From positions 1 to 64,000 of the forward strand of contig NZ_QREV01000001.1 in NCBI RefSeq assembly GCF_003363715.1: a stretch of 64,000 bases of DNA, written 5' to 3'. A program made the translations under genes and the position numbers. A model generated the notes under the pieces. It saw nothing but the letters and a program-made list of their open reading frames with translations. It ran no database searches and was not told the DNA's origin. Every line of letters begins with the position of its first letter. Position 1 is the stretch's first letter. Shown one piece after another: positions 1-64,000 of this stretch. The DNA comes from Parabacteroides acidifaciens. Its GTDB lineage: Bacteria; Bacteroidota; Bacteroidia; Bacteroidales; Tannerellaceae.

Positions 1-91
1 GTGAACAATATATCATACTTTTTATTTAGACTCAAAAATATATATGCATAGCTCCACTATTTTTCGGGGTGATCCCTCCTGATTTTCCACA

Positions 92-129
92 AAAAAAGAG
101 AATACTAATTAGATAGTATTCTCTTTTTT
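92..129 (-). terminator. Rho-independent terminator after the tRNA-Arg cluster
   Basis: A 16-bp perfect stem (arms 92-107 and 114-129, loop ATTAGA) has A-rich and T-rich ends, so the leftward transcript ends in a U tract. It begins one base after the last tRNA copy. The symmetry means it could also terminate rightward transcription. Confidence 0.85.
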
Positions 130-130
130 G

Positions 131-204
131 TGACCGCGACAGGATTCAAACCTGTAACCGGCTGATCCGTAGTCAGCTACTCTATTCAGTTGAGCTACGC
201 GGCC
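131..204 (-). tRNA. tRNA-Arg (anticodon ACG), copy 3 of the transcript, no encoded CCA
   Basis: The reverse strand folds as a 74-nt cloverleaf: 7-bp acceptor stem starting GGCCGCG, D stem GCTC/GAGT, anticodon stem GCTGA/TCAGC with loop CTACGGA (anticodon ACG, Arg), and T stem ACAGG/CCTGT. A34 is presumably edited to inosine by TadA to read CGN codons. The discriminator A is followed by CAAAA rather than CCA, unlike the other two copies, so CCA must be added enzymatically. Confidence 0.97.
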
Positions 205-237
205 AATCTTTATATTTTTGTTTAAACTTCTTCTGAA

Positions 238-314
238 TGGTGACCGCGACAGGATTCAAACCTGTAACCGGCTGATCCGTAGTCAGCTACTCTATTCAGT
301 TGAGCTACGCGGCC
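238..314 (-). tRNA. tRNA-Arg (ACG), copy 2, CCA encoded
   Basis: The 74-nt body is identical to the neighbouring copies (anticodon ACG). The CCA end is encoded at 238-240. The spacer to the next copy shares the AATCTT and TTTTTGTTTAAACTTC words with the other spacer, so whole gene-plus-spacer units were duplicated. Confidence 0.97.
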
Positions 315-347
315 AATCTTCATTTTTGTTTAAACTTCATCTTGAAA

Positions 348-424
348 TGGTGACCGCGACAGGATTCAAACCTGTAACCGGCTGATCCGTAGTCAGCTAC
401 TCTATTCAGTTGAGCTACGCGGCC
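348..424 (-). tRNA. tRNA-Arg (ACG), copy 1 (promoter-proximal), CCA encoded
   Basis: This is the first gene of the tandem leftward cluster. The body is identical to the other copies and CCA is encoded at 348-350. It lies about 22 bases downstream of a strong Bacteroidetes-type promoter. Confidence 0.97.
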
Positions 425-445
425 ATTATTTCTTGATTGCGAGTG

Positions 446-476
446 CAAAGGTAGTATTTTCTTTTTTATATGCAAA
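446..476 (-). promoter_or_regulatory. Promoter of the tRNA-Arg cluster
   Basis: On the reverse strand, TTTG (473-476), a 19-base spacer and TACCTTTG (446-453) match the Bacteroidetes -33/-7 consensus exactly. The -7 box lies 22 bases before the first tRNA. Confidence 0.8.
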
Positions 477-499
477 CCTTTCCGTTGTCTTTTTTTTAA

Positions 500-2815
500 C
501 TAATCCAGCATCTTCGGGTTAAATATCAGATAACCAATATTCAAACCGAAATTGAAATTTTTCGATGGATAGCTATAGCCATTCGCATACAGGCTGATGT
601 TGGCAAATGGCAGTTGCAAAACAAGGGCTGCCTCTCCCATATATTTGAACGAATGGAGAAATTTTCCATAATAGGGGATAGCAGAATAAGTATTGTTATT
701 CCATATCTCTTCTTTCTTAATTTCATACAACGGGGCAAAACCATACATATCCAGACGAAAATGGAGCAATTTGCTGAACTTCCAGATAGGAGAGAGCCCG
801 AACGCTACATACTGGTTGGCCCGGAAAGCCTCGTTAAAGACTATCTGGCTATGAGGAGTCGGTGTAAACGCCGGTGCCTGCAAAACAGAAGCCGTATAGT
901 TGTTCATCAAATTCTTGCTGGAAATGACAAGCTCACTTGTAAAACCAAGATTAAAGTGTGAACTAAGTGTCCTATATTGTTCCCATTCGCCTTTCATCTG
1001 TAACCAGCTGTGTATTTTCCTGTCAAAAGCTCCCATATCGGTAAGAGGAGAAGGGCGGTAATTTTCCTTGCCTGTCACATATTGCGCAACAAGAAACTGC
1101 TTCCGGCCGGAAATAGGATATTGTTTGTAATCCAAGGAGTTTCGTTCGATGCTAAGGGAGCCGGCAAACAAATCATACCAACTGTGATCAGATGTTGCAT
1201 TCGGGAAGGTCATATTGGATGTCTGGAAATAGTAATCATTGAGCCGCCCGTAGGCAAAACCGATCTCCGCCTTGGCGCGGTTCAGGAACGGAAAACCAAG
1301 TTTGACTTTCGTATATAACTCTTTCTGGCGGATAAAAGCCGGCAGAACATCTTCGTAGAACAATGACTGGCTTTCCGAATATTTTTTTTCCGAGAATACA
1401 CCTTGCCAGTTCAGATAGGTCGGTATCCTTGTCTGTAAATAAATACGCCCGCTCAGCATCACTCCGCTAAAGGAGTTACCCACTTGGAAATTGGAATTAA
1501 CATCAGCGGCAAACCGTCCTAAGTATTGGTATCCCAATCCTAAGAATAACTGGTTAGCCTGATAGGAAGATACGTTTCCTCCGAACCCGACTGTGATCTC
1601 TTCCTTCATCTTGACATCCAGATAAAGGTCAAACTTTTTCTCCTTCCGGTTATAAACGGCATGCGGCAATATCTCCTTAATTTTGGAGTAAGTCAGCATC
1701 TTGAAGTATGCACGCTTAAATTCTTCCATCGAAAACTCGTGGTTGATGTCGCGATGCAGTTGGGCTTCGATATATTTCCGTTGCGATTCGCTCACGCCTG
1801 TAACATATATATTCTGGAAGATTAAAGGAGGCAGACTTTGCTTGTAGGCCTCACGGCGTTTGTTCACTTCGTCCAGGTCAACCCGCCGGGAGACACGTGC
1901 CTTGATCGAATCCATCATCGCCATCGTCCGTTTATAGCCGATATCCATCAATTCCCGTGATTTCTGGAAATCAAGAAGAGAGACGGTCGGGAAGCTGAAT
2001 TTGATCATCATGCCTTCTTCCTCGGGTACGTCGTATTCCGTTTTCTGCATAATCATCGTCTCAAGCTGGTTATAAGGATTGGAAGAAGGCTTGTTATTGC
2101 TGCCTGCCACTGTCGAGCCAAAGATAAATTCCGGATGAAACGCCTCTTTCATCGGGCCAACCGGGAAGTTATCGTATATACCGCCGTCGAAAATAGGCAC
2201 ACTGTCTTTCCATATCGGCTGGAAAAAGAACGGGAAAGTCATGGAAGCCCGGACAGCATCGCCCAAGTCCCCGTTTTTGAAGATAATGGCTTTTTTGCTG
2301 TAGATATCCGATGCTACGCAGCGGAAAGGCACAAAAAGGTTGTCAAAATTCCATCCGGCTTTAGCTGTCGCCTGCGAAAACAAAGCCATAAAAGCCTGGT
2401 TCATCTGGATCGGATTGATCAGGCTTTGAGGGAAAAAATTGGCTTTAACTTGTAATGAATCAGTCATGTCGATCGAGAAATGGCCGAATTCAGGTGTCGG
2501 GTCCGGACGTTTGAAATAGTATTTATATTCGTTTTCCACTGTCCCGGTCTGCCAGTAACTGAACTCTTCGGACAACATTAAATTAACCATCTCTTCCGGC
2601 GTATATCCCATTGCATAAAGGCTGCCGACAATTGCGCCGGCGGATGTTCCCGTTATATAATCGATCGGTATTCCATTTTCTTCCAGTGCCTTGATGACTC
2701 CGATGTGGGCAGCTCCTTTCGCACCGCCACCACTCAGAACCAATCCCACCTTCTGGGCGTATCCCATCTGTAAGGCCATAAATAACAAGGCTGTCAGTAC
2801 AGCTATCTTTTTCAT
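500..2815 (-). CDS. Patatin-like phospholipase fused to an outer-membrane beta-barrel
   Basis: A 771-residue secreted protein of the RssA/PlpD-like family. It has a signal peptide (residues 1-21, ending GYAQ), then a patatin domain with the oxyanion-hole GGGAKG near 29-34, the nucleophile Ser58 in GTSAG and the catalytic Asp210 in DGG. These indicate a Ser-Asp dyad lipid acyl hydrolase. A POTRA-like linker (about 345-415) and a C-terminal surface-antigen (BamA-type) barrel follow, so the hydrolase is probably exported by or anchored to its own barrel. The start at 2815 is chosen because the -7 promoter box covers the earlier in-frame ATG at 2845. The substrate is unknown. Confidence 0.9.
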   Translation of the reverse strand: MKKIAVLTALLFMALQMGYAQKVGLVLSGGGAKGAAHIGVIKALEENGIPIDYITGTSAGAIVGSLYAMGYTPEEMVNLMLSEEFSYWQTGTVENEYKYYFKRPDPTPEFGHFSIDMTDSLQVKANFFPQSLINPIQMNQAFMALFSQATAKAGWNFDNLFVPFRCVASDIYSKKAIIFKNGDLGDAVRASMTFPFFFQPIWKDSVPIFDGGIYDNFPVGPMKEAFHPEFIFGSTVAGSNNKPSSNPYNQLETMIMQKTEYDVPEEEGMMIKFSFPTVSLLDFQKSRELMDIGYKRTMAMMDSIKARVSRRVDLDEVNKRREAYKQSLPPLIFQNIYVTGVSESQRKYIEAQLHRDINHEFSMEEFKRAYFKMLTYSKIKEILPHAVYNRKEKKFDLYLDVKMKEEITVGFGGNVSSYQANQLFLGLGYQYLGRFAADVNSNFQVGNSFSGVMLSGRIYLQTRIPTYLNWQGVFSEKKYSESQSLFYEDVLPAFIRQKELYTKVKLGFPFLNRAKAEIGFAYGRLNDYYFQTSNMTFPNATSDHSWYDLFAGSLSIERNSLDYKQYPISGRKQFLVAQYVTGKENYRPSPLTDMGAFDRKIHSWLQMKGEWEQYRTLSSHFNLGFTSELVISSKNLMNNYTASVLQAPAFTPTPHSQIVFNEAFRANQYVAFGLSPIWKFSKLLHFRLDMYGFAPLYEIKKEEIWNNNTYSAIPYYGKFLHSFKYMGEAALVLQLPFANISLYANGYSYPSKNFNFGLNIGYLIFNPKMLD

Positions 2816-2842
2816 ACTTGTAACTTCTCTACTTAATGATTT

Positions 2843-2872
2843 CAAAAGTAGTCGTTATTTCCCAGACTGCAA
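2843..2872 (-). promoter_or_regulatory. Promoter of the patatin gene
   Basis: On the reverse strand, TTG (2870-2872), a 19-base spacer and TACTTTTG (2843-2850) fit the Bacteroidetes consensus. The position implies a start site near 2835, which rules out the ATG at 2845. Confidence 0.7.
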
Positions 2873-2938
2873 GAATTTGAGATGCATAAAATACAACATA
2901 AAATTGGTCTGTTTTGTTAATTGGTCACACAGGTAAGA

Positions 2939-3697
2939 TCATTTGAACAGCTGTAGAAAGTTTTCCTTATAACTGGGAGAAACTTCTATTTCCGTTTCAT
3001 CTTCCAGTACGACATATCCTCCCGAACCTTTATGGTAAGACTTGATACAATTAAAATTTATAATATGCGACTTATGTATGCGAACAAAAGGGAACGGCAA
3101 TATTTCACTGAAATGTTTCAGGAAACGGCAGACCATCTTTTTACTTTTGTCCGTGAGATAAATATCTGTAAAATTACCATTTCCCTGCAAACGAACGATC
3201 TGTTCCATCTTGACAACCTCGAAACCTTCCAAAGTCGGCAGAATGACTTGCTGCTTTTCCGGTTTGGATTCCCGTAAGTTTTCTACCAGAATTTTATTGC
3301 GGTTGAAAACTTCGCGATTGGAGATGTGTTGCTGGACTTTGTTGACCGCCAATATAAGTTCCTCTATACTGACCGGTTTAAGCAGATAATAAGCCGCACT
3401 TTGATTCAACGCACGCAGTGAATATTCGGAATAAGCCGTAACGAAGATCGTCTCAAAATATATATCCCGGCATCCTTCCAGTACATCGAATGCATTTCCA
3501 AAAGGCATTTCGACATCCAGGAAAACCAGTTGCGGCTCCAGTTCATGTAGCAGAGGAATGGCCGACTTACAGTCAATGGCTTCTCCGACTACTTCCACGG
3601 AAGGACAATATTTAGCCAAATAATTTTTCAAAGCCTCGCGTGCGGCTTGTTCGTCTTCTACGATCACACTCTTTATCTTAGATAATGTCTCCATCAT
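2939..3697 (-). CDS. LytTR-family response regulator
   Basis: A 252-residue regulator with a receiver domain (about 8-125; phospho-acceptor Asp61 in FLDVEMP, acidic pair at VEDE) and a C-terminal LytTR DNA-binding domain (about 150-250). The ATG overlaps the stop of the upstream kinase gene by 4 bases, so the two are translationally coupled as a LytS/LytR-type pair. A second ATG directly follows (3694), so the start could be one codon later. Target genes are not apparent; the adjacent patatin gene has its own promoter. Confidence 0.93.
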   Translation of the reverse strand: MMETLSKIKSVIVEDEQAAREALKNYLAKYCPSVEVVGEAIDCKSAIPLLHELEPQLVFLDVEMPFGNAFDVLEGCRDIYFETIFVTAYSEYSLRALNQSAAYYLLKPVSIEELILAVNKVQQHISNREVFNRNKILVENLRESKPEKQQVILPTLEGFEVVKMEQIVRLQGNGNFTDIYLTDKSKKMVCRFLKHFSEILPFPFVRIHKSHIINFNCIKSYHKGSGGYVVLEDETEIEVSPSYKENFLQLFK

Positions 3698-5394
3698 TTT
3701 TTATGTTGTATGGGAAAGTGAAAGGTGACGATTACTCCGCTTTCATTCCCGGTTTTTTCTGTTATGTCTATTGTTATGTGGCAATTATACAAACTGTTCA
3801 GTAAATGGATACGTTCGTATGTATTGGTAAGGCCACGCGAATGGTGCTCCCGCTGATGTTTGGTTTTCAACTCCCGGCTTTTGGTCAGCCCGATGCCGTT
3901 ATCTTCTATGACAACGGATAGGGAAGAAGCCTTCTTTCGGATTGTCAAAGTGAGCAGTCCGGAATTTTCCTTGTAACGGAGTCCGTGCCAGATCGCATTT
4001 TCCAATTGTGGCTGGATAAGCATATTGGGAATAAGGATTGCCTCCATGTCGAACGATTCGTCAATCTGAATCTGATAGGTGAATTTATCCTGAAAACGCA
4101 TATGTTCCAGTTCTAAATACTCCTTTAGTTGCTCAAGCTCGGTTGCAAGCGGAGTAAAGTCCTTGTTGGAGTTTTCCAATGTGTTGCGCATCAGGCGGGA
4201 ATAGGAAGAGAGGTATTTATTGGCTGCCAGTTCGTCATTCCGGGCAATAAACTGATTCACGCTGTTCAGACTGTTAAATATGAAATGCGGATTCATCTCA
4301 CGCCGTAACGACTGTAATGCGATCTTTTTATTCTTGCGCCTGATAGAATACCAAGCCCGAAGAATAAAGGCCATGCATATCAGGATCAAAACGATCGAGC
4401 CCAAGAGGAAGCTATTGAATTTATTCTGTTTCCGGATCAGTTCATCCTTCAATACGCGCTCTTTTTCCAACTGGGCAATGCGTTTCTCGTGCACTTCAAA
4501 AAAACGGGAATCGATCAACGTACTGTCTGCCTTAACCATCGGTTCCAGCTGACTCATAAAATCTTTATATAGATCCAGGGCCTTCTGGGGCTTATTCATT
4601 TTCTGATATTGCGCGGCAAGCTGTTCCAGGCTTTTCTTCGCTTCAATCGTGTGCCCTTCCTTCAAAGCCAATTCGTATGACTGGAGAAGTGACGCGGCAG
4701 CAGCCTCCATTTTCTTGTCGGCGGCATAAGCAGTAGCGATTTCCCGTTTGACTTTAATCGTTTCGACCGGCTTGTCTTTTACATCTTCCAATGCGGATTC
4801 CAAATTGGAAATGGCAGCTTGCTGATTATTCATCTTCATATTTACTTCCGCCATCTGCTGATAGGCGACAGCCCGTTCCTCCTTGTCTTCGTCAGCATTC
4901 AGGATATCGATATTCCGTTGTATATAAGTTGCCTGTACGACAGGGTTCGATTTATTCTTCAGACGTTTAACGTCATTTATATTCAGTTCTTGCACCTGTT
5001 TGTTCTGTGACAGCTTTACTGCTTCACTATAATTCGAGATTGCGTCGCGCAGTTTGTTTTGTGCTTCCTTCACTTTGGCAAGTTCCCGATTTACGTAGGC
5101 CAATTGTTCTTTGTCGTTCAGCTTCTGATAGAGTTTGGAGGCGTTGTTCAGATACAACTCCGCTTTTACATATTCGCCTTGTTTCATTAACTCCTTCGCC
5201 AAAATCAGATAATCGAATGCGATTTTCCTGTCGGAACTGTCTTTCTCTAAAGAGGTCGACAGTTTCATGGCTGCGCTCCGGGTATTACCGGAATACTTTA
5301 TAGTCGGAATCGTATCTTCCTGCGACCAGGCAATTGTCGCCGGCAGTAACATGAATATAAGAAGGGACAAGTATTTCATCGCTTTTTCCGTCAT
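3694..5394 (-). CDS. TPR-containing LytS-type sensor histidine kinase
   Basis: A 566-residue kinase. After a signal-peptide-like N terminus (about 6-25, ending AWSQ), a periplasmic TPR region (about 55-300) and coiled coil lead to one membrane segment (about 328-347). A His_kinase (PF06580) domain with phospho-acceptor His370 in NPHFIFN and a HATPase domain (DNGIGL) follow. This layout is common in Bacteroidetes, where the periplasmic TPR region may bind a protein or peptide signal. It is the first gene of a two-gene unit with the LytTR regulator. An in-frame ATG at 5379 is an alternative start. I saw no clean promoter in the 147 bp before it. Confidence 0.92.
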   Translation of the reverse strand: MTEKAMKYLSLLIFMLLPATIAWSQEDTIPTIKYSGNTRSAAMKLSTSLEKDSSDRKIAFDYLILAKELMKQGEYVKAELYLNNASKLYQKLNDKEQLAYVNRELAKVKEAQNKLRDAISNYSEAVKLSQNKQVQELNINDVKRLKNKSNPVVQATYIQRNIDILNADEDKEERAVAYQQMAEVNMKMNNQQAAISNLESALEDVKDKPVETIKVKREIATAYAADKKMEAAAASLLQSYELALKEGHTIEAKKSLEQLAAQYQKMNKPQKALDLYKDFMSQLEPMVKADSTLIDSRFFEVHEKRIAQLEKERVLKDELIRKQNKFNSFLLGSIVLILICMAFILRAWYSIRRKNKKIALQSLRREMNPHFIFNSLNSVNQFIARNDELAANKYLSSYSRLMRNTLENSNKDFTPLATELEQLKEYLELEHMRFQDKFTYQIQIDESFDMEAILIPNMLIQPQLENAIWHGLRYKENSGLLTLTIRKKASSLSVVIEDNGIGLTKSRELKTKHQREHHSRGLTNTYERIHLLNSLYNCHITIDITEKTGNESGVIVTFHFPIQHKK

Positions 5395-5504
5395 ATGTTT
5401 TTACATGTGTAAAGTAAATGCTTCTAATACATTTATCTGTTATGTTTCACCAAGTCAAATTCCCCGTTCACCCATTCTGGCAAAAACTTTAATATTTAAC
5501 ATTC

Positions 5505-5512
5505 TATATTTG
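5505..5512 (+). promoter_or_regulatory. -7 box of the vWA gene promoter
   Basis: TATATTTG lies 30 bases before the ATG and matches TAnnTTTG. The -33 element is not clear. Confidence 0.5.
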
Positions 5513-5541
5513 AACCATAAACCTATAAAAAATATCCGAAT

Positions 5542-6675
5542 ATGAAAAGAATTATCCTATTTAGCTTCCTGTTTGCAGCCATCTTTGCTACTGCAATGGG
5601 CAACATGGTGTCTGAAACGGCAAAGAAAGAGAACCAGACGAAAATACAAGTCGCCATCCTTCTCGATACATCGGGCAGCATGCAGGGATTGATCGAACAG
5701 GCAAAGTCCCGGCTCTGGAATATCGTCAATACGCTGACAACGCTCAAATATAACGGAAAAACGCCGAAAATAGAGATTTCCCTCTATGAATACGGCAGTT
5801 ACTATCGTTATAAAGGAGATTATATCCGGCAGATCACTCCTTTGACCACCGACCTGGACCGAATCTCGCAGGAACTTTTCGCCCTGACAACCGGAGGCAG
5901 CGAAGAGTATTGCGGAACCGTTATCCACAAAGCAGCCGACGAGCTGGAATGGGGAAACAACGAGGCTGATATGAAGTTGATTTACATTGCCGGAAACGAG
6001 ATATTCGACCAAGGGGAAATCCGGTACAAAGATGCCATTGCAGATGCTGTCAAAAAAGGGATTTCCGTCAACACCATCCATTGCGGCGACAGGACAACAG
6101 GAATACATGATTACTGGCAAGATGCGGCAGTAAGGGGAAACGGCAAGTTTTTCAATATCGACTCGGACGAACGTATCCGTTATATCGAAACACCTTTCGA
6201 CGCCCAAATCGTTCTTTGTAATGACCGGTTGAACAGAACATATGTCGGTTATGGACATGCCGGCACTGCACGCAAAGCCAATCAAGTAATGCAGGATCAG
6301 AACGCCATGTCCATTTCTTCTGCCAACTATGCAGAACGGGCTGTCAGTAAGACAAAGGAAGTCTATGACAACACCTCATGGGACTTGGTAGATCGCCTGA
6401 AACAAGATAAAGATGCGCTCGCCAAAATCTCCCGGAATGATTTGCCGGCCGATTTGCAGCAATTATCTCATGACCGATTACAGGCATATGCAGACAGTCT
6501 GGCCAAAGAGCGGGCTGCCATTCAAAGAGAAATAGCCAGGTTGGATGCTAAACGCAAACAATATATGGAGGAACAGGCCAAAGAAGGAACCGGAGAGAAG
6601 AAAGAGGATTTGGGAAAAGCCATAACTTCCTCTATCCTGGAATTTGCAAAAGCAAAAGGGTACACGGTTGAATAA
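5542..6675 (+). CDS. Exported vWA-domain protein
   Basis: A 377-residue protein with a signal peptide (about 1-20) and a von Willebrand factor A domain (about 33-230) that keeps a complete MIDAS start, DTSGSM (Asp42 to Met47), so it should bind a divalent metal and a partner protein. The C-terminal third (about 285-360) is a charged, Ala- and Glu-rich coiled coil. It is monocistronic, with its own -7 box and a hairpin downstream. The family is common in Bacteroidetes and has no assigned function that I can name; a periplasmic adhesion or scaffolding role is only an inference. Confidence 0.85.
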   Translation: MKRIILFSFLFAAIFATAMGNMVSETAKKENQTKIQVAILLDTSGSMQGLIEQAKSRLWNIVNTLTTLKYNGKTPKIEISLYEYGSYYRYKGDYIRQITPLTTDLDRISQELFALTTGGSEEYCGTVIHKAADELEWGNNEADMKLIYIAGNEIFDQGEIRYKDAIADAVKKGISVNTIHCGDRTTGIHDYWQDAAVRGNGKFFNIDSDERIRYIETPFDAQIVLCNDRLNRTYVGYGHAGTARKANQVMQDQNAMSISSANYAERAVSKTKEVYDNTSWDLVDRLKQDKDALAKISRNDLPADLQQLSHDRLQAYADSLAKERAAIQREIARLDAKRKQYMEEQAKEGTGEKKEDLGKAITSSILEFAKAKGYTVE

Positions 6676-6680
6676 ATAAA

Positions 6681-6716
6681 AAAGGCTTTAGTCAAACCTC
6701 CTTGACTAAAGCCTTT
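6681..6716. terminator. htpG: Terminator hairpin between convergent vWA gene and htpG
   Basis: A 15-bp perfect stem (6681-6695 with 6702-6716, loop ACCTCC). The leftward transcript from htpG then runs into TTTTATTTATT, a good U tract. In the rightward direction the tail is weaker. Confidence 0.8.
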
Positions 6717-6740
6717 CCAATATATTATTTATCTGCCTTA

Positions 6741-8792
6741 TTATCCGATCATCTGAACACTGCGCTTGATGAACTGGCTCAACGCTTCACCTTTCAGCAT
6801 ACCGTTTGCTAACAGTGCGAGGTCGATCAGCTGGCTGACCAGCTTGTTGCCGGCGGCGTATTCGGACAGAATGCCGTTGCGCTGTGCAACCAGTTCGTCT
6901 ATCTTTTTGTTCGTGTTCGTCATATCTTCTTTCTCTTCGGAAGTGATTTCTTCTTCCTTCTTTTTGTTTTGGGCTTCACGTAAATCGCTTTGACGCGCCT
7001 GCCAGCCTTTCAGGTCGGCAAGGATCGGGTTCAGCTTTTCCGCGCAGGCCGTTTCTTCATCGGAAAGAACTTTCTTTACTAACTCGTGGTCTGTGTTCAA
7101 CACCAGGTTGTAGCTGTCGGGCAATTCGCCGTAGAACGACATACCGGGCTGCATGGCAGACATTTCACGCATACGGCGTATATACTCGCTCTGTGTCAGC
7201 ATGACCGGATTGGAGTTTTCACCCAATGCTTCGAAAGTAACGATGAAATCGGTCTTTTCGATCTTCGGAAGCTGGCTCTTGAACATTTCCTGCAAAGCGT
7301 TCTTCTGGTTTTCATCCAGCGTAACTTTGCCGGCGTCTTCCTTGCGGATCAGGTTGTCGACCGTATCGCTGTCCACACGGACGAAACGAGTCTTCTCGAA
7401 CTTCTGTTCCAACTGGCTGATCGCGTGTACATCCAACTGGCCGTCCATAATCAACACACTGTATGCCTTGTCCTTAGCAGCCTGGATATAGCTGTACTGG
7501 TCATTGACATTGGTCGTGTAGAGATAGATCAGATTGCCCTCCTTGTCTGTCTGGTTAGCTTCTGTCAGAGCCTTGTATTCTTCAAACGTATAATATTTGC
7601 CGTCCACATCCTTCAGCAGGGCGAATTTAGCCGCACGGTCGTAGAACTTCTCTTCGCTCAGCATACCGTATTGGATGAAGAGTTTCAGGCTGTCCCACTT
7701 TTCCTCGAATTGAGGGCGGTCGTTCTTGAACATTTCTTCCAGGCGGTCTGCCACCTTCTTGGTGATATGGTTGGAGATCTTCTTTACATTCTGGTCGCTC
7801 TGCAGATAAGAACGGGAAACGTTCAACGGGATATCCGGTGAATCCAGTACGCCATGCAACAATGTCAGGAATTCAGGTACTATACCTTCAACCGAGTCGG
7901 TAACGAATACCTGGTTGCTATACAGCTGTATCTTGTTGCGATGCAGGTCGATATTGCTCTTGATGCGAGGGAAATACAAGATACCTGTCAAGTGGAACGG
8001 ATAATCCACGTTCAGATGAATCCAGAACAAAGGTTCGTCCGACATCGGATACAAGTCCTGGTAGAACTTCTTGTAGTCTTCGTCCGTCATATCGCTCGGC
8101 TTGCGGACCCACGCCGGCTGAATGTCATTGATGATATTGTCCTGGTCCGTATCGACATACTTACCGTCTTTCCATTCCTGCTTTTTACCGAAAGCGATAG
8201 GCACCGGCAAGTAGCGGCAATATTTGGTCAACAGGCTGTTAATCTTATCTTTATTCAGAAAATCTTTGTTTTCGTCATCGATATACAGGATGATATCCGT
8301 ACCGCGATCCTCTTTTTCTGTTTCTTCCAGTGTGTATTCGGGCGTGCCGTCGCAGCTCCATTTCATAGGAACGGCTCCTTCCTTATACGATTTGGTTACG
8401 ATTTCCACCTTCTTGGAAACCATGAAGGAAGAGTAGAAGCCAAGTCCGAAATGACCGATGATGGCGGCTGCGTCGTTCTTATATTTTTCAACAAACTCTT
8501 CGGCTCCGGAGAATGCGATCTGGTTGATGTATTTGTCGATCTCTTCGGCTGTCATACCGATACCGCGATCGGATATCTTGATCGTATCGTTGTCGAAGCT
8601 GACATGGATAGTCAAGTCACCCAGTTCACCCTTAAACTCGCCGACCGAAGCCAGCGTTTTCAACTTCTGCGTCGCATCAACCGCGTTAGACACTAACTCA
8701 CGAAGGAAGATTTCGTGGTCACTATACAAAAACTTCTTGATGATAGGGAAGATGTTCTCACTTGTAACACCTATGTTTCCTTGTTTTGCCAT
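6741..8792 (-). CDS. htpG: Molecular chaperone HtpG (bacterial Hsp90)
   Basis: A 683-residue Hsp90 homologue. The N-terminal GHKL ATPase shows ELVSNAVDA (catalytic Glu and Mg-binding Asn), DRGIGM and GHFGLGFYS; the middle domain contains the conserved SRSYLQSD-type segment, and the C-terminal dimerisation domain ends KRSVQMIG. It is longer than the E. coli protein (about 624 residues), as usual in Bacteroidetes. It folds or remodels client proteins in the cytoplasm. It appears monocistronic, with a hairpin terminator at its 3' end. Confidence 0.98.
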   Translation of the reverse strand: MAKQGNIGVTSENIFPIIKKFLYSDHEIFLRELVSNAVDATQKLKTLASVGEFKGELGDLTIHVSFDNDTIKISDRGIGMTAEEIDKYINQIAFSGAEEFVEKYKNDAAAIIGHFGLGFYSSFMVSKKVEIVTKSYKEGAVPMKWSCDGTPEYTLEETEKEDRGTDIILYIDDENKDFLNKDKINSLLTKYCRYLPVPIAFGKKQEWKDGKYVDTDQDNIINDIQPAWVRKPSDMTDEDYKKFYQDLYPMSDEPLFWIHLNVDYPFHLTGILYFPRIKSNIDLHRNKIQLYSNQVFVTDSVEGIVPEFLTLLHGVLDSPDIPLNVSRSYLQSDQNVKKISNHITKKVADRLEEMFKNDRPQFEEKWDSLKLFIQYGMLSEEKFYDRAAKFALLKDVDGKYYTFEEYKALTEANQTDKEGNLIYLYTTNVNDQYSYIQAAKDKAYSVLIMDGQLDVHAISQLEQKFEKTRFVRVDSDTVDNLIRKEDAGKVTLDENQKNALQEMFKSQLPKIEKTDFIVTFEALGENSNPVMLTQSEYIRRMREMSAMQPGMSFYGELPDSYNLVLNTDHELVKKVLSDEETACAEKLNPILADLKGWQARQSDLREAQNKKKEEEITSEEKEDMTNTNKKIDELVAQRNGILSEYAAGNKLVSQLIDLALLANGMLKGEALSQFIKRSVQMIG

Positions 8793-8936
8793 AATACGAT
8801 ATATATTTTAATATTATACTTATTGTTTCTGCTTTATAACCATAATTGCTTACGTGATGTTTATTAACAAAAACAATGCCAATGTACAAAATGGCATTTC
8901 AGACTGACAAGTTATCAGAGATGGCAAGCGGCAGAA

Positions 8937-9050
8937 GTTTCCAAGTGGTGAAACTTTTGTTCCATGCCGAGGAAACTTTAGTTTCTTGCAGGAGAAACTT
9001 TTGTTCCATGGGCATGAAACTTTAGTTTCAAGCATTGAAACAGGTGAAAC
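8937..9050. repeat. 22-bp-period dyad array (GTTTC...GAAAC), locus A
   Basis: Four units start at 8937, 8959, 8981 and 9003, exactly 22 bp apart, with a partial fifth at 9025. Each is GTTYC, 8 variable bases, GAAAC, TTTW. Odd units read GTTTC...TTTT and even units GTTCCATG...TTTA, giving a 44-bp higher-order repeat. The same word family recurs at 31353-31440 and 57267-57345. Confidence 0.85.
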
Positions 9051-9119
9051 TATTTAAGACTTTTTAAAGAAATAGGAGAGGAAAGGTGAAATAGTGGTAG
9101 CAGCGGTATCACTAAAAGA

Positions 9120-9178
9120 TGCTGCCACCACTTCTATAGGACTTATAAATCAAAGCGCTATAGCCAGTGGTGGCAGCA
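9120..9178 (-). terminator. clpC: Long imperfect hairpin downstream of clpC
   Basis: Arms TGCTGCCACCACT (9120-9132) and AGTGGTGGCAGCA (9166-9178) are perfect complements over 13 bp, with a further inner CTATAG/CTATAG pairing. It starts 20 bases after the clpC stop in the direction of transcription. There is no clear U tract, so it may be a 3'-end stabilising hairpin rather than an intrinsic terminator. Confidence 0.45.
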
Positions 9179-9197
9179 ATATGAAATAAAACAATTA

Positions 9198-11813
9198 TCA
9201 GATAGATGTCTCAGGAAGAGACTCGCCTGTTGTCGGCTCGCTCTTTTTTACGCTTGTAACGATCTCCTGCTTGTCTTTGTCGAAGTCGACCACAATCGTG
9301 TCGCCTTCGCCGACAGAAGCACGGATAATCATTTCTGCCATCTCGTCTTCCAGATATTTCTGTATAGCACGTTTCAATGGGCGGGCGCCAAACTGCACAT
9401 CGTAACCTTTGCCTGCGATAAAGTCTTTGGCGGCATCTGTCAGTTCCAGGGAGTAACCTAAGCTGGCAACTCGTTTGTAAAGACCTTGCAGTTCGATGTC
9501 GATGATCTTGTGGATCGCTTCTTTATCCAACTGGTCAAACATGATAATGTCGTCCACACGGTTCAGGAATTCCGGGGCAAACGCTTTATTCAGCGCTTTC
9601 TGAATGACGCTGCGGGAGAAATCCTTGTCCGGTTCACCGGCTACTTGCGTATTGAAGCCGACGCCACGGCCGAAGTCCTTCAATTGGCGCGTACCGATAT
9701 TGGATGTCATGATCAGAATCGTGTTCTTAAAGTCAATCCGTCTGCCAAGACTATCCGTCAGACGACCTTCATCCAAGACCTGCAACAAAAGGTTGAATAC
9801 GTCCGGATGCGCTTTCTCGATCTCATCTAACAAGACAACGGAGTAGGGCTTACGGCGAACCTTTTCCGTCAACTGACCGCCTTCTTCATAACCGACGTAT
9901 CCCGGAGGCGCACCGATCAGGCGGGACACCGCAAACTTCTCGAGATATTCACTCATATCGATGCGAACCAGTGAATCTGCCGAGTCGAACAGGTATTCCG
10001 CCAACTTCTTAGCCAAATGGGTTTTACCTACACCAGTCGGACCGAGGAACATAAATGTTCCGATCGGCTTATTCGGGTCTTTCAGACCGACACGGTTACG
10101 TTGGATTGCTTTTACAATCTTCTGGACGGCGTCGTCCTGGCCAACAACTTTCTTCTTCAGATTCTCTGCCATTTCGAGCAGTTTCAGATTCTCTGCCTTG
10201 GCAATACGCTGAACGGGGACACCGGACATCATGGCAACAACTTCTGCCACTTTATCTTCGTCTACCGTTTCGCGGTGTTCCTGTAACTCCTGTTCCCACT
10301 TGGCTTTAGCAGCTTCCAGTTGGAGCAGGTACTGACGTTCTTTGTCACGGAAGCTGGCAGCTAACTCGAAATTCTGTGACTTAACGGCAGCCAGTTTCTC
10401 AGCTTTAGTCGCCTCGATTTTGGCTTCTAACTCTTCGATGCTCTTCGGGACAGTGATGTTAGATATATGTACGCGAGAGCCGGCTTCGTCCAATGCGTCG
10501 ATTGCTTTATCCGGGAAGTTACGGTCGCTGATATAACGTTCTGTCAGTTTTACGCAGGCTTGCAATGCTTCCGGCGTATAAATTACATTGTGATGTTCCT
10601 CGTAGCGGGCCTTGATGTTTTGCAGGATCTGCAAAGTCTCTTCGGCTGTTGTCGGGTCGACGATCACTTTCTGGAAACGGCGTTCCAAGGCTCCGTCTTT
10701 CTCGATGTTCTTACGATATTCGTCGAGCGTCGTAGCACCGATACATTGTATCTCGCCACGTGCCAAAGCCGGTTTCAACATATTGGCCGCATCCATCGAT
10801 CCGGAGGCCGAACCTGCACCGACAATCGTATGGATCTCATCGATAAACAGGATGATATTCGGGTTCTTCGACAATTCGTTCAGAATCGCTTTGATACGTT
10901 CCTCAAACTGGCCGCGATATTTCGTCCCGGCCACAATGGAAGCCATGTCCAGGCTGATCACACGTTTGTCAAACAGGATACGGGATACTTTACGTTGGAT
11001 GATACGAAGGGCCAGACCTTCCACGATCGCTGATTTACCGACACCCGGTTCGCCGATCAGGACAGGATTGTTCTTCTTACGACGGCTCAGGATCTGTGCC
11101 AAGCGTTCGATCTCTTTTTCACGTCCTACGATCGGATCGAGGCGGTTCTCGGCTGCCGCACGTGTCATGTCCGTACCGAAATTATCCAATACGGGAGTGT
11201 CGTTCGGTGACTTCGGCTGTGCTGAACCGGTTCCTGAACCGGAGGAGCGGGGAGATTCCCTGCGGGAAGAGAAATCGTCTTCATCGTCTTCGTCATCGTC
11301 GGTATAACCGTCGCTGATTTCATCGAAATGTTCGAGGTCGTCTTCTGCATCGGCAAAATCGTCCATGCGTTTCAAGCCTGTTCCGCTTACCAGATAATTG
11401 TACACACTACGGTAGGTTATACCTGCCTCGTTCAGCACTTTAGCGGCCACGTTAAACTCTTCTTTCAGAATGGCCAGGAGCAGATGTTCCGTACCTGTTT
11501 CTTCTTTCTTGAACAGACGCGATTCGAGCATACTCATACGCAGTACGCGTTCGGTTGTTTTACTGATGGCGATGTCATGCTGGACAGTTTCTTCGGCGTC
11601 AAATGTATTCTTGATTTCTTGTTCGATCTTCTTCTTAATACCCCATTCGTCGACATTCAGTTCGCGCAGTGCCTGCACGGCCTTCCCTTCGCCGTCACGG
11701 ATAATACCAAGCATTAAGTGTTCCGGCCCGATATAACTGTTCTGAAGCCTTGTCGCCTCTTCACGGCTATATTCAATAATGTCCATTAATCTCTTTGAAT
11801 AGTTATTTTTCAT
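9198..11813 (-). CDS. clpC: ClpC-type AAA+ unfoldase (ATP-dependent Clp protease ATP-binding subunit)
   Basis: An 871-residue two-ring Clp ATPase. It has a ClpN double repeat (about 1-150), then an unusually acidic Ser/Pro-rich linker (runs such as DDEDDEDDF), the first AAA module (Walker A GEPGVGKS), a UVR-like coiled coil, and the second AAA module (Walker A GPTGVGKT, arginine-finger region) with ClpB D2-small C terminus. It feeds substrates to ClpP in the cytoplasm. The start at 11813 is chosen because homologues begin at MKNNYSKR and the -7 box lies only 25 bases upstream. Confidence 0.96.
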
Positions 11814-11837
11814 ATTATAATAATGTACTGTGACAAT

Positions 11838-11846
11838 GCAAAAATA
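11838..11846 (-). promoter_or_regulatory. clpC: -7 box of the clpC promoter
   Basis: The reverse strand reads TATTTTTGC, matching TAnnTTTG plus the frequent trailing C. A TTTG lies 23 bases further upstream, slightly too far to be a confident -33 element. Confidence 0.5.
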
Positions 11847-12017
11847 ATAAACTCTCTCCATATACCTAACAAATTCCATGCCATTATTCCTTAATAAAAA
11901 AGGAAAAGGACAAAGACTTAAAATTTCGGGCTAAAAACTTTCGTGATAAACGGAAAAGCCTTACCTTAGTGCACTTTTTGAAAGGTGAGATATTGAGTGT
12001 AATAAATATAAAACTAA

Positions 12018-14624
12018 ATGGTTGATCAAGACAGAATTATTAAGATTAACATCGAGGAGGAAATGAAATCGGCATACATTGACTATTCAATGTCTGTCAT
12101 TGTTTCGCGCGCCCTTCCGGATGTTAGGGATGGTTTTAAACCGGTTCATCGCCGTATTTTATTTGGAATGAATGAATTGGGAAATACATCCGACAAACCT
12201 TATAAAAAATCTGCGAGAATTGTTGGTGAAGTTTTAGGTAAATATCATCCACACGGCGACTCGTCCGTTTATTTCGCAATGGTTCGTATGGCACAGACAT
12301 GGTCTATGCGTTATACGTTAGTGGATGGACAGGGAAACTTCGGTTCGGTGGACGGCGACAGTCCTGCCGCAATGCGTTATACGGAAGCAAGGTTAAGCAA
12401 GCTTGCCGAAGAAATGCTTCGCGATATCGATAAAGATACAGTTGATTTCCAACTGAACTTTGACGATACGTTGAAAGAACCGACTGTATTGCCGACTCGT
12501 ATTCCGAATTTGCTGGTTAATGGAGGCTCGGGTATTGCCGTGGGTATGGCAACGAATATGCCGACTCATAACCTGAGCGAGGTATTGGATGGCTGTATGG
12601 CTTTCATCGATGCCCGCGGCGAGATGGAAGTAGCAGATTTAATGCAATATATCAAAGCTCCGGACTTCCCGACCGGCGCCACTATCTACGGATATGCCGG
12701 CGTGAAAGATGCTTTTGAAACGGGTAGGGGACGTATCATTCTGCGTGGTAAGGCTGAAATAGAAACAGACAGCAACCACGAGAAGATTATCATCACGGAA
12801 ATTCCATACCTTGTTAATAAGGCGGAACTGATTAAGTATATCGCCGACCTGGTTAATGAAAAACGTATTGACGGTATATCTAATGTAAACGATGAGTCCG
12901 ACCGTAGCGGTATGCGTATCGTTGTTGATGTCAAAAGAGATGCCAATTCGAGCGTCGTGCTGAACAAGCTGTATAAACTGACCGCTTTGCAGTCTTCTTT
13001 CAGTGTCAACAATATTGCATTGGTAAACGGACGCCCGCGTCAGCTTAACCTGAAAGACCTGATCAAGGCATTTGTCGATCACCGTCATGAAGTGGTGATC
13101 CGCCGTACAAAATACGATCTGCGCAAAGCAGAAGAACGTGCCCATATCCTGGAAGGCTTGATTATTGCTTCCGACAACATCGACGAAGTAATCGCTATCA
13201 TCAAATCTTCCAAGAGCCCGAATGAGGCAATCGAGCGTTTGATGGAGCGTTTCTCTCTGTCAGATGTACAGGCTCGTGCTATTGTCGAGATGAGACTTCG
13301 CCAGTTGACAGGACTGGAGCAGGATAAACTTCGTGCAGAGTATGAAGAAATCGAAAAATTAATCGCATATTTGAAGGAAATTCTGGAAAATGACGATCTT
13401 TGCATGAAAGTAATCAAAGACGAGCTGCAGGAGATTAAGGACAAGTACGGAGACGAACGTAAAACAGATATCGTTTATGCTTCCGAAGAACTTAATCCTG
13501 AAGACTTCTATGCAGACGACGAGATGATTATCACGATCTCGCACATGGGTTACATCAAACGTACTCCGTTGAGCGAATTCCGTGCGCAGGGACGTGGTGG
13601 AGTAGGAGCTAAAGGTTCTGAAACACGTGATGAAGACTTTGTGGAATATATCTATCCGGCTTCTATGCATGCCACCTTGCTGATATTTACGGCTAAAGGT
13701 AAGTGCTACTGGCTGAAAGTGTTTGAAATTCCGGAAGGAGCGAAGAACTCGAAGGGTAGAGCAATCCAGAACTTGCTGAACATTGAGCCGGATGATAAGG
13801 TAAACGCTTTTATCCGTGTGAAGAAACTGACAACAGATACGGAATTTATCAATTCTCATTACCTGTTGTTCTGTACGAAGAAAGGTGTGATCAAGAAGAC
13901 GTTGCTGGAAGCTTATTCCCGTCCTCGCCAGAATGGTGTGAATGCGATTACGCTGCGTGAAGACGATGGTCTGATCGAAGTTTGTATGACAAATGGTAAT
14001 AATGAAGTCCTGATTGCAAACCGTAACGGGCGTGCGATACGTTTCCATGAAAGTGCCGTGCGTGTTATGGGTCGTACCGCTTCCGGCGTTAGAGGTATGA
14101 CACTTGACGGCGATAACGACGAAGTAGTCGGAATGGTTTGCATAAAAGACAAAGAAAAGGAAACAGTACTGGTTGTGTCCGAACAAGGCTACGGTAAACG
14201 TTCTGATATTGAAGATTACCGTATTACGAATCGTGGGGGTAAAGGTGTCAAAACCATCAACATTACGGAGAAGACCGGTAAATTGGTTGCTATCAAGAAT
14301 GTTACGGAAGAAAATGATATCATGATCATCAATAAGTCTGGTATCACGATCCGTATGAAGGTATCTGATCTGAATGTCATCGGACGTGCAACGCAAGGCG
14401 TACGCTTGATTAATTTGGAGAAACGTAATGACGAAATCGCCTCTGTATGTAAAGTTCTGTCACAGACTGAAGAAGAGATAGCTGAAGAAAAAGCTCAGCG
14501 CGAAGCTTTGGAAGGTGCTGCTGTTCATGAACATCCAATAGAGAATACCGATTTCGAAGATGTCTCTGATGATGTCGAAAACAAGGAAAATGTGGACGAC
14601 ACTGAAGAAACAACTGAGGAATAA
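12018..14624 (+). CDS. gyrA: DNA gyrase subunit A
   Basis: An 868-residue type IIA topoisomerase subunit. The N-terminal breakage-reunion domain includes FKPVHRRIL and the quinolone-determining stretch [12 protein letters not shown], with Ser (not a resistance replacement) at the position equivalent to E. coli Ser83. The catalytic Tyr is in [11 protein letters not shown]. Six beta-pinwheel blades follow, with a GyrA-box-like RGKG segment, and then an acidic tail. With GyrB it introduces negative supercoils. Confidence 0.98.
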
Positions 14625-14665
14625 TTTAAACAAATAGAAATATTAATCTCAAATCACTATCACAA

Positions 14666-15889
14666 ATGAAACGAGTATTATTTACAGTTGCACTATGTGT
14701 TGCAGCATCTACCTCTTTCGCACAGAAAAAAGCTGTAGGAGAGGCACAAAGTATTGCGAAAAGCAATAATGCAGATTTTGGAGAGGCCAGAACCTTGATC
14801 AAAGGTGCATTGGAAAATCCGGAAACTAAGGATGACGCTAAAACTTGGTATGTAGCAGGTTTTATTGAAGATCAGCAGTTTAACGCTGAAAGAACAAAGC
14901 AGATTCTGGGACAGCAGCCGAACGAACCGGTTATGTATGAAGCTCTGTATGGTATTTTACCTTATTTCCAGAAAGCATACGAACTGGATCAACAGCCGAA
15001 CGAAAAAGGTAAAGTGAAACCTCGGTTCACAAAAGATATTAAGAGTATCTTGAGTGCAAATCATATCTATCTTTTCAATGGTGGTGCATACTATTTCGAC
15101 CAGAAAGATTATAAAAAAGCTTATGATTTCTTCAATCAATACGTTGAAATCTCTGAACTGCCGATGTTTGCAGGAACTCAGACTGCAGAGAAGGACTCTA
15201 CATTCATGACTGTACAGTTCTATGCAGCTGTTGCAGCTACTCAATTAGGCGACTCTAAAATAGCAATTGCTGCTTTAGATCGTGCTAAGAACACTGAATA
15301 TCGTCAGAGTGACATTTATCAGTATCTCTGCTACGAATATGGAGAAGTTCTTAGAGATTCTGTTAATCTGGAAAAGACATTGGAAGAAGGACTTGTTAAA
15401 TTCCCGGAAGATCCATATTACCTGATGAGCTTGATCAATATTTATATTTATTCTAACAGAAACGAAAAAGCATTGGAATATTTGAATATTGCTATCCAGA
15501 AAAATCCGGATGATGCAACCCTTTACAATGCAATAGGTCGTGTATACGAAACCGGCTTCAAGGATTATGACAACGCAGAAAAATACCTTAAGTTGGCTTT
15601 GGAAAAAGATCCGAATCTAACAGACGCTCTTTCCAGCTTAGGTCGTTTATATTACAATCAAGCTGTAAACAAACAGAGTGAAGCTAACATGATCAATGAT
15701 AGCAAGAAATATCAGGAAGAATTAAATGTCGCCAAAGAATTATTCAAGAAAGCTCTTCCGTATTTCAAGAAAGCTCACGAAGCAGAACCAGATAAAAAGG
15801 ATAATTTGATCGGATTGAGAGGTATTTACTACAATCTGAACATGGGTCCGGAATTGGAGGCCATCGAAGCAGAAATGAATCAGCAATAA
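14666..15889 (+). CDS. Exported TPR-repeat protein
   Basis: A 407-residue protein with a signal peptide (about 1-19, ending SFAQ). The mature part is all tetratricopeptide repeats, clearest at about 150-190 (YYFDQKDYKKAYDFFNQYV) and 250-390. It starts 41 bp after gyrA in the same direction and ends at a strong terminator, so it may be co-transcribed. TPR superhelices bind proteins; the partner is unknown. This gyrA-TPR pairing is common in Bacteroidales by my recollection. Confidence 0.85.
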   Translation: MKRVLFTVALCVAASTSFAQKKAVGEAQSIAKSNNADFGEARTLIKGALENPETKDDAKTWYVAGFIEDQQFNAERTKQILGQQPNEPVMYEALYGILPYFQKAYELDQQPNEKGKVKPRFTKDIKSILSANHIYLFNGGAYYFDQKDYKKAYDFFNQYVEISELPMFAGTQTAEKDSTFMTVQFYAAVAATQLGDSKIAIAALDRAKNTEYRQSDIYQYLCYEYGEVLRDSVNLEKTLEEGLVKFPEDPYYLMSLINIYIYSNRNEKALEYLNIAIQKNPDDATLYNAIGRVYETGFKDYDNAEKYLKLALEKDPNLTDALSSLGRLYYNQAVNKQSEANMINDSKKYQEELNVAKELFKKALPYFKKAHEAEPDKKDNLIGLRGIYYNLNMGPELEAIEAEMNQQ

Positions 15890-15907
15890 GAATCAAATAA
15901 TATTTAG

Positions 15908-15939
15908 AAAAGGAGTTTTCGGTAACGAGAACTCCTTTT
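15908..15939 (+). terminator. Rho-independent terminator of the TPR gene
   Basis: A 14-bp stem with one G-T pair (15908-15921 with 15926-15939, loop GTAA) is followed by a T-rich run to 15947. It starts 19 bases after the stop codon. Confidence 0.9.
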
Positions 15940-16074
15940 TTGTTTTTATGAAACGTAAAAAGGGTGCAATGTTGGAGGATTTAAGAGAGTCAAATAATCC
16001 TATTAAACATAATCGTGATTATCTGGCAAACATATAACAACCAAAATCGGTTACTATAAAAGCATAAAAAAAGC

Positions 16075-16102
16075 CCGTATCCAACTTCACAGTTACATAC
16101 GG
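16075..16102. other. Imperfect hairpin in the aldA upstream region
   Basis: CCGTAT (16075-16080) pairs with ATACGG (16097-16102), and AACT with AGTT inside, around a TCAC loop. A run of A precedes it, so in the leftward direction it would look like a terminator. Its role is unknown. Confidence 0.4.
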
Positions 16103-16398
16103 ACCAAACAAATAACAAACTCTACTTATATGAAAAAACAAATACTACTAACTTAATCATTTTAGGAATACCTTTATGGTATATAATTCCTAATTCATTT
16201 TATCATATAACAGCACAAAAAACAATTTGGTTCAGAATTTGTAGGAAAAAATATTCCAGACTTTTCATATTATAGTTATATCAGCCTGTATTCCAGAAAT
16301 ATATCATTTATGAAATAACTAATATCATTTTTAAAACATCATCATATTTTCTTTCTCGTACATTTAAATTCAAATTTCAACCTAAAAAGATAATTACC

Positions 16399-17835
16399 AT
16401 GAAGGAATTGAAAATGTTTATTAATGGCAGATTCATAGAGAATGAATCTGGGAAATGGATTAAAGTATTAAATCCTTCTACTGAAGAAGTTATCTCACTT
16501 ATGCCGGACGGTACGGTAGACGATGCGAAAAAAGCGATCGATGCTGCGGAAAAGGCTCAGGATCAATGGGAAAAAACTCCTTCTATAGAAAGAGCAGCCT
16601 ATTTGACTAAAATTGCAGCAGGAATTCGTAAAAGAGAGAAAGAACTGACCGACATAATCGTACGCGAAGGTGGTAAAACACAGGGACTTGCAAATGTAGA
16701 AGTACTATTTACTGCTGATTATATCGATTATATGGCAGGATGGGCACGTCGATATGAAGGTGAGATTATTCCCAGTGATCGTCCACGAGAAAGTATCTTC
16801 CTGTTTAAGAAGGCAATTGGTGTTACAACGGGTATTCTCCCTTGGAATTTTCCGTTCTTCCTTGTTGCTCGTAAGGCTGCTCCTGCTTTGATTACAGGAA
16901 ACACGATAGTTGTAAAACCAAGTCAGCTGACACCTGAAAACGCATATGTTTTTGCACAAATCGTAGAAGAAGTCGGTTTGCCTGCTGGAGTATTCAATTT
17001 GGTGAATGGACGCGGTTCTGTTATTGGCCATGAATTAGCGGCCAATCCTAAAGTCGGTATGGTCAGTCTGACAGGAAGTGTTGGTGCCGGACAACAGACA
17101 ATGGCTGCTGCGGCTCCTAATATCACGAAAGTTTCATTGGAATTGGGTGGAAAAGCACCTGCTATTGTGATGGCTGATGCGGATATTGATCTGGCTGTTA
17201 AATCGATTATCGCTTCACGTGTGATTAATACGGGACAGGTCTGTAACTGCGCGGAACGGGTTTATGTAGATAAAAAGATCAAAAATGTCTTCATGGAAAA
17301 ACTTGTTGCCGGCATGCAACAGGTGAAAGTTGGTGATCCGAATGAAATTGCAGATCTGGATATGGGACCGCTGATCGAAGCTAATGCGTTGGCTGCGATG
17401 GAGAAAAAAGTGGCAAGAGCAATTGAACAAGGCGCTAAACTATTGTGCGGTGGTCACCGGATCGGAACAAAGGGATATTTCTTTGAGCCAACGGTATTGG
17501 ATTGTGCCACTCAGAAAATGGATATAATACAGGAAGAAACCTTTGGTCCTATCCTACCCGTTGTCGAATACACAGATATCAATGATGCCATAGCTTGGGC
17601 AAATGATTGTGAATACGGACTGACTTCTTCCGTCTATACACAAAATTTAGATAATGCATTCAAGTTGATGCGTTCCCTGAAATTTGGTGAAACCTATATC
17701 AATCGTGAAAATTTTGAAGCAATGCAAGGTTTCCATGCCGGCTGGCGTAAGTCTGGAATTGGTGGAGCCGACGGCAAACACGGGCTTGAGGAATATTTAC
17801 AGACACACGTTGTTTATATAGAAACAAAGGAGTAA
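16399..17835 (+). CDS. aldA: Lactaldehyde/aldehyde dehydrogenase, AldA-like
   Basis: A 478-residue NAD-dependent aldehyde dehydrogenase with close similarity to E. coli AldA along its length, including WARRYEGEII, LPWNFPFF, LELGGKAPAIVM (catalytic Glu) and NTGQVCNCAERVYV (nucleophile Cys). The ending FHAGWRKSGIGGADGKHG is also AldA-like. It would oxidise L-lactaldehyde (from fucose or rhamnose) to lactate, or glycolaldehyde to glycolate. No fucose or rhamnose genes are in the window. It stands alone, convergent with the [FeFe] hydrogenase operon. Confidence 0.9.
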   Translation: MKELKMFINGRFIENESGKWIKVLNPSTEEVISLMPDGTVDDAKKAIDAAEKAQDQWEKTPSIERAAYLTKIAAGIRKREKELTDIIVREGGKTQGLANVEVLFTADYIDYMAGWARRYEGEIIPSDRPRESIFLFKKAIGVTTGILPWNFPFFLVARKAAPALITGNTIVVKPSQLTPENAYVFAQIVEEVGLPAGVFNLVNGRGSVIGHELAANPKVGMVSLTGSVGAGQQTMAAAAPNITKVSLELGGKAPAIVMADADIDLAVKSIIASRVINTGQVCNCAERVYVDKKIKNVFMEKLVAGMQQVKVGDPNEIADLDMGPLIEANALAAMEKKVARAIEQGAKLLCGGHRIGTKGYFFEPTVLDCATQKMDIIQEETFGPILPVVEYTDINDAIAWANDCEYGLTSSVYTQNLDNAFKLMRSLKFGETYINRENFEAMQGFHAGWRKSGIGGADGKHGLEEYLQTHVVYIETKE

Positions 17836-17840
17836 AAGCC

Positions 17841-17928
17841 TTGTGCCATCAGGTTGGCACAGTTATGCCACTTAGATGGCACAGCTGTGCCAAGGCGATG
17901 GCAAGACTGTGCCAACTAAGTGGCATAA
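17841..17928. repeat. 22-bp-period dyad array (TGCCA/TGGCA), locus D
   Basis: Four 22-bp units start at 17841, 17863, 17885 and 17907. Each is three bases, TGCCA, six bases, TGGCA, three bases. TGCCA and TGGCA therefore alternate every 11 bp, one helical turn. The central TGGCACAGCTGTGCCA (17877-17892) is a perfect palindrome. The array fills the gap between the convergent aldA and hndA stops. Confidence 0.9.
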
Positions 17929-17943
17929 GAAATATAATACGAA

Positions 17944-18435
17944 CTATACTTGTTCCAACAGGTAGTATTCGGAAAGAATGTCCCGCACCTTTTCCGGAGA
18001 CAAACGTCCATAGACTTTTCCGGCAATGGTGACAACCGGAGCAAGTCCGCAAGCGCCTACACAGCGCAGGCAGTCCAATGAAAACAGACCGTCAGGCGTA
18101 GTCTCCCCGACTTTTATCTCCAACTGACGCTGGAACTCATCCAATACTTTTTCAGCTCCACGGACATAGCAAGCAGTACCCAGGCAGACAGAAATAGGAT
18201 ATTTCCCTTTCGGAGTCATTGTAAAGAAAGAGTAGAAGGTGACAACACCATATACTCGCGAGACAGGAATATTTAATCGGTCTGCAATAACTTCCTGTAC
18301 TTCGCGGGGCAAGTAACCGAATATTCCCTGCGCGGCATGCAAGATGTTGATCAGTTCTCCCGCATCGTTGTGGTGTTCATTGCAAACAGCTTCCAACTCC
18401 TTTAGCTTTATCTTAAGCAAATGTATCTTTTCCAT
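17944..18435 (-). CDS. hndA: [FeFe] hydrogenase NuoE-like subunit (HndA-type)
   Basis: A 163-residue thioredoxin-like [2Fe-2S] protein. Four ligand cysteines follow the NuoE pattern: CLGTAC and then CLRC-VGAC. It passes electrons between the NAD(P)H-oxidising flavoprotein and the catalytic subunit of a multimeric NAD(P)-linked, probably electron-bifurcating, group A3 hydrogenase. It is the last gene of hndB-C-D-A, 3 bases after the catalytic gene. In Desulfovibrio the NuoE-like gene is first, so the order here is rotated. Confidence 0.92.
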   Translation of the reverse strand: MEKIHLLKIKLKELEAVCNEHHNDAGELINILHAAQGIFGYLPREVQEVIADRLNIPVSRVYGVVTFYSFFTMTPKGKYPISVCLGTACYVRGAEKVLDEFQRQLEIKVGETTPDGLFSLDCLRCVGACGLAPVVTIAGKVYGRLSPEKVRDILSEYYLLEQV

Positions 18436-18438
18436 ACT

Positions 18439-20229
18439 CTATTTCTCCTGATTTTCTTGAATAAACATATTAACAGCTTCCTTCCGATCAAAATAGTGCG
18501 TGTGCAACAACTTATGGGCTCGCGGTCCGCAGGGTTCTCCCAGATAATTGGCATAAAGCTCCTGTATATAAGGATTCTCATGACTTTTACGAAGCGTCTT
18601 GTTTTTATCCTCCTGATAGAGAGCGGCAGCACGTTTGCGCAGAACCTCCATCCTGCCCTGATGGAACGGTTGACCACCTCCACCGATGCATCCTCCCGGA
18701 CATGCCATTATTTCAATAGCATGATAAGGAGATGTTCCGTTCTTCACTTCTTCTACTAATTTGCGGGCGTTTCCCAAACCATGGGCAATACCGATCTTAA
18801 CAGGCGTTCCATCAAAATCGATCGTTGCACTACGGATTCCTTCCAGTCCGCGAAGTTCTTCAAACTCAAGTTTAGGAAGTGGTTTCTTCGTGTACAGTTC
18901 GTAGGCTGTACGACAGGCAGCTTCTATTACTCCTCCGGTAGTACCGAAGATTACACCGGCGCCGGTAGATTCACCCAGCGGACGATCGAAATCGCTGTCC
19001 GGCAAGTCTGTAAAGTTGATATTGGCATAACGAATCAGACGTGCCAACTCACGTGTATAAATCGAAATATCGACATCTGGATTACCTTCGACGGCAAACT
19101 CCGGCCGGCTGGCTTCGTACTTCTTTGCCAGGCAAGGCATAATAGAGACGACTACAATCCGTTTCCTATCCACTCCTAACCTTTCAGCAAAATAGCTTTT
19201 AGCGATTGCGCCGAACATTTGTTGCGGACTTTTTGCGGTAGAAAGATTATCCCTTAGTTCTGGGAAATGCTGTTCGACAAAGCTGACCCAACCCGGGCAG
19301 CAGCTGGTCATCAACGGCATTTTTACCTTTTTATCTCCATTGAGATATTTACCGATTCGTTGCAACAGCTCCGTTCCTTCCTCCATGATGGTCAGGTCAG
19401 CAGCAAAATCGGTATCAAATACATAATCGAAGCCTAACTGCCGGAGAGCCGATACCATTTTTCCTGTTACCAATGTGCCCGGTTCGAAACCGAAGTCACG
19501 GCCAAGTGCTGTACGGACAGCCGGTGCAGTTTGAGCTATTACGATCTTGTCCGGATCGGCAATTGCATCCAGAACGGGCTGTTGTGTGTTTCTTCCGCTC
19601 AAGGCATTTACCGGACAAACGGATACGCATTGACCGCAATAGGAACAAGTACTGCCGGCAATATCCCGCTCAAATGCGGTAGAAACGGCTGCATTAAAAC
19701 CGCGATTGACAGCTGTCAATGCACCAACGGTTTGGATATTGTTACACATCGTTTCGCAACGGCGACACATGATGCATTTATTCATATTCCGTACGATAGA
19801 CGGTGAACGGTCTATCTGGAACGTAGACATTTCACCTTTATAACGAATTTCGCGTATGCCAAGATCATGAGCGATTGTCTGCAGTTCGCAATATCCGTTG
19901 CTACTGCAAGTCAGGCATTCTGCCGGATGGTTGGATAGAATCAATTCCATCACAGTCTTGCGAGCATTCATCACCCGGGGACTATGTGTCCGTACAACCA
20001 TACCTTCGGTACATTCGGTCTTGCACGATGGAGCCAGGTTACGGCGACCTTCTATTTCAACCACGCAGATACGACAGGCTCCCGGATTGTTTTCATAATG
20101 CAGATCTTCTAATTTCATGTAGCAAAGAGTCGGGATACGTATGCCCATTCCTTTTGCAGCGTCCAGGATAGTAGTCCCTTTGGGAACTTCTACCGGTCTT
20201 CTATCTATAATAAGTTTTACTGTTTCCAT
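18439..20229 (-). CDS. hndD: [FeFe] hydrogenase catalytic subunit (HydA/HndD)
   Basis: A 596-residue catalytic subunit. The N terminus has a plant-type [2Fe-2S] ferredoxin domain (Cys36 to Cys70), then the His-Cys3 [4Fe-4S] site (HPAEC at 101-105) and two [4Fe-4S] clusters (Cys152-Cys162, Cys195-Cys205). The H-cluster motifs are intact: L1 TSCCPGW (308-314), L2 MPCLAKKYE (364-372) and L3 MACPGGC (508-514). It makes or splits H2. The maturases HydE, HydF and HydG are not in this window and must be encoded elsewhere. Confidence 0.97.
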   Translation of the reverse strand: METVKLIIDRRPVEVPKGTTILDAAKGMGIRIPTLCYMKLEDLHYENNPGACRICVVEIEGRRNLAPSCKTECTEGMVVRTHSPRVMNARKTVMELILSNHPAECLTCSSNGYCELQTIAHDLGIREIRYKGEMSTFQIDRSPSIVRNMNKCIMCRRCETMCNNIQTVGALTAVNRGFNAAVSTAFERDIAGSTCSYCGQCVSVCPVNALSGRNTQQPVLDAIADPDKIVIAQTAPAVRTALGRDFGFEPGTLVTGKMVSALRQLGFDYVFDTDFAADLTIMEEGTELLQRIGKYLNGDKKVKMPLMTSCCPGWVSFVEQHFPELRDNLSTAKSPQQMFGAIAKSYFAERLGVDRKRIVVVSIMPCLAKKYEASRPEFAVEGNPDVDISIYTRELARLIRYANINFTDLPDSDFDRPLGESTGAGVIFGTTGGVIEAACRTAYELYTKKPLPKLEFEELRGLEGIRSATIDFDGTPVKIGIAHGLGNARKLVEEVKNGTSPYHAIEIMACPGGCIGGGGQPFHQGRMEVLRKRAAALYQEDKNKTLRKSHENPYIQELYANYLGEPCGPRAHKLLHTHYFDRKEAVNMFIQENQEK

Positions 20230-20249
20230 TTTTGTCTGTTATCCATTTA

Positions 20250-22043
20250 TTAATGTACATAAATAGCTCCGAACTTACACTTCTCAATACATGAACCGCA
20301 GCGGATACAAGTTTGCGGATCGATAACGTGCGGAACTTTCCGGTCTCCTGTAATTGCGTTCACCGGACATATCCGGGCACAAAGTGTACAGCCTTTACAT
20401 TTTTCCGGATTGATAAAGTATTGTGTCAATTCTCGGCACTGATGAGACGGACAGCGTTGTTCTTCTACATGAGCCAGATATTCATCATAAAAGTTATCCA
20501 TTGTAGATAGAACCGGGTTTGGAGAGGTCTGTCCCAATCCACATAGAGCTGTATCTTTAATGACTCCGGCCAGATTACGCAGCATATTCAGGTCTTCAAT
20601 CGTACCGTTACCGGAAGTTATCTTTTGCAGAATCTCATGCAACCGCTTATTGCCAATCCGGCAAGGGGCACATTTGCCGCATGATTCTTCTACAGTAAAG
20701 TCCAGGTAAAATTTAGCCATTGCAACCATGCAATCGTCTTCATCCATTACAATCATACCGCCTGAACCCATCATAGAACCGGCAGCCAACAGATTATCAT
20801 AATCAATCGGCAGATCAAGATGCTTTGCAGTCAGGCAGCCTCCGGAAGGTCCTCCTGTCTGTACGGCCTTGAACTTCTTGCCATCTTTAATACCGCCACC
20901 GATACCGAAAATAACTTCACGCAACGTTGTTCCCATCGGAACTTCTATCAGCCCGACATTATTCACTTTTCCCGCCAAGGCAAAAACCTTTGTCCCTTTG
21001 CTTTTCTCTGTTCCTATGCTACTAAACCACTTTGCTCCTCTCAGAAGGATAACCGGCACATTTGCATAGGTTTCCACATTATTCACATTCGTAGGACAAC
21101 CTTTGTAGCCATGCTCGCTGGGAAAAGGAGGCTTGACTGTCGCCTCTCCGCGGAGTCCTTCCATACTGTGGATCAATGCGGTTTCTTCACCACAGACAAA
21201 AGCTCCGGCACCATAACGTATATTGATATCAAAAGAGAAATCTGTTCCAAAGATATTCTCTCCTAACAAACCGTATTCTTTTGCCTGCCGGATTGCAATT
21301 CTCAATCGTTCTACAGCCAAAGGATATTCAGCGCGAATATATACCAAGCCTTTATTGGCTCCTGTACAATATCCGTTAATTGCCATCGCCTCTACTATAG
21401 AATGTGGATCACCTTCCAATATGGAACGGTCCATAAATGCTCCCGGATCACCTTCGTCTGCATTACAAACCACATATTTCTGAGGAGCCTGGACCTTGCG
21501 TGTTATCTGCCATTTCAACCCGGTCGGGAATCCGCCACCTCCTCTGCCGCGCAAGCCACTATCCATGATTTCCTTAATCACTGACTCCGGTGTCATTTCC
21601 GTCAGTGCTTTACCTAAGGCTACATAACCGTCACGTGCAATATATTCATCAATATTTTCAGGATTGATAAAACCGCAATTCCGCAAGGCTATACGAAGTT
21701 GCTTTTTATAGAAGTCAATGTGTTTGGAGTCCGGAACCTGCTCATTCGTCTCGGGGTCGACATAAAGCAAGCGTTCCACCTTCCTTCCTTTGATCAAATG
21801 TTCCAGAACTATCTCTTCGGCATCTGATGGTTTTACCTGTACATAGAAGGTATTATCAGGAACCATCTTTACAACCGGTCCTTTCTCGCAAAAGCCAAAA
21901 CAGCCTGTACGGATCACTTGGACTGTATCCTGTAATCCGTGTTGTTCTACGGCCTCTTTCAGATTTTCAAGTATAAGTTCACTCTGTGATGCACGGCAGC
22001 CGGTACCACCACACACCAGTATATAACTACTGTATTGTGCCAT
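20250..22043 (-). CDS. hndC: NuoF-like flavoprotein subunit of the [FeFe] hydrogenase (HndC-type)
   Basis: A 597-residue subunit. It has an N-terminal thioredoxin-like [2Fe-2S] domain (CGGTGC and GCFGFC), then a NuoF core with the Gly-rich FMN/NADH site GRGGGGFPTGLKW and the [4Fe-4S] site SCGKCAPCRIG. The C terminus has two [4Fe-4S] ferredoxin motifs (CKGCTLCARIC, CIRCGSCIEKC). It oxidises or reduces NAD(P)(H). This domain order matches the bifurcating HydB/HndC family, but bifurcation itself cannot be read from sequence. Confidence 0.95.
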   Translation of the reverse strand: MAQYSSYILVCGGTGCRASQSELILENLKEAVEQHGLQDTVQVIRTGCFGFCEKGPVVKMVPDNTFYVQVKPSDAEEIVLEHLIKGRKVERLLYVDPETNEQVPDSKHIDFYKKQLRIALRNCGFINPENIDEYIARDGYVALGKALTEMTPESVIKEIMDSGLRGRGGGGFPTGLKWQITRKVQAPQKYVVCNADEGDPGAFMDRSILEGDPHSIVEAMAINGYCTGANKGLVYIRAEYPLAVERLRIAIRQAKEYGLLGENIFGTDFSFDINIRYGAGAFVCGEETALIHSMEGLRGEATVKPPFPSEHGYKGCPTNVNNVETYANVPVILLRGAKWFSSIGTEKSKGTKVFALAGKVNNVGLIEVPMGTTLREVIFGIGGGIKDGKKFKAVQTGGPSGGCLTAKHLDLPIDYDNLLAAGSMMGSGGMIVMDEDDCMVAMAKFYLDFTVEESCGKCAPCRIGNKRLHEILQKITSGNGTIEDLNMLRNLAGVIKDTALCGLGQTSPNPVLSTMDNFYDEYLAHVEEQRCPSHQCRELTQYFINPEKCKGCTLCARICPVNAITGDRKVPHVIDPQTCIRCGSCIEKCKFGAIYVH

Positions 22044-22074
22044 TATGTAAGTATTTATTGTTTAAGGAAGTTCG

Positions 22075-22473
22075 TTACTCTGGTTTAATCGCAGTGTAAG
22101 TGACAGGGATAATATCATCCAATAGTTCTCCCTGCCGGATATAACGATTGATTATTTCATCCACCTTTTCTTTATTGACATGACCGAATACAATAGGTTC
22201 TTTACCGGGCACAGCCACTTCGATAGTCGGTTCAGCATAGCAATAGCCCATGCAGCCGGTCTGTGTCACTAATGCATCAACTTTCTCACGGTCTAGTGCT
22301 TCTATGAAATAATTCATAATCTCTTTGGCTCCGGCTGCAATACCGCAGGTTGCCATCGAAACCCGAATCTGCACCATTTGTTCGGGATGATTGCTTTTTT
22401 CTCTTATATCCAAGGTCGTGCGTAAGGTTTCACGCATCTTTCGGAGGTCATCCAATGTTTTCACTTTATTCAT
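22075..22473 (-). CDS. hndB: Small thioredoxin-like ferredoxin subunit (HndB-type)
   Basis: A 132-residue protein at the head of the hydrogenase operon. It has a thioredoxin-like ferredoxin fold with GCMGYC near residue 75, but only one cysteine (ATCGIAAG) where NuoE-type proteins have a Cys-x4-Cys pair. Three cysteines are present in total. HndB-family proteins look like this, so a conventional [2Fe-2S] cluster is doubtful. A TATGTTTG -7 box lies 46 bases upstream, so the operon probably starts here and not in cysE. Confidence 0.88.
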   Translation of the reverse strand: MNKVKTLDDLRKMRETLRTTLDIREKSNHPEQMVQIRVSMATCGIAAGAKEIMNYFIEALDREKVDALVTQTGCMGYCYAEPTIEVAVPGKEPIVFGHVNKEKVDEIINRYIRQGELLDDIIPVTYTAIKPE

Positions 22474-22518
22474 GGTTCACACTATTTTAAGGTATAATAC
22501 GCTCTAAGAGGTATGTCA

Positions 22519-22526
22519 CAAACATA
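22519..22526 (-). promoter_or_regulatory. -7 box of the hndBCDA promoter
   Basis: The reverse strand reads TATGTTTG, a full TAnnTTTG match, in the 84-bp gap after cysE. No clear -33 element is visible. Confidence 0.5.
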
Positions 22527-22557
22527 CGTATTTTTCTTTAAAATAGCATCTCTTTTT

Positions 22558-23445
22558 CTATTTATCTTCAACAGCGCGCGTCTGTAAGATTTTCGAATTA
22601 GGAGGAACACTATGTGTGAGCCAGATATTACCTCCTATAATCGAACCTTTACCTATTGTGATTCTTCCGAGAATCGAAGCATTTGAATAAATAGTGACAT
22701 AATCTTCAATAATCGGATGACGGGGAACATCCAACGGCAAACCATCTTCATCCAAAGTGAAATTTTTAGCACCCAATGTTACTCCTTGGTATAATCGGAC
22801 ATGATTCCCAATAATGGTTGTCTGTCCAATAACGACACCTGTTCCATGATCGATACTGAAGTATTCTCCTATTTGTGCTCCCGGATGAATATCTATACCC
22901 GTATCCGAATGGGCCATTTCTGTTATAATCCTGGGTATTACGGGAACATCGAGTTTTAATAGCTCATGTGCTACCCGCTGATAGAGAATCGCCTGGATTG
23001 CTGGATAACAGAAAATAATTTCGCTGGGACTTTTTGCCGCCGGATCGCCATCCAAAATAGCTTTCACATCAGTAGACAGCAAATATTTAATATGGGGAAT
23101 CTTATTAATAAAAGCAATCGCTATTCTGGAAGCACGGTCTTTGGAATCACAACAGCGTTCCACTTCAAAACACAAACCGTTATAAATCTGTTCCTGCAAT
23201 AAGTCATAGATCTGTTCCAAATATACTCCTGTATAATATTGTATAGAATCAGTTTGTGCCTCCTGTTCCGTACCGAAAAAACCCGGAAAAATCACTTTAC
23301 GGAGTAAACACATGACTTCCTGCAATGCTGTTACTGACGGCGATGGCTTTTGATGCAGCGGAATATACTTATACTCCGGCAAATCCGGTGTCGACAACAT
23401 TTCTACATTCTTTTGAATGTCTTCTAATATGCTTGCTCTATTCAT
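22558..23445 (-). CDS. cysE: Serine O-acetyltransferase
   Basis: A 295-residue SATase of the long CysE type. The N-terminal helical domain is followed by a left-handed hexapeptide-repeat domain with the catalytic His segment DIHPGAQIG...DHGTGVVIG and YQGVTLGAK. It acetylates serine with acetyl-CoA for cysteine synthesis, and thus supplies cysteine for Fe-S clusters. It lies 7 bp after the Kelch lipoprotein gene, so read-through from the signalling operon is likely, and just upstream of the iron-sulfur-rich hydrogenase. Confidence 0.94.
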   Translation of the reverse strand: MNRASILEDIQKNVEMLSTPDLPEYKYIPLHQKPSPSVTALQEVMCLLRKVIFPGFFGTEQEAQTDSIQYYTGVYLEQIYDLLQEQIYNGLCFEVERCCDSKDRASRIAIAFINKIPHIKYLLSTDVKAILDGDPAAKSPSEIIFCYPAIQAILYQRVAHELLKLDVPVIPRIITEMAHSDTGIDIHPGAQIGEYFSIDHGTGVVIGQTTIIGNHVRLYQGVTLGAKNFTLDEDGLPLDVPRHPIIEDYVTIYSNASILGRITIGKGSIIGGNIWLTHSVPPNSKILQTRAVEDK

Positions 23446-23452
23446 TATTTAA

Positions 23453-25651
23453 TCATTTCCCGGGATCCCAGACCGGATCATACATCACAAAGAAGTTATT
23501 TTCAAAGCGATCTTGTCCCAAAATATAAATCTTATCATTCAGTATAAACATATGATAGTTATTCATACGTTGAAGAGTTGTAGGATGTTCAATCCACTTA
23601 CCGGACAAATTATATTCCCATATTTTACCATTGTTGTCAACCATAAAGAAACTGTCCCACTGATCGTTCTTGTAATATACTGCAGAAGAAACGACTCCAA
23701 TATTACTTGGTAATGATCCCGGAGCATTTACCCATGCTGTTAAACTGTCGGAAGCCATCCAGAAACCTCTTTTTAAGCCGATGCTACTACCCAAACCGGC
23801 ATAAACTTTATCATTGGCAACCAAGGCTATACCTTTTTGCTGGGAAACAGGAAATTGATCTGTTTTCATCACCCAAGCATCTCCGGTAAATTTCCAGAGT
23901 TCCTGTGAGTTTTCATTATCATTCACTCCACCTAAGACATAGATTGAATCCCGATAAACAAAACTAACCGCATCATAGCGTCCTTCTCCATCTGGTAACG
24001 AAGGCATTGTCGCCCAAGTGTTAGAAGATGGCATATAAATCTGGACATCTGTAGCAAATATAGAATTGTCAGTTCCTCCTATAATATATGCATTACCATC
24101 TTTGATACAGGCTGTCATTTGTGAATAGGCATTACTATATGGTGCAGACGGACTCCATTCATCCATATCTGCATTATAATTATATGACTCATTCGTTCGT
24201 TCATTACCTAAATCACCTCCAACAATAAAGGCCTGTCCATCGACTGCAAAAGCTGCAGAGAAAGAGCGTTTGACTCCTTGGTAAATACTTTTGGGTGTCA
24301 GAATGAGAGGAGTCGTAAACGATTGGACTTCTCCATATTGAATACCATTTTCATTGGCTGCATAAGCATTCACATAATACGTAGTTGCTCCTGTCAGATT
24401 AGTCAATACATACGTAAATACATTATTCTCATCTAATTCTTCCAACGGGATTTCTTTATAGAAACAATTCTTTTCCGATATCCTCGGATTCTTATTTGTA
24501 GTGGACCAACAGAGACCTATTGTCGTAACAGCGGACATTCCTTCGTTCTGCAATTCTCCACTTACAATTGCAGAACCATTCACGATCGTTTCCCCTGCAA
24601 CAGGTATGCTAACAACTGTCGGCAATTGGCTTTTCGGGAAGAAATCTTTTATGTTGGTACTATATACTGTTCCGAATGCATTTGTAGCATAAGCCCGGAC
24701 ATAGTATTTCCTATTTGATTCCAGGCTATGTATTCTTCCGCTAAACTTACCTTCTATTATTTCTGAACAAAGAATCGTATCTGCATTTTCGATAGTAGGT
24801 TCCTCCATCGCTCCCCAGCAAAAACCAAATTTAGTTAGGGATGAATCACCCTCGTCAATGAGCTGAGCTGACAGATCTGCTGTTGTAAAACTTGTGCTAT
24901 CCAAAGATAGAGTTCCCAATTTGGGTTTACCATCTGTTGTTTTAAATGAATCTACATTAAAAGAAAATTCCCCAAAGGAGTTGGTTGCAAATGCACGTAC
25001 ATAATACAGCGTGCTCGGTTTCAGATTTGTAATAGAACAGCTAAAAGAATCTGTCGACATATAATCTCCCGTATAGGCAATGACCGAATCATTTTTTGAC
25101 GGCGGATTGTTTTTATCCGACAAATAGAAACCTATATTCTCTATGCCTTCTCCCCGACTTTTAATCTTGCCGCTAACCAGTACAGAAGTCGCTTTCACGT
25201 TAACACTATCTATAGCTACTGTCTTTACTTCACCAACACCGATTTCTGTTGTATAGGTTCCCGACGAAGAAAAAGCGGTATCGGTCTCATTAATCGCATA
25301 AGCATAAATATAATAGTTGGTTTTATCATGAAGGTCTGATATCGTCACTTCAAACTCTCCATTCTCCATTTTTGATGTTTTCTTATATCTCCCTTCATAC
25401 ATATTGGTCTTGGGGGAGTTTTCAAATATATCACTCCAACATACGCCGCATTCAAGTATTTGCGAACCGTTCTCTTTCAAAATACTTGCTTTCAATGTCA
25501 TTGTTGAAGCCGAAATATCTACTCTCGATGTTTCGGACACTTCCGGAGCAATCCCATTCTGAAGATGAGTATCCATTTCCGGATCATCTACACAACCGAC
25601 AAGTAAGCATAAAGATGCAAAGAATGATAATAACAGATATATATGTTTCAT
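23453..25651 (-). CDS. Surface lipoprotein with FN3-like repeats and a Kelch-type propeller
   Basis: A 732-residue lipoprotein with signal peptide and lipobox LVGC (Cys20). Four FN3-like repeats of about 90-100 residues follow, each ending in a YYVRAYATN-type strand (about 35-460). Then a Kelch-like beta-propeller (about 465-732) carries repeats such as AFIVGGD, AYIIGGT, IYVLGGV and IYILGQD. It is probably exposed at the cell surface and binds protein or glycan. Its position in the kinase/phosphatase operon suggests it is the outer end of a signalling or envelope system. Base composition is low in GC. Confidence 0.85.
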   Translation of the reverse strand: MKHIYLLLSFFASLCLLVGCVDDPEMDTHLQNGIAPEVSETSRVDISASTMTLKASILKENGSQILECGVCWSDIFENSPKTNMYEGRYKKTSKMENGEFEVTISDLHDKTNYYIYAYAINETDTAFSSSGTYTTEIGVGEVKTVAIDSVNVKATSVLVSGKIKSRGEGIENIGFYLSDKNNPPSKNDSVIAYTGDYMSTDSFSCSITNLKPSTLYYVRAFATNSFGEFSFNVDSFKTTDGKPKLGTLSLDSTSFTTADLSAQLIDEGDSSLTKFGFCWGAMEEPTIENADTILCSEIIEGKFSGRIHSLESNRKYYVRAYATNAFGTVYSTNIKDFFPKSQLPTVVSIPVAGETIVNGSAIVSGELQNEGMSAVTTIGLCWSTTNKNPRISEKNCFYKEIPLEELDENNVFTYVLTNLTGATTYYVNAYAANENGIQYGEVQSFTTPLILTPKSIYQGVKRSFSAAFAVDGQAFIVGGDLGNERTNESYNYNADMDEWSPSAPYSNAYSQMTACIKDGNAYIIGGTDNSIFATDVQIYMPSSNTWATMPSLPDGEGRYDAVSFVYRDSIYVLGGVNDNENSQELWKFTGDAWVMKTDQFPVSQQKGIALVANDKVYAGLGSSIGLKRGFWMASDSLTAWVNAPGSLPSNIGVVSSAVYYKNDQWDSFFMVDNNGKIWEYNLSGKWIEHPTTLQRMNNYHMFILNDKIYILGQDRFENNFFVMYDPVWDPGK

Positions 25652-25662
25652 AATATCAACGA

Positions 25663-26610
25663 TTAGAAAAATACACCAAGACCTGCATTCAGATCTATAT
25701 ATTTAAAGTTTAATGTATTACATCCGGCACTGACAAAGACAGGACCAAACTTCACCATAAAATCCAAATCGGCAGCCAGACCATTATAAGAATGGTCAAG
25801 ATTTTTACTCCAATATAATTTCTCGATCCTGTGGTCTGTAGCATCAATGGTTTTATATTCGCACAGCAATTCGCGATTTCCATATCCTAAACCGACAGAA
25901 GTATAGAGCCAAGACGTACATTTTACGACAATACCAGCAGTTCCGGCATAAGAGTTTACTTTTTGATTATTGGTAAAACGAATAAAAGGACCGCCGGGAA
26001 CAGAACCGACCATTTGCCCATTTCCCCTGCACTCGCTGTCATTATCCTTAAAACTAAAATTCGTTCTGAAACGTACAAACCAACCCAGGCGGGATTTTAC
26101 TCCTCCAACAGTTAAGCCATAAGGCGCTTCTACAGAGTAAGCATAACCAACAAAAAACTTCATTGGCTCTTTGGGCTTATCTGGTTTTGTTTGGTTGGAA
26201 GTATAATGGACAGGTTCTACTGGTTTACGAAGCGTCTCCAGACGTTCCTGCCAAGATTTTGCCAATGTCTCATTCTTGGGTGTTCCTATGCCCTCGGTAT
26301 AATAAGTAATCAACTGCGATATGGCGGTTGTATCCTTATTATTTGCCATCACTTCCAGGCAATTCCGGCATTTATTCATCAAACTATGCATGGATGGACG
26401 CATCCGCTGGTTAACCAACCAAATCGAAGTAAGTTGCCCAATACTATAGGGGTCACATTGTACAACTCCTTCTTCATACCACATCCTTGCATCACTGTAA
26501 TCAAGACGTTTCATCGCCTCGTCCCCTTTTCTGTTATATTCAGTTTTTTGTTGAGCGGCCAAACACATTGGCAGAACAACAAAGAAAATCAAAATCCAAA
26601 GTCTTTTCAT
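25663..26610 (-). CDS. Exported TPR/outer-membrane beta-barrel protein
   Basis: A 315-residue protein with a signal peptide (MKRLWILIFF to LAAQ), a short Sel1/TPR-like helical region (about 25-125, including GDEAMKRLDYSDARMWYEEG), and a C-terminal half with alternating hydrophobic strands ending in a terminal aromatic (GVFF), typical of an 8-10-strand outer-membrane barrel. The start at 26610 is preferred over the upstream ATG at 26640, which overlaps the kinase gene and precedes the signal peptide. It sits 7 bases after the kinase stop. Its function is unknown. Confidence 0.75.
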   Translation of the reverse strand: MKRLWILIFFVVLPMCLAAQQKTEYNRKGDEAMKRLDYSDARMWYEEGVVQCDPYSIGQLTSIWLVNQRMRPSMHSLMNKCRNCLEVMANNKDTTAISQLITYYTEGIGTPKNETLAKSWQERLETLRKPVEPVHYTSNQTKPDKPKEPMKFFVGYAYSVEAPYGLTVGGVKSRLGWFVRFRTNFSFKDNDSECRGNGQMVGSVPGGPFIRFTNNQKVNSYAGTAGIVVKCTSWLYTSVGLGYGNRELLCEYKTIDATDHRIEKLYWSKNLDHSYNGLAADLDFMVKFGPVFVSAGCNTLNFKYIDLNAGLGVFF

Positions 26611-26617
26611 AAACACG

Positions 26618-28435
26618 TTAATAATACGTTGATCCTTCATTTACCAATACACCATTAGCATCATAAATGTCAAACAAACCATCTTTACGCTCGAAAGCAC
26701 GACCATTCTCAGCAATTCCAACATTCAGATATTTACATGGAATACGTTCATTCGCATTTACATCGATTGCGCCATATAATTTCGTCGATTTCTTTCGTAC
26801 GATAGTATAATTTCCGAAAGTCTTCTTTACCTCATATTGGTCTTTTTTATCAGCCAGAAGTTTTGCCGCTTCCTTTTCATCACAAGAGATCAGGAGGCGT
26901 ACGACTTCTTCCGTTAACTTGGTTTCTTTCGCTTTAGTAAAGTCTTTTTTTGCATTTGTAAAATCAGCTTTTCCCATTTTATCCTTACCGGAAGCAATCA
27001 AAGCGTCGTATTCCGCATTAATTTCTTCAACAGAAGGTTGTACAGGTTGTATTGTTATTTTTTTCTCTTCAGCTAAGACCTGTTTTGTCTCCGGTTGCTT
27101 TTCCGGTACAACTGTTGTTGGTGTGAGCTTTTCAGGTTGTTGCTTTACGATTTCTGTTTCCTTTTTTTCAACGGAAGGAAGTGCATCTTTTTCTACGTCT
27201 GGCTTTGTCTCCTGAATCGCTTGAGTTGAATCTTCCTTTTCTTCGATCGGATTAATCAATTCCGTTGTACCCGGATTTATCGTCGCTTTATTTCCTTGAA
27301 CCAAAAGAGCAACAGCAGATCCTATGCAGGCAAATATAGCAATAATCACGGATATTAGTACCCCTTTTCTTCTTTTCTTATGCTTCTGAGGACTAATTTC
27401 TTCTTCATTTAGAATCGTACGATCTTCGTCATTCTCGTTCAGCAATTGTTGGTCATTCTGGCTCAGAACAGTTGTTTCTTCATTATCTTCTTGTCCGTCA
27501 GTCTCCTGAAGGCTATTCGTCTGTTCTTCCTCTTCCGGGGGAAAATCCAATGCAGCCATCATCTCGGACACTGTCTGAAAACGATCAGCCGGAATAATCT
27601 GCATAGCTTTGATTATAGCCGCTTCTGTTTTGGGTGATATATCTTTATTCAACTCCGAAGGGTTTTGTAAAGAACGTGTCGCACGCAAAATAGATTCCGT
27701 CGGAATTTTTCCGGTCAGCAGATTATACATCGTCGCTCCCAACGAATAAATATCCGGACATGGGGAAAAGCTCTGTGTGCCTTCGTTATCATATTGTTCG
27801 ATCGAAGCAAAACCTTTTGATAAAGTCAGCATGGTCGTGCTGGTTTCCTGCTGCTCGATATCATATCTCTTACTCACACCGAAGTCTATCAGGCGGGCTT
27901 TTCCCGATGAATCGATCAAGATATTGCTGGGTTTTATATCCAAGTGGAGAATATTCTTTTCGTGGACAAACTGAAGGGCTTCTCCTATTTCATGAACATA
28001 TCTGAGGACTTTTGCCTCCGGCAACACACCTTCTCTGTCCATCATATATTTGAGGGAACAACCGGAAATGTATTCCATAGCGATATAGGCCGTGTCGTTT
28101 TCTTCGAAAACTTCCAGCACATTCACAATATGAGGGTGATGAACCTCAGATAGTATTTTAGCTTCTTTAATAAGCTTCTCCTTGAATTTATCGAAAAGCA
28201 CTCTTCCTGTCTCAGAATGAACTCTGACGGCAAAAGATGCTGTATCTCTGTAACAATAGTCTTTAAAGAAGTATTCTTTAATACAAATAGGAACTTCTGT
28301 TTGCACTGTACCTAACGCACCCTTTACTTCCGTATACCAGACGCCTTTATAAGTTATACCAAAGCCGCCCTGACCAATTACATGAGTGATCCGATATTTT
28401 CTATTCTGAAGAACATGTCCGTTTGGCAAATTCAT
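26618..28435 (-). CDS. Membrane Ser/Thr protein kinase (Hanks type, non-RD)
   Basis: A 605-residue kinase. The catalytic domain (about 14-300) has the Gly loop GQGGFG (21-26), catalytic Lys53, HLDIKPSN (164-171; catalytic Asp166) and DFG (184-186). HLD replaces HRD, so it is a non-RD kinase that may not need activation-loop phosphorylation. A Glu/Asp-rich linker leads to one membrane segment (about 360-380), then an extracytoplasmic Lys/Glu-rich helical part with a TPR-like stretch and a WG-like C terminus (YGAIDVNANERIPC). A PP2C phosphatase gene lies directly upstream. The start at 28435 is chosen by family resemblance (MNLPNG); 28450 is also possible. Confidence 0.92.
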   Translation of the reverse strand: MNLPNGHVLQNRKYRITHVIGQGGFGITYKGVWYTEVKGALGTVQTEVPICIKEYFFKDYCYRDTASFAVRVHSETGRVLFDKFKEKLIKEAKILSEVHHPHIVNVLEVFEENDTAYIAMEYISGCSLKYMMDREGVLPEAKVLRYVHEIGEALQFVHEKNILHLDIKPSNILIDSSGKARLIDFGVSKRYDIEQQETSTTMLTLSKGFASIEQYDNEGTQSFSPCPDIYSLGATMYNLLTGKIPTESILRATRSLQNPSELNKDISPKTEAAIIKAMQIIPADRFQTVSEMMAALDFPPEEEEQTNSLQETDGQEDNEETTVLSQNDQQLLNENDEDRTILNEEEISPQKHKKRRKGVLISVIIAIFACIGSAVALLVQGNKATINPGTTELINPIEEKEDSTQAIQETKPDVEKDALPSVEKKETEIVKQQPEKLTPTTVVPEKQPETKQVLAEEKKITIQPVQPSVEEINAEYDALIASGKDKMGKADFTNAKKDFTKAKETKLTEEVVRLLISCDEKEAAKLLADKKDQYEVKKTFGNYTIVRKKSTKLYGAIDVNANERIPCKYLNVGIAENGRAFERKDGLFDIYDANGVLVNEGSTYY

Positions 28436-28478
28436 AACTACTATGCGCAATTCTATTAATCTGCCAAAATTACGTTAT

Positions 28479-29282
28479 TTATATAAAAGAATAAAGGAAA
28501 GAAAGAATATTTTGCTTAATTCCTGTAGAATCTAACACATTTTGTATAGGTATGATGTAAAAAGAGAAGTTATCACGCGTTTTACCACTGCAAGCAGACA
28601 TAATTGCATTTTTAATTCCTTCCGGACCTCCGGATTGCTTAAATATTAAAGAGAGATCTTCATTGGTAAGACGTTCAAGCACGCCATCCGAACACATAAA
28701 CAGATAATCGCCCGCCTGAATATCGTTTAGGAGGACAACATCTGCCTCTGTCGGGCGACTTGTTCCCTGGATTGCCCGCACAATCACATTCCGCTGCGGA
28801 TGATTTACGGCTTCCTCACGGCTGATCTTTCCTAATTTCACCAGTGAATTTACCAGCGAATGATCTTCGGTTTGGTATAAAATATTCCCTTGTCTGAAAT
28901 GATAAATCCGGCTATCACCAACATGAGCCAGTGTTATGCCAGCTGTTCCGACAAAGGCCATAGTCAAAGTGGTTGCCATTCCTTTGGCTTCCGGATGAAT
29001 TGCGGTATAGTCGTCAAAGCGTGCTTCTGTATAGCGAATTGCTTTATTAATGAAATCAGAGCTTGGCTCACCTTCCCGGAAGGTTGAAAAGAAAGTTTGG
29101 AAAGAATCACAGGCCAGCGAACTGGCGATCTCTCCTTTTTCAGCTCCACCGACACCATCACACACCAAAAATAACTTCTGATTGGATTTAGCCGCTTCCG
29201 GCAGAGGATAGATGGAATCTTCATTATTCAATCTGCCTCCTTTTTCACTGACTGCCCAAGGTTTGCCGATCGTTATATTCAT
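28479..29282 (-). CDS. PP2C-type Ser/Thr phosphatase
   Basis: A 267-residue PPM-family phosphatase with all metal-binding motifs: NNEDS near 20, CDGVGG (about 40), LAHVGDSRIYHF, and SDGVLERL and RDNFSF near the C terminus. It has no signal or membrane segment, so it acts in the cytoplasm and presumably reverses the adjacent kinase. It lies between the zinc-ribbon FHA gene (14-base gap) and the kinase gene, in one operon. Confidence 0.94.
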   Translation of the reverse strand: MNITIGKPWAVSEKGGRLNNEDSIYPLPEAAKSNQKLFLVCDGVGGAEKGEIASSLACDSFQTFFSTFREGEPSSDFINKAIRYTEARFDDYTAIHPEAKGMATTLTMAFVGTAGITLAHVGDSRIYHFRQGNILYQTEDHSLVNSLVKLGKISREEAVNHPQRNVIVRAIQGTSRPTEADVVLLNDIQAGDYLFMCSDGVLERLTNEDLSLIFKQSGGPEGIKNAIMSACSGKTRDNFSFYIIPIQNVLDSTGIKQNILSFLYSFI

Positions 29283-29296
29283 AGCATAGACTATTT

Positions 29297-29812
29297 TTAT
29301 TCATTAAAACGGAGTACTGTGTGTCCGATAATAATCTCATCATTATTCTTCAGTACAACAATCTCTCCATCTTCTAAGTAATTGCTATTATATAACGTAT
29401 GATTTTTACTATTATTGTCAGAAAGATAATGTTTATATCCACCTTTTGCATCTTTTTTTACTTCTATCCGGATATGTTCACGACTCATAGATTTATCAGT
29501 CGTTACAATACCGATAGTAGCGTTCGAGGCATTGGATTTTCTTCCGATCGTATATGAGCCTTCTTGAAGAGGAAAGGTCTGTTCCGGCGTATCGTCATTT
29601 GCAATTACAGAAAGATGTCCGGTTGTCATGCGAAGCGGCTGTATCAGAACCGTTTCCGATTCGGATGTACGATCTCCTTTCTTTTGAGACAGTAAAGAAA
29701 CGGGAATCAGTTGTTTGCATTTCGGGCATTTAAAAGAGGTGATATCGAGGGGAATTTTCCCCTCGTCTACCTTTAACCCTACATGGCAATGTGGACATTT
29801 AACGGAAATCAT
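29297..29812 (-). CDS. Zinc-ribbon plus FHA-domain protein
   Basis: A 171-residue protein. An N-terminal MJ0042-like zinc ribbon (Cys6, Cys9, Cys29, Cys32) is joined by a polar linker to a C-terminal FHA domain (about 90-170) with the phosphothreonine-binding residues in TIGRK, SREH and SKNHT. FHA domains bind pThr peptides, so this is a probable reader of the kinase in the same operon. The ATG overlaps the stop of the acidic-protein gene by 4 bases, indicating coupled translation. Confidence 0.9.
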   Translation of the reverse strand: MISVKCPHCHVGLKVDEGKIPLDITSFKCPKCKQLIPVSLLSQKKGDRTSESETVLIQPLRMTTGHLSVIANDDTPEQTFPLQEGSYTIGRKSNASNATIGIVTTDKSMSREHIRIEVKKDAKGGYKHYLSDNNSKNHTLYNSNYLEDGEIVVLKNNDEIIIGHTVLRFNE

Positions 29813-30048
29813 AAAATAAATGATATGTCAGCCCCGTCAATATCGGTTGAATATGTATCCAGCATATCTGCATCGGACAACATAATTGTATCATCAGACA
29901 AGGTAATAAAATCAGAAGCATCGATACTTTCATCAATCATTACAGCATCCGACAAGTCGTTTCCACCGTCCACATCCACGATAACAGCGTCAGCCAACAT
30001 AAAGTCGTCGCTGTCTAAAGTCACGAATGTGTAATCCTCTTCTTGCAT
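29809..30048 (-). CDS. Small highly acidic protein with no basic residues (candidate phospho-substrate)
   Basis: A 79-residue protein with 20 Asp, 3 Glu and no Lys, Arg, His, Cys, Pro or Trp. It is built from degenerate repeats such as SDDFMLADAVIVD, LSDAVMID and SDDTIMLSDADMLD. Six Thr and eight Ser lie among the acids, and Thr49-Leu-Ser-Asp52 fits the pThr-x-x-Asp pattern that some FHA domains bind. It is the first gene of the phosphatase/kinase operon, directly behind a promoter. The start at 30048 is chosen because the -7 box (30075-30082) lies between it and the earlier ATG at 30099. I do not recognise the family. Confidence 0.7.
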   Translation of the reverse strand: MQEEDYTFVTLDSDDFMLADAVIVDVDGGNDLSDAVMIDESIDASDFITLSDDTIMLSDADMLDTYSTDIDGADISFIL

Positions 30049-30074
30049 AATGTTATAATTAAATTTTCTGGAAA

Positions 30075-30103
30075 CAAAAGTAAGGAAACGAATTGACATC
30101 CAA
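30075..30103 (-). promoter_or_regulatory. Promoter of the acidic protein/FHA/PP2C/kinase operon
   Basis: On the reverse strand, TTG (30101-30103), an 18-base spacer and TACTTTTG (30075-30082) match the consensus. The ATG follows after 26 bases. Confidence 0.65.
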
Positions 30104-30180
30104 ATACAAAATAGTTCCTTATAATCAAATGTTTGGGTTTACTGTACGAAAGTATTACTTTTAGTATATAAAACGGAAAA

Positions 30181-30837
30181 CTATTCACTCACCCATTTTG
30201 CTTTACAGGAAGATACCGGACACTGTTTTCTGTTGCGCAATGACTCCCAGGGTATTTCACCTAAAAACGTTCCACATTTGGGGCAAACATAATCTATTTT
30301 GAACTGATTGGTCAAATCCTGCAATAACTGTGGTGTCTTTGCCGATTGTTTCGCACCTAAATATATACCGACAGTCGGAGCACAAACCGTAATAAACAGA
30401 CTCACTCCAAACAATTCCGGACTTCCCTTTCCTAAGAAACCTATCACAACACCGACTATACCGGGTATTGCAAAAGGTAAAGATTGGAACAATCTGGTTT
30501 TAAATTGATTAGACGACTGAATCTTAACTTTTGCTTGAATATAATTATCATATACTTGCTTCAAAGTCGCAAACTCTTCGCTATAATCATTATTAAATTT
30601 TAGCGCTTCTGAAATGTTCAGTACATAATTATCCCCTAATTTGATAGTATCGCTGGGTGTCACACGCTTTTTGACGATCTGAGCACCATTTACAAACGTT
30701 CCGTTTGTCGAGTCCAAATCTTCAAGCAGCCAACATCCTCCCTCTTCTTCGCGTATCAGTCTCGCATGATACCGGCTGACATGAGGATCGTTTACTACAA
30801 AGTCATTATCATTCGCTTTTCCGATTTTTATAATCAT
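30181..30837 (-). CDS. Membrane FHA-domain protein with C-terminal zinc ribbon
   Basis: A 218-residue protein. The N-terminal FHA domain (about 1-80) has intact GKAND, SRYH and STNGT motifs. A helical linker and two membrane segments (about 118-135 and 142-162) lead to a C-terminal zinc ribbon with two Cys pairs (CPKCG and CPVSSC). It could recruit phosphorylated proteins to the inner membrane. Its start overlaps the stop of the LytTR gene by 4 bases. It is separated from the kinase operon by 132 bp with a new promoter. Confidence 0.88.
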   Translation of the reverse strand: MIIKIGKANDNDFVVNDPHVSRYHARLIREEEGGCWLLEDLDSTNGTFVNGAQIVKKRVTPSDTIKLGDNYVLNISEALKFNNDYSEEFATLKQVYDNYIQAKVKIQSSNQFKTRLFQSLPFAIPGIVGVVIGFLGKGSPELFGVSLFITVCAPTVGIYLGAKQSAKTPQLLQDLTNQFKIDYVCPKCGTFLGEIPWESLRNRKQCPVSSCKAKWVSE

Positions 30838-31226
30838 TCTGTAACAGCTTTTGGTTCTTCAGGCTTCCCCATTTCCTTCTCAAGCGTATCTTTCAACACT
30901 TTTAATGGATCTTTGGATATCACCAGTTCCCTTGGTTTCCCATCTTGTGTTAGCAATAACAATTTCTGTTTGGGAAGATTTATCTGCAGGATATGATTTT
31001 TATTGATGATATGGCTTTTGCCTACACGCATTAAGATTGCATTACAGCCAGCCACCTGTTTTTCCAATATTTCTTCTATTTTCCCTATATTAATTGCGAA
31101 TGTGAATTGGATCCCGTTGGATAATAGTAATTTGGTGTAATTTCTATCAGCTTCAAAATAGAGGATCTGCCCTATCTTAATACGCAACAATTCATCTCTC
31201 GTCTTAATTATTAAATACCGCTCCAT
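30834..31226 (-). CDS. Stand-alone LytTR DNA-binding protein
   Basis: A 130-residue protein made of one LytTR domain (about 5-105; ILYFEADRNYTKLLLSNG and RVGKSHIINKNHI) with an acidic tail and no receiver domain. It would bind DNA as a LytTR regulator without a cognate aspartate phosphorelay. It is coupled to an FHA protein (ATGA overlap), so Thr phosphorylation may be the input; that is inference. A TATATTTG -7 box lies 35 bases upstream. Confidence 0.88.
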   Translation of the reverse strand: MERYLIIKTRDELLRIKIGQILYFEADRNYTKLLLSNGIQFTFAINIGKIEEILEKQVAGCNAILMRVGKSHIINKNHILQINLPKQKLLLLTQDGKPRELVISKDPLKVLKDTLEKEMGKPEEPKAVTE

Positions 31227-31261
31227 ACGTAGATATTGTTTATTCGTTCATCATCAGGAAA

Positions 31262-31269
31262 CAAATATA
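31262..31269 (-). promoter_or_regulatory. -7 box of the LytTR/FHA promoter
   Basis: The reverse strand reads TATATTTG, matching TAnnTTTG. The -33 element is unclear. Confidence 0.5.
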
Positions 31270-31352
31270 CATGATTTTATCTTTATTCCTGCACTTTTTG
31301 TCAATAAAAAGTTTTCTACGGAACGCCAACTCGCAGCACCTTAGGATAAAAA

Positions 31353-31440
31353 AATTCATCCGCACGAAAAAATAGTTCCATGCGGATGAAAATTTAGTTT
31401 CATGCCCATGAAACTAAATTTTCATGGGCATCGAACTTTC
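31353..31440. repeat. 22-bp-period dyad array with complementary units, locus B
   Basis: Units start at 31353, 31375, 31397 and 31419 (22-bp period), same word family as locus A: GTTYCATG, variable bases, ATGAAA. Neighbouring units are complementary in pairs: TTCATCCGCA (31355-31364) with TGCGGATGAA (31381-31390), and ATGCCCATGAAA with TTTCATGGGCAT. Two consecutive hairpins can form. The array lies just after the ppdK stop. Confidence 0.85.
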
Positions 31441-31453
31441 ATCGACTGTCGTT

Positions 31454-34174
31454 TTATTCTTCTATAGCTGCCTGAGCTGCCGCAATGCGTGCGATCGGCA
31501 CGCGGAACGGAGAGCAGGAAACATAGTTCAAGCCAACCTTATGACAGAACTTGACAGAAGAGGGTTCGCCGCCATGTTCGCCACAGATACCGCATTTCAG
31601 GTCCGGACGGATAGCGCGACCTTTTTCTGTAGCCATACGAACCAGCTGTCCTACTCCATTCTGGTCAAGAACCTGGAACGGATCGACTTTCAGAATCTTC
31701 TTTTCCAGGTAAACCGGAAGGAAGGAAGCGATATCGTCACGAGAGTAACCGAAGGTCATCTGTGTCAGGTCGTTTGTTCCGAACGAGAAGAATTCGGCAG
31801 AAGAAGCGATACGGTCAGCTGTCAATGCTGCACGCGGGATCTCGATCATTGTACCGACTTTGAAGTCGATGCTGTCTCCCACTTCCTTAAACAGTTGTGC
31901 GGCAGCTTCACGAATAACCTTCTCCTGTTCCTTGAATTCGTATAAAATACCAGTCAGCGGAACCATGATTTCCGGTTTAGCCTCGATACCTTCTTTTTTC
32001 AATTCCAAAGCAGCCCCCAAGATTGCGCGCGTCTGCATTTCCGTAATTTCGGGATACGTATTTCCTAAACGGCAGCCACGATGTCCAAGCATCGGGTTAT
32101 GTTCACAAAGTGATTCTACACGCTTCTGGATTTCTTTTACCGACACACCCATCGCTGTTGCCATTTCTTCCTGTCCCTTCAGATCGTGAGGAACAAATTC
32201 GTGCAAAGGAGGATCGAGCAGACGAACAGTAACCGGACAACCGGCCATTGCCTTGAAGATACCTTTGAAGTCTTCTTTTTGGTAAGGCAGAATCTTAGCC
32301 AATGCATTCTTACGGCCTTCAGCATCTTCAGCCAGGATCATTTCACGCATAGCCTTGATCTTTTCACCATCGAAGAACATATGTTCCGTGCGGCACAGAC
32401 CAATACCAACGGCACCGAAATTACGGGCAATAATAGCATCATGCGGAGTATCGGCATTTGTACGAACCTGTAATTTCGTATATTTATCTGCCAATGTCAT
32501 TAATTCGGCAAAATCACCGGACAGTTCGGCTGCTTTTGTCTCAACCTTTCCGACATAAACAGTTCCGGTCGTACCGTTGATAGATATATAATCTCCTTCT
32601 TTTAACTTAACGCCGTCTACTTCAACTGTTTTATTCTTATAATCGATTTCCAAAGCGCCAGCGCCGGATACGCAACATTTACCCATACCACGAGCCACAA
32701 CAGCTGCGTGAGAAGTCATACCACCGCGAGCCGTCAGGATACCTTCGGCAACAGCCATACCAGCCAAGTCTTCGGGAGATGTTTCGATACGGACCATTAC
32801 GACTTTCTTTCCATCGGCATGCCATTTGGCAGCATCGTCAGCAAAGAAAACGATCTGTCCGGTAGCTGCACCCGGTGATGCAGGCAAACCTTTCACCCAT
32901 ACTTTAGCTTGTTTTTCAGCCACTTTATCGAATACCGGGTGAAGCAATTCATCCAGTTTATTCGGTTCGATACGGGCCAAAGCCGTCTTTTCATCTATCA
33001 TTCCCTGATGCAACAAGTCGATTGCGATCTTGACCATTGCAGCACCGGTACGTTTGCCGTTACGAGTTTGCAAGAACCACAGTTTGCCTTCCTGTACAGT
33101 AAATTCCATATCTTGCATATCACGATAATGGTTTTCCAGCTTTGTTTGCAGCTCATCCAACTGTTTGTAGATTTCCGGCATTGCTTCTTCCATAGAAGGA
33201 TATTTAGCTATGCGGTCTTCTTCTGAAATGCCGGCACGTTCAGCCCAACGCTGTGAACCGATCTTCGTGATCTGCTGTGGCGTACGGATACCGGCTACCA
33301 CGTCTTCGCCCTGGGCATTAATCAGATATTCACCATTGAATAGATCTTCGCCATTACCGGCATCACGGGAGAAACATACGCCTGTTGCAGAAGTTTCGCC
33401 CATATTACCGAACACCATTGCCTGTACGCTGACAGCAGTTCCCCATTCAGCAGGAATACCTTCCATCTTACGATACAGGATAGCGCGTTCATTCATCCAG
33501 CTGTCAAATACAGCACAGATAGCACCCCAAAGCTGTTCATACGCAGAAGTTGGGAAATCTTTGCCTGTCTGAGCTTTAACAGCAGCCTTGAATTTAGCAA
33601 CCAGTGTTTTCAGGTCTTCTACATCCAACTCGTTGTCCAGCTTAACACCTTTTGCTTCCTTCACTTCTTCGATGATTGCTTCAAATGGGTCGATATCTTC
33701 CTTATTAGTCGGTTTCATCCCCAATACGACGTCACCGTACATCTGCACGAAACGGCGGTATGAATCCCAGGCGAAACGAGGATTGTTCGTTTTACGGCTC
33801 ATACCTTCCACCACTTCGTCATTTAAACCCAGATTCAGGATCGTGTCCATCATACCCGGCATAGATGCGCGTGCACCGGAACGTACAGATACCAACAACG
33901 GATTGGCAACATCACCAAACTTTGAATTCATCAGCGTCTCGATGTTAGCAATAGCCTTCTCAACGTCTGCTTTCAACAGTTCGACCACTTTATCCTTGCC
34001 TAAATCATAATATTCAGAACAAACATCCGTGGTAATAGTAAATCCCGGAGGAACCGGAACACCAATCAGATTCATTTCGGCAAGGTTAGCACCTTTGCCC
34101 CCAAGCAGATTTCTCATGTCTGCTTTACCTTCGGCTTTTCCATTTCCGAATGTGTAAACTCTTTTTCTTTCCAT
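31454..34174 (-). CDS. ppdK: Pyruvate, phosphate dikinase
   Basis: A 906-residue cytoplasmic enzyme that interconverts ATP, pyruvate and phosphate with AMP, PEP and diphosphate. It shows the N-terminal nucleotide-binding domain (LLGGKGANLAEM), the phospho-histidine loop GGMTSHAAVVARGMGK, and the C-terminal PEP/pyruvate barrel ending CGICGEHGGEPSS. Length and motifs are normal. In anaerobic Bacteroidales it links glycolysis and gluconeogenesis using diphosphate. It is monocistronic, with a TATATTTG -7 box 57 bases upstream and the locus B array in its 3' region. Confidence 0.98.
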   Translation of the reverse strand: MERKRVYTFGNGKAEGKADMRNLLGGKGANLAEMNLIGVPVPPGFTITTDVCSEYYDLGKDKVVELLKADVEKAIANIETLMNSKFGDVANPLLVSVRSGARASMPGMMDTILNLGLNDEVVEGMSRKTNNPRFAWDSYRRFVQMYGDVVLGMKPTNKEDIDPFEAIIEEVKEAKGVKLDNELDVEDLKTLVAKFKAAVKAQTGKDFPTSAYEQLWGAICAVFDSWMNERAILYRKMEGIPAEWGTAVSVQAMVFGNMGETSATGVCFSRDAGNGEDLFNGEYLINAQGEDVVAGIRTPQQITKIGSQRWAERAGISEEDRIAKYPSMEEAMPEIYKQLDELQTKLENHYRDMQDMEFTVQEGKLWFLQTRNGKRTGAAMVKIAIDLLHQGMIDEKTALARIEPNKLDELLHPVFDKVAEKQAKVWVKGLPASPGAATGQIVFFADDAAKWHADGKKVVMVRIETSPEDLAGMAVAEGILTARGGMTSHAAVVARGMGKCCVSGAGALEIDYKNKTVEVDGVKLKEGDYISINGTTGTVYVGKVETKAAELSGDFAELMTLADKYTKLQVRTNADTPHDAIIARNFGAVGIGLCRTEHMFFDGEKIKAMREMILAEDAEGRKNALAKILPYQKEDFKGIFKAMAGCPVTVRLLDPPLHEFVPHDLKGQEEMATAMGVSVKEIQKRVESLCEHNPMLGHRGCRLGNTYPEITEMQTRAILGAALELKKEGIEAKPEIMVPLTGILYEFKEQEKVIREAAAQLFKEVGDSIDFKVGTMIEIPRAALTADRIASSAEFFSFGTNDLTQMTFGYSRDDIASFLPVYLEKKILKVDPFQVLDQNGVGQLVRMATEKGRAIRPDLKCGICGEHGGEPSSVKFCHKVGLNYVSCSPFRVPIARIAAAQAAIEE

Positions 34175-34230
34175 ATTCGACAGTATATTAATTTAGATTT
34201 TAGTTTTGCTATCTCCAGATTGCAATGATG

Positions 34231-34238
34231 CAAATATA
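34231..34238 (-). promoter_or_regulatory. ppdK: -7 box of the ppdK promoter
   Basis: The reverse strand reads TATATTTG followed by C. The -33 element is not clear. Confidence 0.5.
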
Positions 34239-34365
34239 TGCTATTTAAAGGTTGCACAGCTATAAATAGTTAATTAATTTTAGATGTTTTACAACTATTT
34301 TTTACTATCCATATCTGGTAAATAACTACATTTGCGTGCGGGAATTTTTAAAGCCTAAAAGAAAT

Positions 34366-34411
34366 AACCTGTATTCCAAAAGTTTCAAATCCAACTTTCG
34401 GAATACAGGTT
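34366..34411 (-). terminator. Terminator of the acyl-CoA synthetase gene
   Basis: A 12-bp outer stem (AACCTGTATTCC at 34366-34377 with GGAATACAGGTT at 34400-34411) extends inward with AAAGT/ACTTT. The leftward transcript then runs into TTATTTCTTTT. It lies 29 bases after the stop codon. Confidence 0.75.
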
Positions 34412-34439
34412 GTTTAATTTCAAGACTTTAACAATGTAT

Positions 34440-36500
34440 TTATTTCTCAATCCGTATGCGCGCATCCACTGCAAACAGCCCGCGTTCCGTCGCTACAAGC
34501 GGATTAATATCCATTTCCTTGATCTCGGAAGCAAAGCGGAGCAGTGTAGACAAGCGGACGATGATATCGGCATATTGCTGTTCGTCGATGCCACGCTGAC
34601 CTCTCGTACCTTTTATAATAGGATAACCTCGTAAGGAACGTATCATTGAATACGTCTCATCATACGACAAAGGAGCCAAACCATACGATACGTCTTTCAA
34701 TACTTCTACAAAGATTCCTCCCAGGCCGCACAACACGACATGTCCGAAACGGTCTTCATATTTGGCTCCTAAGAACAGCTCCTGCCCTTTCAACATCGGT
34801 TGCACCATAATGGCGGTCACATCCGGCAGACGCATCATACGTTCATATTCGAATATCAGATGTTCCTCACTACGAATATTCAAAGCGACGCCACCGATAT
34901 CACTCTTATGCACAGGACCGACTACTTTGGCGACAACCGGGAATTTCACTTTCTTGGCAAAAGCAACCAGTTCGTCGCGGTCGGTCGATGTAAACTCTTC
35001 CACTACCGGGATCTGGGCTGCTTTCAACAGCGTACGGACTTCTTCAGGACTCAGATAACCGCTGCCTGGCAAACGATCTATAATACGGCGAACTTCAGGA
35101 ACATCGACTCCATATAGCTGGATATCCGTGCTCATCGGCTTTGGCGTGTTGATCACGCGTGAAAGAGCTGTACCAAGCGTTACCTCGTCGGAGAAGTTTA
35201 CATGTCCCTTCTTTACGAAACTTTTCACTTCCGGACCAGCCGTCACGATAGAAGGCAATACAGGGAAGATCGGTTTCTTGCATTCTTCCATTTTCTTATG
35301 GAGAACTTCGTAGGTATCATAGAGCTTAACCAAGCCCGGACTGCCGAATATAACCATCATCAGGTCGATGTCCTCAAAACGGTTTTCACAGAAGTCAATG
35401 GCTGTAGCCAGATGTTCAGGCGTGCCCGTCCCGATTATGTCGATCGGATTGCCTACGGCTGCACCCGGATATAGTTTGGATTTCAATTCCGCTGCAACCG
35501 GACCATCCAGTTTCGGGACATTCAGGCGTCCTTTCTCCAATGCATCCGCCAACATAACGGCCGGACCGCCGGCATGCGTGATAATCGCACAGTTCTTCCC
35601 TCTAACTTCTTTCAATGTAAAGATGCTGGCAACAGTTGTCAACTCCTCACGGCTGAAACAACGCACGATACCTGCTTTACGGAACAAGGCTTCTACGGCA
35701 GAGTCCGAATTGGCTATCGCTCCGGTATGGGAAGAAGCTGCACGCTTGCCCACATCGGTGCTTCCCGCCTTAATGGCTGCAATATGGCAGCCTTTGCGAA
35801 TTAAAGAAGCAGCATGGTACAGGAGTTTATCGGGATTCTTAATCTGTTCGATATAAAGCATCTTTATCTTAGAGTCGAGGACAGGATCGAAGTTTCGGTC
35901 CATATATTCAATGACATCTTCCACACCGATCTGTTTGGAGTTGCCGACAGACCAAACGGAAGAGAAACGAAGTCCCTTTGTCAGTGCCGATTCAATGATG
36001 AAGAGCGCCGTACCGCCGGAACTGGAAACAAAGTCCACACCGTCTGCATGAAACTCCGGGATCGGTTGGGTAAAGACACCGTGATAATTTATATTCATCA
36101 GCCCGATACAGTTCGGACCGATCATCGAAGCCCCGGCATCATTAATGCTCTTCAGCATCTGGTCTTCCAAAATGCCGCCTTCATGCGTTTCCTCTCCGAA
36201 ACCGGCAGACACGACGATAAAAGCCTTGACATTTTTCTCCTTGGCAAGCACTTCCACAGCTTCGGGACACGACGGGCCTGGTATAGAGATGATTGCCAAT
36301 TCCGTATCCGGAATATCGTGCACGGAGTGATACGATTTTACTCCCTGCACATCGTCTTCCTTTGCATTTACGACATACAGTTCGCCTTTGTACTTTCCGT
36401 CCAGCAAGTTCCGCACCAAGCGGCCGCCCGGTTTATGTACATTATTGGATCCTCCCACCACTACGATGCTTTGAGGATTAATTAATTCTCGGTTAATCAT
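34440..36500 (-). CDS. ADP-forming acetyl/acyl-CoA synthetase (fused alpha-beta)
   Basis: A 686-residue NDP-forming acyl-CoA synthetase with the alpha part first (CoA-binding Rossmann domain starting SIVVVGGSNN, then the succinyl-CoA-ligase-like domain with the phospho-His loop SSHTGAIAN). A C-terminal ATP-grasp beta part follows (about 460-686). It converts acetyl-CoA, ADP and phosphate to acetate, CoA and ATP, an energy-yielding step in fermentation. The exact acyl group is not determined. The start at 36500 (MINRELINPQ) is preferred because the -7 box at 36535-36542 would leave almost no leader for the ATG at 36524. Confidence 0.92.
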   Translation of the reverse strand: MINRELINPQSIVVVGGSNNVHKPGGRLVRNLLDGKYKGELYVVNAKEDDVQGVKSYHSVHDIPDTELAIISIPGPSCPEAVEVLAKEKNVKAFIVVSAGFGEETHEGGILEDQMLKSINDAGASMIGPNCIGLMNINYHGVFTQPIPEFHADGVDFVSSSGGTALFIIESALTKGLRFSSVWSVGNSKQIGVEDVIEYMDRNFDPVLDSKIKMLYIEQIKNPDKLLYHAASLIRKGCHIAAIKAGSTDVGKRAASSHTGAIANSDSAVEALFRKAGIVRCFSREELTTVASIFTLKEVRGKNCAIITHAGGPAVMLADALEKGRLNVPKLDGPVAAELKSKLYPGAAVGNPIDIIGTGTPEHLATAIDFCENRFEDIDLMMVIFGSPGLVKLYDTYEVLHKKMEECKKPIFPVLPSIVTAGPEVKSFVKKGHVNFSDEVTLGTALSRVINTPKPMSTDIQLYGVDVPEVRRIIDRLPGSGYLSPEEVRTLLKAAQIPVVEEFTSTDRDELVAFAKKVKFPVVAKVVGPVHKSDIGGVALNIRSEEHLIFEYERMMRLPDVTAIMVQPMLKGQELFLGAKYEDRFGHVVLCGLGGIFVEVLKDVSYGLAPLSYDETYSMIRSLRGYPIIKGTRGQRGIDEQQYADIIVRLSTLLRFASEIKEMDINPLVATERGLFAVDARIRIEK

Positions 36501-36534
36501 AACATTTTGATCAATTTGGTTCAATGAATGGGAA

Positions 36535-36542
36535 CAAATATA
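36535..36542 (-). promoter_or_regulatory. -7 box of the acyl-CoA synthetase promoter
   Basis: The reverse strand reads TATATTTG, an exact TAnnTTTG match 35 bases before the chosen ATG. Confidence 0.5.
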
Positions 36543-36579
36543 GTCTTTTTATCCGTTTATTCATTAAATCAAGGGTGAT

Positions 36580-37347
36580 TTATTTACATTTTGTACATTC
36601 AGCCACTAACCAGTCGCACCAAACATCCATTCCTGTCCCTTTGGTGGCCGATACTTCGAACAACTGCAGGTGATGATTCACCTTCAGGGCGTTGCTGCGC
36701 AATGTTTCCACATCTGTCTCCAGATAAGGAGCCAAGTCGATCTTGTTGATGATACAGATATCTGCTTCCAGGAAGATATGAGGATATTTCAGAGGCTTGT
36801 CGTCTCCTTCGGTAGTGCTGACGATAACCACTTTCTTCGCCTCTCCGAGATCGAACATGGCGGGGCAAACCAAATTGCCAACATTCTCCACAAACAAGAT
36901 AGAGCCGTCGGAAGGGTTCAAATGCTTAATGGCATGATTGACCATATCGGCCTCTAAATGACAGCCAGTTCCGGTATTAACCTGAAAAACAGGAACGTTA
37001 AGTGCAGCTATACGGTCGGCATCGTTCGAAGTTTGCTGGTCGCCTTCGATCACATATATCTGCGAAGACTGTCCGGAAGCAGCTCCGGCGGTCAAACGCC
37101 GTATCGTCTCTTCCAGCAGGGTCGTCTTGCCGGAGCCCGGCGAACTCATCAGGTTCAGGCAGAAAATATGCTTAGCTTCAAAATAGCCCCGATTGCGTTC
37201 TGCCAACAGATTATTGCGCTGAAGGATATCCTGTTCGAGTGTTATGACTTTCCCTTCATCGTGATGGTGAGGGTGATGATGTTCATGTCCGTGTTCATGA
37301 TCATGATCGTGATGATGATGCTCTCCGCATCCGCAAGTTCCACACAT
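36580..37347 (-). CDS. hypB: Hydrogenase nickel-incorporation GTPase HypB
   Basis: A 255-residue GTPase. The N terminus holds the high-affinity Ni site CGTCGCG (Cys2, Cys5, Cys7) followed by a His-rich stretch of about 20 residues that can store nickel. The GTPase domain has the P-loop SSPGSGKTT, ENVGNLVCP and NKIDLAPY (NKxD). It delivers nickel to the [NiFe] large subunit together with HypA, whose gene lies 11 bases upstream. It is the last gene of the leftward hypF-hypA-hypB unit. Confidence 0.97.
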   Translation of the reverse strand: MCGTCGCGEHHHHDHDHEHGHEHHHPHHHDEGKVITLEQDILQRNNLLAERNRGYFEAKHIFCLNLMSSPGSGKTTLLEETIRRLTAGAASGQSSQIYVIEGDQQTSNDADRIAALNVPVFQVNTGTGCHLEADMVNHAIKHLNPSDGSILFVENVGNLVCPAMFDLGEAKKVVIVSTTEGDDKPLKYPHIFLEADICIINKIDLAPYLETDVETLRSNALKVNHHLQLFEVSATKGTGMDVWCDWLVAECTKCK

Positions 37348-37358
37348 AAGCGTTTGTT

Positions 37359-37700
37359 TTATTTTATAACAATTGATTTGATCCTTAGTTCCCGCCCTTT
37401 TGTGATATTAACCAGATAAGAACCGCAATTCGGGCAGGGTGAAAATAAGTTTCCGACCGGAAAGACCGTCTCGCAATCGGAACACTGTCCTTCCCCGTCT
37501 ATATAATGACGAATGATCTTTGCCTTCTCAAGCAAGGTTCCCTTCACCGCACTTTCCATCGCAAACTCGAGCGTCTGCAATTCGACTCCTGCAAGCCTGC
37601 CGATCTCGAGTTCCACCTCTTCTATCTGTGAAGAATGGTGTTCACGGGCTTGTTGTTCGGATAATTGGACTATACTTTGAGCAATTGATAATTCGTGCAT
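37359..37700 (-). CDS. hypA: Hydrogenase nickel metallochaperone HypA
   Basis: A 113-residue HypA of normal length. The start at 37700 gives the diagnostic MHELSIAQ N terminus (His2 and Glu3 bind Ni). The C-terminal half has the structural zinc site CSDCE...CPNCG. It hands nickel to the hydrogenase large-subunit precursor with HypB. It lies 34 bp after hypF. Confidence 0.96.
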   Translation of the reverse strand: MHELSIAQSIVQLSEQQAREHHSSQIEEVELEIGRLAGVELQTLEFAMESAVKGTLLEKAKIIRHYIDGEGQCSDCETVFPVGNLFSPCPNCGSYLVNITKGRELRIKSIVIK

Positions 37701-37734
37701 GGCAACGATAGATGTTTTCTGTTTTAAATCAATA

Positions 37735-40017
37735 CTACTTTCCTTCATATAGAGAAGCTGCAATTGCCAGTTGTCCGACAGCTATTCCTCCATCATTGCA
37801 GGGAATACGTCCCGGGACATATAAGGGGATGTTTTCCTTGGCAAACATACGCTGCAACTGCTCCGTCAAACGTTTGTTCTGAAAGCAACCGCCGGAAATC
37901 ACAACCTTCTCCACTCCCGTCTGCAACCTGTACAGCTTCGCTTTCTCCAACAACAACCATGACAGCGTATTATGGAAACGGGCAGACAAATCTCCTGCCG
38001 AGACACCTGCGTTCAGATCCTCTAAGATTCCTTTCAGCACCGGACGCATGGAAATAACCTCTTCTTCTATTAGAACAGAATAACGGCTTTGATGTTCATC
38101 CGATGCTAATTGTTCCAACTTGACAGGCGCTTCTGCTTGATGCGTGGAAACATCGCAAACACCCAATAACGAGGCGACAGCATCGAACAGTCTGCCTGCA
38201 CTGGACGTATAAGGCGTATTAATGCCTTTCTCCATCATCTTCAGAAGCATTTGTATTTTAGCCTCTCCGATTCGCTGCACAAAGCCGGACGGGAAAGGCA
38301 GTTCTTCCCCGAAATAATGCCACAGGCAGGCAACCGCCATGCGCCAAGGCTCTGTCGATGCTTTGTCACCTCCCGGAAGCGGCACATATTCCAGATGCGA
38401 AAGCCGCTTATAGCTCCTGCGGTCGCAAAGAAATATTTCGCCGCCCCACGCTTTGCCGTCGTCACCTAAGCCCGTTCCGTCCAACACGAGTGCGATCACT
38501 GGCTCATCGAGGCCATATTCCAACATACAAGCTGCCGCATGTGCATGATGATGCTGTACGTGCAGCAAAGGGAGATGCAGGTCCGAAGAGAGACGCTCCG
38601 CTTCACGCGAGGAAAGATAGTCCGGATGCAGATCGCACACCAGACGAGACGGCCGGAAACGGAAAAGATGACGGAAACGTTCGAGCGACTCCGTGTAAAA
38701 CTGGTATGTTTCCCAATTCTTCAGGTCGCCGATATACTGGCTTTGCAGGATCGTCTCTCCTTTTCCCAATGCAAAAGTGTTCACCTTTTCGGCACCGAAA
38801 GCCAAAATACCTTCCACCGGCATATCGGCAAAGAAAGGCTCCGGCACGTATCCACGCGAACGGCGCATCAGGCAAGGCTGTCCGCCGCAAACCTGCAGGA
38901 CGGAATCGTCCACCCGGTTATGGATATCCCGATTATGATGAAGCAAAAGCGGCACTTTTCCCGCCAGTTGCCTTTCGGCTTCTCCGGGCGTGATGGCAAT
39001 CGGGCAATCGCTGAGATTACCGCTCGTCATTACTAACACAGGCGTGTCCAACCGTTCGAACCAATCCTCATGGATCGGCATATAAGGAAGCATACACCCT
39101 AATGTCTGCATCCCCGGATTGACAGAGGCAGCCAGCGGACGACGTTGTTTCAGCAACACGATCGGACGGCGCCACGAAAGGAGACATTCCTCTTCCACCT
39201 CGTTCAACCATGCAAACTGCCGGACCTGTTCCGGATTGCGGAACATCACGGCAAAGGGCTTCCCGTCGCGCTGCTTGATCTCCCGGAGGCGGGCGACAGC
39301 CTGCTCGTTCGTCGCGTCGCAGACCAGATGATAACCGCCGATCCCTTTTGCCGCGATCACCTCTCCTTCCCCAAGCAAGCGGGACGAGAGGGCGAGCAGC
39401 TCCGGATAGTCCGTCAGTGTTTCCCTGTTATATAATGTGTAGTAAGAAGGCCCGCAATGGTTACAGGCAACCGGTTCGGCATGAAAGCGGCGATCGCTGA
39501 CGGTCGTATATTCCTTCCGGCATTCGGAGCACATCGGAAAAGCCGACATAGTCGTCTGCCGCCTGTCGTAAGGCAGATCGCAGATAATGGAAAAGCGCGG
39601 CCCGCAAAGGGTACAGTTGATAAAAGGATATTGCAGGCGGTGCGGTTGCGCCTTCCTGTCGCGCAGACATTCAGGACAGACGGCAATATCGGGAGCTACC
39701 TGCGTCACTTCGTCCGAATCCGAACGACTGGGAGTAATACGAAAATCCGTATAGGGGTTTTCTTTCATCACTATTTCCGAAACCGAGATACGATGGATGG
39801 AAGCCACGACCGGATGTTCGCGCCGGATGCGCCCGATAAGCTGTTCACGCTGCAAGGCTGTCAAGGCGGCACGGATGCAGACCCCGTTGTTCCGGTTGTC
39901 CACCTCTCCGCTAATTCCCATCTCACTGGCTATGCGATAAATAAACGGGCGGAAGCCTACTCCCTGTACTAAACCCTGAATGGTCAGAACTGATATGACA
40001 ACACCCGTCTTTTTCAT
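37735..40017 (-). CDS. hypF: Carbamoyltransferase HypF
   Basis: A 760-residue enzyme that makes the thiocarbamate (later cyanide) ligands of the [NiFe] site from carbamoyl phosphate. Domains in order: acylphosphatase (GVGFRPFIYR, about 15-90), two zinc fingers (CPECLRD...CTLCGP and CSECRKE...CNHCGP, about 105-185), YrdC/Sua5-like (about 200-375), and a Kae1-like domain with HHHAHAAACM and GTGLGDDG. It is first in the leftward hyp unit behind a well-formed promoter. Confidence 0.97.
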   Translation of the reverse strand: MKKTGVVISVLTIQGLVQGVGFRPFIYRIASEMGISGEVDNRNNGVCIRAALTALQREQLIGRIRREHPVVASIHRISVSEIVMKENPYTDFRITPSRSDSDEVTQVAPDIAVCPECLRDRKAQPHRLQYPFINCTLCGPRFSIICDLPYDRRQTTMSAFPMCSECRKEYTTVSDRRFHAEPVACNHCGPSYYTLYNRETLTDYPELLALSSRLLGEGEVIAAKGIGGYHLVCDATNEQAVARLREIKQRDGKPFAVMFRNPEQVRQFAWLNEVEEECLLSWRRPIVLLKQRRPLAASVNPGMQTLGCMLPYMPIHEDWFERLDTPVLVMTSGNLSDCPIAITPGEAERQLAGKVPLLLHHNRDIHNRVDDSVLQVCGGQPCLMRRSRGYVPEPFFADMPVEGILAFGAEKVNTFALGKGETILQSQYIGDLKNWETYQFYTESLERFRHLFRFRPSRLVCDLHPDYLSSREAERLSSDLHLPLLHVQHHHAHAAACMLEYGLDEPVIALVLDGTGLGDDGKAWGGEIFLCDRRSYKRLSHLEYVPLPGGDKASTEPWRMAVACLWHYFGEELPFPSGFVQRIGEAKIQMLLKMMEKGINTPYTSSAGRLFDAVASLLGVCDVSTHQAEAPVKLEQLASDEHQSRYSVLIEEEVISMRPVLKGILEDLNAGVSAGDLSARFHNTLSWLLLEKAKLYRLQTGVEKVVISGGCFQNKRLTEQLQRMFAKENIPLYVPGRIPCNDGGIAVGQLAIAASLYEGK

Positions 40018-40037
40018 CTTTTCAATTTACGTTTTGA

Positions 40038-40069
40038 CAAATGTAACCCCTTTCCTAAGAATAAACAAA
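40038..40069 (-). promoter_or_regulatory. hypF: Promoter of hypF-hypA-hypB
   Basis: On the reverse strand, TTTG (40066-40069), a 20-base spacer and TACATTTG (40038-40045) form an exact match to the Bacteroidetes consensus, 20 bases before the hypF ATG. Confidence 0.8.
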
Positions 40070-40168
40070 CATGCCGAATGGCTATTTTCTATAACCCTTA
40101 TAAATTATATCTATCCGGGAGATAAACAGAAATGTGTGATATGATACATTTCTTCTGAACATATTGCC

Positions 40169-40176
40169 TACTTTTG
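40169..40176 (+). promoter_or_regulatory. hypC: -7 box of the hypC-to-protease operon
   Basis: TACTTTTG matches TAnnTTTG, 33 bases before the hypC ATG at 40210. It covers the earlier in-frame ATG at 40174, so that start is unlikely. The -33 element is weak. Confidence 0.55.
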
Positions 40177-40209
40177 GAGTTAGATAAATATAACAAAGAT
40201 TATACTACT

Positions 40210-40437
40210 ATGTGTCTTGCTATACCTGGAAAAATACTGAGCGTCGACGATTCTATTCCTGAGCTTAAAATGGCTAAAGTAGATTTTAGCGGGATTGTGA
40301 AAAACATCTGCATCCAATGGGTCGATGCAGGTGAAGGCGATTATGTCCTGGCACATGCCGGGATGGCGATTGCCGTTGTCGATGCCGAACAGGCTTGCGA
40401 AACGCTGGAAGATCTGAAGAAACTGACAATCGAATGA
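40210..40437 (+). CDS. hypC: Hydrogenase maturation chaperone HypC
   Basis: A 75-residue chaperone with the invariant N terminus MCLAIPGK (Cys2 binds the Fe(CN)2CO unit with HypD) and the family ending HAGMAIAVVDAEQA. It carries the iron centre to the large-subunit precursor. It is first of the rightward operon, and its stop overlaps the hypD ATG. Confidence 0.97.
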   Translation: MCLAIPGKILSVDDSIPELKMAKVDFSGIVKNICIQWVDAGEGDYVLAHAGMAIAVVDAEQACETLEDLKKLTIE

Positions 40438-41537
40438 AATACATCGATGAATACCGGGATACGGAACAGGTCCGGTCACTTGTGCGGGCTATCCGGAAGG
40501 TGGTGACGAAACCCTGGCATATCATGGAGATATGCGGAGGACAAACGCATGCCATTGCCCGATATCGCCTGGAAGAGATGCTGCCGGAAAAGGTCAGGCT
40601 ACTTCACGGGCCGGGCTGTCCGGTCTGCGTGACACCTGTCGGGATTATCGATCGGGCGCTCGGACTGGCGAAACGGCAGGATGTCATACTGGCCTCTTTC
40701 GGCGATATGATGCGCGTGCCGGGAAGCCGGGAAGACCTGCTCCGGGCGAAGGCGCACGGGGCGGATGTCCGAATGTTATACTCGCCGTTGGACGCCGTAG
40801 ACCTGGCTGTCCGCTATCCGGATAAGCAAATTGTATTTTTCGCGATAGGGTTTGAGACGACTGCCCCTGTGCACATGATGGCCCTGAAAGAGGCGATACG
40901 CCGGAAACTGGATAACTTCTCATTGCTCACTTCCCTGTTCATGGTTCCACCGGCCATAGAGGCGATCTTGACAGACGCCGGGTCACGCGTGGACGGTTTC
41001 CTGACAGCCGGTCATGTCTGTGCTATCACCGGGAACGGTGACTATCACCACCTGGCCGCCCGCTATAAAACACCGATGGTTGTCACCGGGTTCGAACCGG
41101 CCGACCTGCTCTATGGCATTTACCGCTGCCTGCTTCAGCTGGAAGCGGGTATATATAAGGTTGAAAATGCCTATAAACGGGCTGTTCCCGAAGAGGGAAA
41201 TCCGGCAGCCCGCGCCCTGATGGCAGAGATGCTTGAAAGCTGTGACCAGGAATGGCGGGGGATCGGAATAATTCCACAAAGCGGGATGCGTCTGAAAGAA
41301 GCGTTTGCACGATACGATACCGCCCGGCGTTTTCCTTTGCCGGCTGACGAGCAGCCTCTTTGCGATTCCGCGCCGAGCGTGGGAAGGGAGCGGTGCATCG
41401 CCGGCGACATCATGCGGGGAATCAAACAAACCAAAGACTGCCCCTTCTTCGGAACCTACTGTACTCCGGAACATCCGGCCGGCGCACCGATGGTTTCATC
41501 GGAAGGTGTATGTGCAGCTTATTATAAATACAAATAA
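40434..41537 (+). CDS. hypD: Hydrogenase Fe-CN-CO assembly protein HypD
   Basis: A 367-residue scaffold for the Fe(CN)2CO cofactor. Conserved features are EICGGQTHA, GPGCPVCVTP, GFETTAPV and a C-terminal [4Fe-4S]-type Cys set (CDSAPSVGRERCIAGDIMRG...CPFFGTYC). The start at 40434 (MKYIDEYRD) overlaps the hypC stop as ATGA. The upstream in-frame ATG at 40395 lies inside hypC and is rejected. Confidence 0.96.
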   Translation: MKYIDEYRDTEQVRSLVRAIRKVVTKPWHIMEICGGQTHAIARYRLEEMLPEKVRLLHGPGCPVCVTPVGIIDRALGLAKRQDVILASFGDMMRVPGSREDLLRAKAHGADVRMLYSPLDAVDLAVRYPDKQIVFFAIGFETTAPVHMMALKEAIRRKLDNFSLLTSLFMVPPAIEAILTDAGSRVDGFLTAGHVCAITGNGDYHHLAARYKTPMVVTGFEPADLLYGIYRCLLQLEAGIYKVENAYKRAVPEEGNPAARALMAEMLESCDQEWRGIGIIPQSGMRLKEAFARYDTARRFPLPADEQPLCDSAPSVGRERCIAGDIMRGIKQTKDCPFFGTYCTPEHPAGAPMVSSEGVCAAYYKYK

Positions 41538-41548
41538 GACAACGAGAT

Positions 41549-42589
41549 ATGATAACAACCAATTGTCCCCTCCCTTTTACCGACTCCGACTGCGTGCTGC
41601 TGGCACATGGCGGCGGGGGACGGCTGACGCACGAACTGATCAGCGGCATTTTCTACCCTGCCTTCCGCAACCCGTTGTTGGAACAGGACCACGACGGATG
41701 CGTCTTTCCAGTGGAAGCCAGGCGGATGGCCTGCTCGACCGATTCCTTCGTAGTAGACCCGATCTTCTTTCCCGGCGGTGATATCGGCGATCTGGCCGTG
41801 AACGGGACAGTGAATGACCTTGCCTGCTGTGGCGCCCGTCCGCTTTACCTGACAGCTGGGTTTATACTGGAAGAAGGGCTTCCGCTGTCTGACCTCCGAC
41901 GCATCGTCGGGTCGATGAAAGCTGCTGCCGAACGGGCTGGCGTGCAGATCGTGGCTGGCGATACGAAAGTGGTGGAACGGGGCAAATGCGACAAACTGTT
42001 CATCAATACAAGCGGCATCGGTGTCGTACGCGAAGGTGTCCGCATCTCCCCCGACAGAGCACAACCCGGCGACGTGGTGATATGCAGCGGACCGATCGGC
42101 CCTCACGGCATCACCATCCTCTCCGCCCGCGAAAGCCTCGGGTTCGAGACAAACCTGAAAAGCGACACGGTTTCGCTGAACAATATGATTGCCGGCTTGT
42201 TGGATTCTATAGAGGACGTCCATGTCCTGCGCGACCCCACACGGGGAGGCGTGAGCGGGACACTGAACGAGATCGCACAGGCTGCCGGCGTGGAGATCAT
42301 CCTGGACGAGGCTTCGCTGCCCATCCCGGATGCTGTGCGCGGAGCTTCGGAGATATTGGGCCTCGATCCGCTTTATGTGGCCAACGAGGGCCTGGTGCTG
42401 GCAATCCTGCCGGAAGAGAAGGCGGACAAAGCGCTCGCTATCATGCGAAACTGTCCCGAAGGGAAAGGAGCTGCCATTATTGGCCATATCGCCATGAAAG
42501 GCAAACCGTTGGTGAAGATGAAAACGTTGTATGGCAACTACCGGATCGTCGATATGCTCAGCGGGGAACAGTTGCCGAGGATATGCTGA
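41549..42589 (+). CDS. hypE: Carbamoyl dehydratase HypE
   Basis: A 346-residue PurM-like enzyme that dehydrates the C-terminal thiocarboxamide made by HypF into thiocyanate. It has LAHGGGGRLTHELI, the DPIFFPGGDIGDLAVNGTVND ATP-binding core in two parts, and RDPTRGGVSG. It ends with the required PRIC, whose terminal Cys is the modified residue. It is 11 bp after hypD and 24 bp before the small-subunit gene. Confidence 0.97.
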   Translation: MITTNCPLPFTDSDCVLLAHGGGGRLTHELISGIFYPAFRNPLLEQDHDGCVFPVEARRMACSTDSFVVDPIFFPGGDIGDLAVNGTVNDLACCGARPLYLTAGFILEEGLPLSDLRRIVGSMKAAAERAGVQIVAGDTKVVERGKCDKLFINTSGIGVVREGVRISPDRAQPGDVVICSGPIGPHGITILSARESLGFETNLKSDTVSLNNMIAGLLDSIEDVHVLRDPTRGGVSGTLNEIAQAAGVEIILDEASLPIPDAVRGASEILGLDPLYVANEGLVLAILPEEKADKALAIMRNCPEGKGAAIIGHIAMKGKPLVKMKTLYGNYRIVDMLSGEQLPRIC

Positions 42590-42613
42590 TTTAGGGAGAA
42601 GAAAGAAACACAA

Positions 42614-43723
42614 ATGACTAAGGATATGGATAATAAAAGACCGTCTATCTACGAAGAATGCCTGGAGAGAGGCATCTCGCGCCGGGATTTCCTGAAATTC
42701 TGTACCACCGTTGCCGCCCTTATCGGACTCGAATCGAGCGGTGTGGCACAAGTAGTAAAAGCACTCGAAACGAAGCCCCGACTGCCTGTCATCTGGCTCC
42801 ACCTGCAGGAATGCACCTGCTGTAGCGAATCGTTCATCCGCTCCTATCATCCTACGGTGGGGAACCTGCTGTTCGATAACATCTCGCTCGACTACACCGA
42901 GACGCTGATGGCTGCCTCCGGTTTCCAGGCTGAAGCCTGCAAAGAGGAGACCATGAAGAAATATTGGGGAGAATATCTCCTGATGATCGAAGGCTCCATC
43001 CCTACCCGCGATGAAGCCTACTGCTGTGTCGGCGGAAAGAGCGCGATGCAGATCGTCGAAGAATGCGCCGAAGGGGCGAAAGCGATCATCGCATGGGGTA
43101 ATTGCGCATCGGCCGGCTGCGTACAAGCCGCCAATCCTAATCCGACAGGAGCGAAAGCCATCCACAAACTGATCAAAGGCAAACCGCTGATGAATGTGCA
43201 GGGTTGCCCTCCTATCGCTGACGTGATGACGGGCGTTATCGTCTATATGCTGACCTACGACCGCATGCCGCAGCTCGACGCATTAGGACGTCCGAAGATG
43301 TTCTACAACCGCCGCGTACATGACACCTGCTACCGCCGCGCCAACTTCGACGCCGGCCTCTTTGTCGAGAGTTTTGACGACGAGAATGCCAAACGCGGTT
43401 ACTGCCTTTACAAGGTGGGCTGCAAAGGGCCGAACACCTATAACTCCTGCGGTATCATTAAATGGAACGAGAGCACCAGCTACCCGATCCAGAGCGGGCA
43501 TCCTTGCTTAGGGTGCAGCGAAGCAGGGTTCTGGGACATGAGCCCCTTCTATAAACGATTGCCCGACGTGCATGGCTTCGGTATCGAGGCAACTGCCGAC
43601 CAGATCGGCCTGGCAGTTGGCGCCGCGACAGTTGCCGGTATTGCCGTACACGCCGTAGCCACTAACATACGCAAGAAGGAACTCATCGACAACGATGAGC
43701 CCGAAAGCAAATCCACCATCTAA
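42614..43723 (+). CDS. [NiFe] hydrogenase small subunit
   Basis: A 369-residue iron-sulfur subunit of a group 1 uptake hydrogenase. The Tat signal ISRRDFLKF is at 21-29, so it is folded before export. Cluster ligands include ECTCCSES, GNCASAGC, NVQGCPP, the His/Cys set from HDTCYRR, and CGIIKWN...HPCLGCSE. A C-terminal hydrophobic anchor (about 333-352) holds it in the membrane facing the periplasm. It passes electrons from the large subunit to the cytochrome b encoded downstream. An ATG at codon 5 is an alternative start. Confidence 0.96.
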   Translation: MTKDMDNKRPSIYEECLERGISRRDFLKFCTTVAALIGLESSGVAQVVKALETKPRLPVIWLHLQECTCCSESFIRSYHPTVGNLLFDNISLDYTETLMAASGFQAEACKEETMKKYWGEYLLMIEGSIPTRDEAYCCVGGKSAMQIVEECAEGAKAIIAWGNCASAGCVQAANPNPTGAKAIHKLIKGKPLMNVQGCPPIADVMTGVIVYMLTYDRMPQLDALGRPKMFYNRRVHDTCYRRANFDAGLFVESFDDENAKRGYCLYKVGCKGPNTYNSCGIIKWNESTSYPIQSGHPCLGCSEAGFWDMSPFYKRLPDVHGFGIEATADQIGLAVGAATVAGIAVHAVATNIRKKELIDNDEPESKSTI

Positions 43724-43770
43724 CCTCCATTTCTTAATTCTTAATTATCAATTATTAATTCAAAAGAGTC

Positions 43771-45492
<1,722 letters not shown>

Positions 45493-45504
45493 TCATGCAG
45501 TTCA

Positions 45505-46245
45505 ATGAAAAGTCGTAAGAAACGTTTAAGAGAAGTATATGTGTGGGAGCTTCCCGTGCGCATCTATCACTGGTTGAATGCACTCTGTATCGTGATACTC
45601 TGCATCACCGGTTTCATCATAGCCGATCCGCCCGCCATCATGACAGAAACGGAGGCTAACTTCAGTTATTGGTTCGGGACGGTGCGCTTCATCCATTTTG
45701 TGGCGGCGTTCGTGTTCTTCTTCAACTTCGTTTTCCGCCTGTATTGGGGATTCGTCGGGAACCGGTATGCGCGCTGGAATAACTTCATCCCGCTGAAGAA
45801 GTCGCAATGGAAAGAGATTGTCGAAGTGATAAAAGTGGATATCCTGATGATCAAGAACAAGCCGGTAGACAGTATCGGGCATAACGCGTTGGCGAGTGTG
45901 ATCTATTTCGGCATCTTCTGGGCCTTCCTGCTGCAATCCATAACCGGATTCGGCCTGTATGCCAAGATGAGCGAGTCCATATTTCCGCAACTCTTCGCCT
46001 GGACAGTCCCATTGATGGGCGGCGATCTGGTGGCACGCGAGATTCATCATTTCCTGATGTGGTTCTTCATCCTTTTCGCGATCGTGCACATTTACCTGGT
46101 GTTCTACCATGATTATATCGAGCAACGTGGCGAAACGTCCTCCATCATCGGCGGCTGGAAGTTTATCGAAGAAGAGATTGCCGATAAGGAAGAAGTCACG
46201 GAGACAGCCGAAACAATCACCAAATCAGCCCGCAAAAATGAATGA
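45505..46245 (+). CDS. Hydrogenase b-type cytochrome subunit (HyaC-like)
   Basis: A 246-residue membrane cytochrome. Four or five hydrophobic segments (about 20-40, 60-85, 135-155, 180-205) carry haem-ligand His candidates in YHWLNAL, RFIHFVAAF and EIHHFLMWFF...HIYLVFYHD. It anchors the hydrogenase and passes electrons from H2 to menaquinone. The tail is charged and cytoplasmic. It is 12 bp after the large-subunit gene, and its end overlaps the protease gene by 8 bases. Confidence 0.94.
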   Translation: MKSRKKRLREVYVWELPVRIYHWLNALCIVILCITGFIIADPPAIMTETEANFSYWFGTVRFIHFVAAFVFFFNFVFRLYWGFVGNRYARWNNFIPLKKSQWKEIVEVIKVDILMIKNKPVDSIGHNALASVIYFGIFWAFLLQSITGFGLYAKMSESIFPQLFAWTVPLMGGDLVAREIHHFLMWFFILFAIVHIYLVFYHDYIEQRGETSSIIGGWKFIEEEIADKEEVTETAETITKSARKNE

Positions 46246-46693
46246 GAAGATATTGATCCTGGGTGTCGGCAACCTGCTGTTGAAAGACGAAGGTGTCGGC
46301 ATCCACGTAATCCGCGCCCTGGAAAACGAGGAACTGCCTCCCAACGTCTCCCTGATGGACGGCGGGACAGGCGGATTGCACCTGATCGCCTGGATACAGG
46401 ATTACGACCGTATTATCATGGTCGACGCCACGCTCGACGATAATCTGCCGGGCACCATCCGCCTGATCCGTCCGCGCTATGCAACAGACTTCCCTCCGCT
46501 TATGAGTGCGCACGAGATCGGTCTCCGAGACATGATCGAGGCAATGATATTGACTGGGAAACTGCCGGATATCCAACTGATCGTTATCTCCGCAGCGGAT
46601 ATCAGCGAGGTGGGAATGGAACTGACGCCTGTTGTGGAAGCGGCAGTTCCGAAGGTGGTAGAGCTTATTCGATCCTGTTTATCTCACCAATGA
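46238..46693 (+). CDS. Hydrogenase maturation endopeptidase (HyaD/HybD-like)
   Basis: A 151-residue protease of the M52 family. It keeps GVGNLLLKDEGVG (metal-binding Glu/Asp), the VDATLDDN Asp region and SAHEIGL (His), which together sense the inserted nickel. It removes the C-terminal tail of the large subunit. The start at 46238 overlaps the cytochrome gene; the longer in-frame extension lies inside that gene. Its 3' end overlaps the convergent serpin gene by 29 bases. Confidence 0.95.
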   Translation: MNEKILILGVGNLLLKDEGVGIHVIRALENEELPPNVSLMDGGTGGLHLIAWIQDYDRIIMVDATLDDNLPGTIRLIRPRYATDFPPLMSAHEIGLRDMIEAMILTGKLPDIQLIVISAADISEVGMELTPVVEAAVPKVVELIRSCLSHQ

Positions 46694-47903
46694 AATAGAT
46701 CGCGCCCGTACTGTATTCGCTGATCAGATAAATAAACGGGCGGTTCACGAAGAAATCCATCTTCTGCATCTCCGGTCTCGGGCCCGGCGAAGAGACCCAG
46801 CCCTCTCCCATTGTGACGGTTTCGGCTTTCGTCCCTTCCTCGTCTACCTCTATGCGGGCTTTCTGCAAGGCGCGCGACAAAAAGATCCGTTCCCGGCTCA
46901 GTTTGGAGAAGTCTGCATCCGCAGCGGAAAATGCCGATGTGATGCCTAATGCCTGCAAGACATCATTCAGTTCGATATCGTATGAAGTCGAGAAACGGGG
47001 CAACTTCAAATGAATCTGATAACCATTACGGTTCTCGGGAAGCAGCCTCCACGATTCACCCGTCAACGAGGCGATCACTTCGGCATTCGTCACACCTTCG
47101 TCCGGCAACAGGATCGACATGGAAAACGCGCCGTTGCCGTATGAGCGTGACAACATACGATACTTCTCATGCTCGCAAACAACGCCGGAAAAAGAGGCAT
47201 TCATCATCTGCACCTCCTGCTCACGTCCCTGTGCATCGGTAAAGAGATCCTTCTTCGTATTGCTTGTCTCGAAAGGCGTGCTCCATTCGCCCCGGAAAGC
47301 AATTGCATTCAGTAAATAGATGCACGCATTCGGATTGATCTCATCCAATATCTTCGGAATCCGGCCATCCGTATTCTTGGAAGTCCAGTCGTTGATCTGT
47401 TTCAAGGCATCCGATTTGGAGAAATCCAGATTACGCACAGTAGCTTTATAATAGGACTCATTCGCCTCCCGGAAAGCCGGCAACACGTTAAGTCCGTTTC
47501 TTACCCAAATGGAGTTTGCCGTATGAACCGTTACCTGCGGGTCGATGTCGGCAGAGGCGACAAGCATCTTCTGGTTATACGCATTTATCTCATCAGGCTG
47601 CGCTCCCTCAAAGCCCAATGTCCAGGCGATCTCTTCCTCAGTCTTTCCGGCCGCTCCGTTATTAAGCATGGACATCATGTAGTTGACACTGATCGGCGAC
47701 AGGATAATATTAGCCGGCTGTGCATGGCTGCTGCTGACCTGGCGGAACAGGGAAAAGGCGAAATCGTTGCCTGCATCGGCAAGGGCTTGTTCGGACTTGG
47801 TCAACGGAATATCCGTGCGGTCTTTTTTACGCGGAACATCGTCGCCATTATCACAAGAGGCGAACGCACAAAGTACAAATAAGGCAAAAACAAGTTTCTT
47901 CAT
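46665..47903 (-). CDS. Serpin family lipoprotein
   Basis: A 412-residue serine/cysteine protease inhibitor. The signal peptide ends in the lipobox AFASC (Cys17), so it is a lipoprotein and possibly surface exposed. The serpin fold is complete: NIILSPISVNYMMSML, the hinge EEGTKAETVT, and the C-terminal NRPFIYLI. Counting from the hinge Gly as P15 places the scissile P1-P1' at about Ser-Ser in GWVSSPG; this is an estimate. Bacteroidetes serpins such as miropin block host or competitor proteases. It is convergent with and overlaps the hydrogenase protease gene. Confidence 0.93.
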   Translation of the reverse strand: MKKLVFALFVLCAFASCDNGDDVPRKKDRTDIPLTKSEQALADAGNDFAFSLFRQVSSSHAQPANIILSPISVNYMMSMLNNGAAGKTEEEIAWTLGFEGAQPDEINAYNQKMLVASADIDPQVTVHTANSIWVRNGLNVLPAFREANESYYKATVRNLDFSKSDALKQINDWTSKNTDGRIPKILDEINPNACIYLLNAIAFRGEWSTPFETSNTKKDLFTDAQGREQEVQMMNASFSGVVCEHEKYRMLSRSYGNGAFSMSILLPDEGVTNAEVIASLTGESWRLLPENRNGYQIHLKLPRFSTSYDIELNDVLQALGITSAFSAADADFSKLSRERIFLSRALQKARIEVDEEGTKAETVTMGEGWVSSPGPRPEMQKMDFFVNRPFIYLISEYSTGAIYFIGEINRIE

Positions 47904-47940
47904 GATTCTTTTCGTTTTATAATTAGTTTATATACAATAA

Positions 47941-47966
47941 ATGCAAGGCGAAAAGAAACCTTGCAT
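47941..47966. other. Hairpin in the hlyD-serpin gap
   Basis: ATGCAAGG (47941-47948) pairs with CCTTGCAT (47959-47966) around a 10-base loop. The leftward transcript continues as TTATTG, so it may terminate hlyD transcripts or lie in the serpin leader. Confidence 0.4.
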
Positions 47967-47987
47967 CATCTTCGGATAAAATTTACC

Positions 47988-48048
47988 GGACGCAGATAGC
48001 ACAGAAGATTGTCTGCGTTATTCTGCGTCCTCTGCGCTATCTGCGTCC
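47988..48048. repeat. 18-bp inverted repeat (GACGCAGATAGC type) after hlyD
   Basis: Arms 47988-48005 and 48031-48048 are complementary at 17 of 18 positions, with extra CTGCG words in the 25-base loop. It begins 8 bases past the hlyD stop. Elements of this CTGCGT type are, from memory, common between genes in Bacteroidales; it may act as a 3'-end hairpin. Confidence 0.75.
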
Positions 48049-48055
48049 AGTAATA

Positions 48056-49306
48056 TTATTCCAATACTAAAACTTCGTTGTCCTTATAGCTTTCGTAGCT
48101 GGAAACGATAACTTTCTCGCCTGCTTCCAGACCGTCGATCACTTCATAGTACTGCGGGTTCTGACGGCCGATCTTGATCTTGCGGCGATAAGCCTTCTTG
48201 CCGTCTTTGTCGAGTACGAAAATCCAGCTGCCGCCCGTGCTCTGGAAGAATGTTCCACGCGGGATGATGATGCTTTCTGTCGGCTTACCAAGTTCCAGGC
48301 TGATATAATAAGTCTGTCCGCTGCGGATATTATCGGGACGTTCGCCTGTGAAAACGAAATCCGTACGGAACTTGCCGTCACGTACTTCCGGATAAACCTT
48401 GCGTACGCTCAATGCGAAGTTTGCGCCCTGGCGTTCGAAAGTTGCTGATAATCCCTGCTTCACGCGGTCGATATAATGTTCGTCGATCATGACTTCGATC
48501 TTATAATCCGAGAGGTCGTTGATCTGTCCGATCTTCTGTCCGGCAGAAACATTCTGGCCTAAAACAACATCCAACAAACCCAACTCTCCGTCGATCTGTG
48601 AACGGACATTCAGGTGTTCTTTCCGTTCGTGTACCAATGCGATATTTTTACGCATATTAGCCAAACTGGTTTCCATTTCTTCCATCTGGATTGTACGGGA
48701 GATGGAATCCTGACGCAAACGTTCTACAACCAAATTATATTTCTTGCTTGCCAGTTCATAGTCTTCTTGCGCTTTCAGAAACTCTTCCTTGGCAATCAGG
48801 TTTTCTTCATACAGCTTCTTCTGTTGGTTGTACGCACGGCGAAAGCGTGTGATATCCACATCTAATTGAGCCTTTTCCAACTGGTTATTCAGCTTATCCT
48901 GTTCCATTGCCACCTGTGTGTTACGCAGGAAGTTCTGCTTTTCCGCCAACTGGGCTTCCGCATCCAGAATCTGCAGGTCGAGGCCGGAGTTGGAAAGACG
49001 GACAATAACATCCCCTTTCTTCACCTGTGCACCTTCTTCCACTACTTTTTCCTGCACGATACCGCCTTCTTCCGGGCTGAGCTGCACAACTGTGATCGGT
49101 TGCACCTGTCCGTCCACGCGAACGAAGTCGTTGAACTGTTCTCTTGTCACATTCCCGATGTTAATACCGCGGGCATCCACCTTCAATGTCGAAGCATGAT
49201 CACCGAAAATGATCCATCCTACCAAAACCAGGAAGAAAGCACCACCTGCCACATAAGGAATATGCTTCTTCTGAAGACCTTTCTTTTTTTCTAACTGTAT
49301 ATCCAT
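48056..49306 (-). CDS. Membrane-fusion (HlyD/AcrA-type) efflux adaptor
   Basis: A 416-residue periplasmic adaptor. An N-terminal membrane anchor (about 17-35) is followed by a biotinyl-lipoyl-like domain split by a long coiled-coil hairpin (about 95-230), a beta-barrel domain (VMIDEHYIDRVKQGL) and a membrane-proximal domain. It joins an inner-membrane pump, usually a MacB-like ABC permease in this family, to TolC. No pump gene is in the window. It is second in the tolC-hlyD operon (40-bp gap). Confidence 0.92.
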   Translation of the reverse strand: MDIQLEKKKGLQKKHIPYVAGGAFFLVLVGWIIFGDHASTLKVDARGINIGNVTREQFNDFVRVDGQVQPITVVQLSPEEGGIVQEKVVEEGAQVKKGDVIVRLSNSGLDLQILDAEAQLAEKQNFLRNTQVAMEQDKLNNQLEKAQLDVDITRFRRAYNQQKKLYEENLIAKEEFLKAQEDYELASKKYNLVVERLRQDSISRTIQMEEMETSLANMRKNIALVHERKEHLNVRSQIDGELGLLDVVLGQNVSAGQKIGQINDLSDYKIEVMIDEHYIDRVKQGLSATFERQGANFALSVRKVYPEVRDGKFRTDFVFTGERPDNIRSGQTYYISLELGKPTESIIIPRGTFFQSTGGSWIFVLDKDGKKAYRRKIKIGRQNPQYYEVIDGLEAGEKVIVSSYESYKDNEVLVLE

Positions 49307-49346
49307 GATTGTATGTTTTTATTTCTTATTTTTCAGTTCTAAATTC

Positions 49347-50684
49347 TCAATTCTCATTTATAAGCGGCTGGCCCTTATAGTAATCGACTTGCCTGCATTT
49401 CATCAGATATAATAGACGTCTCTGTAAAAGATCGGCTTTTGAGTTCAGTAAAGTCGTTGCATTTGTCTGTACATCGAGCGGGCTCATCAATCCTTCTTCA
49501 AATTTACGAAGTGTAACCTGATATGCCAAATCATCAGCTTTTACTTTCTTTTCCATCTGAATCGTTTCCTTTGCATAACCTTCTCTGTCGAGGACAGCCA
49601 ATTCTACATCTTTCTGCAGCTGACGAAGTGTCTCCGTTTGCTTTTCGTAAGCGATCCGGACATTATTGCGGGCCCGGCGCAGATTGGTTATACGTGATAA
49701 GCCATCGAACAATGGAAAACTAAAACTGAAATAAATATATTCCCCGCGGTTATTCTTAAACTGGCTTTTGAAAGAAGATGCAGCAGTTTCAGACTTTAAA
49801 TTCTCAAAATAGCTGGTCGAAATACCGGCTTCGACAGAGAGAGACGGAAGCAATTTCCCTTTTGTTATTAAATAATTCATTTTACTGGTTTTCAACTGAA
49901 ACTCGGCCTGCAAGGCGGTCGGGTTATTTGCCATGGCATAATCCTGTATCGCACTGATAGACTCTTCGGCCCGTATGCTTTCTACCTGTGGTACAGCCGT
50001 ATCGACTTCCAGTTCCAAATCGGAAGGATAGTTCATCGCATTCTTCAATGTCATCATCGCCGTATTGTAGAGATTCTGCTGATGCGTCAGATTATAGTCG
50101 TCACCGGCAGCCTGCGACTCGATCTGGGCAACATCCGCCTTACCTTTAAGCCCTAATTCTTCCTGACGTTGGGTTTTATATAAAAGGCGCTTACTATCTT
50201 CCAACTTATCGGCACACATTTTTACCAGTCCCTGGTAATACACGACGGTAATATAGGCATCCATAATACTGATTGCCAAATCATCTTTTTGTTTCTGCAA
50301 ATCATTTCTACCCATATGGCGGTTCACATTGGCCAGACGCCATTGGTTAATCAACTGTCCCCCTCTGAAAAGCGGCAATGAAGCATAAGCACCATAGCCA
50401 TTATTAAAGGTTGACGTATTTACATAAGTATTAGTCCCCGGGTCAACAGAACGACCGAACCTGTATTGAGCATCGACCTGTGTACTGATAGTAGGTAAAA
50501 AAGAGGCTACAGCCGATTGTTGCTCGGCTTGATATGTATTATTTGTATAGGCCTGTTGTTTCACCTTCGGACTGTTTTCCACCGCATACCGCATGCAATC
50601 GTCCAAACTCCAGATTTTATCCTGCGCCAACATCGGGGCAAGCAGGCTAAACGAAAGAACTGTTGTAATTATTATCTTTTTCAT
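49347..50684 (-). CDS. TolC-family outer-membrane efflux protein
   Basis: A 445-residue protein with a signal peptide (about 1-20, ending MLAQ) and two tandem TolC repeats of coiled-coil helices and barrel strands (outer membrane efflux PF02321 type; SLDDCMRYAVENSP at the start). It forms the outer channel with the adaptor encoded downstream. It is the first gene of the operon and is preceded by a sigma-54 promoter and two dyad sites. Confidence 0.93.
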   Translation of the reverse strand: MKKIIITTVLSFSLLAPMLAQDKIWSLDDCMRYAVENSPKVKQQAYTNNTYQAEQQSAVASFLPTISTQVDAQYRFGRSVDPGTNTYVNTSTFNNGYGAYASLPLFRGGQLINQWRLANVNRHMGRNDLQKQKDDLAISIMDAYITVVYYQGLVKMCADKLEDSKRLLYKTQRQEELGLKGKADVAQIESQAAGDDYNLTHQQNLYNTAMMTLKNAMNYPSDLELEVDTAVPQVESIRAEESISAIQDYAMANNPTALQAEFQLKTSKMNYLITKGKLLPSLSVEAGISTSYFENLKSETAASSFKSQFKNNRGEYIYFSFSFPLFDGLSRITNLRRARNNVRIAYEKQTETLRQLQKDVELAVLDREGYAKETIQMEKKVKADDLAYQVTLRKFEEGLMSPLDVQTNATTLLNSKADLLQRRLLYLMKCRQVDYYKGQPLINEN

Positions 50685-50710
50685 TGCTGTATTATTTTCT
50701 ACCTGATAAA

Positions 50711-50728
50711 ATGCAAAGAGCGTGCCAA
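50711..50728 (-). promoter_or_regulatory. Sigma-54 (-24/-12) promoter of tolC-hlyD
   Basis: The reverse strand reads TTGGCACG, four bases, TTGCAT, with TGGCAC at the -24 position (50722-50727) and TTGCA at -12 (50712-50716). The spacing of 10 bases between GG and GC is exactly that of RpoN promoters. The predicted start site is near 50701, giving a leader of about 18 bases to the tolC ATG. Confidence 0.85.
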
Positions 50729-50782
50729 AATAGTCAATCCATTATAATACAAAGCATTAATAATATATTCATTTTGAACGAG

Positions 50783-50820
50783 TGTCAAAAAATTGGACAG
50801 TGCTGTAAAAGAATTAGACA
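50783..50820 (-). promoter_or_regulatory. Two tandem dyads: candidate upstream activator sites for tolC-hlyD
   Basis: TGTCAAAAAATTGGACA (50783-50799) and TGTAAAAGAATTAGACA (50804-50820) share the form TGTn, nine bases, GACA. Their centres (50791 and 50812) are 21 bp apart, two helical turns, and lie about 65-90 bp upstream of the -24 element, a usual distance for sigma-54 enhancer-binding proteins. The candidate binder is the NtrC-type regulator at 52912-54267. Confidence 0.65.
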
Positions 50821-50879
50821 ATGGCAAAAGCCTTTTTTATTCGGGGATTCGTTTTTTTGCAGATGTGAATCAAACAGAC

Positions 50880-50968
50880 CTCGTAGGGGCGGTTCGCGAA
50901 CCGCCCTTCGTGTCAACAAAAGTTTCCATCCGTCGCTATTGGGCAGTTCGCGAACTGCCCCTACGAAG
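50880..50968. repeat. Inverted-repeat element with GGTTCGCGAACC / AGTTCGCGAACT cores
   Basis: The arm at 50880-50906 contains GGGGCGGTTCGCGAACCGCCC-type dyad sequence, and the arm at 50941-50968 is its inverted copy with G-to-A changes in the core (GCAGTTCGCGAACTGC). Each arm is itself a hairpin and the two arms pair with each other, over a 34-base centre. It looks like a small non-autonomous repeat of a kind seen widely in Bacteroidales, by recollection. Confidence 0.75.
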
Positions 50969-51165
50969 CCTGCTCTTATGGTTCACTTTTTCTTAAATAT
51001 GATCCCTTCTAACTTTCAACTTTCAACTCTTAACTTTCAACTATCCGGGGGGCTTATTGTATAAAACGCATTTTTCAGGTTTAAGAGAGACTCGAAATCT
51101 AATAAATGTTAATCTGCTTTTTGGGCGTCAAAATGGGACTTTTTCCTCTTTTTTGAGTGTTTTCA

Positions 51166-51271
51166 GCCATTACGACCGTCCTAATCTCTATTACGACCGT
51201 GCTAATAGGTAGTGCACTCGGCACCTCGCGAAGATTAGGACGGTCGTAATGGCGATTTGGACGGTCGTAAT
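51166..51271. repeat. Symmetric 21-bp-period array of ACGACCGT words, locus E
   Basis: ATTACGACCGT occurs at 51169 and 51190 (21 bp apart), and its inverse ACGGTCGTAAT at 51240 and 51261 (21 bp apart). All four are symmetric about position 51220. The 22-base segments 51166-51187 and 51232-51253 are perfect reverse complements. Confidence 0.9.
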
Positions 51272-51370
51272 TGAAAAGAGAACCGTTTTCATGGCAAAAA
51301 AGCACCTGAATTTCCTTGCGATATTTGGGACGCCGTCCGTTTTATTTTCAAATATTCGATTCTCCGGGAG

Positions 51371-51589
51371 TTAAGGTTTATCACATTGTCGGCGTTTCCA
51401 TCTTTCGGTAATCAAATTGCACGCTTTTTGGAATGGGCTCGGCACTTCATTTTCTCTGTTGTCATCCGCAAAGGCTAAAACCATGAAAAGAGTCAATCCA
51501 AAACCGATCAGAATTTCGGACGAAATAGAAAAACGGACAAAAAGAGGGTTATTGTAAATTTTGTCGAATAATTGGTTATATTCGCACAA
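51371..51589 (-). CDS. Possible small membrane protein
   Basis: A 72-residue frame with one hydrophobic segment (ILIGFGLTLFMVLAFA, about 26-41) and a basic C terminus (TERWKRRQCDKP). I do not recognise it. Its start lies 33 bases from the divergent nitroreductase ATG, so it would share that promoter region. It may be a chance frame. Confidence 0.3.
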   Translation of the reverse strand: MCEYNQLFDKIYNNPLFVRFSISSEILIGFGLTLFMVLAFADDNRENEVPSPFQKACNLITERWKRRQCDKP

Positions 51590-51622
51590 TCATAAACGAG
51601 TTACATCATATATTATAGAAAT

Positions 51623-52213
51623 ATGAAATGGATATACTTTCTTGCCGTATCATCACTCATGATGATTGCCTGTAATGATAGCAAGACAACAAAAGAGAAC
51701 GAAAGCGTCAACCAGACATTGCAAACTATTTTCAACCGCAAAAGCGTACGGAAATATACGGAACGGCCGGTTGAAAAAGAAAAATTAGAAATGCTTGTCC
51801 GTGCAGGCATGGCTGCACCTTCTTCGCGCGATCGCCGCCCTTGGGAATTTGTGATTGTGACGGACCGCGATCTTTTGGACACAATGGGAGACAGCTTGCC
51901 TTTGGCACGTATGCTGAAAGATACCAAACAGGCTATTATCGTATGCGGAGATACGCTTAAGTCGAATAATGCCTGGATGCTCGACTGTTCGACGGCCGCC
52001 CAAAACATACTGCTTGCCGCCGAATCAATGGGCCTGGGAGCCGTATGGACAGCCGCCTATCCTTATCCCGAACGGATGCAGGTCGTGCGGGACGCCTTGC
52101 AACTCCCGGAACATATCATTCCCCTGACCGTAATTCCGCTCGGCTATCCGGCAGGTCAGGAAAAGCCTAAAAATAAATTCAACGAACAGCAGATACATTA
52201 TAACAAATGGTGA
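51623..52213 (+). CDS. Nitroreductase-family lipoprotein
   Basis: A 196-residue FMN-dependent nitroreductase-like protein. The core is typical (RKSVRKYTERPV FMN-phosphate site, AGMAAPSSRDRRPWEFVIV, GLGAVWTAAYPYPER). The N terminus is a signal peptide with a lipobox MMIAC (Cys17), unusual for a flavoenzyme that normally works in the cytoplasm. If real, it is lipid-anchored outside the inner membrane. The substrate is unknown. It is followed after 61 bp by hicAB with its own promoter. Confidence 0.88.
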   Translation: MKWIYFLAVSSLMMIACNDSKTTKENESVNQTLQTIFNRKSVRKYTERPVEKEKLEMLVRAGMAAPSSRDRRPWEFVIVTDRDLLDTMGDSLPLARMLKDTKQAIIVCGDTLKSNNAWMLDCSTAAQNILLAAESMGLGAVWTAAYPYPERMQVVRDALQLPEHIIPLTVIPLGYPAGQEKPKNKFNEQQIHYNKW

Positions 52214-52223
52214 GAATAAATTG

Positions 52224-52254
52224 TTGGATTGTAACTATATTGTAGTTACATTTG
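52224..52254 (+). promoter_or_regulatory. hicAB promoter with embedded operator dyad
   Basis: TTG (52224-52226), a 20-base spacer and TACATTTG (52247-52254) match the consensus. The dyad GTAACTA (52231-52237)/TAGTTAC (52243-52249) occupies the spacer and the start of the -7 box, an ideal place for repression by the HicB ribbon-helix-helix domain. Confidence 0.75.
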
Positions 52255-52274
52255 CAAAAACTTTAAATATATAA

Positions 52275-52532
52275 ATGGGAACAAAAGAAAAGCTTATCGA
52301 ACGTTTCAAGTCGTTGCCTACCAATTTCACATTTGAGGAAATGGAACGTTTGTTATCCATATTTGGTTATGAAAAATCAAATAAAGGCAAAACGTCCGGT
52401 TCGAGAGTTATCTTTAAAAATGGAGATAAACGTCCTATTATGATCCATAAACCTCACCCAGGTAATATCATCAAAGGTTATGCAATAAGGCAAGTATTAA
52501 ATGATTTGACAAATGAAGGTTTTATTAAATGA
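52275..52532 (+). CDS. hicA: HicA-type mRNA interferase toxin
   Basis: An 85-residue HicA/YcfA-family toxin with the double-stranded RNA-binding-like fold: FEEMERLLSIFGYE, GSRVIFKNG and the HKPHPGN segment that holds the probable catalytic His in this subgroup. It cleaves mRNA when free. The toxin gene comes first, as usual for hicAB, 15 bp before the antitoxin gene. Confidence 0.93.
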   Translation: MGTKEKLIERFKSLPTNFTFEEMERLLSIFGYEKSNKGKTSGSRVIFKNGDKRPIMIHKPHPGNIIKGYAIRQVLNDLTNEGFIK

Positions 52533-52547
52533 AGAAAGGATATACTT

Positions 52548-52886
52548 ATGAACACATTAAAATATAAAGGTTTTATTGGTTCTGTCAACTTCAGTGAAGA
52601 AGACAGCGTTTTCTTCGGTAAAATAGAAGGAATTAATGGAATGGTCAATTTTGAAGGACAAAGCGTTCAAGAACTAACAGAAGCTTTTCATGAGGCTGTC
52701 AATGATTATATTGCATTTTGCGAAGAAGAAGGGATACAGCCGCATAAGAGTTATTCGGGATTATTGAATGTTCGCTTGACCCCGGAAATACACAGTCGTG
52801 TAGCTATGCTGGCAAAACGCACCGGTATCTCCATCAATGCATTCATCAAGCAAGCATTGGAAAAACAAATTATGACTATGCTATAG
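52548..52886 (+). CDS. hicB: HicB-type antitoxin
   Basis: A 112-residue antitoxin. The N-terminal RNase-H-like domain (YKGFIGSVNFSEEDSVFFGKI) neutralises HicA, and the C-terminal ribbon-helix-helix domain (about 72-110; NVRLTPEIHSRVAMLAKRTG) binds the operator. It ends only 25 bp before the sigma-54 activator gene, so read-through into that two-component pair is likely. Confidence 0.94.
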   Translation: MNTLKYKGFIGSVNFSEEDSVFFGKIEGINGMVNFEGQSVQELTEAFHEAVNDYIAFCEEEGIQPHKSYSGLLNVRLTPEIHSRVAMLAKRTGISINAFIKQALEKQIMTML

Positions 52887-52911
52887 GAATTTAATAACGT
52901 ATAAACCATAC

Positions 52912-54267
52912 ATGACAAAACAAGGCACCATACTGGTTGTAGACGATAACAAAGGAATCCTTACCGCAGTACAGATGCTGTTGGGCACTTGCTTCGAGAA
53001 GGTGATTACCATTTCTACTCCGAATAAGATAAAATCCACATTGCACGATGAGAATATAGATGTTGTTCTGTTGGATATGAATTTCAGCGCCGGCATCAAT
53101 ACCGGCAACGAAGGGCTGTTCTGGCTCTCGGAAATAAAGAAGGAAGATGCATCGATACAGGTCGTTCTTTTTACGGCATACGCGGATATCGACCTTGCCG
53201 TACGGGGAATCAAGGAAGGAGCGACCGACTTTGTCGTCAAGCCCTGGGACAACGCCAAGCTGCTGGAAACGTTGCGGACCGCCTATAACATACGGATAGC
53301 CAACCGCAAAGGCATCGCACTTGCCGACAACAAGCTGGTCGTCTCCAAAGAAAGCGGCATGTTCTGGGGAGAAAGCAGCGCCATGCAACAACTCCGCTCC
53401 CTGATCGAAAAGGTCGCCCGGACGGATGCCAACATCCTGGTTACCGGTGAGAACGGAACAGGTAAGGAAATGCTTGCCCGCGAAATACATATGCTTTCCA
53501 ACCGGAAGAAAGAGACATTGGTCCCGGTCGATATGGGAGCCATCACGGAAACGCTTTTTGAAAGCGAACTGTTCGGCCACGTCAAAGGAGCTTTTACCGA
53601 TGCGCGGGCAGACCGGCCGGGAAAATTCGAGGTTGCCAACAACGGCACGCTCTTCCTGGATGAGATCGGGAACCTCTCCTATCACCTGCAAGCCAAGCTG
53701 TTGACCGTCCTGCAACGCCGCAGCATCGTCCGCGTAGGAAGCAACACGCCCATTCCGGTCAATATCCGCCTGATCTGCGCGACAAACCGCGACTTGCAGG
53801 AAATGGTCGAAAAAGGCGATTTCCGCGAAGACCTGCTCTATCGCATCAATACGATCCATGTAGAGATTCCGCCCCTTCGCGAACGGCCGGAAGACATCGT
53901 TCCCCTTACCGAAATATTCCTGTCCAAATATGCCAATATCTATGGAAAAACAACCATGCACCTCAGTCCGGATGCCAAAGAGAAACTGAGTGCACAGCCC
54001 TGGTTCGGAAACATCCGGGAACTGGAACACACCATCGAAAAGGCGGTTATCATTGCCGAAGGAAACGTGTTGGAGGGAAACGATTTCGATTTTCCGCGTG
54101 CCAAAAAGGAATCGGCGACAAAAGAAGCGACGACTTTGGAAGAAATGGAATACAACATGATAAAGAGCGCCATGGACAAATACAGCGGAAACCTGTCGCT
54201 CGTTGCCAGCCAGTTGGGAATCTCCCGGCAGACGCTGTATAACAAGATCAAACGATACGAACTGTAA
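52912..54267 (+). CDS. NtrC-family sigma-54-dependent response regulator
   Basis: A 451-residue activator. The receiver domain (1-125) has the acidic pair DD and phospho-acceptor Asp55. The AAA+ domain (about 145-370) has Walker A GENGTGKE, the sigma-54 contact loop GAFTDA and Walker B LFLDEIG. The Fis-type helix-turn-helix is at the C terminus (LVASQLGISRQTLYNKI). It activates RpoN promoters. The only clear RpoN promoter I see in the window is that of tolC-hlyD, 2.2 kb away. It is coupled to the downstream kinase by a TAATG overlap. Confidence 0.96.
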   Translation: MTKQGTILVVDDNKGILTAVQMLLGTCFEKVITISTPNKIKSTLHDENIDVVLLDMNFSAGINTGNEGLFWLSEIKKEDASIQVVLFTAYADIDLAVRGIKEGATDFVVKPWDNAKLLETLRTAYNIRIANRKGIALADNKLVVSKESGMFWGESSAMQQLRSLIEKVARTDANILVTGENGTGKEMLAREIHMLSNRKKETLVPVDMGAITETLFESELFGHVKGAFTDARADRPGKFEVANNGTLFLDEIGNLSYHLQAKLLTVLQRRSIVRVGSNTPIPVNIRLICATNRDLQEMVEKGDFREDLLYRINTIHVEIPPLRERPEDIVPLTEIFLSKYANIYGKTTMHLSPDAKEKLSAQPWFGNIRELEHTIEKAVIIAEGNVLEGNDFDFPRAKKESATKEATTLEEMEYNMIKSAMDKYSGNLSLVASQLGISRQTLYNKIKRYEL

Positions 54268-55583
54268 TGCTGAAAGGGATTTTCCATAATTTCTATCTCC
54301 GTCTGGCAGTATTTATCATACTGACGGTAGCAGAGACCTGGTTTGCTCTCCAAAAGGAGTGGATATGGTTCATCCCGCTTATGGGCGTATGGCTTTTTAT
54401 ACTCCGGCAAATCCTGTTGTCGGACAAACGGAATGCCCAGAAAGTCGCGTTTATGTTCGATGCGATCGACAACAGCGACTATGCATTCCAATATGCAACA
54501 CGCGGCCGTTCGTCCAACGATAAGCTGGTCAGCGAGTCGTTAAACCGCATTACCCAGATTCTTTTCCAGGCAAAGGCAGACGCTGCGCAGAAAGAGAAAT
54601 ATTACGAGCTGATCATGAACTCGGTCAACACCGGTATCATCGTGCTCGACGACAATGGCGTGATCTTCCAGACCAACAACGAAGCCTTGCGACTGTTGGG
54701 AATGTCGGTCTTCACCAATGTCCGCCAACTCGGGCGTATCGACGAAAATCTGGAAAACACCGTGCGGAACATCCAGCCGGGCGACAAACATCAGATATCG
54801 TTTACCAACGAACGCGGCAACGTACACTTGTCCATCCGCGTTTCCGAAATGACCTTGCAGGAAAAGCACGTGCGCATCCTGGCAATCAACGATATCAACA
54901 GCGAGCTGGATGAGAAGGAAATCGACTCCTGGATACGCCTGACACGCGTCCTGACGCACGAGATCATGAACTCCGTCACGCCTATCACTTCACTTAGCGA
55001 CACGCTCCTCTCCCTCCATGAAAATGCGGACGACGACATACGCAGCGGCTTAGAAGTGATCAGTACGACGGGAAAAAGCCTGATTTCGTTTGTAGAGTCT
55101 TACCGGAAATTCACGCATATCCCGACGCCTGAACCTTCCCTCTTCTACGTCCAGAAGTTCGTAGAACGTATGGTGAAGCTCGCCCGCCATCACAACAACT
55201 TCCCGAACATCACGATCAACGTCAGCGTCGAGCCGTCCGACCTGATTGTCTATGCCGACGAGAACCTGATTTCGCAGGTTGTCCTGAATCTGCTGAAAAA
55301 CGCCATGCAGGCAATCGGAAGCGAGCAGGAAGACGGCCTGATCGAAGTAAAAGCCTATTGTAACGAAGAGGAAGCCGTCCTGATAGAAGTCAGCAACAAC
55401 GGCCCTGTCATTCCGCAGGAAGAGGCCGAACATATTTTCGTGCCATTCTTCACGACCAAAGAGGGCGGCAGCGGCATCGGGCTGTCCATCTCCCGCCAGA
55501 TCATGCGCCTGTCCGGAGGAAGCATCGCCCTCAAGAGCGCTCCGGCAGCCAAACGGACAACGTTTATTCTGACGTTCCCTTGA
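54267..55583 (+). CDS. PAS-containing sensor histidine kinase
   Basis: A 438-residue kinase, cognate to the sigma-54 regulator. Two N-terminal membrane segments (about 8-25 and 32-50) with almost no periplasmic loop suggest it senses in or near the membrane. A PAS domain (about 115-225; SVNTGIIVLDDNGV) precedes the HisKA helix with the acceptor His in LTHEIMNSVTPI. The HATPase domain follows (NLLKNAMQAIG, EGGSGIGLSI). The start overlaps the regulator stop by one base. Confidence 0.94.
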   Translation: MLKGIFHNFYLRLAVFIILTVAETWFALQKEWIWFIPLMGVWLFILRQILLSDKRNAQKVAFMFDAIDNSDYAFQYATRGRSSNDKLVSESLNRITQILFQAKADAAQKEKYYELIMNSVNTGIIVLDDNGVIFQTNNEALRLLGMSVFTNVRQLGRIDENLENTVRNIQPGDKHQISFTNERGNVHLSIRVSEMTLQEKHVRILAINDINSELDEKEIDSWIRLTRVLTHEIMNSVTPITSLSDTLLSLHENADDDIRSGLEVISTTGKSLISFVESYRKFTHIPTPEPSLFYVQKFVERMVKLARHHNNFPNITINVSVEPSDLIVYADENLISQVVLNLLKNAMQAIGSEQEDGLIEVKAYCNEEEAVLIEVSNNGPVIPQEEAEHIFVPFFTTKEGGSGIGLSISRQIMRLSGGSIALKSAPAAKRTTFILTFP

Positions 55584-55704
55584 TGAAGGGATAAAAAATA
55601 TCAATTATCATAAACATTTCAAACGCCAAATGTTTTATATCTTTGAGCCGTAAATGATAATTTAGCGGTGAGGTAACCGTGGGGGGCAGTACAAAAAGTC
55701 CCTT

Positions 55705-55805
55705 GTCCCCGCGCTTGACGCGGGGCCGCAAAAGAACAGGCCTTATCAATCAGTTGTTTATACGGTCGGTTTTAATGCGATCCCGCGTCAAGCGCGGGAA
55801 CAGGA
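55705..55805. repeat. Inverted repeat with CCCGCG(C/T)TTGACGCGGG-type arms
   Basis: The left arm (about 55705-55727) and right arm (about 55778-55805) are inverted copies centred on CGCGCTTGACGCG and CGCGTCAAGCGCG. Each arm also folds on itself. It resembles a small non-autonomous repeat. Confidence 0.75.
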
Positions 55806-55854
55806 CAGTTTTAACACACCCACACACACCGACAAATAACGGTTTGTACGTATT

Positions 55855-55874
55855 AGATGCACAGCCGTGCATCT
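55855..55874. repeat. Hairpin AGATGCAC/GTGCATCT in the mntH leader
   Basis: An 8-bp perfect stem with loop AGCC, flanked by TATT and CTACACC. The same word (GTAGAGATGCACGGC on the other strand) is a familiar intergenic repeat in Bacteroidales by recollection. Confidence 0.65.
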
Positions 55875-55922
55875 CTACACCCCGTTAAATCATCATTTAT
55901 ATAATAACATAAAATCACAATA

Positions 55923-57176
55923 ATGAACATATTAGACAAACTCAAAATCAATCACCGTCCAAGCGCGGGAGCTTTGGATCTTCTGAAATATATCGGTCCG
56001 GGACTGTTAGTAACTGTAGGGTTTATCGATCCGGGGAACTGGGCGACTAATTTAGCGGCAGGTTCGGAATTTGGATATGCGCTGCTTTGGGTGGTTACGT
56101 TTTCTTCTATCATGCTGATTATTATCCAACATAACGTTGCTCACTTAGGAATTGTAACCGGGCTTTGCCTGTCGGAAGCGACAAATAAATACATGCCGCG
56201 TACGTTGAGCCGCCCGATCCTGATTTCGGCGATGCTCGCCAGTGTTTCCACCTCATTAGCGGAGATTTTAGGTGGAGCCATTGCCCTTCGGATGCTGTTC
56301 GGGATGCCGATTAAGGTCGGGGCTGTGATCGTGACCATTGCCTGCTTAGGCATGTTGATGACCAACACATACAGTAAGATCGAACGCTGGATCATCATGT
56401 TCGTTTCGATCATCGGACTGTCTTTCCTCTATGAACTGGCGCTGGTCGACGTGCAATGGGGAGCCGCCATCGAAGGCTGGATAAAACCGACTTTCCCGGA
56501 AAACTCCATGCTGATAATCATGAGTGTGCTGGGCGCTGTCGTAATGCCGCACAACCTGTTCCTGCACTCGGAAGTCATTCAGAGCCGCGAATGGAACCTG
56601 GAAGATGAACCGGTTATTAAAAAGCAGTTGAAATATGAGTTTTACGACACATTGCTGTCAATGGTTATCGGTTGGGCAATCAACTCGGCGATGATTATCC
56701 TGGCTGCATCTGCTTTCTTTAAACACAATGTAATGGTGGACGAACTGGACCAGGCCCAACAACTGTTGGTCCCGTTGGTAGGAAGCAATGCGGGAGCTAT
56801 CTTTGCCGGGGCGCTTCTGCTGGCAGGTATTTCATCCACGATCACATCCGGAATTGCCGGAGCCTCAATTTTTGCAGGCTTCTATGGCGAGGCATACAAC
56901 CATAAAGACCTACATTCCAAATTGGGAGTCCTGCTGTCGTTCGTCCCTGCCCTGCTCATTATCTTCATTGTCGGCGATCCGTTCAAGGGGCTGATCTATT
57001 CGCAGATGTTGTTAAGCGTACAACTCCCGATCACTGTTTTTACACAAGTCTACCTGACATCCAGTAAAAAAGTCATGGGCAAATTCGTTAATACACGTTC
57101 CACGACGATCCTGTTGATTGCTTTAGGGACGCTTGTAACGGTTTTGAACGTCGCACTTCTGATAAGTTTAATATAA
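55923..57176 (+). CDS. mntH: Nramp-family divalent metal (Mn/Fe) transporter
   Basis: A 417-residue inner-membrane transporter with about 11 membrane segments. TM1 has the metal-binding DPGN (Asp36 to Asn39) and TM6 the MPHNLFLHS signature, both needed for proton-coupled Mn(II) or Fe(II) uptake. The length is normal. The long, repeat-bearing upstream region may influence expression. It is monocistronic. Confidence 0.95.
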   Translation: MNILDKLKINHRPSAGALDLLKYIGPGLLVTVGFIDPGNWATNLAAGSEFGYALLWVVTFSSIMLIIIQHNVAHLGIVTGLCLSEATNKYMPRTLSRPILISAMLASVSTSLAEILGGAIALRMLFGMPIKVGAVIVTIACLGMLMTNTYSKIERWIIMFVSIIGLSFLYELALVDVQWGAAIEGWIKPTFPENSMLIIMSVLGAVVMPHNLFLHSEVIQSREWNLEDEPVIKKQLKYEFYDTLLSMVIGWAINSAMIILAASAFFKHNVMVDELDQAQQLLVPLVGSNAGAIFAGALLLAGISSTITSGIAGASIFAGFYGEAYNHKDLHSKLGVLLSFVPALLIIFIVGDPFKGLIYSQMLLSVQLPITVFTQVYLTSSKKVMGKFVNTRSTTILLIALGTLVTVLNVALLISLI

Positions 57177-57201
57177 TACAATAACCCCCTGTTAAAATCC
57201 G

Positions 57202-57241
57202 GGCGGATATGGAGGCAAATGCACCTCCTTCCGCATCCGCC
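57202..57241 (+). terminator. mntH: Candidate terminator hairpin after mntH
   Basis: GGCGGAT (57202-57208) pairs with ATCCGCC (57235-57241), and GGAGG with CCTCC inside. It lies 26 bases after the mntH stop. No strong T tract follows. Confidence 0.4.
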
Positions 57242-57266
57242 TGAAATCTTGTCTGCAGGCGTCTTT

Positions 57267-57345
57267 ATTTTCATGCAAGTGTAACCGAAGTTCCATGCCT
57301 ATGGAATCGAAATTCTATGCCCATGAAATTTTATTTTCATGCAGA
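57267..57345. repeat. 22-bp-period dyad array, locus C
   Basis: Units start at 57267, 57289, 57311 and 57333, exactly 22 bp apart, with words TTTTCATGC, GTTCCATGCCTATGGAA, TTCTATGCCCATGAA and TTTTCATGC. It is the same family as loci A and B (shared GTTCCATG and CCATGAAA). Confidence 0.85.
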
Positions 57346-57463
57346 CTAATTAAAAAAGACATTTTGACAAAATTTGGAAGAGGTAAATATTCTTTGAAAA
57401 AACATAGATAATTGCCTTGAAGTTTTACAAGAAATATACAATAAGCCTCAGAATCGGATTGGA

Positions 57464-57526
57464 ATTAATGGTGCAATAACTCCCATTAATGAGGTGAAAA
57501 CCCCCATTAATGGGACAATAACTCCC
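57464..57526. repeat. 21-bp-period array (ATTAATG words), locus F
   Basis: ATTAATG starts at 57464, 57485 and 57506, exactly 21 bp apart. The remaining part of each unit is also alike (CAATAACTCCC in units 1 and 3, GAAAACCCCC in unit 2). The third copy is within the palindrome CCCATTAATGGG. Confidence 0.85.
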
Positions 57527-57540
57527 CCAAAAAGCATGTT

Positions 57541-57655
57541 AAGTACACAAAGTAAAGTAAAGGAAAGAAAAGGAAAATAAAGGAAAGGAAAATAAATCTT
57601 ATTATTATCATCATCATCATCGTGTGTGCGCGAGAGAGGTCGTGGTCGTGGATGA
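57541..57655. repeat. Simple-sequence tract upstream of glnS
   Basis: Purine-rich GGAAA/GTAAA repeats (57550-57592), then TTATTATTATCATCATCATCATC trinucleotide runs (interrupted, about 57599-57620), then GTG/CGTGG repeats. No coding potential is visible. It ends about 20 bp before the glnS promoter. Confidence 0.7.
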
Positions 57656-57675
57656 AAAGATTTTTCGATTATCAG

Positions 57676-57706
57676 TTGCATTCCGCCCTTTATTTTTGTA
57701 TCTTTG
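57676..57706 (+). promoter_or_regulatory. glnS: glnS promoter
   Basis: TTG (57676-57678), a 20-base spacer and TATCTTTG (57699-57706) followed by C match the consensus, 33 bases before the ATG at 57740. Confidence 0.8.
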
Positions 57707-57739
57707 CAAACTTTGAATAGAAAACATTTAACTACAAAG

Positions 57740-59482
57740 ATGAGCGATATCAAAACGAACGAAGAAGAAGGCAAAAAGAGCTTGAACTTCATTGAAGCAA
57801 TGGTTGAAAAAGACTTGGCGGAAGGTAAAAACGGCGAACGCGTACAGACCCGTTTCCCGCCCGAACCAAACGGATACCTGCATATCGGACATGCCAAAGC
57901 CATCTGCCTGGATTTCGGTATTGCCGAACAGTATGGCGGCGTCTGCAACTTGCGCTTCGACGACACAAACCCCGTAAAAGAAGATTTGGAATACGTGGAT
58001 GCCATCAAGGAAGACATTGAATGGCTGGGTTACCACTGGAATAATATATATTACGCATCCGATTACTTCCAGCAACTCTGGGACTTTGCAATCCAGCTGA
58101 TCAAGGAAGGAAAAGCATACGTCGACGAACAGACCTCCGAACAAATTGCGGCCCAGAAAGGGACGCCGACGCAACCGGGAACAAACAGCCCGTACCGCGA
58201 CCGGCCGATCGAAGAGAGCCTGGAACTGTTCAACAAGATGAACAGCGGCGAGCTGGAAGAAGGCTCAATGGTGTTGCGCGCCAAGATCGACATGGCTAAT
58301 TCAAACATGCACTTCCGTGACCCGATCATCTATCGTATCGTCAAGACTCCGCACCATCGCACAGGCGACAAGTGGAAAGCCTATCCGATGTACGACTTTG
58401 CACACGGACAGAGCGACTTCTTCGAAGGCGTCACCCATTCGCTGTGCACACTCGAATTTGTGGTACACCGTCCGCTGTATGATCTCTTCATCGACTGGCT
58501 GAAAGAAGGCAAAGACCTGAACGACAACCGTCCGCGTCAGACCGAGTTCAACAAACTGAACCTGAGCTACACGCTGATGAGCAAGCGTAACCTGTTGACG
58601 TTGGTGAAGGAAGGACTGGTAAACGATTGGGACGATCCGCGTATGCCGACGATCTGCGGTTTCCGCCGTCGCGGTTATTCACCGGAGTCCATTCACAAGT
58701 TTATCGACAAGATCGGTTACACGACTTACGACGCGTTGAACGAATTTGCCTTGTTGGAAAGCGCTGTCCGCGAAGACCTTAATACCCGTGCGACTCGCGT
58801 ATCGGCCGTTCTGAATCCGGTCAAGCTGATTATCACCAACTATCCCGAGGGACAGGTTGAAGAGATGGAAGCAATCAATAATCCGGAAGATCCGTCGGCA
58901 GGAAGCCATACGATCGAATTCAGCCGCGAGCTGTGGATCGAACGCGAAGACTTCATGGAAGATGCTCCGAAAAAGTTCTTCCGCATGACGCCGGGACAGG
59001 AAGTACGTCTGAAAAACGCCTACATCGTGAAATGCACAGGCTGCAAGAAAGACGCTGACGGCAATATCGAAGAGATCTATTGCGAATACGACCCGAACAC
59101 GAAGAGCGGTATGCCGGACAGTAACCGGAAGGTGAAAGGCACGCTCCACTGGTTGAGCTGCGCACACTGCCTGCCGGCCGAAGTACGCCTGTACGACCGC
59201 TTGTGGAACGTGGAGAATCCGCGCGACGAATTGGCTGCCATCCGCGAAGCCAAGAACTGTTCGCCGTTGGAAGCAATGAAAGAGATCATCAACCCCGACT
59301 CGCTGAAAATACTGGAAAACTGCTATGTCGAAAAGTTCCTGGCAAATGCCAAACCGCTCGATTACCTGCAGTTCCAACGTATCGGTTATTTCAATGTGGA
59401 TAAAGATTCCACAGCCGGTAAATTAGTCTTTAACCGTACCGTATCCTTGAAAGATACCTGGAGTAAGGTGAAAGATAAATAA
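57740..59482 (+). CDS. glnS: Glutaminyl-tRNA synthetase
   Basis: A 580-residue class I synthetase. The start at 57740 (MSDIKTNEE) lies behind the promoter; the ATG at 57704 falls inside the -7 box. It has FPPEPNGYLHIGHAK (HIGH at 48-51), the GlnRS-specific DDTNPVKE, and the KMSKS-equivalent LMSKRN. The C-terminal anticodon-binding beta-barrels follow. It charges tRNA-Gln directly. It heads a probable operon with the TPR and DUF368 genes. Confidence 0.97.
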   Translation: MSDIKTNEEEGKKSLNFIEAMVEKDLAEGKNGERVQTRFPPEPNGYLHIGHAKAICLDFGIAEQYGGVCNLRFDDTNPVKEDLEYVDAIKEDIEWLGYHWNNIYYASDYFQQLWDFAIQLIKEGKAYVDEQTSEQIAAQKGTPTQPGTNSPYRDRPIEESLELFNKMNSGELEEGSMVLRAKIDMANSNMHFRDPIIYRIVKTPHHRTGDKWKAYPMYDFAHGQSDFFEGVTHSLCTLEFVVHRPLYDLFIDWLKEGKDLNDNRPRQTEFNKLNLSYTLMSKRNLLTLVKEGLVNDWDDPRMPTICGFRRRGYSPESIHKFIDKIGYTTYDALNEFALLESAVREDLNTRATRVSAVLNPVKLIITNYPEGQVEEMEAINNPEDPSAGSHTIEFSRELWIEREDFMEDAPKKFFRMTPGQEVRLKNAYIVKCTGCKKDADGNIEEIYCEYDPNTKSGMPDSNRKVKGTLHWLSCAHCLPAEVRLYDRLWNVENPRDELAAIREAKNCSPLEAMKEIINPDSLKILENCYVEKFLANAKPLDYLQFQRIGYFNVDKDSTAGKLVFNRTVSLKDTWSKVKDK

Positions 59483-59513
59483 TGTGCCAATATTTCAATA
59501 TGCCAATGTGCCA

Positions 59514-60959
59514 ATGAGAAAAAAAGAAGGTATCTCACGTCTGTTACAGCGCTATCTGTCCGGTCACCAGGAAGGCAGGGACGCCTATTTTGATGCCGAT
59601 GAGATAGATAGCCTGTTGGACAGTTTTGAAGAATCGGACGATTATACTTACTACGATGAAGTCTTGGCCTTAGGTCTGAGGCTTCATCCCGGTAATACCG
59701 ATTTGCAGGTCAGGCAATGCAAGTCGTTCGTCTATAACGAAGACTATGAAAGTGCACTTGCCCTGATCGAGACAATCGCCGAAACGGACAATCAGGATCT
59801 CGACATGCTGCGTCTGGAATGTTACGTCATGCAAGATTCCTATGACAAAGTGATCGGATATACGGAAAAACTCATTGCCGATAAATGCGAATATCTGGAA
59901 ACTATATTCGAATATATCGCTCCTATCCTGGGCGATGCGGAGATGAATAAAGAGGCACACGATTACATCAATCGCGGGTTGATGCTCTTCCCCGATAATA
60001 TGATTTTGAAAGACGAGCTTTGCTATAATCTGGAAATTGAAGGCGATATCGAAAAAGCGATCGGGATCTGTAACGAACTGATCGACAAGAATCCTTATTC
60101 CAATGATTACTGGTTTACACTCGGGCGCCTCTATTCGATCAGCGGAGATTATGAGAAAGCAATCGAAGCGTTCGATTTTGCCCTTACCTGTGACGATTCG
60201 GATGAAGAGTTGAAAATACTGAAGGCCTATTGCCTTTACATGAATGAGAATTATGAAAAGGCAATCGAAGTGTATAACGAGATTGCAACAACTGATGAGA
60301 TACGCGCCCGTATCACACCGTTGCTTGCCGAATGTTATGTAAAGTTAGAAGATTACGAAAAGGCTTATGACCTATTGAAAGAACAACTTAGCCGGAACGG
60401 TTTGCAGGAAGATTCCAGTACTTACATTAATTATATCCGTTGTTGTGTCGAGACGGGACGTGAAAAAGAGGCTTCCGAGAATCTGATGAAAGCCTCCAGG
60501 CTGTTTCCTAAAAACGTCCGGATCCTCTCTCTGTTAGCTTTGACATATCTGGAAAACGGAGAGGAAAAGAAGGCTGTGGAGGTGACAGACCGCCTGTTTA
60601 ATGTCCTCGACAAATCGGATGACAAAAATCAGGAAGATTTCGAAAGCCTGTTCCATGCCGGTCAATATCTGTATATGAAAGGGGATATAGACAAGGCTTT
60701 GCAATATTATAAGAAAGTCTTCGATGCCAATCCGAAAATGCCTCAGATGCATCTCCACTTAGCAATGGCTTATCTGGCAAAAGGAGATCTGAAACATTTC
60801 GGGGAGCATTTCCGGCAGACTTCTCCCAATGAAGTGTTCGAATATCTGAAAAATTCCGGTCTCGATTTTGATAAAATTACCGACGAGACAAACTACAAAC
60901 ATATTGCCCCGGAAGATCTGGTGAAAGAATTCCTCAATAATAAGGATAATAACAACTAA
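59514..60959 (+). CDS. Cytoplasmic TPR-repeat protein
   Basis: A 481-residue protein made almost wholly of tetratricopeptide repeats (about 40-450; for example PYSNDYWFTLGRLYSISGDY), with an acidic surface and no signal peptide. The preferred start at 59514 (MRKKEGIS) is the last ATG of a TGCCAAT repeat stretch; the in-frame ATG at 59484 would add ten residues encoded by that repeat. It lies between glnS and the DUF368 gene (2-bp gap). The partner is unknown. Confidence 0.85.
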   Translation: MRKKEGISRLLQRYLSGHQEGRDAYFDADEIDSLLDSFEESDDYTYYDEVLALGLRLHPGNTDLQVRQCKSFVYNEDYESALALIETIAETDNQDLDMLRLECYVMQDSYDKVIGYTEKLIADKCEYLETIFEYIAPILGDAEMNKEAHDYINRGLMLFPDNMILKDELCYNLEIEGDIEKAIGICNELIDKNPYSNDYWFTLGRLYSISGDYEKAIEAFDFALTCDDSDEELKILKAYCLYMNENYEKAIEVYNEIATTDEIRARITPLLAECYVKLEDYEKAYDLLKEQLSRNGLQEDSSTYINYIRCCVETGREKEASENLMKASRLFPKNVRILSLLALTYLENGEEKKAVEVTDRLFNVLDKSDDKNQEDFESLFHAGQYLYMKGDIDKALQYYKKVFDANPKMPQMHLHLAMAYLAKGDLKHFGEHFRQTSPNEVFEYLKNSGLDFDKITDETNYKHIAPEDLVKEFLNNKDNNN

Positions 60960-60961
60960 AC

Positions 60962-61873
60962 ATGAAAAGAAATCTAAAAGACTACGGCCTCTTAGTTTTA
61001 AAAGGCATGGGTATGGGTGCGGCGGATGTCGTGCCCGGCGTATCGGGCGGAACCATCGCCTTCATTGTTGGGATCTATGAAGAGTTGATCGACTCGATCA
61101 AAAGTATTAACGTATCCAGCCTGAAACTGCTCTTTACCGGAAAGATTGCGGCTTTCTGGAATGCGATAAATGCAAATTTCCTGTTGTCCATTGTTGCCGG
61201 GATCGGGATCAGTATCTTTTCATTAGCCAAGATTATTACCTGGTTGCTGACGGATCATCCGATTCTCGTTTGGTCTTTCTTCTTCGGCCTGGTGCTGGCT
61301 TCAACCTGGTTCGTATCCAAAGATATCCGGAAATGGGATTGGAAAACGATCCTGAGCTATATTATCGGAATCATAGTCGCTTTCTATATAACGGTTGCAA
61401 CTCCGGCTGAAACGCCGTCCAATTTGCTCTTCATCTTCCTTTGCGGGGCAATTGCCATCTGTGCGATGATCCTGCCGGGGATATCAGGCAGTTTTATTCT
61501 GGTGCTTTTAGGTAAATATTTCTACATCATGGAGGCGGTGAAGACATTCAATATACCTGTGATGCTGGTGTTTATCGGTGGTGCAGCAATCGGTATTACG
61601 AGTTTCTCACGCATATTGTCATTTGCTCTCCGCCGGTTCCACGACATTACGATTGCCGTACTGGCCGGTTTTATGTTAGGATCGCTGAATAAGGTGTGGC
61701 CCTGGAAAGAGACGATCGAGACTTATACGGACAGCCATGGTCTCGTGAAACCTCTCGTAGAGGCAAACATCATGCCGAACCAGCATATCGGTGAAGCTGT
61801 CGGCCTGATGATTTTAGGCTTCGCAATCGTTTATTTCCTCGAAAAGCTATCGAAAACTAAAACCATTCTTTAA
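60962..61873 (+). CDS. DUF368 polyprenyl-phosphate transporter family protein
   Basis: A 303-residue inner-membrane protein with about eight hydrophobic segments and the family signature GMGAADVVPGVSGGTIAFIVG near the N terminus, split here as GMGAADVVPG and VSGGTIAF. DUF368 proteins have been reported as undecaprenyl-phosphate translocases (PopT) that recycle the lipid carrier for cell-wall synthesis. Its 3' end overlaps the convergent response-regulator gene by 17 bases. Confidence 0.9.
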   Translation: MKRNLKDYGLLVLKGMGMGAADVVPGVSGGTIAFIVGIYEELIDSIKSINVSSLKLLFTGKIAAFWNAINANFLLSIVAGIGISIFSLAKIITWLLTDHPILVWSFFFGLVLASTWFVSKDIRKWDWKTILSYIIGIIVAFYITVATPAETPSNLLFIFLCGAIAICAMILPGISGSFILVLLGKYFYIMEAVKTFNIPVMLVFIGGAAIGITSFSRILSFALRRFHDITIAVLAGFMLGSLNKVWPWKETIETYTDSHGLVKPLVEANIMPNQHIGEAVGLMILGFAIVYFLEKLSKTKTIL

Positions 61874-62612
61874 ACTCCCCTACCCGTGCTTTGCTGACCA
61901 GTATTTTTTCCGGGACCGGTACTTTCAGGTTGATAGACAGCCGTCCGTTAAACCAGAGGTCGATATCCTGTATCGCTTTACGCGAGATCAGATATTGCCG
62001 GTTCACCCGGAAGAAGAACACCGGATTCAGACAATCGGAAAGTTCATCCAGAGTCTGGGGGAAAATACATTCTTTTCCGTCTGCAAGCACCGCTTTTACG
62101 ATCCCGTCATCGATATGGAAGAAAAGAACCGTTTCGGCAGAGACCGGCAACAGCTTATCGCCTTTGATGGGGACTAAAAAATGGGTCTTATAACTTTCCT
62201 CCTTTCTTAACGCACGGATCAGGGTTGAATAGTCCGGCTCTTTGCCGGCAGGTTCGCCTTGCAAACGCTCCAGCTTATCGAGTGCTTTCCTGATATCGCT
62301 GGGATCGATCGGCTTGAGCAGATAGTCGATGCTGTTTACCTTAAATGCTTTTAATGCATATTCGTCGTAGGCGGTAGTAAAAATGATCGGACAGGTGATA
62401 TCCACATGGCCGAATATCTCGAATGCGGAACCATCCGCCAGATGAATATCCAGGAAAATCAGGTCGGGCATTTTGTGAGCGCCGAACCAGTCTATCGTCT
62501 CGGTAATACTGTCTAATACGGCTAAGATTTCCATATCCGGCGCTATTTCCGACAGCAATGCCTGCAAATTGCGGACTGCCGCTTTTTCATCTTCTATAAT
62601 AAGTGCTTTCAT
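61857..62612 (-). CDS. LytTR-family response regulator
   Basis: A 251-residue regulator. The receiver domain (1-120) has the acidic pair EDE and phospho-acceptor Asp in IFLDIHLADGS (near 56). The LytTR domain occupies about 145-250. It is 5 bp after the kinase gene in a hlyD-kinase-regulator order, so it probably controls efflux genes in the same operon. Its end overlaps the DUF368 gene. Confidence 0.94.
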   Translation of the reverse strand: MKALIIEDEKAAVRNLQALLSEIAPDMEILAVLDSITETIDWFGAHKMPDLIFLDIHLADGSAFEIFGHVDITCPIIFTTAYDEYALKAFKVNSIDYLLKPIDPSDIRKALDKLERLQGEPAGKEPDYSTLIRALRKEESYKTHFLVPIKGDKLLPVSAETVLFFHIDDGIVKAVLADGKECIFPQTLDELSDCLNPVFFFRVNRQYLISRKAIQDIDLWFNGRLSINLKVPVPEKILVSKARVGEFKEWF

Positions 62613-62617
62613 GTCAT

Positions 62618-63685
62618 TTATATCAAAGGAATCGTCACTACAAACGTATCATTTTCTTCACTGACTGCGATCTCCTTTCTGAAAAGGAGGCGGTAGCGTT
62701 TAGCCAGGTTGGCCAGTCCGATGCGGGTGCCGCCGCTTGCCGTCAGTTTGGGCTGAAGCGGATTACTGACCGTCAACTGATGCCCTTCGGACTGTATCCG
62801 GATTGTCAGCGGGCGGCGGTTGCTGATCTCGTTGTGTTTGACGGCATTCTCGATCAGCAATTGGACAGACATGGGCGGAAGCAGACAGTTTTCCGTGCCT
62901 TCGTCAATCCGGATATCGAACGAGAGATTGTCTTCGTAGCGCATCTTCAGCAGAAAGATGTAAGCACGGACAAACTCCATCTCTTCATGGAGCATCACAC
63001 TCTGGTTTTCGTTCTCCTGCAAAGTGTAGCGAAGCACGCGGGAAAGTTCCTGCAAGTAGTCCTGCGCCTTATCCGGAGTCTCGCGGATCAGGGAACGAAG
63101 CGTGTTAAGCGAGTTGAACAGCATATGAGGATTCAACTGGCTCTTCAAGGCTTCATACTGGTTTATCAGGTTCTCTGTCCGGAGTTGCTGGTTCTCGATA
63201 AGCACAAGCTGGCTCCGTCTCAACAGGTAGCTCATATAACAGCTTCCCACCACGATACAGGTGATCAGGAAGTCGCGTAACGGGTGCAAATAATGGTGCA
63301 CCATCGCGTCGATAGCCGGAATGTTGAAATGATGATGCAGGAAGACAAATCCTTTCCCTAACAGGTTGCTGACGATCCAGGTCAGGACAAACGACAACGC
63401 TAATTTCCACCAGGTAATATGTACCGCCGGGCGGTCGAACTTGAACAGAAAGGTGTTCAGCGCAAAAAGCAACAGCAACGAGATAAAAGTAAAGAATATC
63501 TCGTTTGCCACATCCGCCCAATGCATGCCGGGAAACAGATTATTCTGCCCCGAACGGTCGAACAGCGAAATCAGTTCGGGAAAATGTGTAAGGAAAGCGA
63601 CCACGATTGAAATCACCGTCAACGCAATCATATATCGGTCTATCCTGTTTATCCACTTCATATCCATAGGGGCAAAGATACTCAT
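62618..63685 (-). CDS. LytS-type membrane histidine kinase
   Basis: A 355-residue kinase. Four membrane segments (about 18-35, 57-80, 92-115, 137-158) with short loops are followed by a His_kinase domain with the acceptor His in QLNPHMLFN and a HATPase domain (IENAVKHNE). There is no periplasmic domain, so it senses within the membrane. It overlaps the upstream hlyD stop by 4 bases and precedes its regulator by 5. Confidence 0.93.
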   Translation of the reverse strand: MSIFAPMDMKWINRIDRYMIALTVISIVVAFLTHFPELISLFDRSGQNNLFPGMHWADVANEIFFTFISLLLLFALNTFLFKFDRPAVHITWWKLALSFVLTWIVSNLLGKGFVFLHHHFNIPAIDAMVHHYLHPLRDFLITCIVVGSCYMSYLLRRSQLVLIENQQLRTENLINQYEALKSQLNPHMLFNSLNTLRSLIRETPDKAQDYLQELSRVLRYTLQENENQSVMLHEEMEFVRAYIFLLKMRYEDNLSFDIRIDEGTENCLLPPMSVQLLIENAVKHNEISNRRPLTIRIQSEGHQLTVSNPLQPKLTASGGTRIGLANLAKRYRLLFRKEIAVSEENDTFVVTIPLI

Positions 63686-64000
63686 TTTTCAACACGCGCC
63701 GTCACATACATACCGGGACGGAAACGGCTGTTCGACTCTTTTACGCGGGCATAGACTTCCAGCGAACGGTTTGTCTCGTCCACTTCCTGCCCGACCGAGA
63801 CGAGAACGGCATGGAACGTCTCTGCTCCCATCCCGTTCACACGGAACTGTACACGCTTACCGGGTTCCAGATTCTGCAAATCCTTTTCGTAGGCGGTCAG
63901 GCAAAGCAAGGTTTCGCCTTTGTCTACCACATCACAAATCGATTCTCCGGCATTGATATATTTTCCCAGATTCAGGTCCATCGCCGTGACATATCCGTTA
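63682..64000 (-). CDS. HlyD-family efflux adaptor, C-terminal part (runs off the window)
   Basis: The last 106 residues of a membrane-fusion protein: NGYVTAMDLNLGKYINAG, then the beta-barrel (EKDLQNLEPGKRVQFRV) and C-terminal segment (ARVKESNSRFRPGMYVTARVEK in two parts). The frame stays open to the window edge, so the true start is beyond 64000. It would be co-transcribed with the kinase and regulator downstream. Confidence 0.85.
   Translation of the reverse strand, partial: NGYVTAMDLNLGKYINAGESICDVVDKGETLLCLTAYEKDLQNLEPGKRVQFRVNGMGAETFHAVLVSVGQEVDETNRSLEVYARVKESNSRFRPGMYVTARVEK

Follow-up and report, generated by a model that had tools for sequence, protein, structure and literature searches.

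The window, that is, the whole stretch of 64,000 nucleotides of Parabacteroides acidifaciens DNA that was analysed, carries a minus-strand operon of tolC and hlyD and, on the plus strand at a distance of 2.2 kb from tolC, a bEBP gene paired with a histidine kinase gene (Table 1). These four genes lie where a preceding sequence-only reading had placed them, and their Pfam domains agree with the assignments. A serpin gene at 46665-47903 was considered as a further operon member and rejected: it is located 152 bp downstream, and it is not beside hlyD in two related loci (L047 and L048).

Table 1. Features of the tolC-hlyD locus in the window, and the ten promoter modules of the genome with the genes that follow them
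Feature	Position	Strand	Basis or remarks
hlyD, periplasmic adaptor, next operon gene (40-bp gap)	48056..49306	−	PF13437/PF16576
tolC, outer membrane efflux protein (OEP)	49347..50684	−	PF02321 1.9e-41
σ54 −24/−12 promoter TGGCACGCTCTTTGCA	50712..50727	−	motif match; −24 sites of relatives
IHF-like core TAATGCTTTGTAT (YAANNNNYTG)	50747..50759	−	fixed spacer position 24-36; column conservation and position test; putative binding protein
promoter-proximal dyad TGTCCAATTTTTTGACA, predicted bEBP site	50783..50799	−	perfect; centre ~−90; 55 bp from −24 box
distal dyad TGTCTAATTCTTTTACA	50804..50820	−	one mismatch; 21 bp farther up; centre ~−111
bEBP response regulator, predicted activator	52912..54267	+	REC PF00072, AAA+ PF00158, Fis-type HTH PF02954; helix SRQTLYNK
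histidine kinase	54267..55583	+	PAS, HATPase; two N-terminal hydrophobic stretches, very short loop
module C1			tolC-hlyD downstream
modules C71a, C71b			each before two FtsX genes
module C71c			before LolD-like ATPase and three large genes, the first FtsX by Pfam
modules C75a, C75b			before FtsX genes; second ATPase in between
module C94			before two large genes, the first FtsX by Pfam
module C101			before hlyD2-ftsX
module C102			before DUF3836 protein (not exporter)
module C83			before beta-lactamase-family protein (not exporter)

The consensus σ54 promoter proposed for the tolC-hlyD operon is borne out: TGGCACG-N4-TTGCW is found without mismatch at this site alone in the window, and the site also fits TGGCAY-N5-TTGCW with no mismatch and with GG and GC spaced 10 bp apart. 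The other nine matches listed in the window carry two mismatches each (ten in total, against a shuffle mean of 8.5). The 16-bp promoter is separated from the tolC start by 27 nt, and transcription is predicted to start near 50701 from the standard −12 distance. An rpoN gene is present in the genome (C13:69921-70397, PF04552 1.4e-52). Bacteroides-type promoters have the consensus TTTG / TAnnTTTG, and an overlapping promoter of this type in the spacer was rejected by eye. As for the two upstream dyads, described beforehand as TGTn-N9-GACA, the pair with its spacing of 21 bp stands, but the strict form holds for the proximal dyad only.

The same arrangement is found elsewhere in the genome (5.10 Mb, 144 contigs). 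Exact TGGCAC-N5-TTGCW occurs at eight places, against two for the control, and four of the eight are internal to called frames (323-758 aa). Taken alone, the dyad shows no enrichment: with up to one mismatch it is found at 35 places per strand and its reversed control at 34. A composite pattern of dyad, N35-65 and relaxed −24/−12, by contrast, occurs at seven places and its reversed control at none, which is beyond chance. A search of the fetched loci for a −24/−12 site at 45-65 bp from a dyad gave ten modules (Table 1). The two dyads are offset by 21 bp in nine of them (23 in C101), and 55 bp separate the proximal dyad from the −24 box in eight (56 in C83, 52 in C101). Single dyads on C63, C70, C99, C116, C123, C102 (25875) and C101 (7279) were left out of the regulon for want of a suitably spaced σ54 site.

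Eight of the ten modules precede tolC-hlyD, hlyD-ftsX, MacB/FtsX permease or LolD-like ATPase genes by Pfam. A genome-wide search for efflux operons behind such sites, which the sequence-only reading had called for, thus gave a mostly positive answer, while its idea of a wiring specific to the tolC-hlyD pump fell: ten promoters of the genome have the operator layout in common, eight of them before the same kind of exporter, and the wiring is therefore not private to one pump. TolC, HlyD adaptor, MacB/FtsX permease and ABC ATPase all occur in the regulon by Pfam, though not in one operon here. In the locus of P. goldsteinii (L049), tolC-hlyD is followed by FtsX-like genes and an ATPase gene, and the closest ATPase in the window's genome is encoded on C71 (96% identity). 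The regulon thereby holds all the component families of tripartite ABC exporters of the MacAB-TolC type. It differs from these in that ATPase and permease are separate genes, that many permeases go with one tolC-hlyD, and that the genes are scattered over several loci and tied by a common operator. Very probably, then, the site upstream of tolC is one copy of the enhancer-promoter module of a σ54 regulon whose members would jointly build a scattered tripartite ABC exporter.

The layout is conserved, as the sequence-only reading had required of the dyads. Among ten loci of named genomes fetched with the window's TolC (Parabacteroides, Massilibacteroides and Maribellus of the Prolixibacteraceae), paired dyads and a −24 site are found ahead of tolC in nine; no such layout precedes tolC in the tenth, L056, whose TolC is a 25% homologue. 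Counting the window as a tenth row beside these nine relatives, the dyad gap is 55 in seven and 56, 53 and 52 once each, and the pair offset is 21 in nine of ten (22 in Maribellus). In the nine relatives the −24 site ends 26-30 nt ahead of the tolC ATG, and the −12 C is replaced in four (L048, L051, L052 and L054). Over the order, a strict composite pattern matches in 9 of 295 genomes, four of them judged chance, and its control in 3 of 295. With a slightly relaxed pattern, 32 of 59 relatives give matches, and all control counts are 0.

From the order-wide and 59-relative searches, 93 sites were fetched and 92 re-found (L201 was missed). Matches judged chance had been dropped before fetching: G011, G002, G023:C51, G298:C136, G298:C192 and both G300 rows in the 59-relative set, and G196, G011, G251 and G087 in the order-wide set. 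One of the 92, L211, is probably chance too (gap 45, poor partner dyad). Exporter-type genes come first downstream in 83 of these 92 modules of other genomes: by tblastn with the window genome's own proteins as queries, the first match is FtsX in 38, TolC in 23, ATPase in 21 and HlyD in one, with none in nine. By eye, the modules at L185, L187 and L189 precede frames that begin like carboxypeptidase-regulatory-domain or TonB-dependent proteins and not like exporter genes. All 85 genus sites have their best partner dyad at 21 bp, and the gap from dyad to −24 is 55 in 65, 54 in 10, 53 in seven and 56 in three, in a search that allowed 45-65. Since selection required a perfect TGTC/GACA in the proximal dyad, degenerate sites are missed. 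The −12 C is kept in only 36 of the 85 genus promoters and is otherwise A, T or G.

The spacer between dyad and −24 box is itself constrained. Spacers of the window's own genome share a mean identity of just 37% (29% when shuffled), so that they are not simple copies. In a set of 58 non-redundant genus spacers of 55 bp, A25 and T32 never vary, and G33 is found in 51, A40 in 54, T47 in 57 and A48 in 52; with the out-of-genus L212, L214 and L215 added (61 spacers), the 95% limit for shuffled columns is 0.19 bits. The IHF consensus is WATCARNNNNTTR, and its reverse complement is matched by the register at 24-36 with a mean of 7.03 of 9 over the 61 spacers. The core YA-N5-YTG stands at its fixed place in 46 of the 58 genus spacers (shuffles at most 6) and in 7 of 15 out-of-genus spacers, and the Maribellus spacer TAATCGATTGATA is a full match to the consensus. 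Two A positions of the consensus, spacer positions 26 and 34, are weak. We infer from this core that an HU/IHF-family protein bends the spacer. Alternatively, the conserved columns may be a feature of the promoter, such as RNA polymerase contacts, flexibility of YR steps or the site of another bound protein. This reading is a serious one, held to be somewhat short of even odds: TA near 39-40 and TTA at 46-48, outside the short IHF consensus, are conserved besides the core and give YR steps every 7-8 bp, and the IHF-like register outscores all other places in no more than 35 of the 61 spacers. Against it, the next register among those listed above 5.2 scores just 5.30, well below the IHF-like one (register 23), twelve Bac_DNA_binding (HU/IHF family) matches are found in the genome, and σ54 systems commonly have a bend site between the enhancer and −24.

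With regard to the activator, ten strong bEBPs (E < 1e-60) are found among the 14 matches listed for the genome, and the recognition helix SRQTLYNK is present in just two of them, those of the window and of C101. The σ54-contact loop of the window's bEBP reads GAFTDA instead of GAFTGA (53587-53604), as in half of the ten (window, C101, C79b, C99 and C76), and D occupies the place of the GAFTGA glycine in 28 of 30 order-wide homologues; GAFTDA is named among the loop variants thought to retain activity (PMC4641369). At the 30 order loci, paired dyads within 700 bp upstream accompany 19 of 25 homologues with RQTLYNK and none of five with RPTLY (P = 0.003), with a cut-off (mismatch sum up to 6) chosen after looking and stretches shorter than 700 bp at contig ends. 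The window's own bEBP counts as a miss in this comparison because its dyads are 2 kb away, and the shuffle control is weak, a result of 0 of 60 having been obtained even for the chance-like pair of the window (sum 7). At 24 of the 30 loci, the bEBP gene is divergent from one for TolC, HlyD, FtsX or ATPase.

Furthermore, sites and bEBP co-occur in the genus. Pattern matches are present in 28 of 35 genomes, or 27 once both matches of G300, in which the inner AA/TT is absent, are set aside. All 27 have a bEBP match at E <= 5.9e-210; among the eight genomes judged to be without sites, five have none at E <= 1e-185 and three have weaker ones (1.2e-188 to 3.3e-197), one of which still reads TRQTLYNK (L273). 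A cut at 1e-200 separates the two groups completely (P 4e-8, with relatedness ignored and the cut set afterwards; the siteless G302, G317 and G324 are only 82-88% complete). The bEBP frame was read in 24 site-bearing genus genomes (L264 gave no clean one); in 18 of these, the 700 bp upstream of it contain no dyad pair or a weak one, and the assignment there rests on co-occurrence. As in the window, the genes of the bEBP-kinase pair point away from tolC in L047-L049 and L053-L055, and L047 has a 159-aa frame in the intervening stretch. L050 has the kinase, and its bEBP stretch has no cleanly called frame; in L051 and L052 no bEBP-kinase pair is found in the fetched flank, though the dyads persist. 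The very short loop between the two N-terminal hydrophobic stretches recurs in six of seven kinases compared, a predicted topology that fits an intramembrane sensor and names no signal; the membrane stress proposed by the sequence-only reading is one candidate. Judged from these comparisons, the bEBP of the window is likely to be the activator that acts on the dyads.

The earlier idea that this pair drives tolC-hlyD is well supported by conservation, co-occurrence and the helix-operator association, and qualified by the C101 pair, which has the same helix and could share the operators. It is unlikely, though conceivable, that the C101 paralogue, divergent from hlyD2-ftsX, is the main reader of the dyads and that the bEBP of the window either has other targets or uses the dyads jointly with it. 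The C101 bEBP carries the identical SRQTLYNKMKR, dyads and a σ54 site lie between its gene (bEBP2) and hlyD2 with one dyad directly upstream of bEBP2, and the site-bearing G298 has only a C101-like match, its window-type gene being possibly cut at a contig end (L050). On the other hand, 21 of the 27 site-bearing genus genomes have a single bEBP match at E <= 1e-185, the C-termini read there look mostly window-type, six named relatives have a window-type bEBP facing away from tolC and the dyads, and the C101 module itself is the deviant one (offset 23, gap 52). TolC genes, OEP by Pfam, are also located near two bEBPs with other helices, C76 (L072:8859-10470) and C79b (L070:5990-6290). By eye, the palindromes upstream differ (TTGTGCGCTTATGCACAA and AGTGTTCATTTTCGGACACT, respectively), and σ54-like sites are there as well, which suggests parallel systems with separate operators.

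A very improbable case is that an unrelated transcription factor uses the dyads, which would then accompany σ54 sites for repression or through descent from a common promoter. An FtsX gene of C70 is indeed preceded by a perfect dyad with no suitably spaced σ54 site, and dyads taken singly are about as frequent as their control; however, the gap to −24 keeps to 53-56 bp at all 85 genus sites despite the wider range allowed, and both the helix-operator association and the co-occurrence with the bEBP point to the latter. A chance motif match, to which the exact −24/−12 matches inside called frames and the control-like count of single dyads might point, has a negligible probability and is rejected for the composite by seven places against none in the genome, by 32 of 59 relatives with no control match and by the genes downstream.

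The module, its conservation, its gene content and its co-occurrence with the bEBP are thus apparent at the level of sequence, and from them we infer bEBP binding, DNA bending, activation and exporter assembly in a scheme as follows. A signal, probably envelope-borne, would reach the kinase/bEBP pair of the window (52912-55583), and possibly the C101 paralogue too, and the kinase would phosphorylate the bEBP. Dimers of the bEBP would then occupy the two dyads on one face of the DNA, centred near −90 and −111, and an HU/IHF-family protein would bend the fixed element near −52, so that the AAA+ ring could meet the σ54 polymerase poised on the −24/−12 elements. This contact would lead to the open complex and to expression of tolC-hlyD, and like modules elsewhere would start the LolD-like ATPase and the MacB/FtsX permeases in parallel. 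Because nearly equally spaced copies of the module precede scattered exporter genes, one sensor pair probably switches on the dispersed exporter. A wider proposal, for which the odds seem about even, is that a rigid bEBP-bend-σ54 module before each unit co-regulates an exporter of one channel and many permeases, even with its genes far from one another, and in some species a short structured RNA as well.

A flexible distance between enhancer and promoter is the usual case in σ54 systems. The present one is like the NtrC, PspF and NifA types in its REC-AAA+-Fis HTH regulator, in paired dyads ~90-110 bp upstream and in a bend-like element between the enhancer and −24/−12. It is unlike them in the GAFTDA loop of the AAA+ domain and in an enhancer-promoter distance that is near constant over dozens of promoters in several genera. 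Control of an exporter by σ54 and a bEBP is of a known kind; the common near-rigid module and the dispersed exporter set this case apart. σ54 promoters have been predicted before COG0577/COG0842/FtsX-like ABC permease genes in Bacteroidia (PMC12316311). The operator, the activator, the TolC-HlyD link and the geometry are added here; none of these was found in that paper, whose main text has no mention of TolC, UAS, IHF, palindromes or Parabacteroides. A literature search, covering mostly the beginnings of abstracts and subscription journals thinly, gave, among the top entries, this general prediction and not the regulon.

What is gained for Parabacteroides is a σ54 regulon with a defined operator, a likely activator and a list of genes. 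Regulation ties one outer-membrane channel to many permeases, and through this link the exporter's role becomes testable by a few deletions. If the wider proposal is true, the module would be a bacterial enhancer system whose distance is held nearly constant, in contrast to the usual flexible looping; and if the near-constant geometry is functional, it would provide a natural test of σ54 enhancer flexibility.

There are also modules with no same-strand exporter-type frame, in five genomes (L142, L152, L176, L209 and L128). A conserved stretch with several predicted hairpins and a T run is found ~190 nt past the promoter in the first four, which align, and ~90 nt past it in L128, which is shorter; it is convergent to a gene for a 303-aa membrane-protein-like product. 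Fold z values are −1.89 (L142) and −4.45 (L128), and no Rfam match was found for the stretch. It is a candidate σ54-driven small RNA, and its last hairpin may be no more than the terminator of the convergent gene.

Two further observations were made by eye. Between tolC and the bEBP gene, the window has inverted ATTACGACCGT-type repeats (51140-51290), and small frames resembling this stretch (YDRPNRHYDRPNLREVPSALH and the like) are also found at C71, C102 and C70; it looks like a dispersed repeat. Inside the FtsX cluster at C71:30461-31520 (L057/L058), an ECF-sigma-like gene is accompanied by two small genes, and a similar trio occurs in L054.
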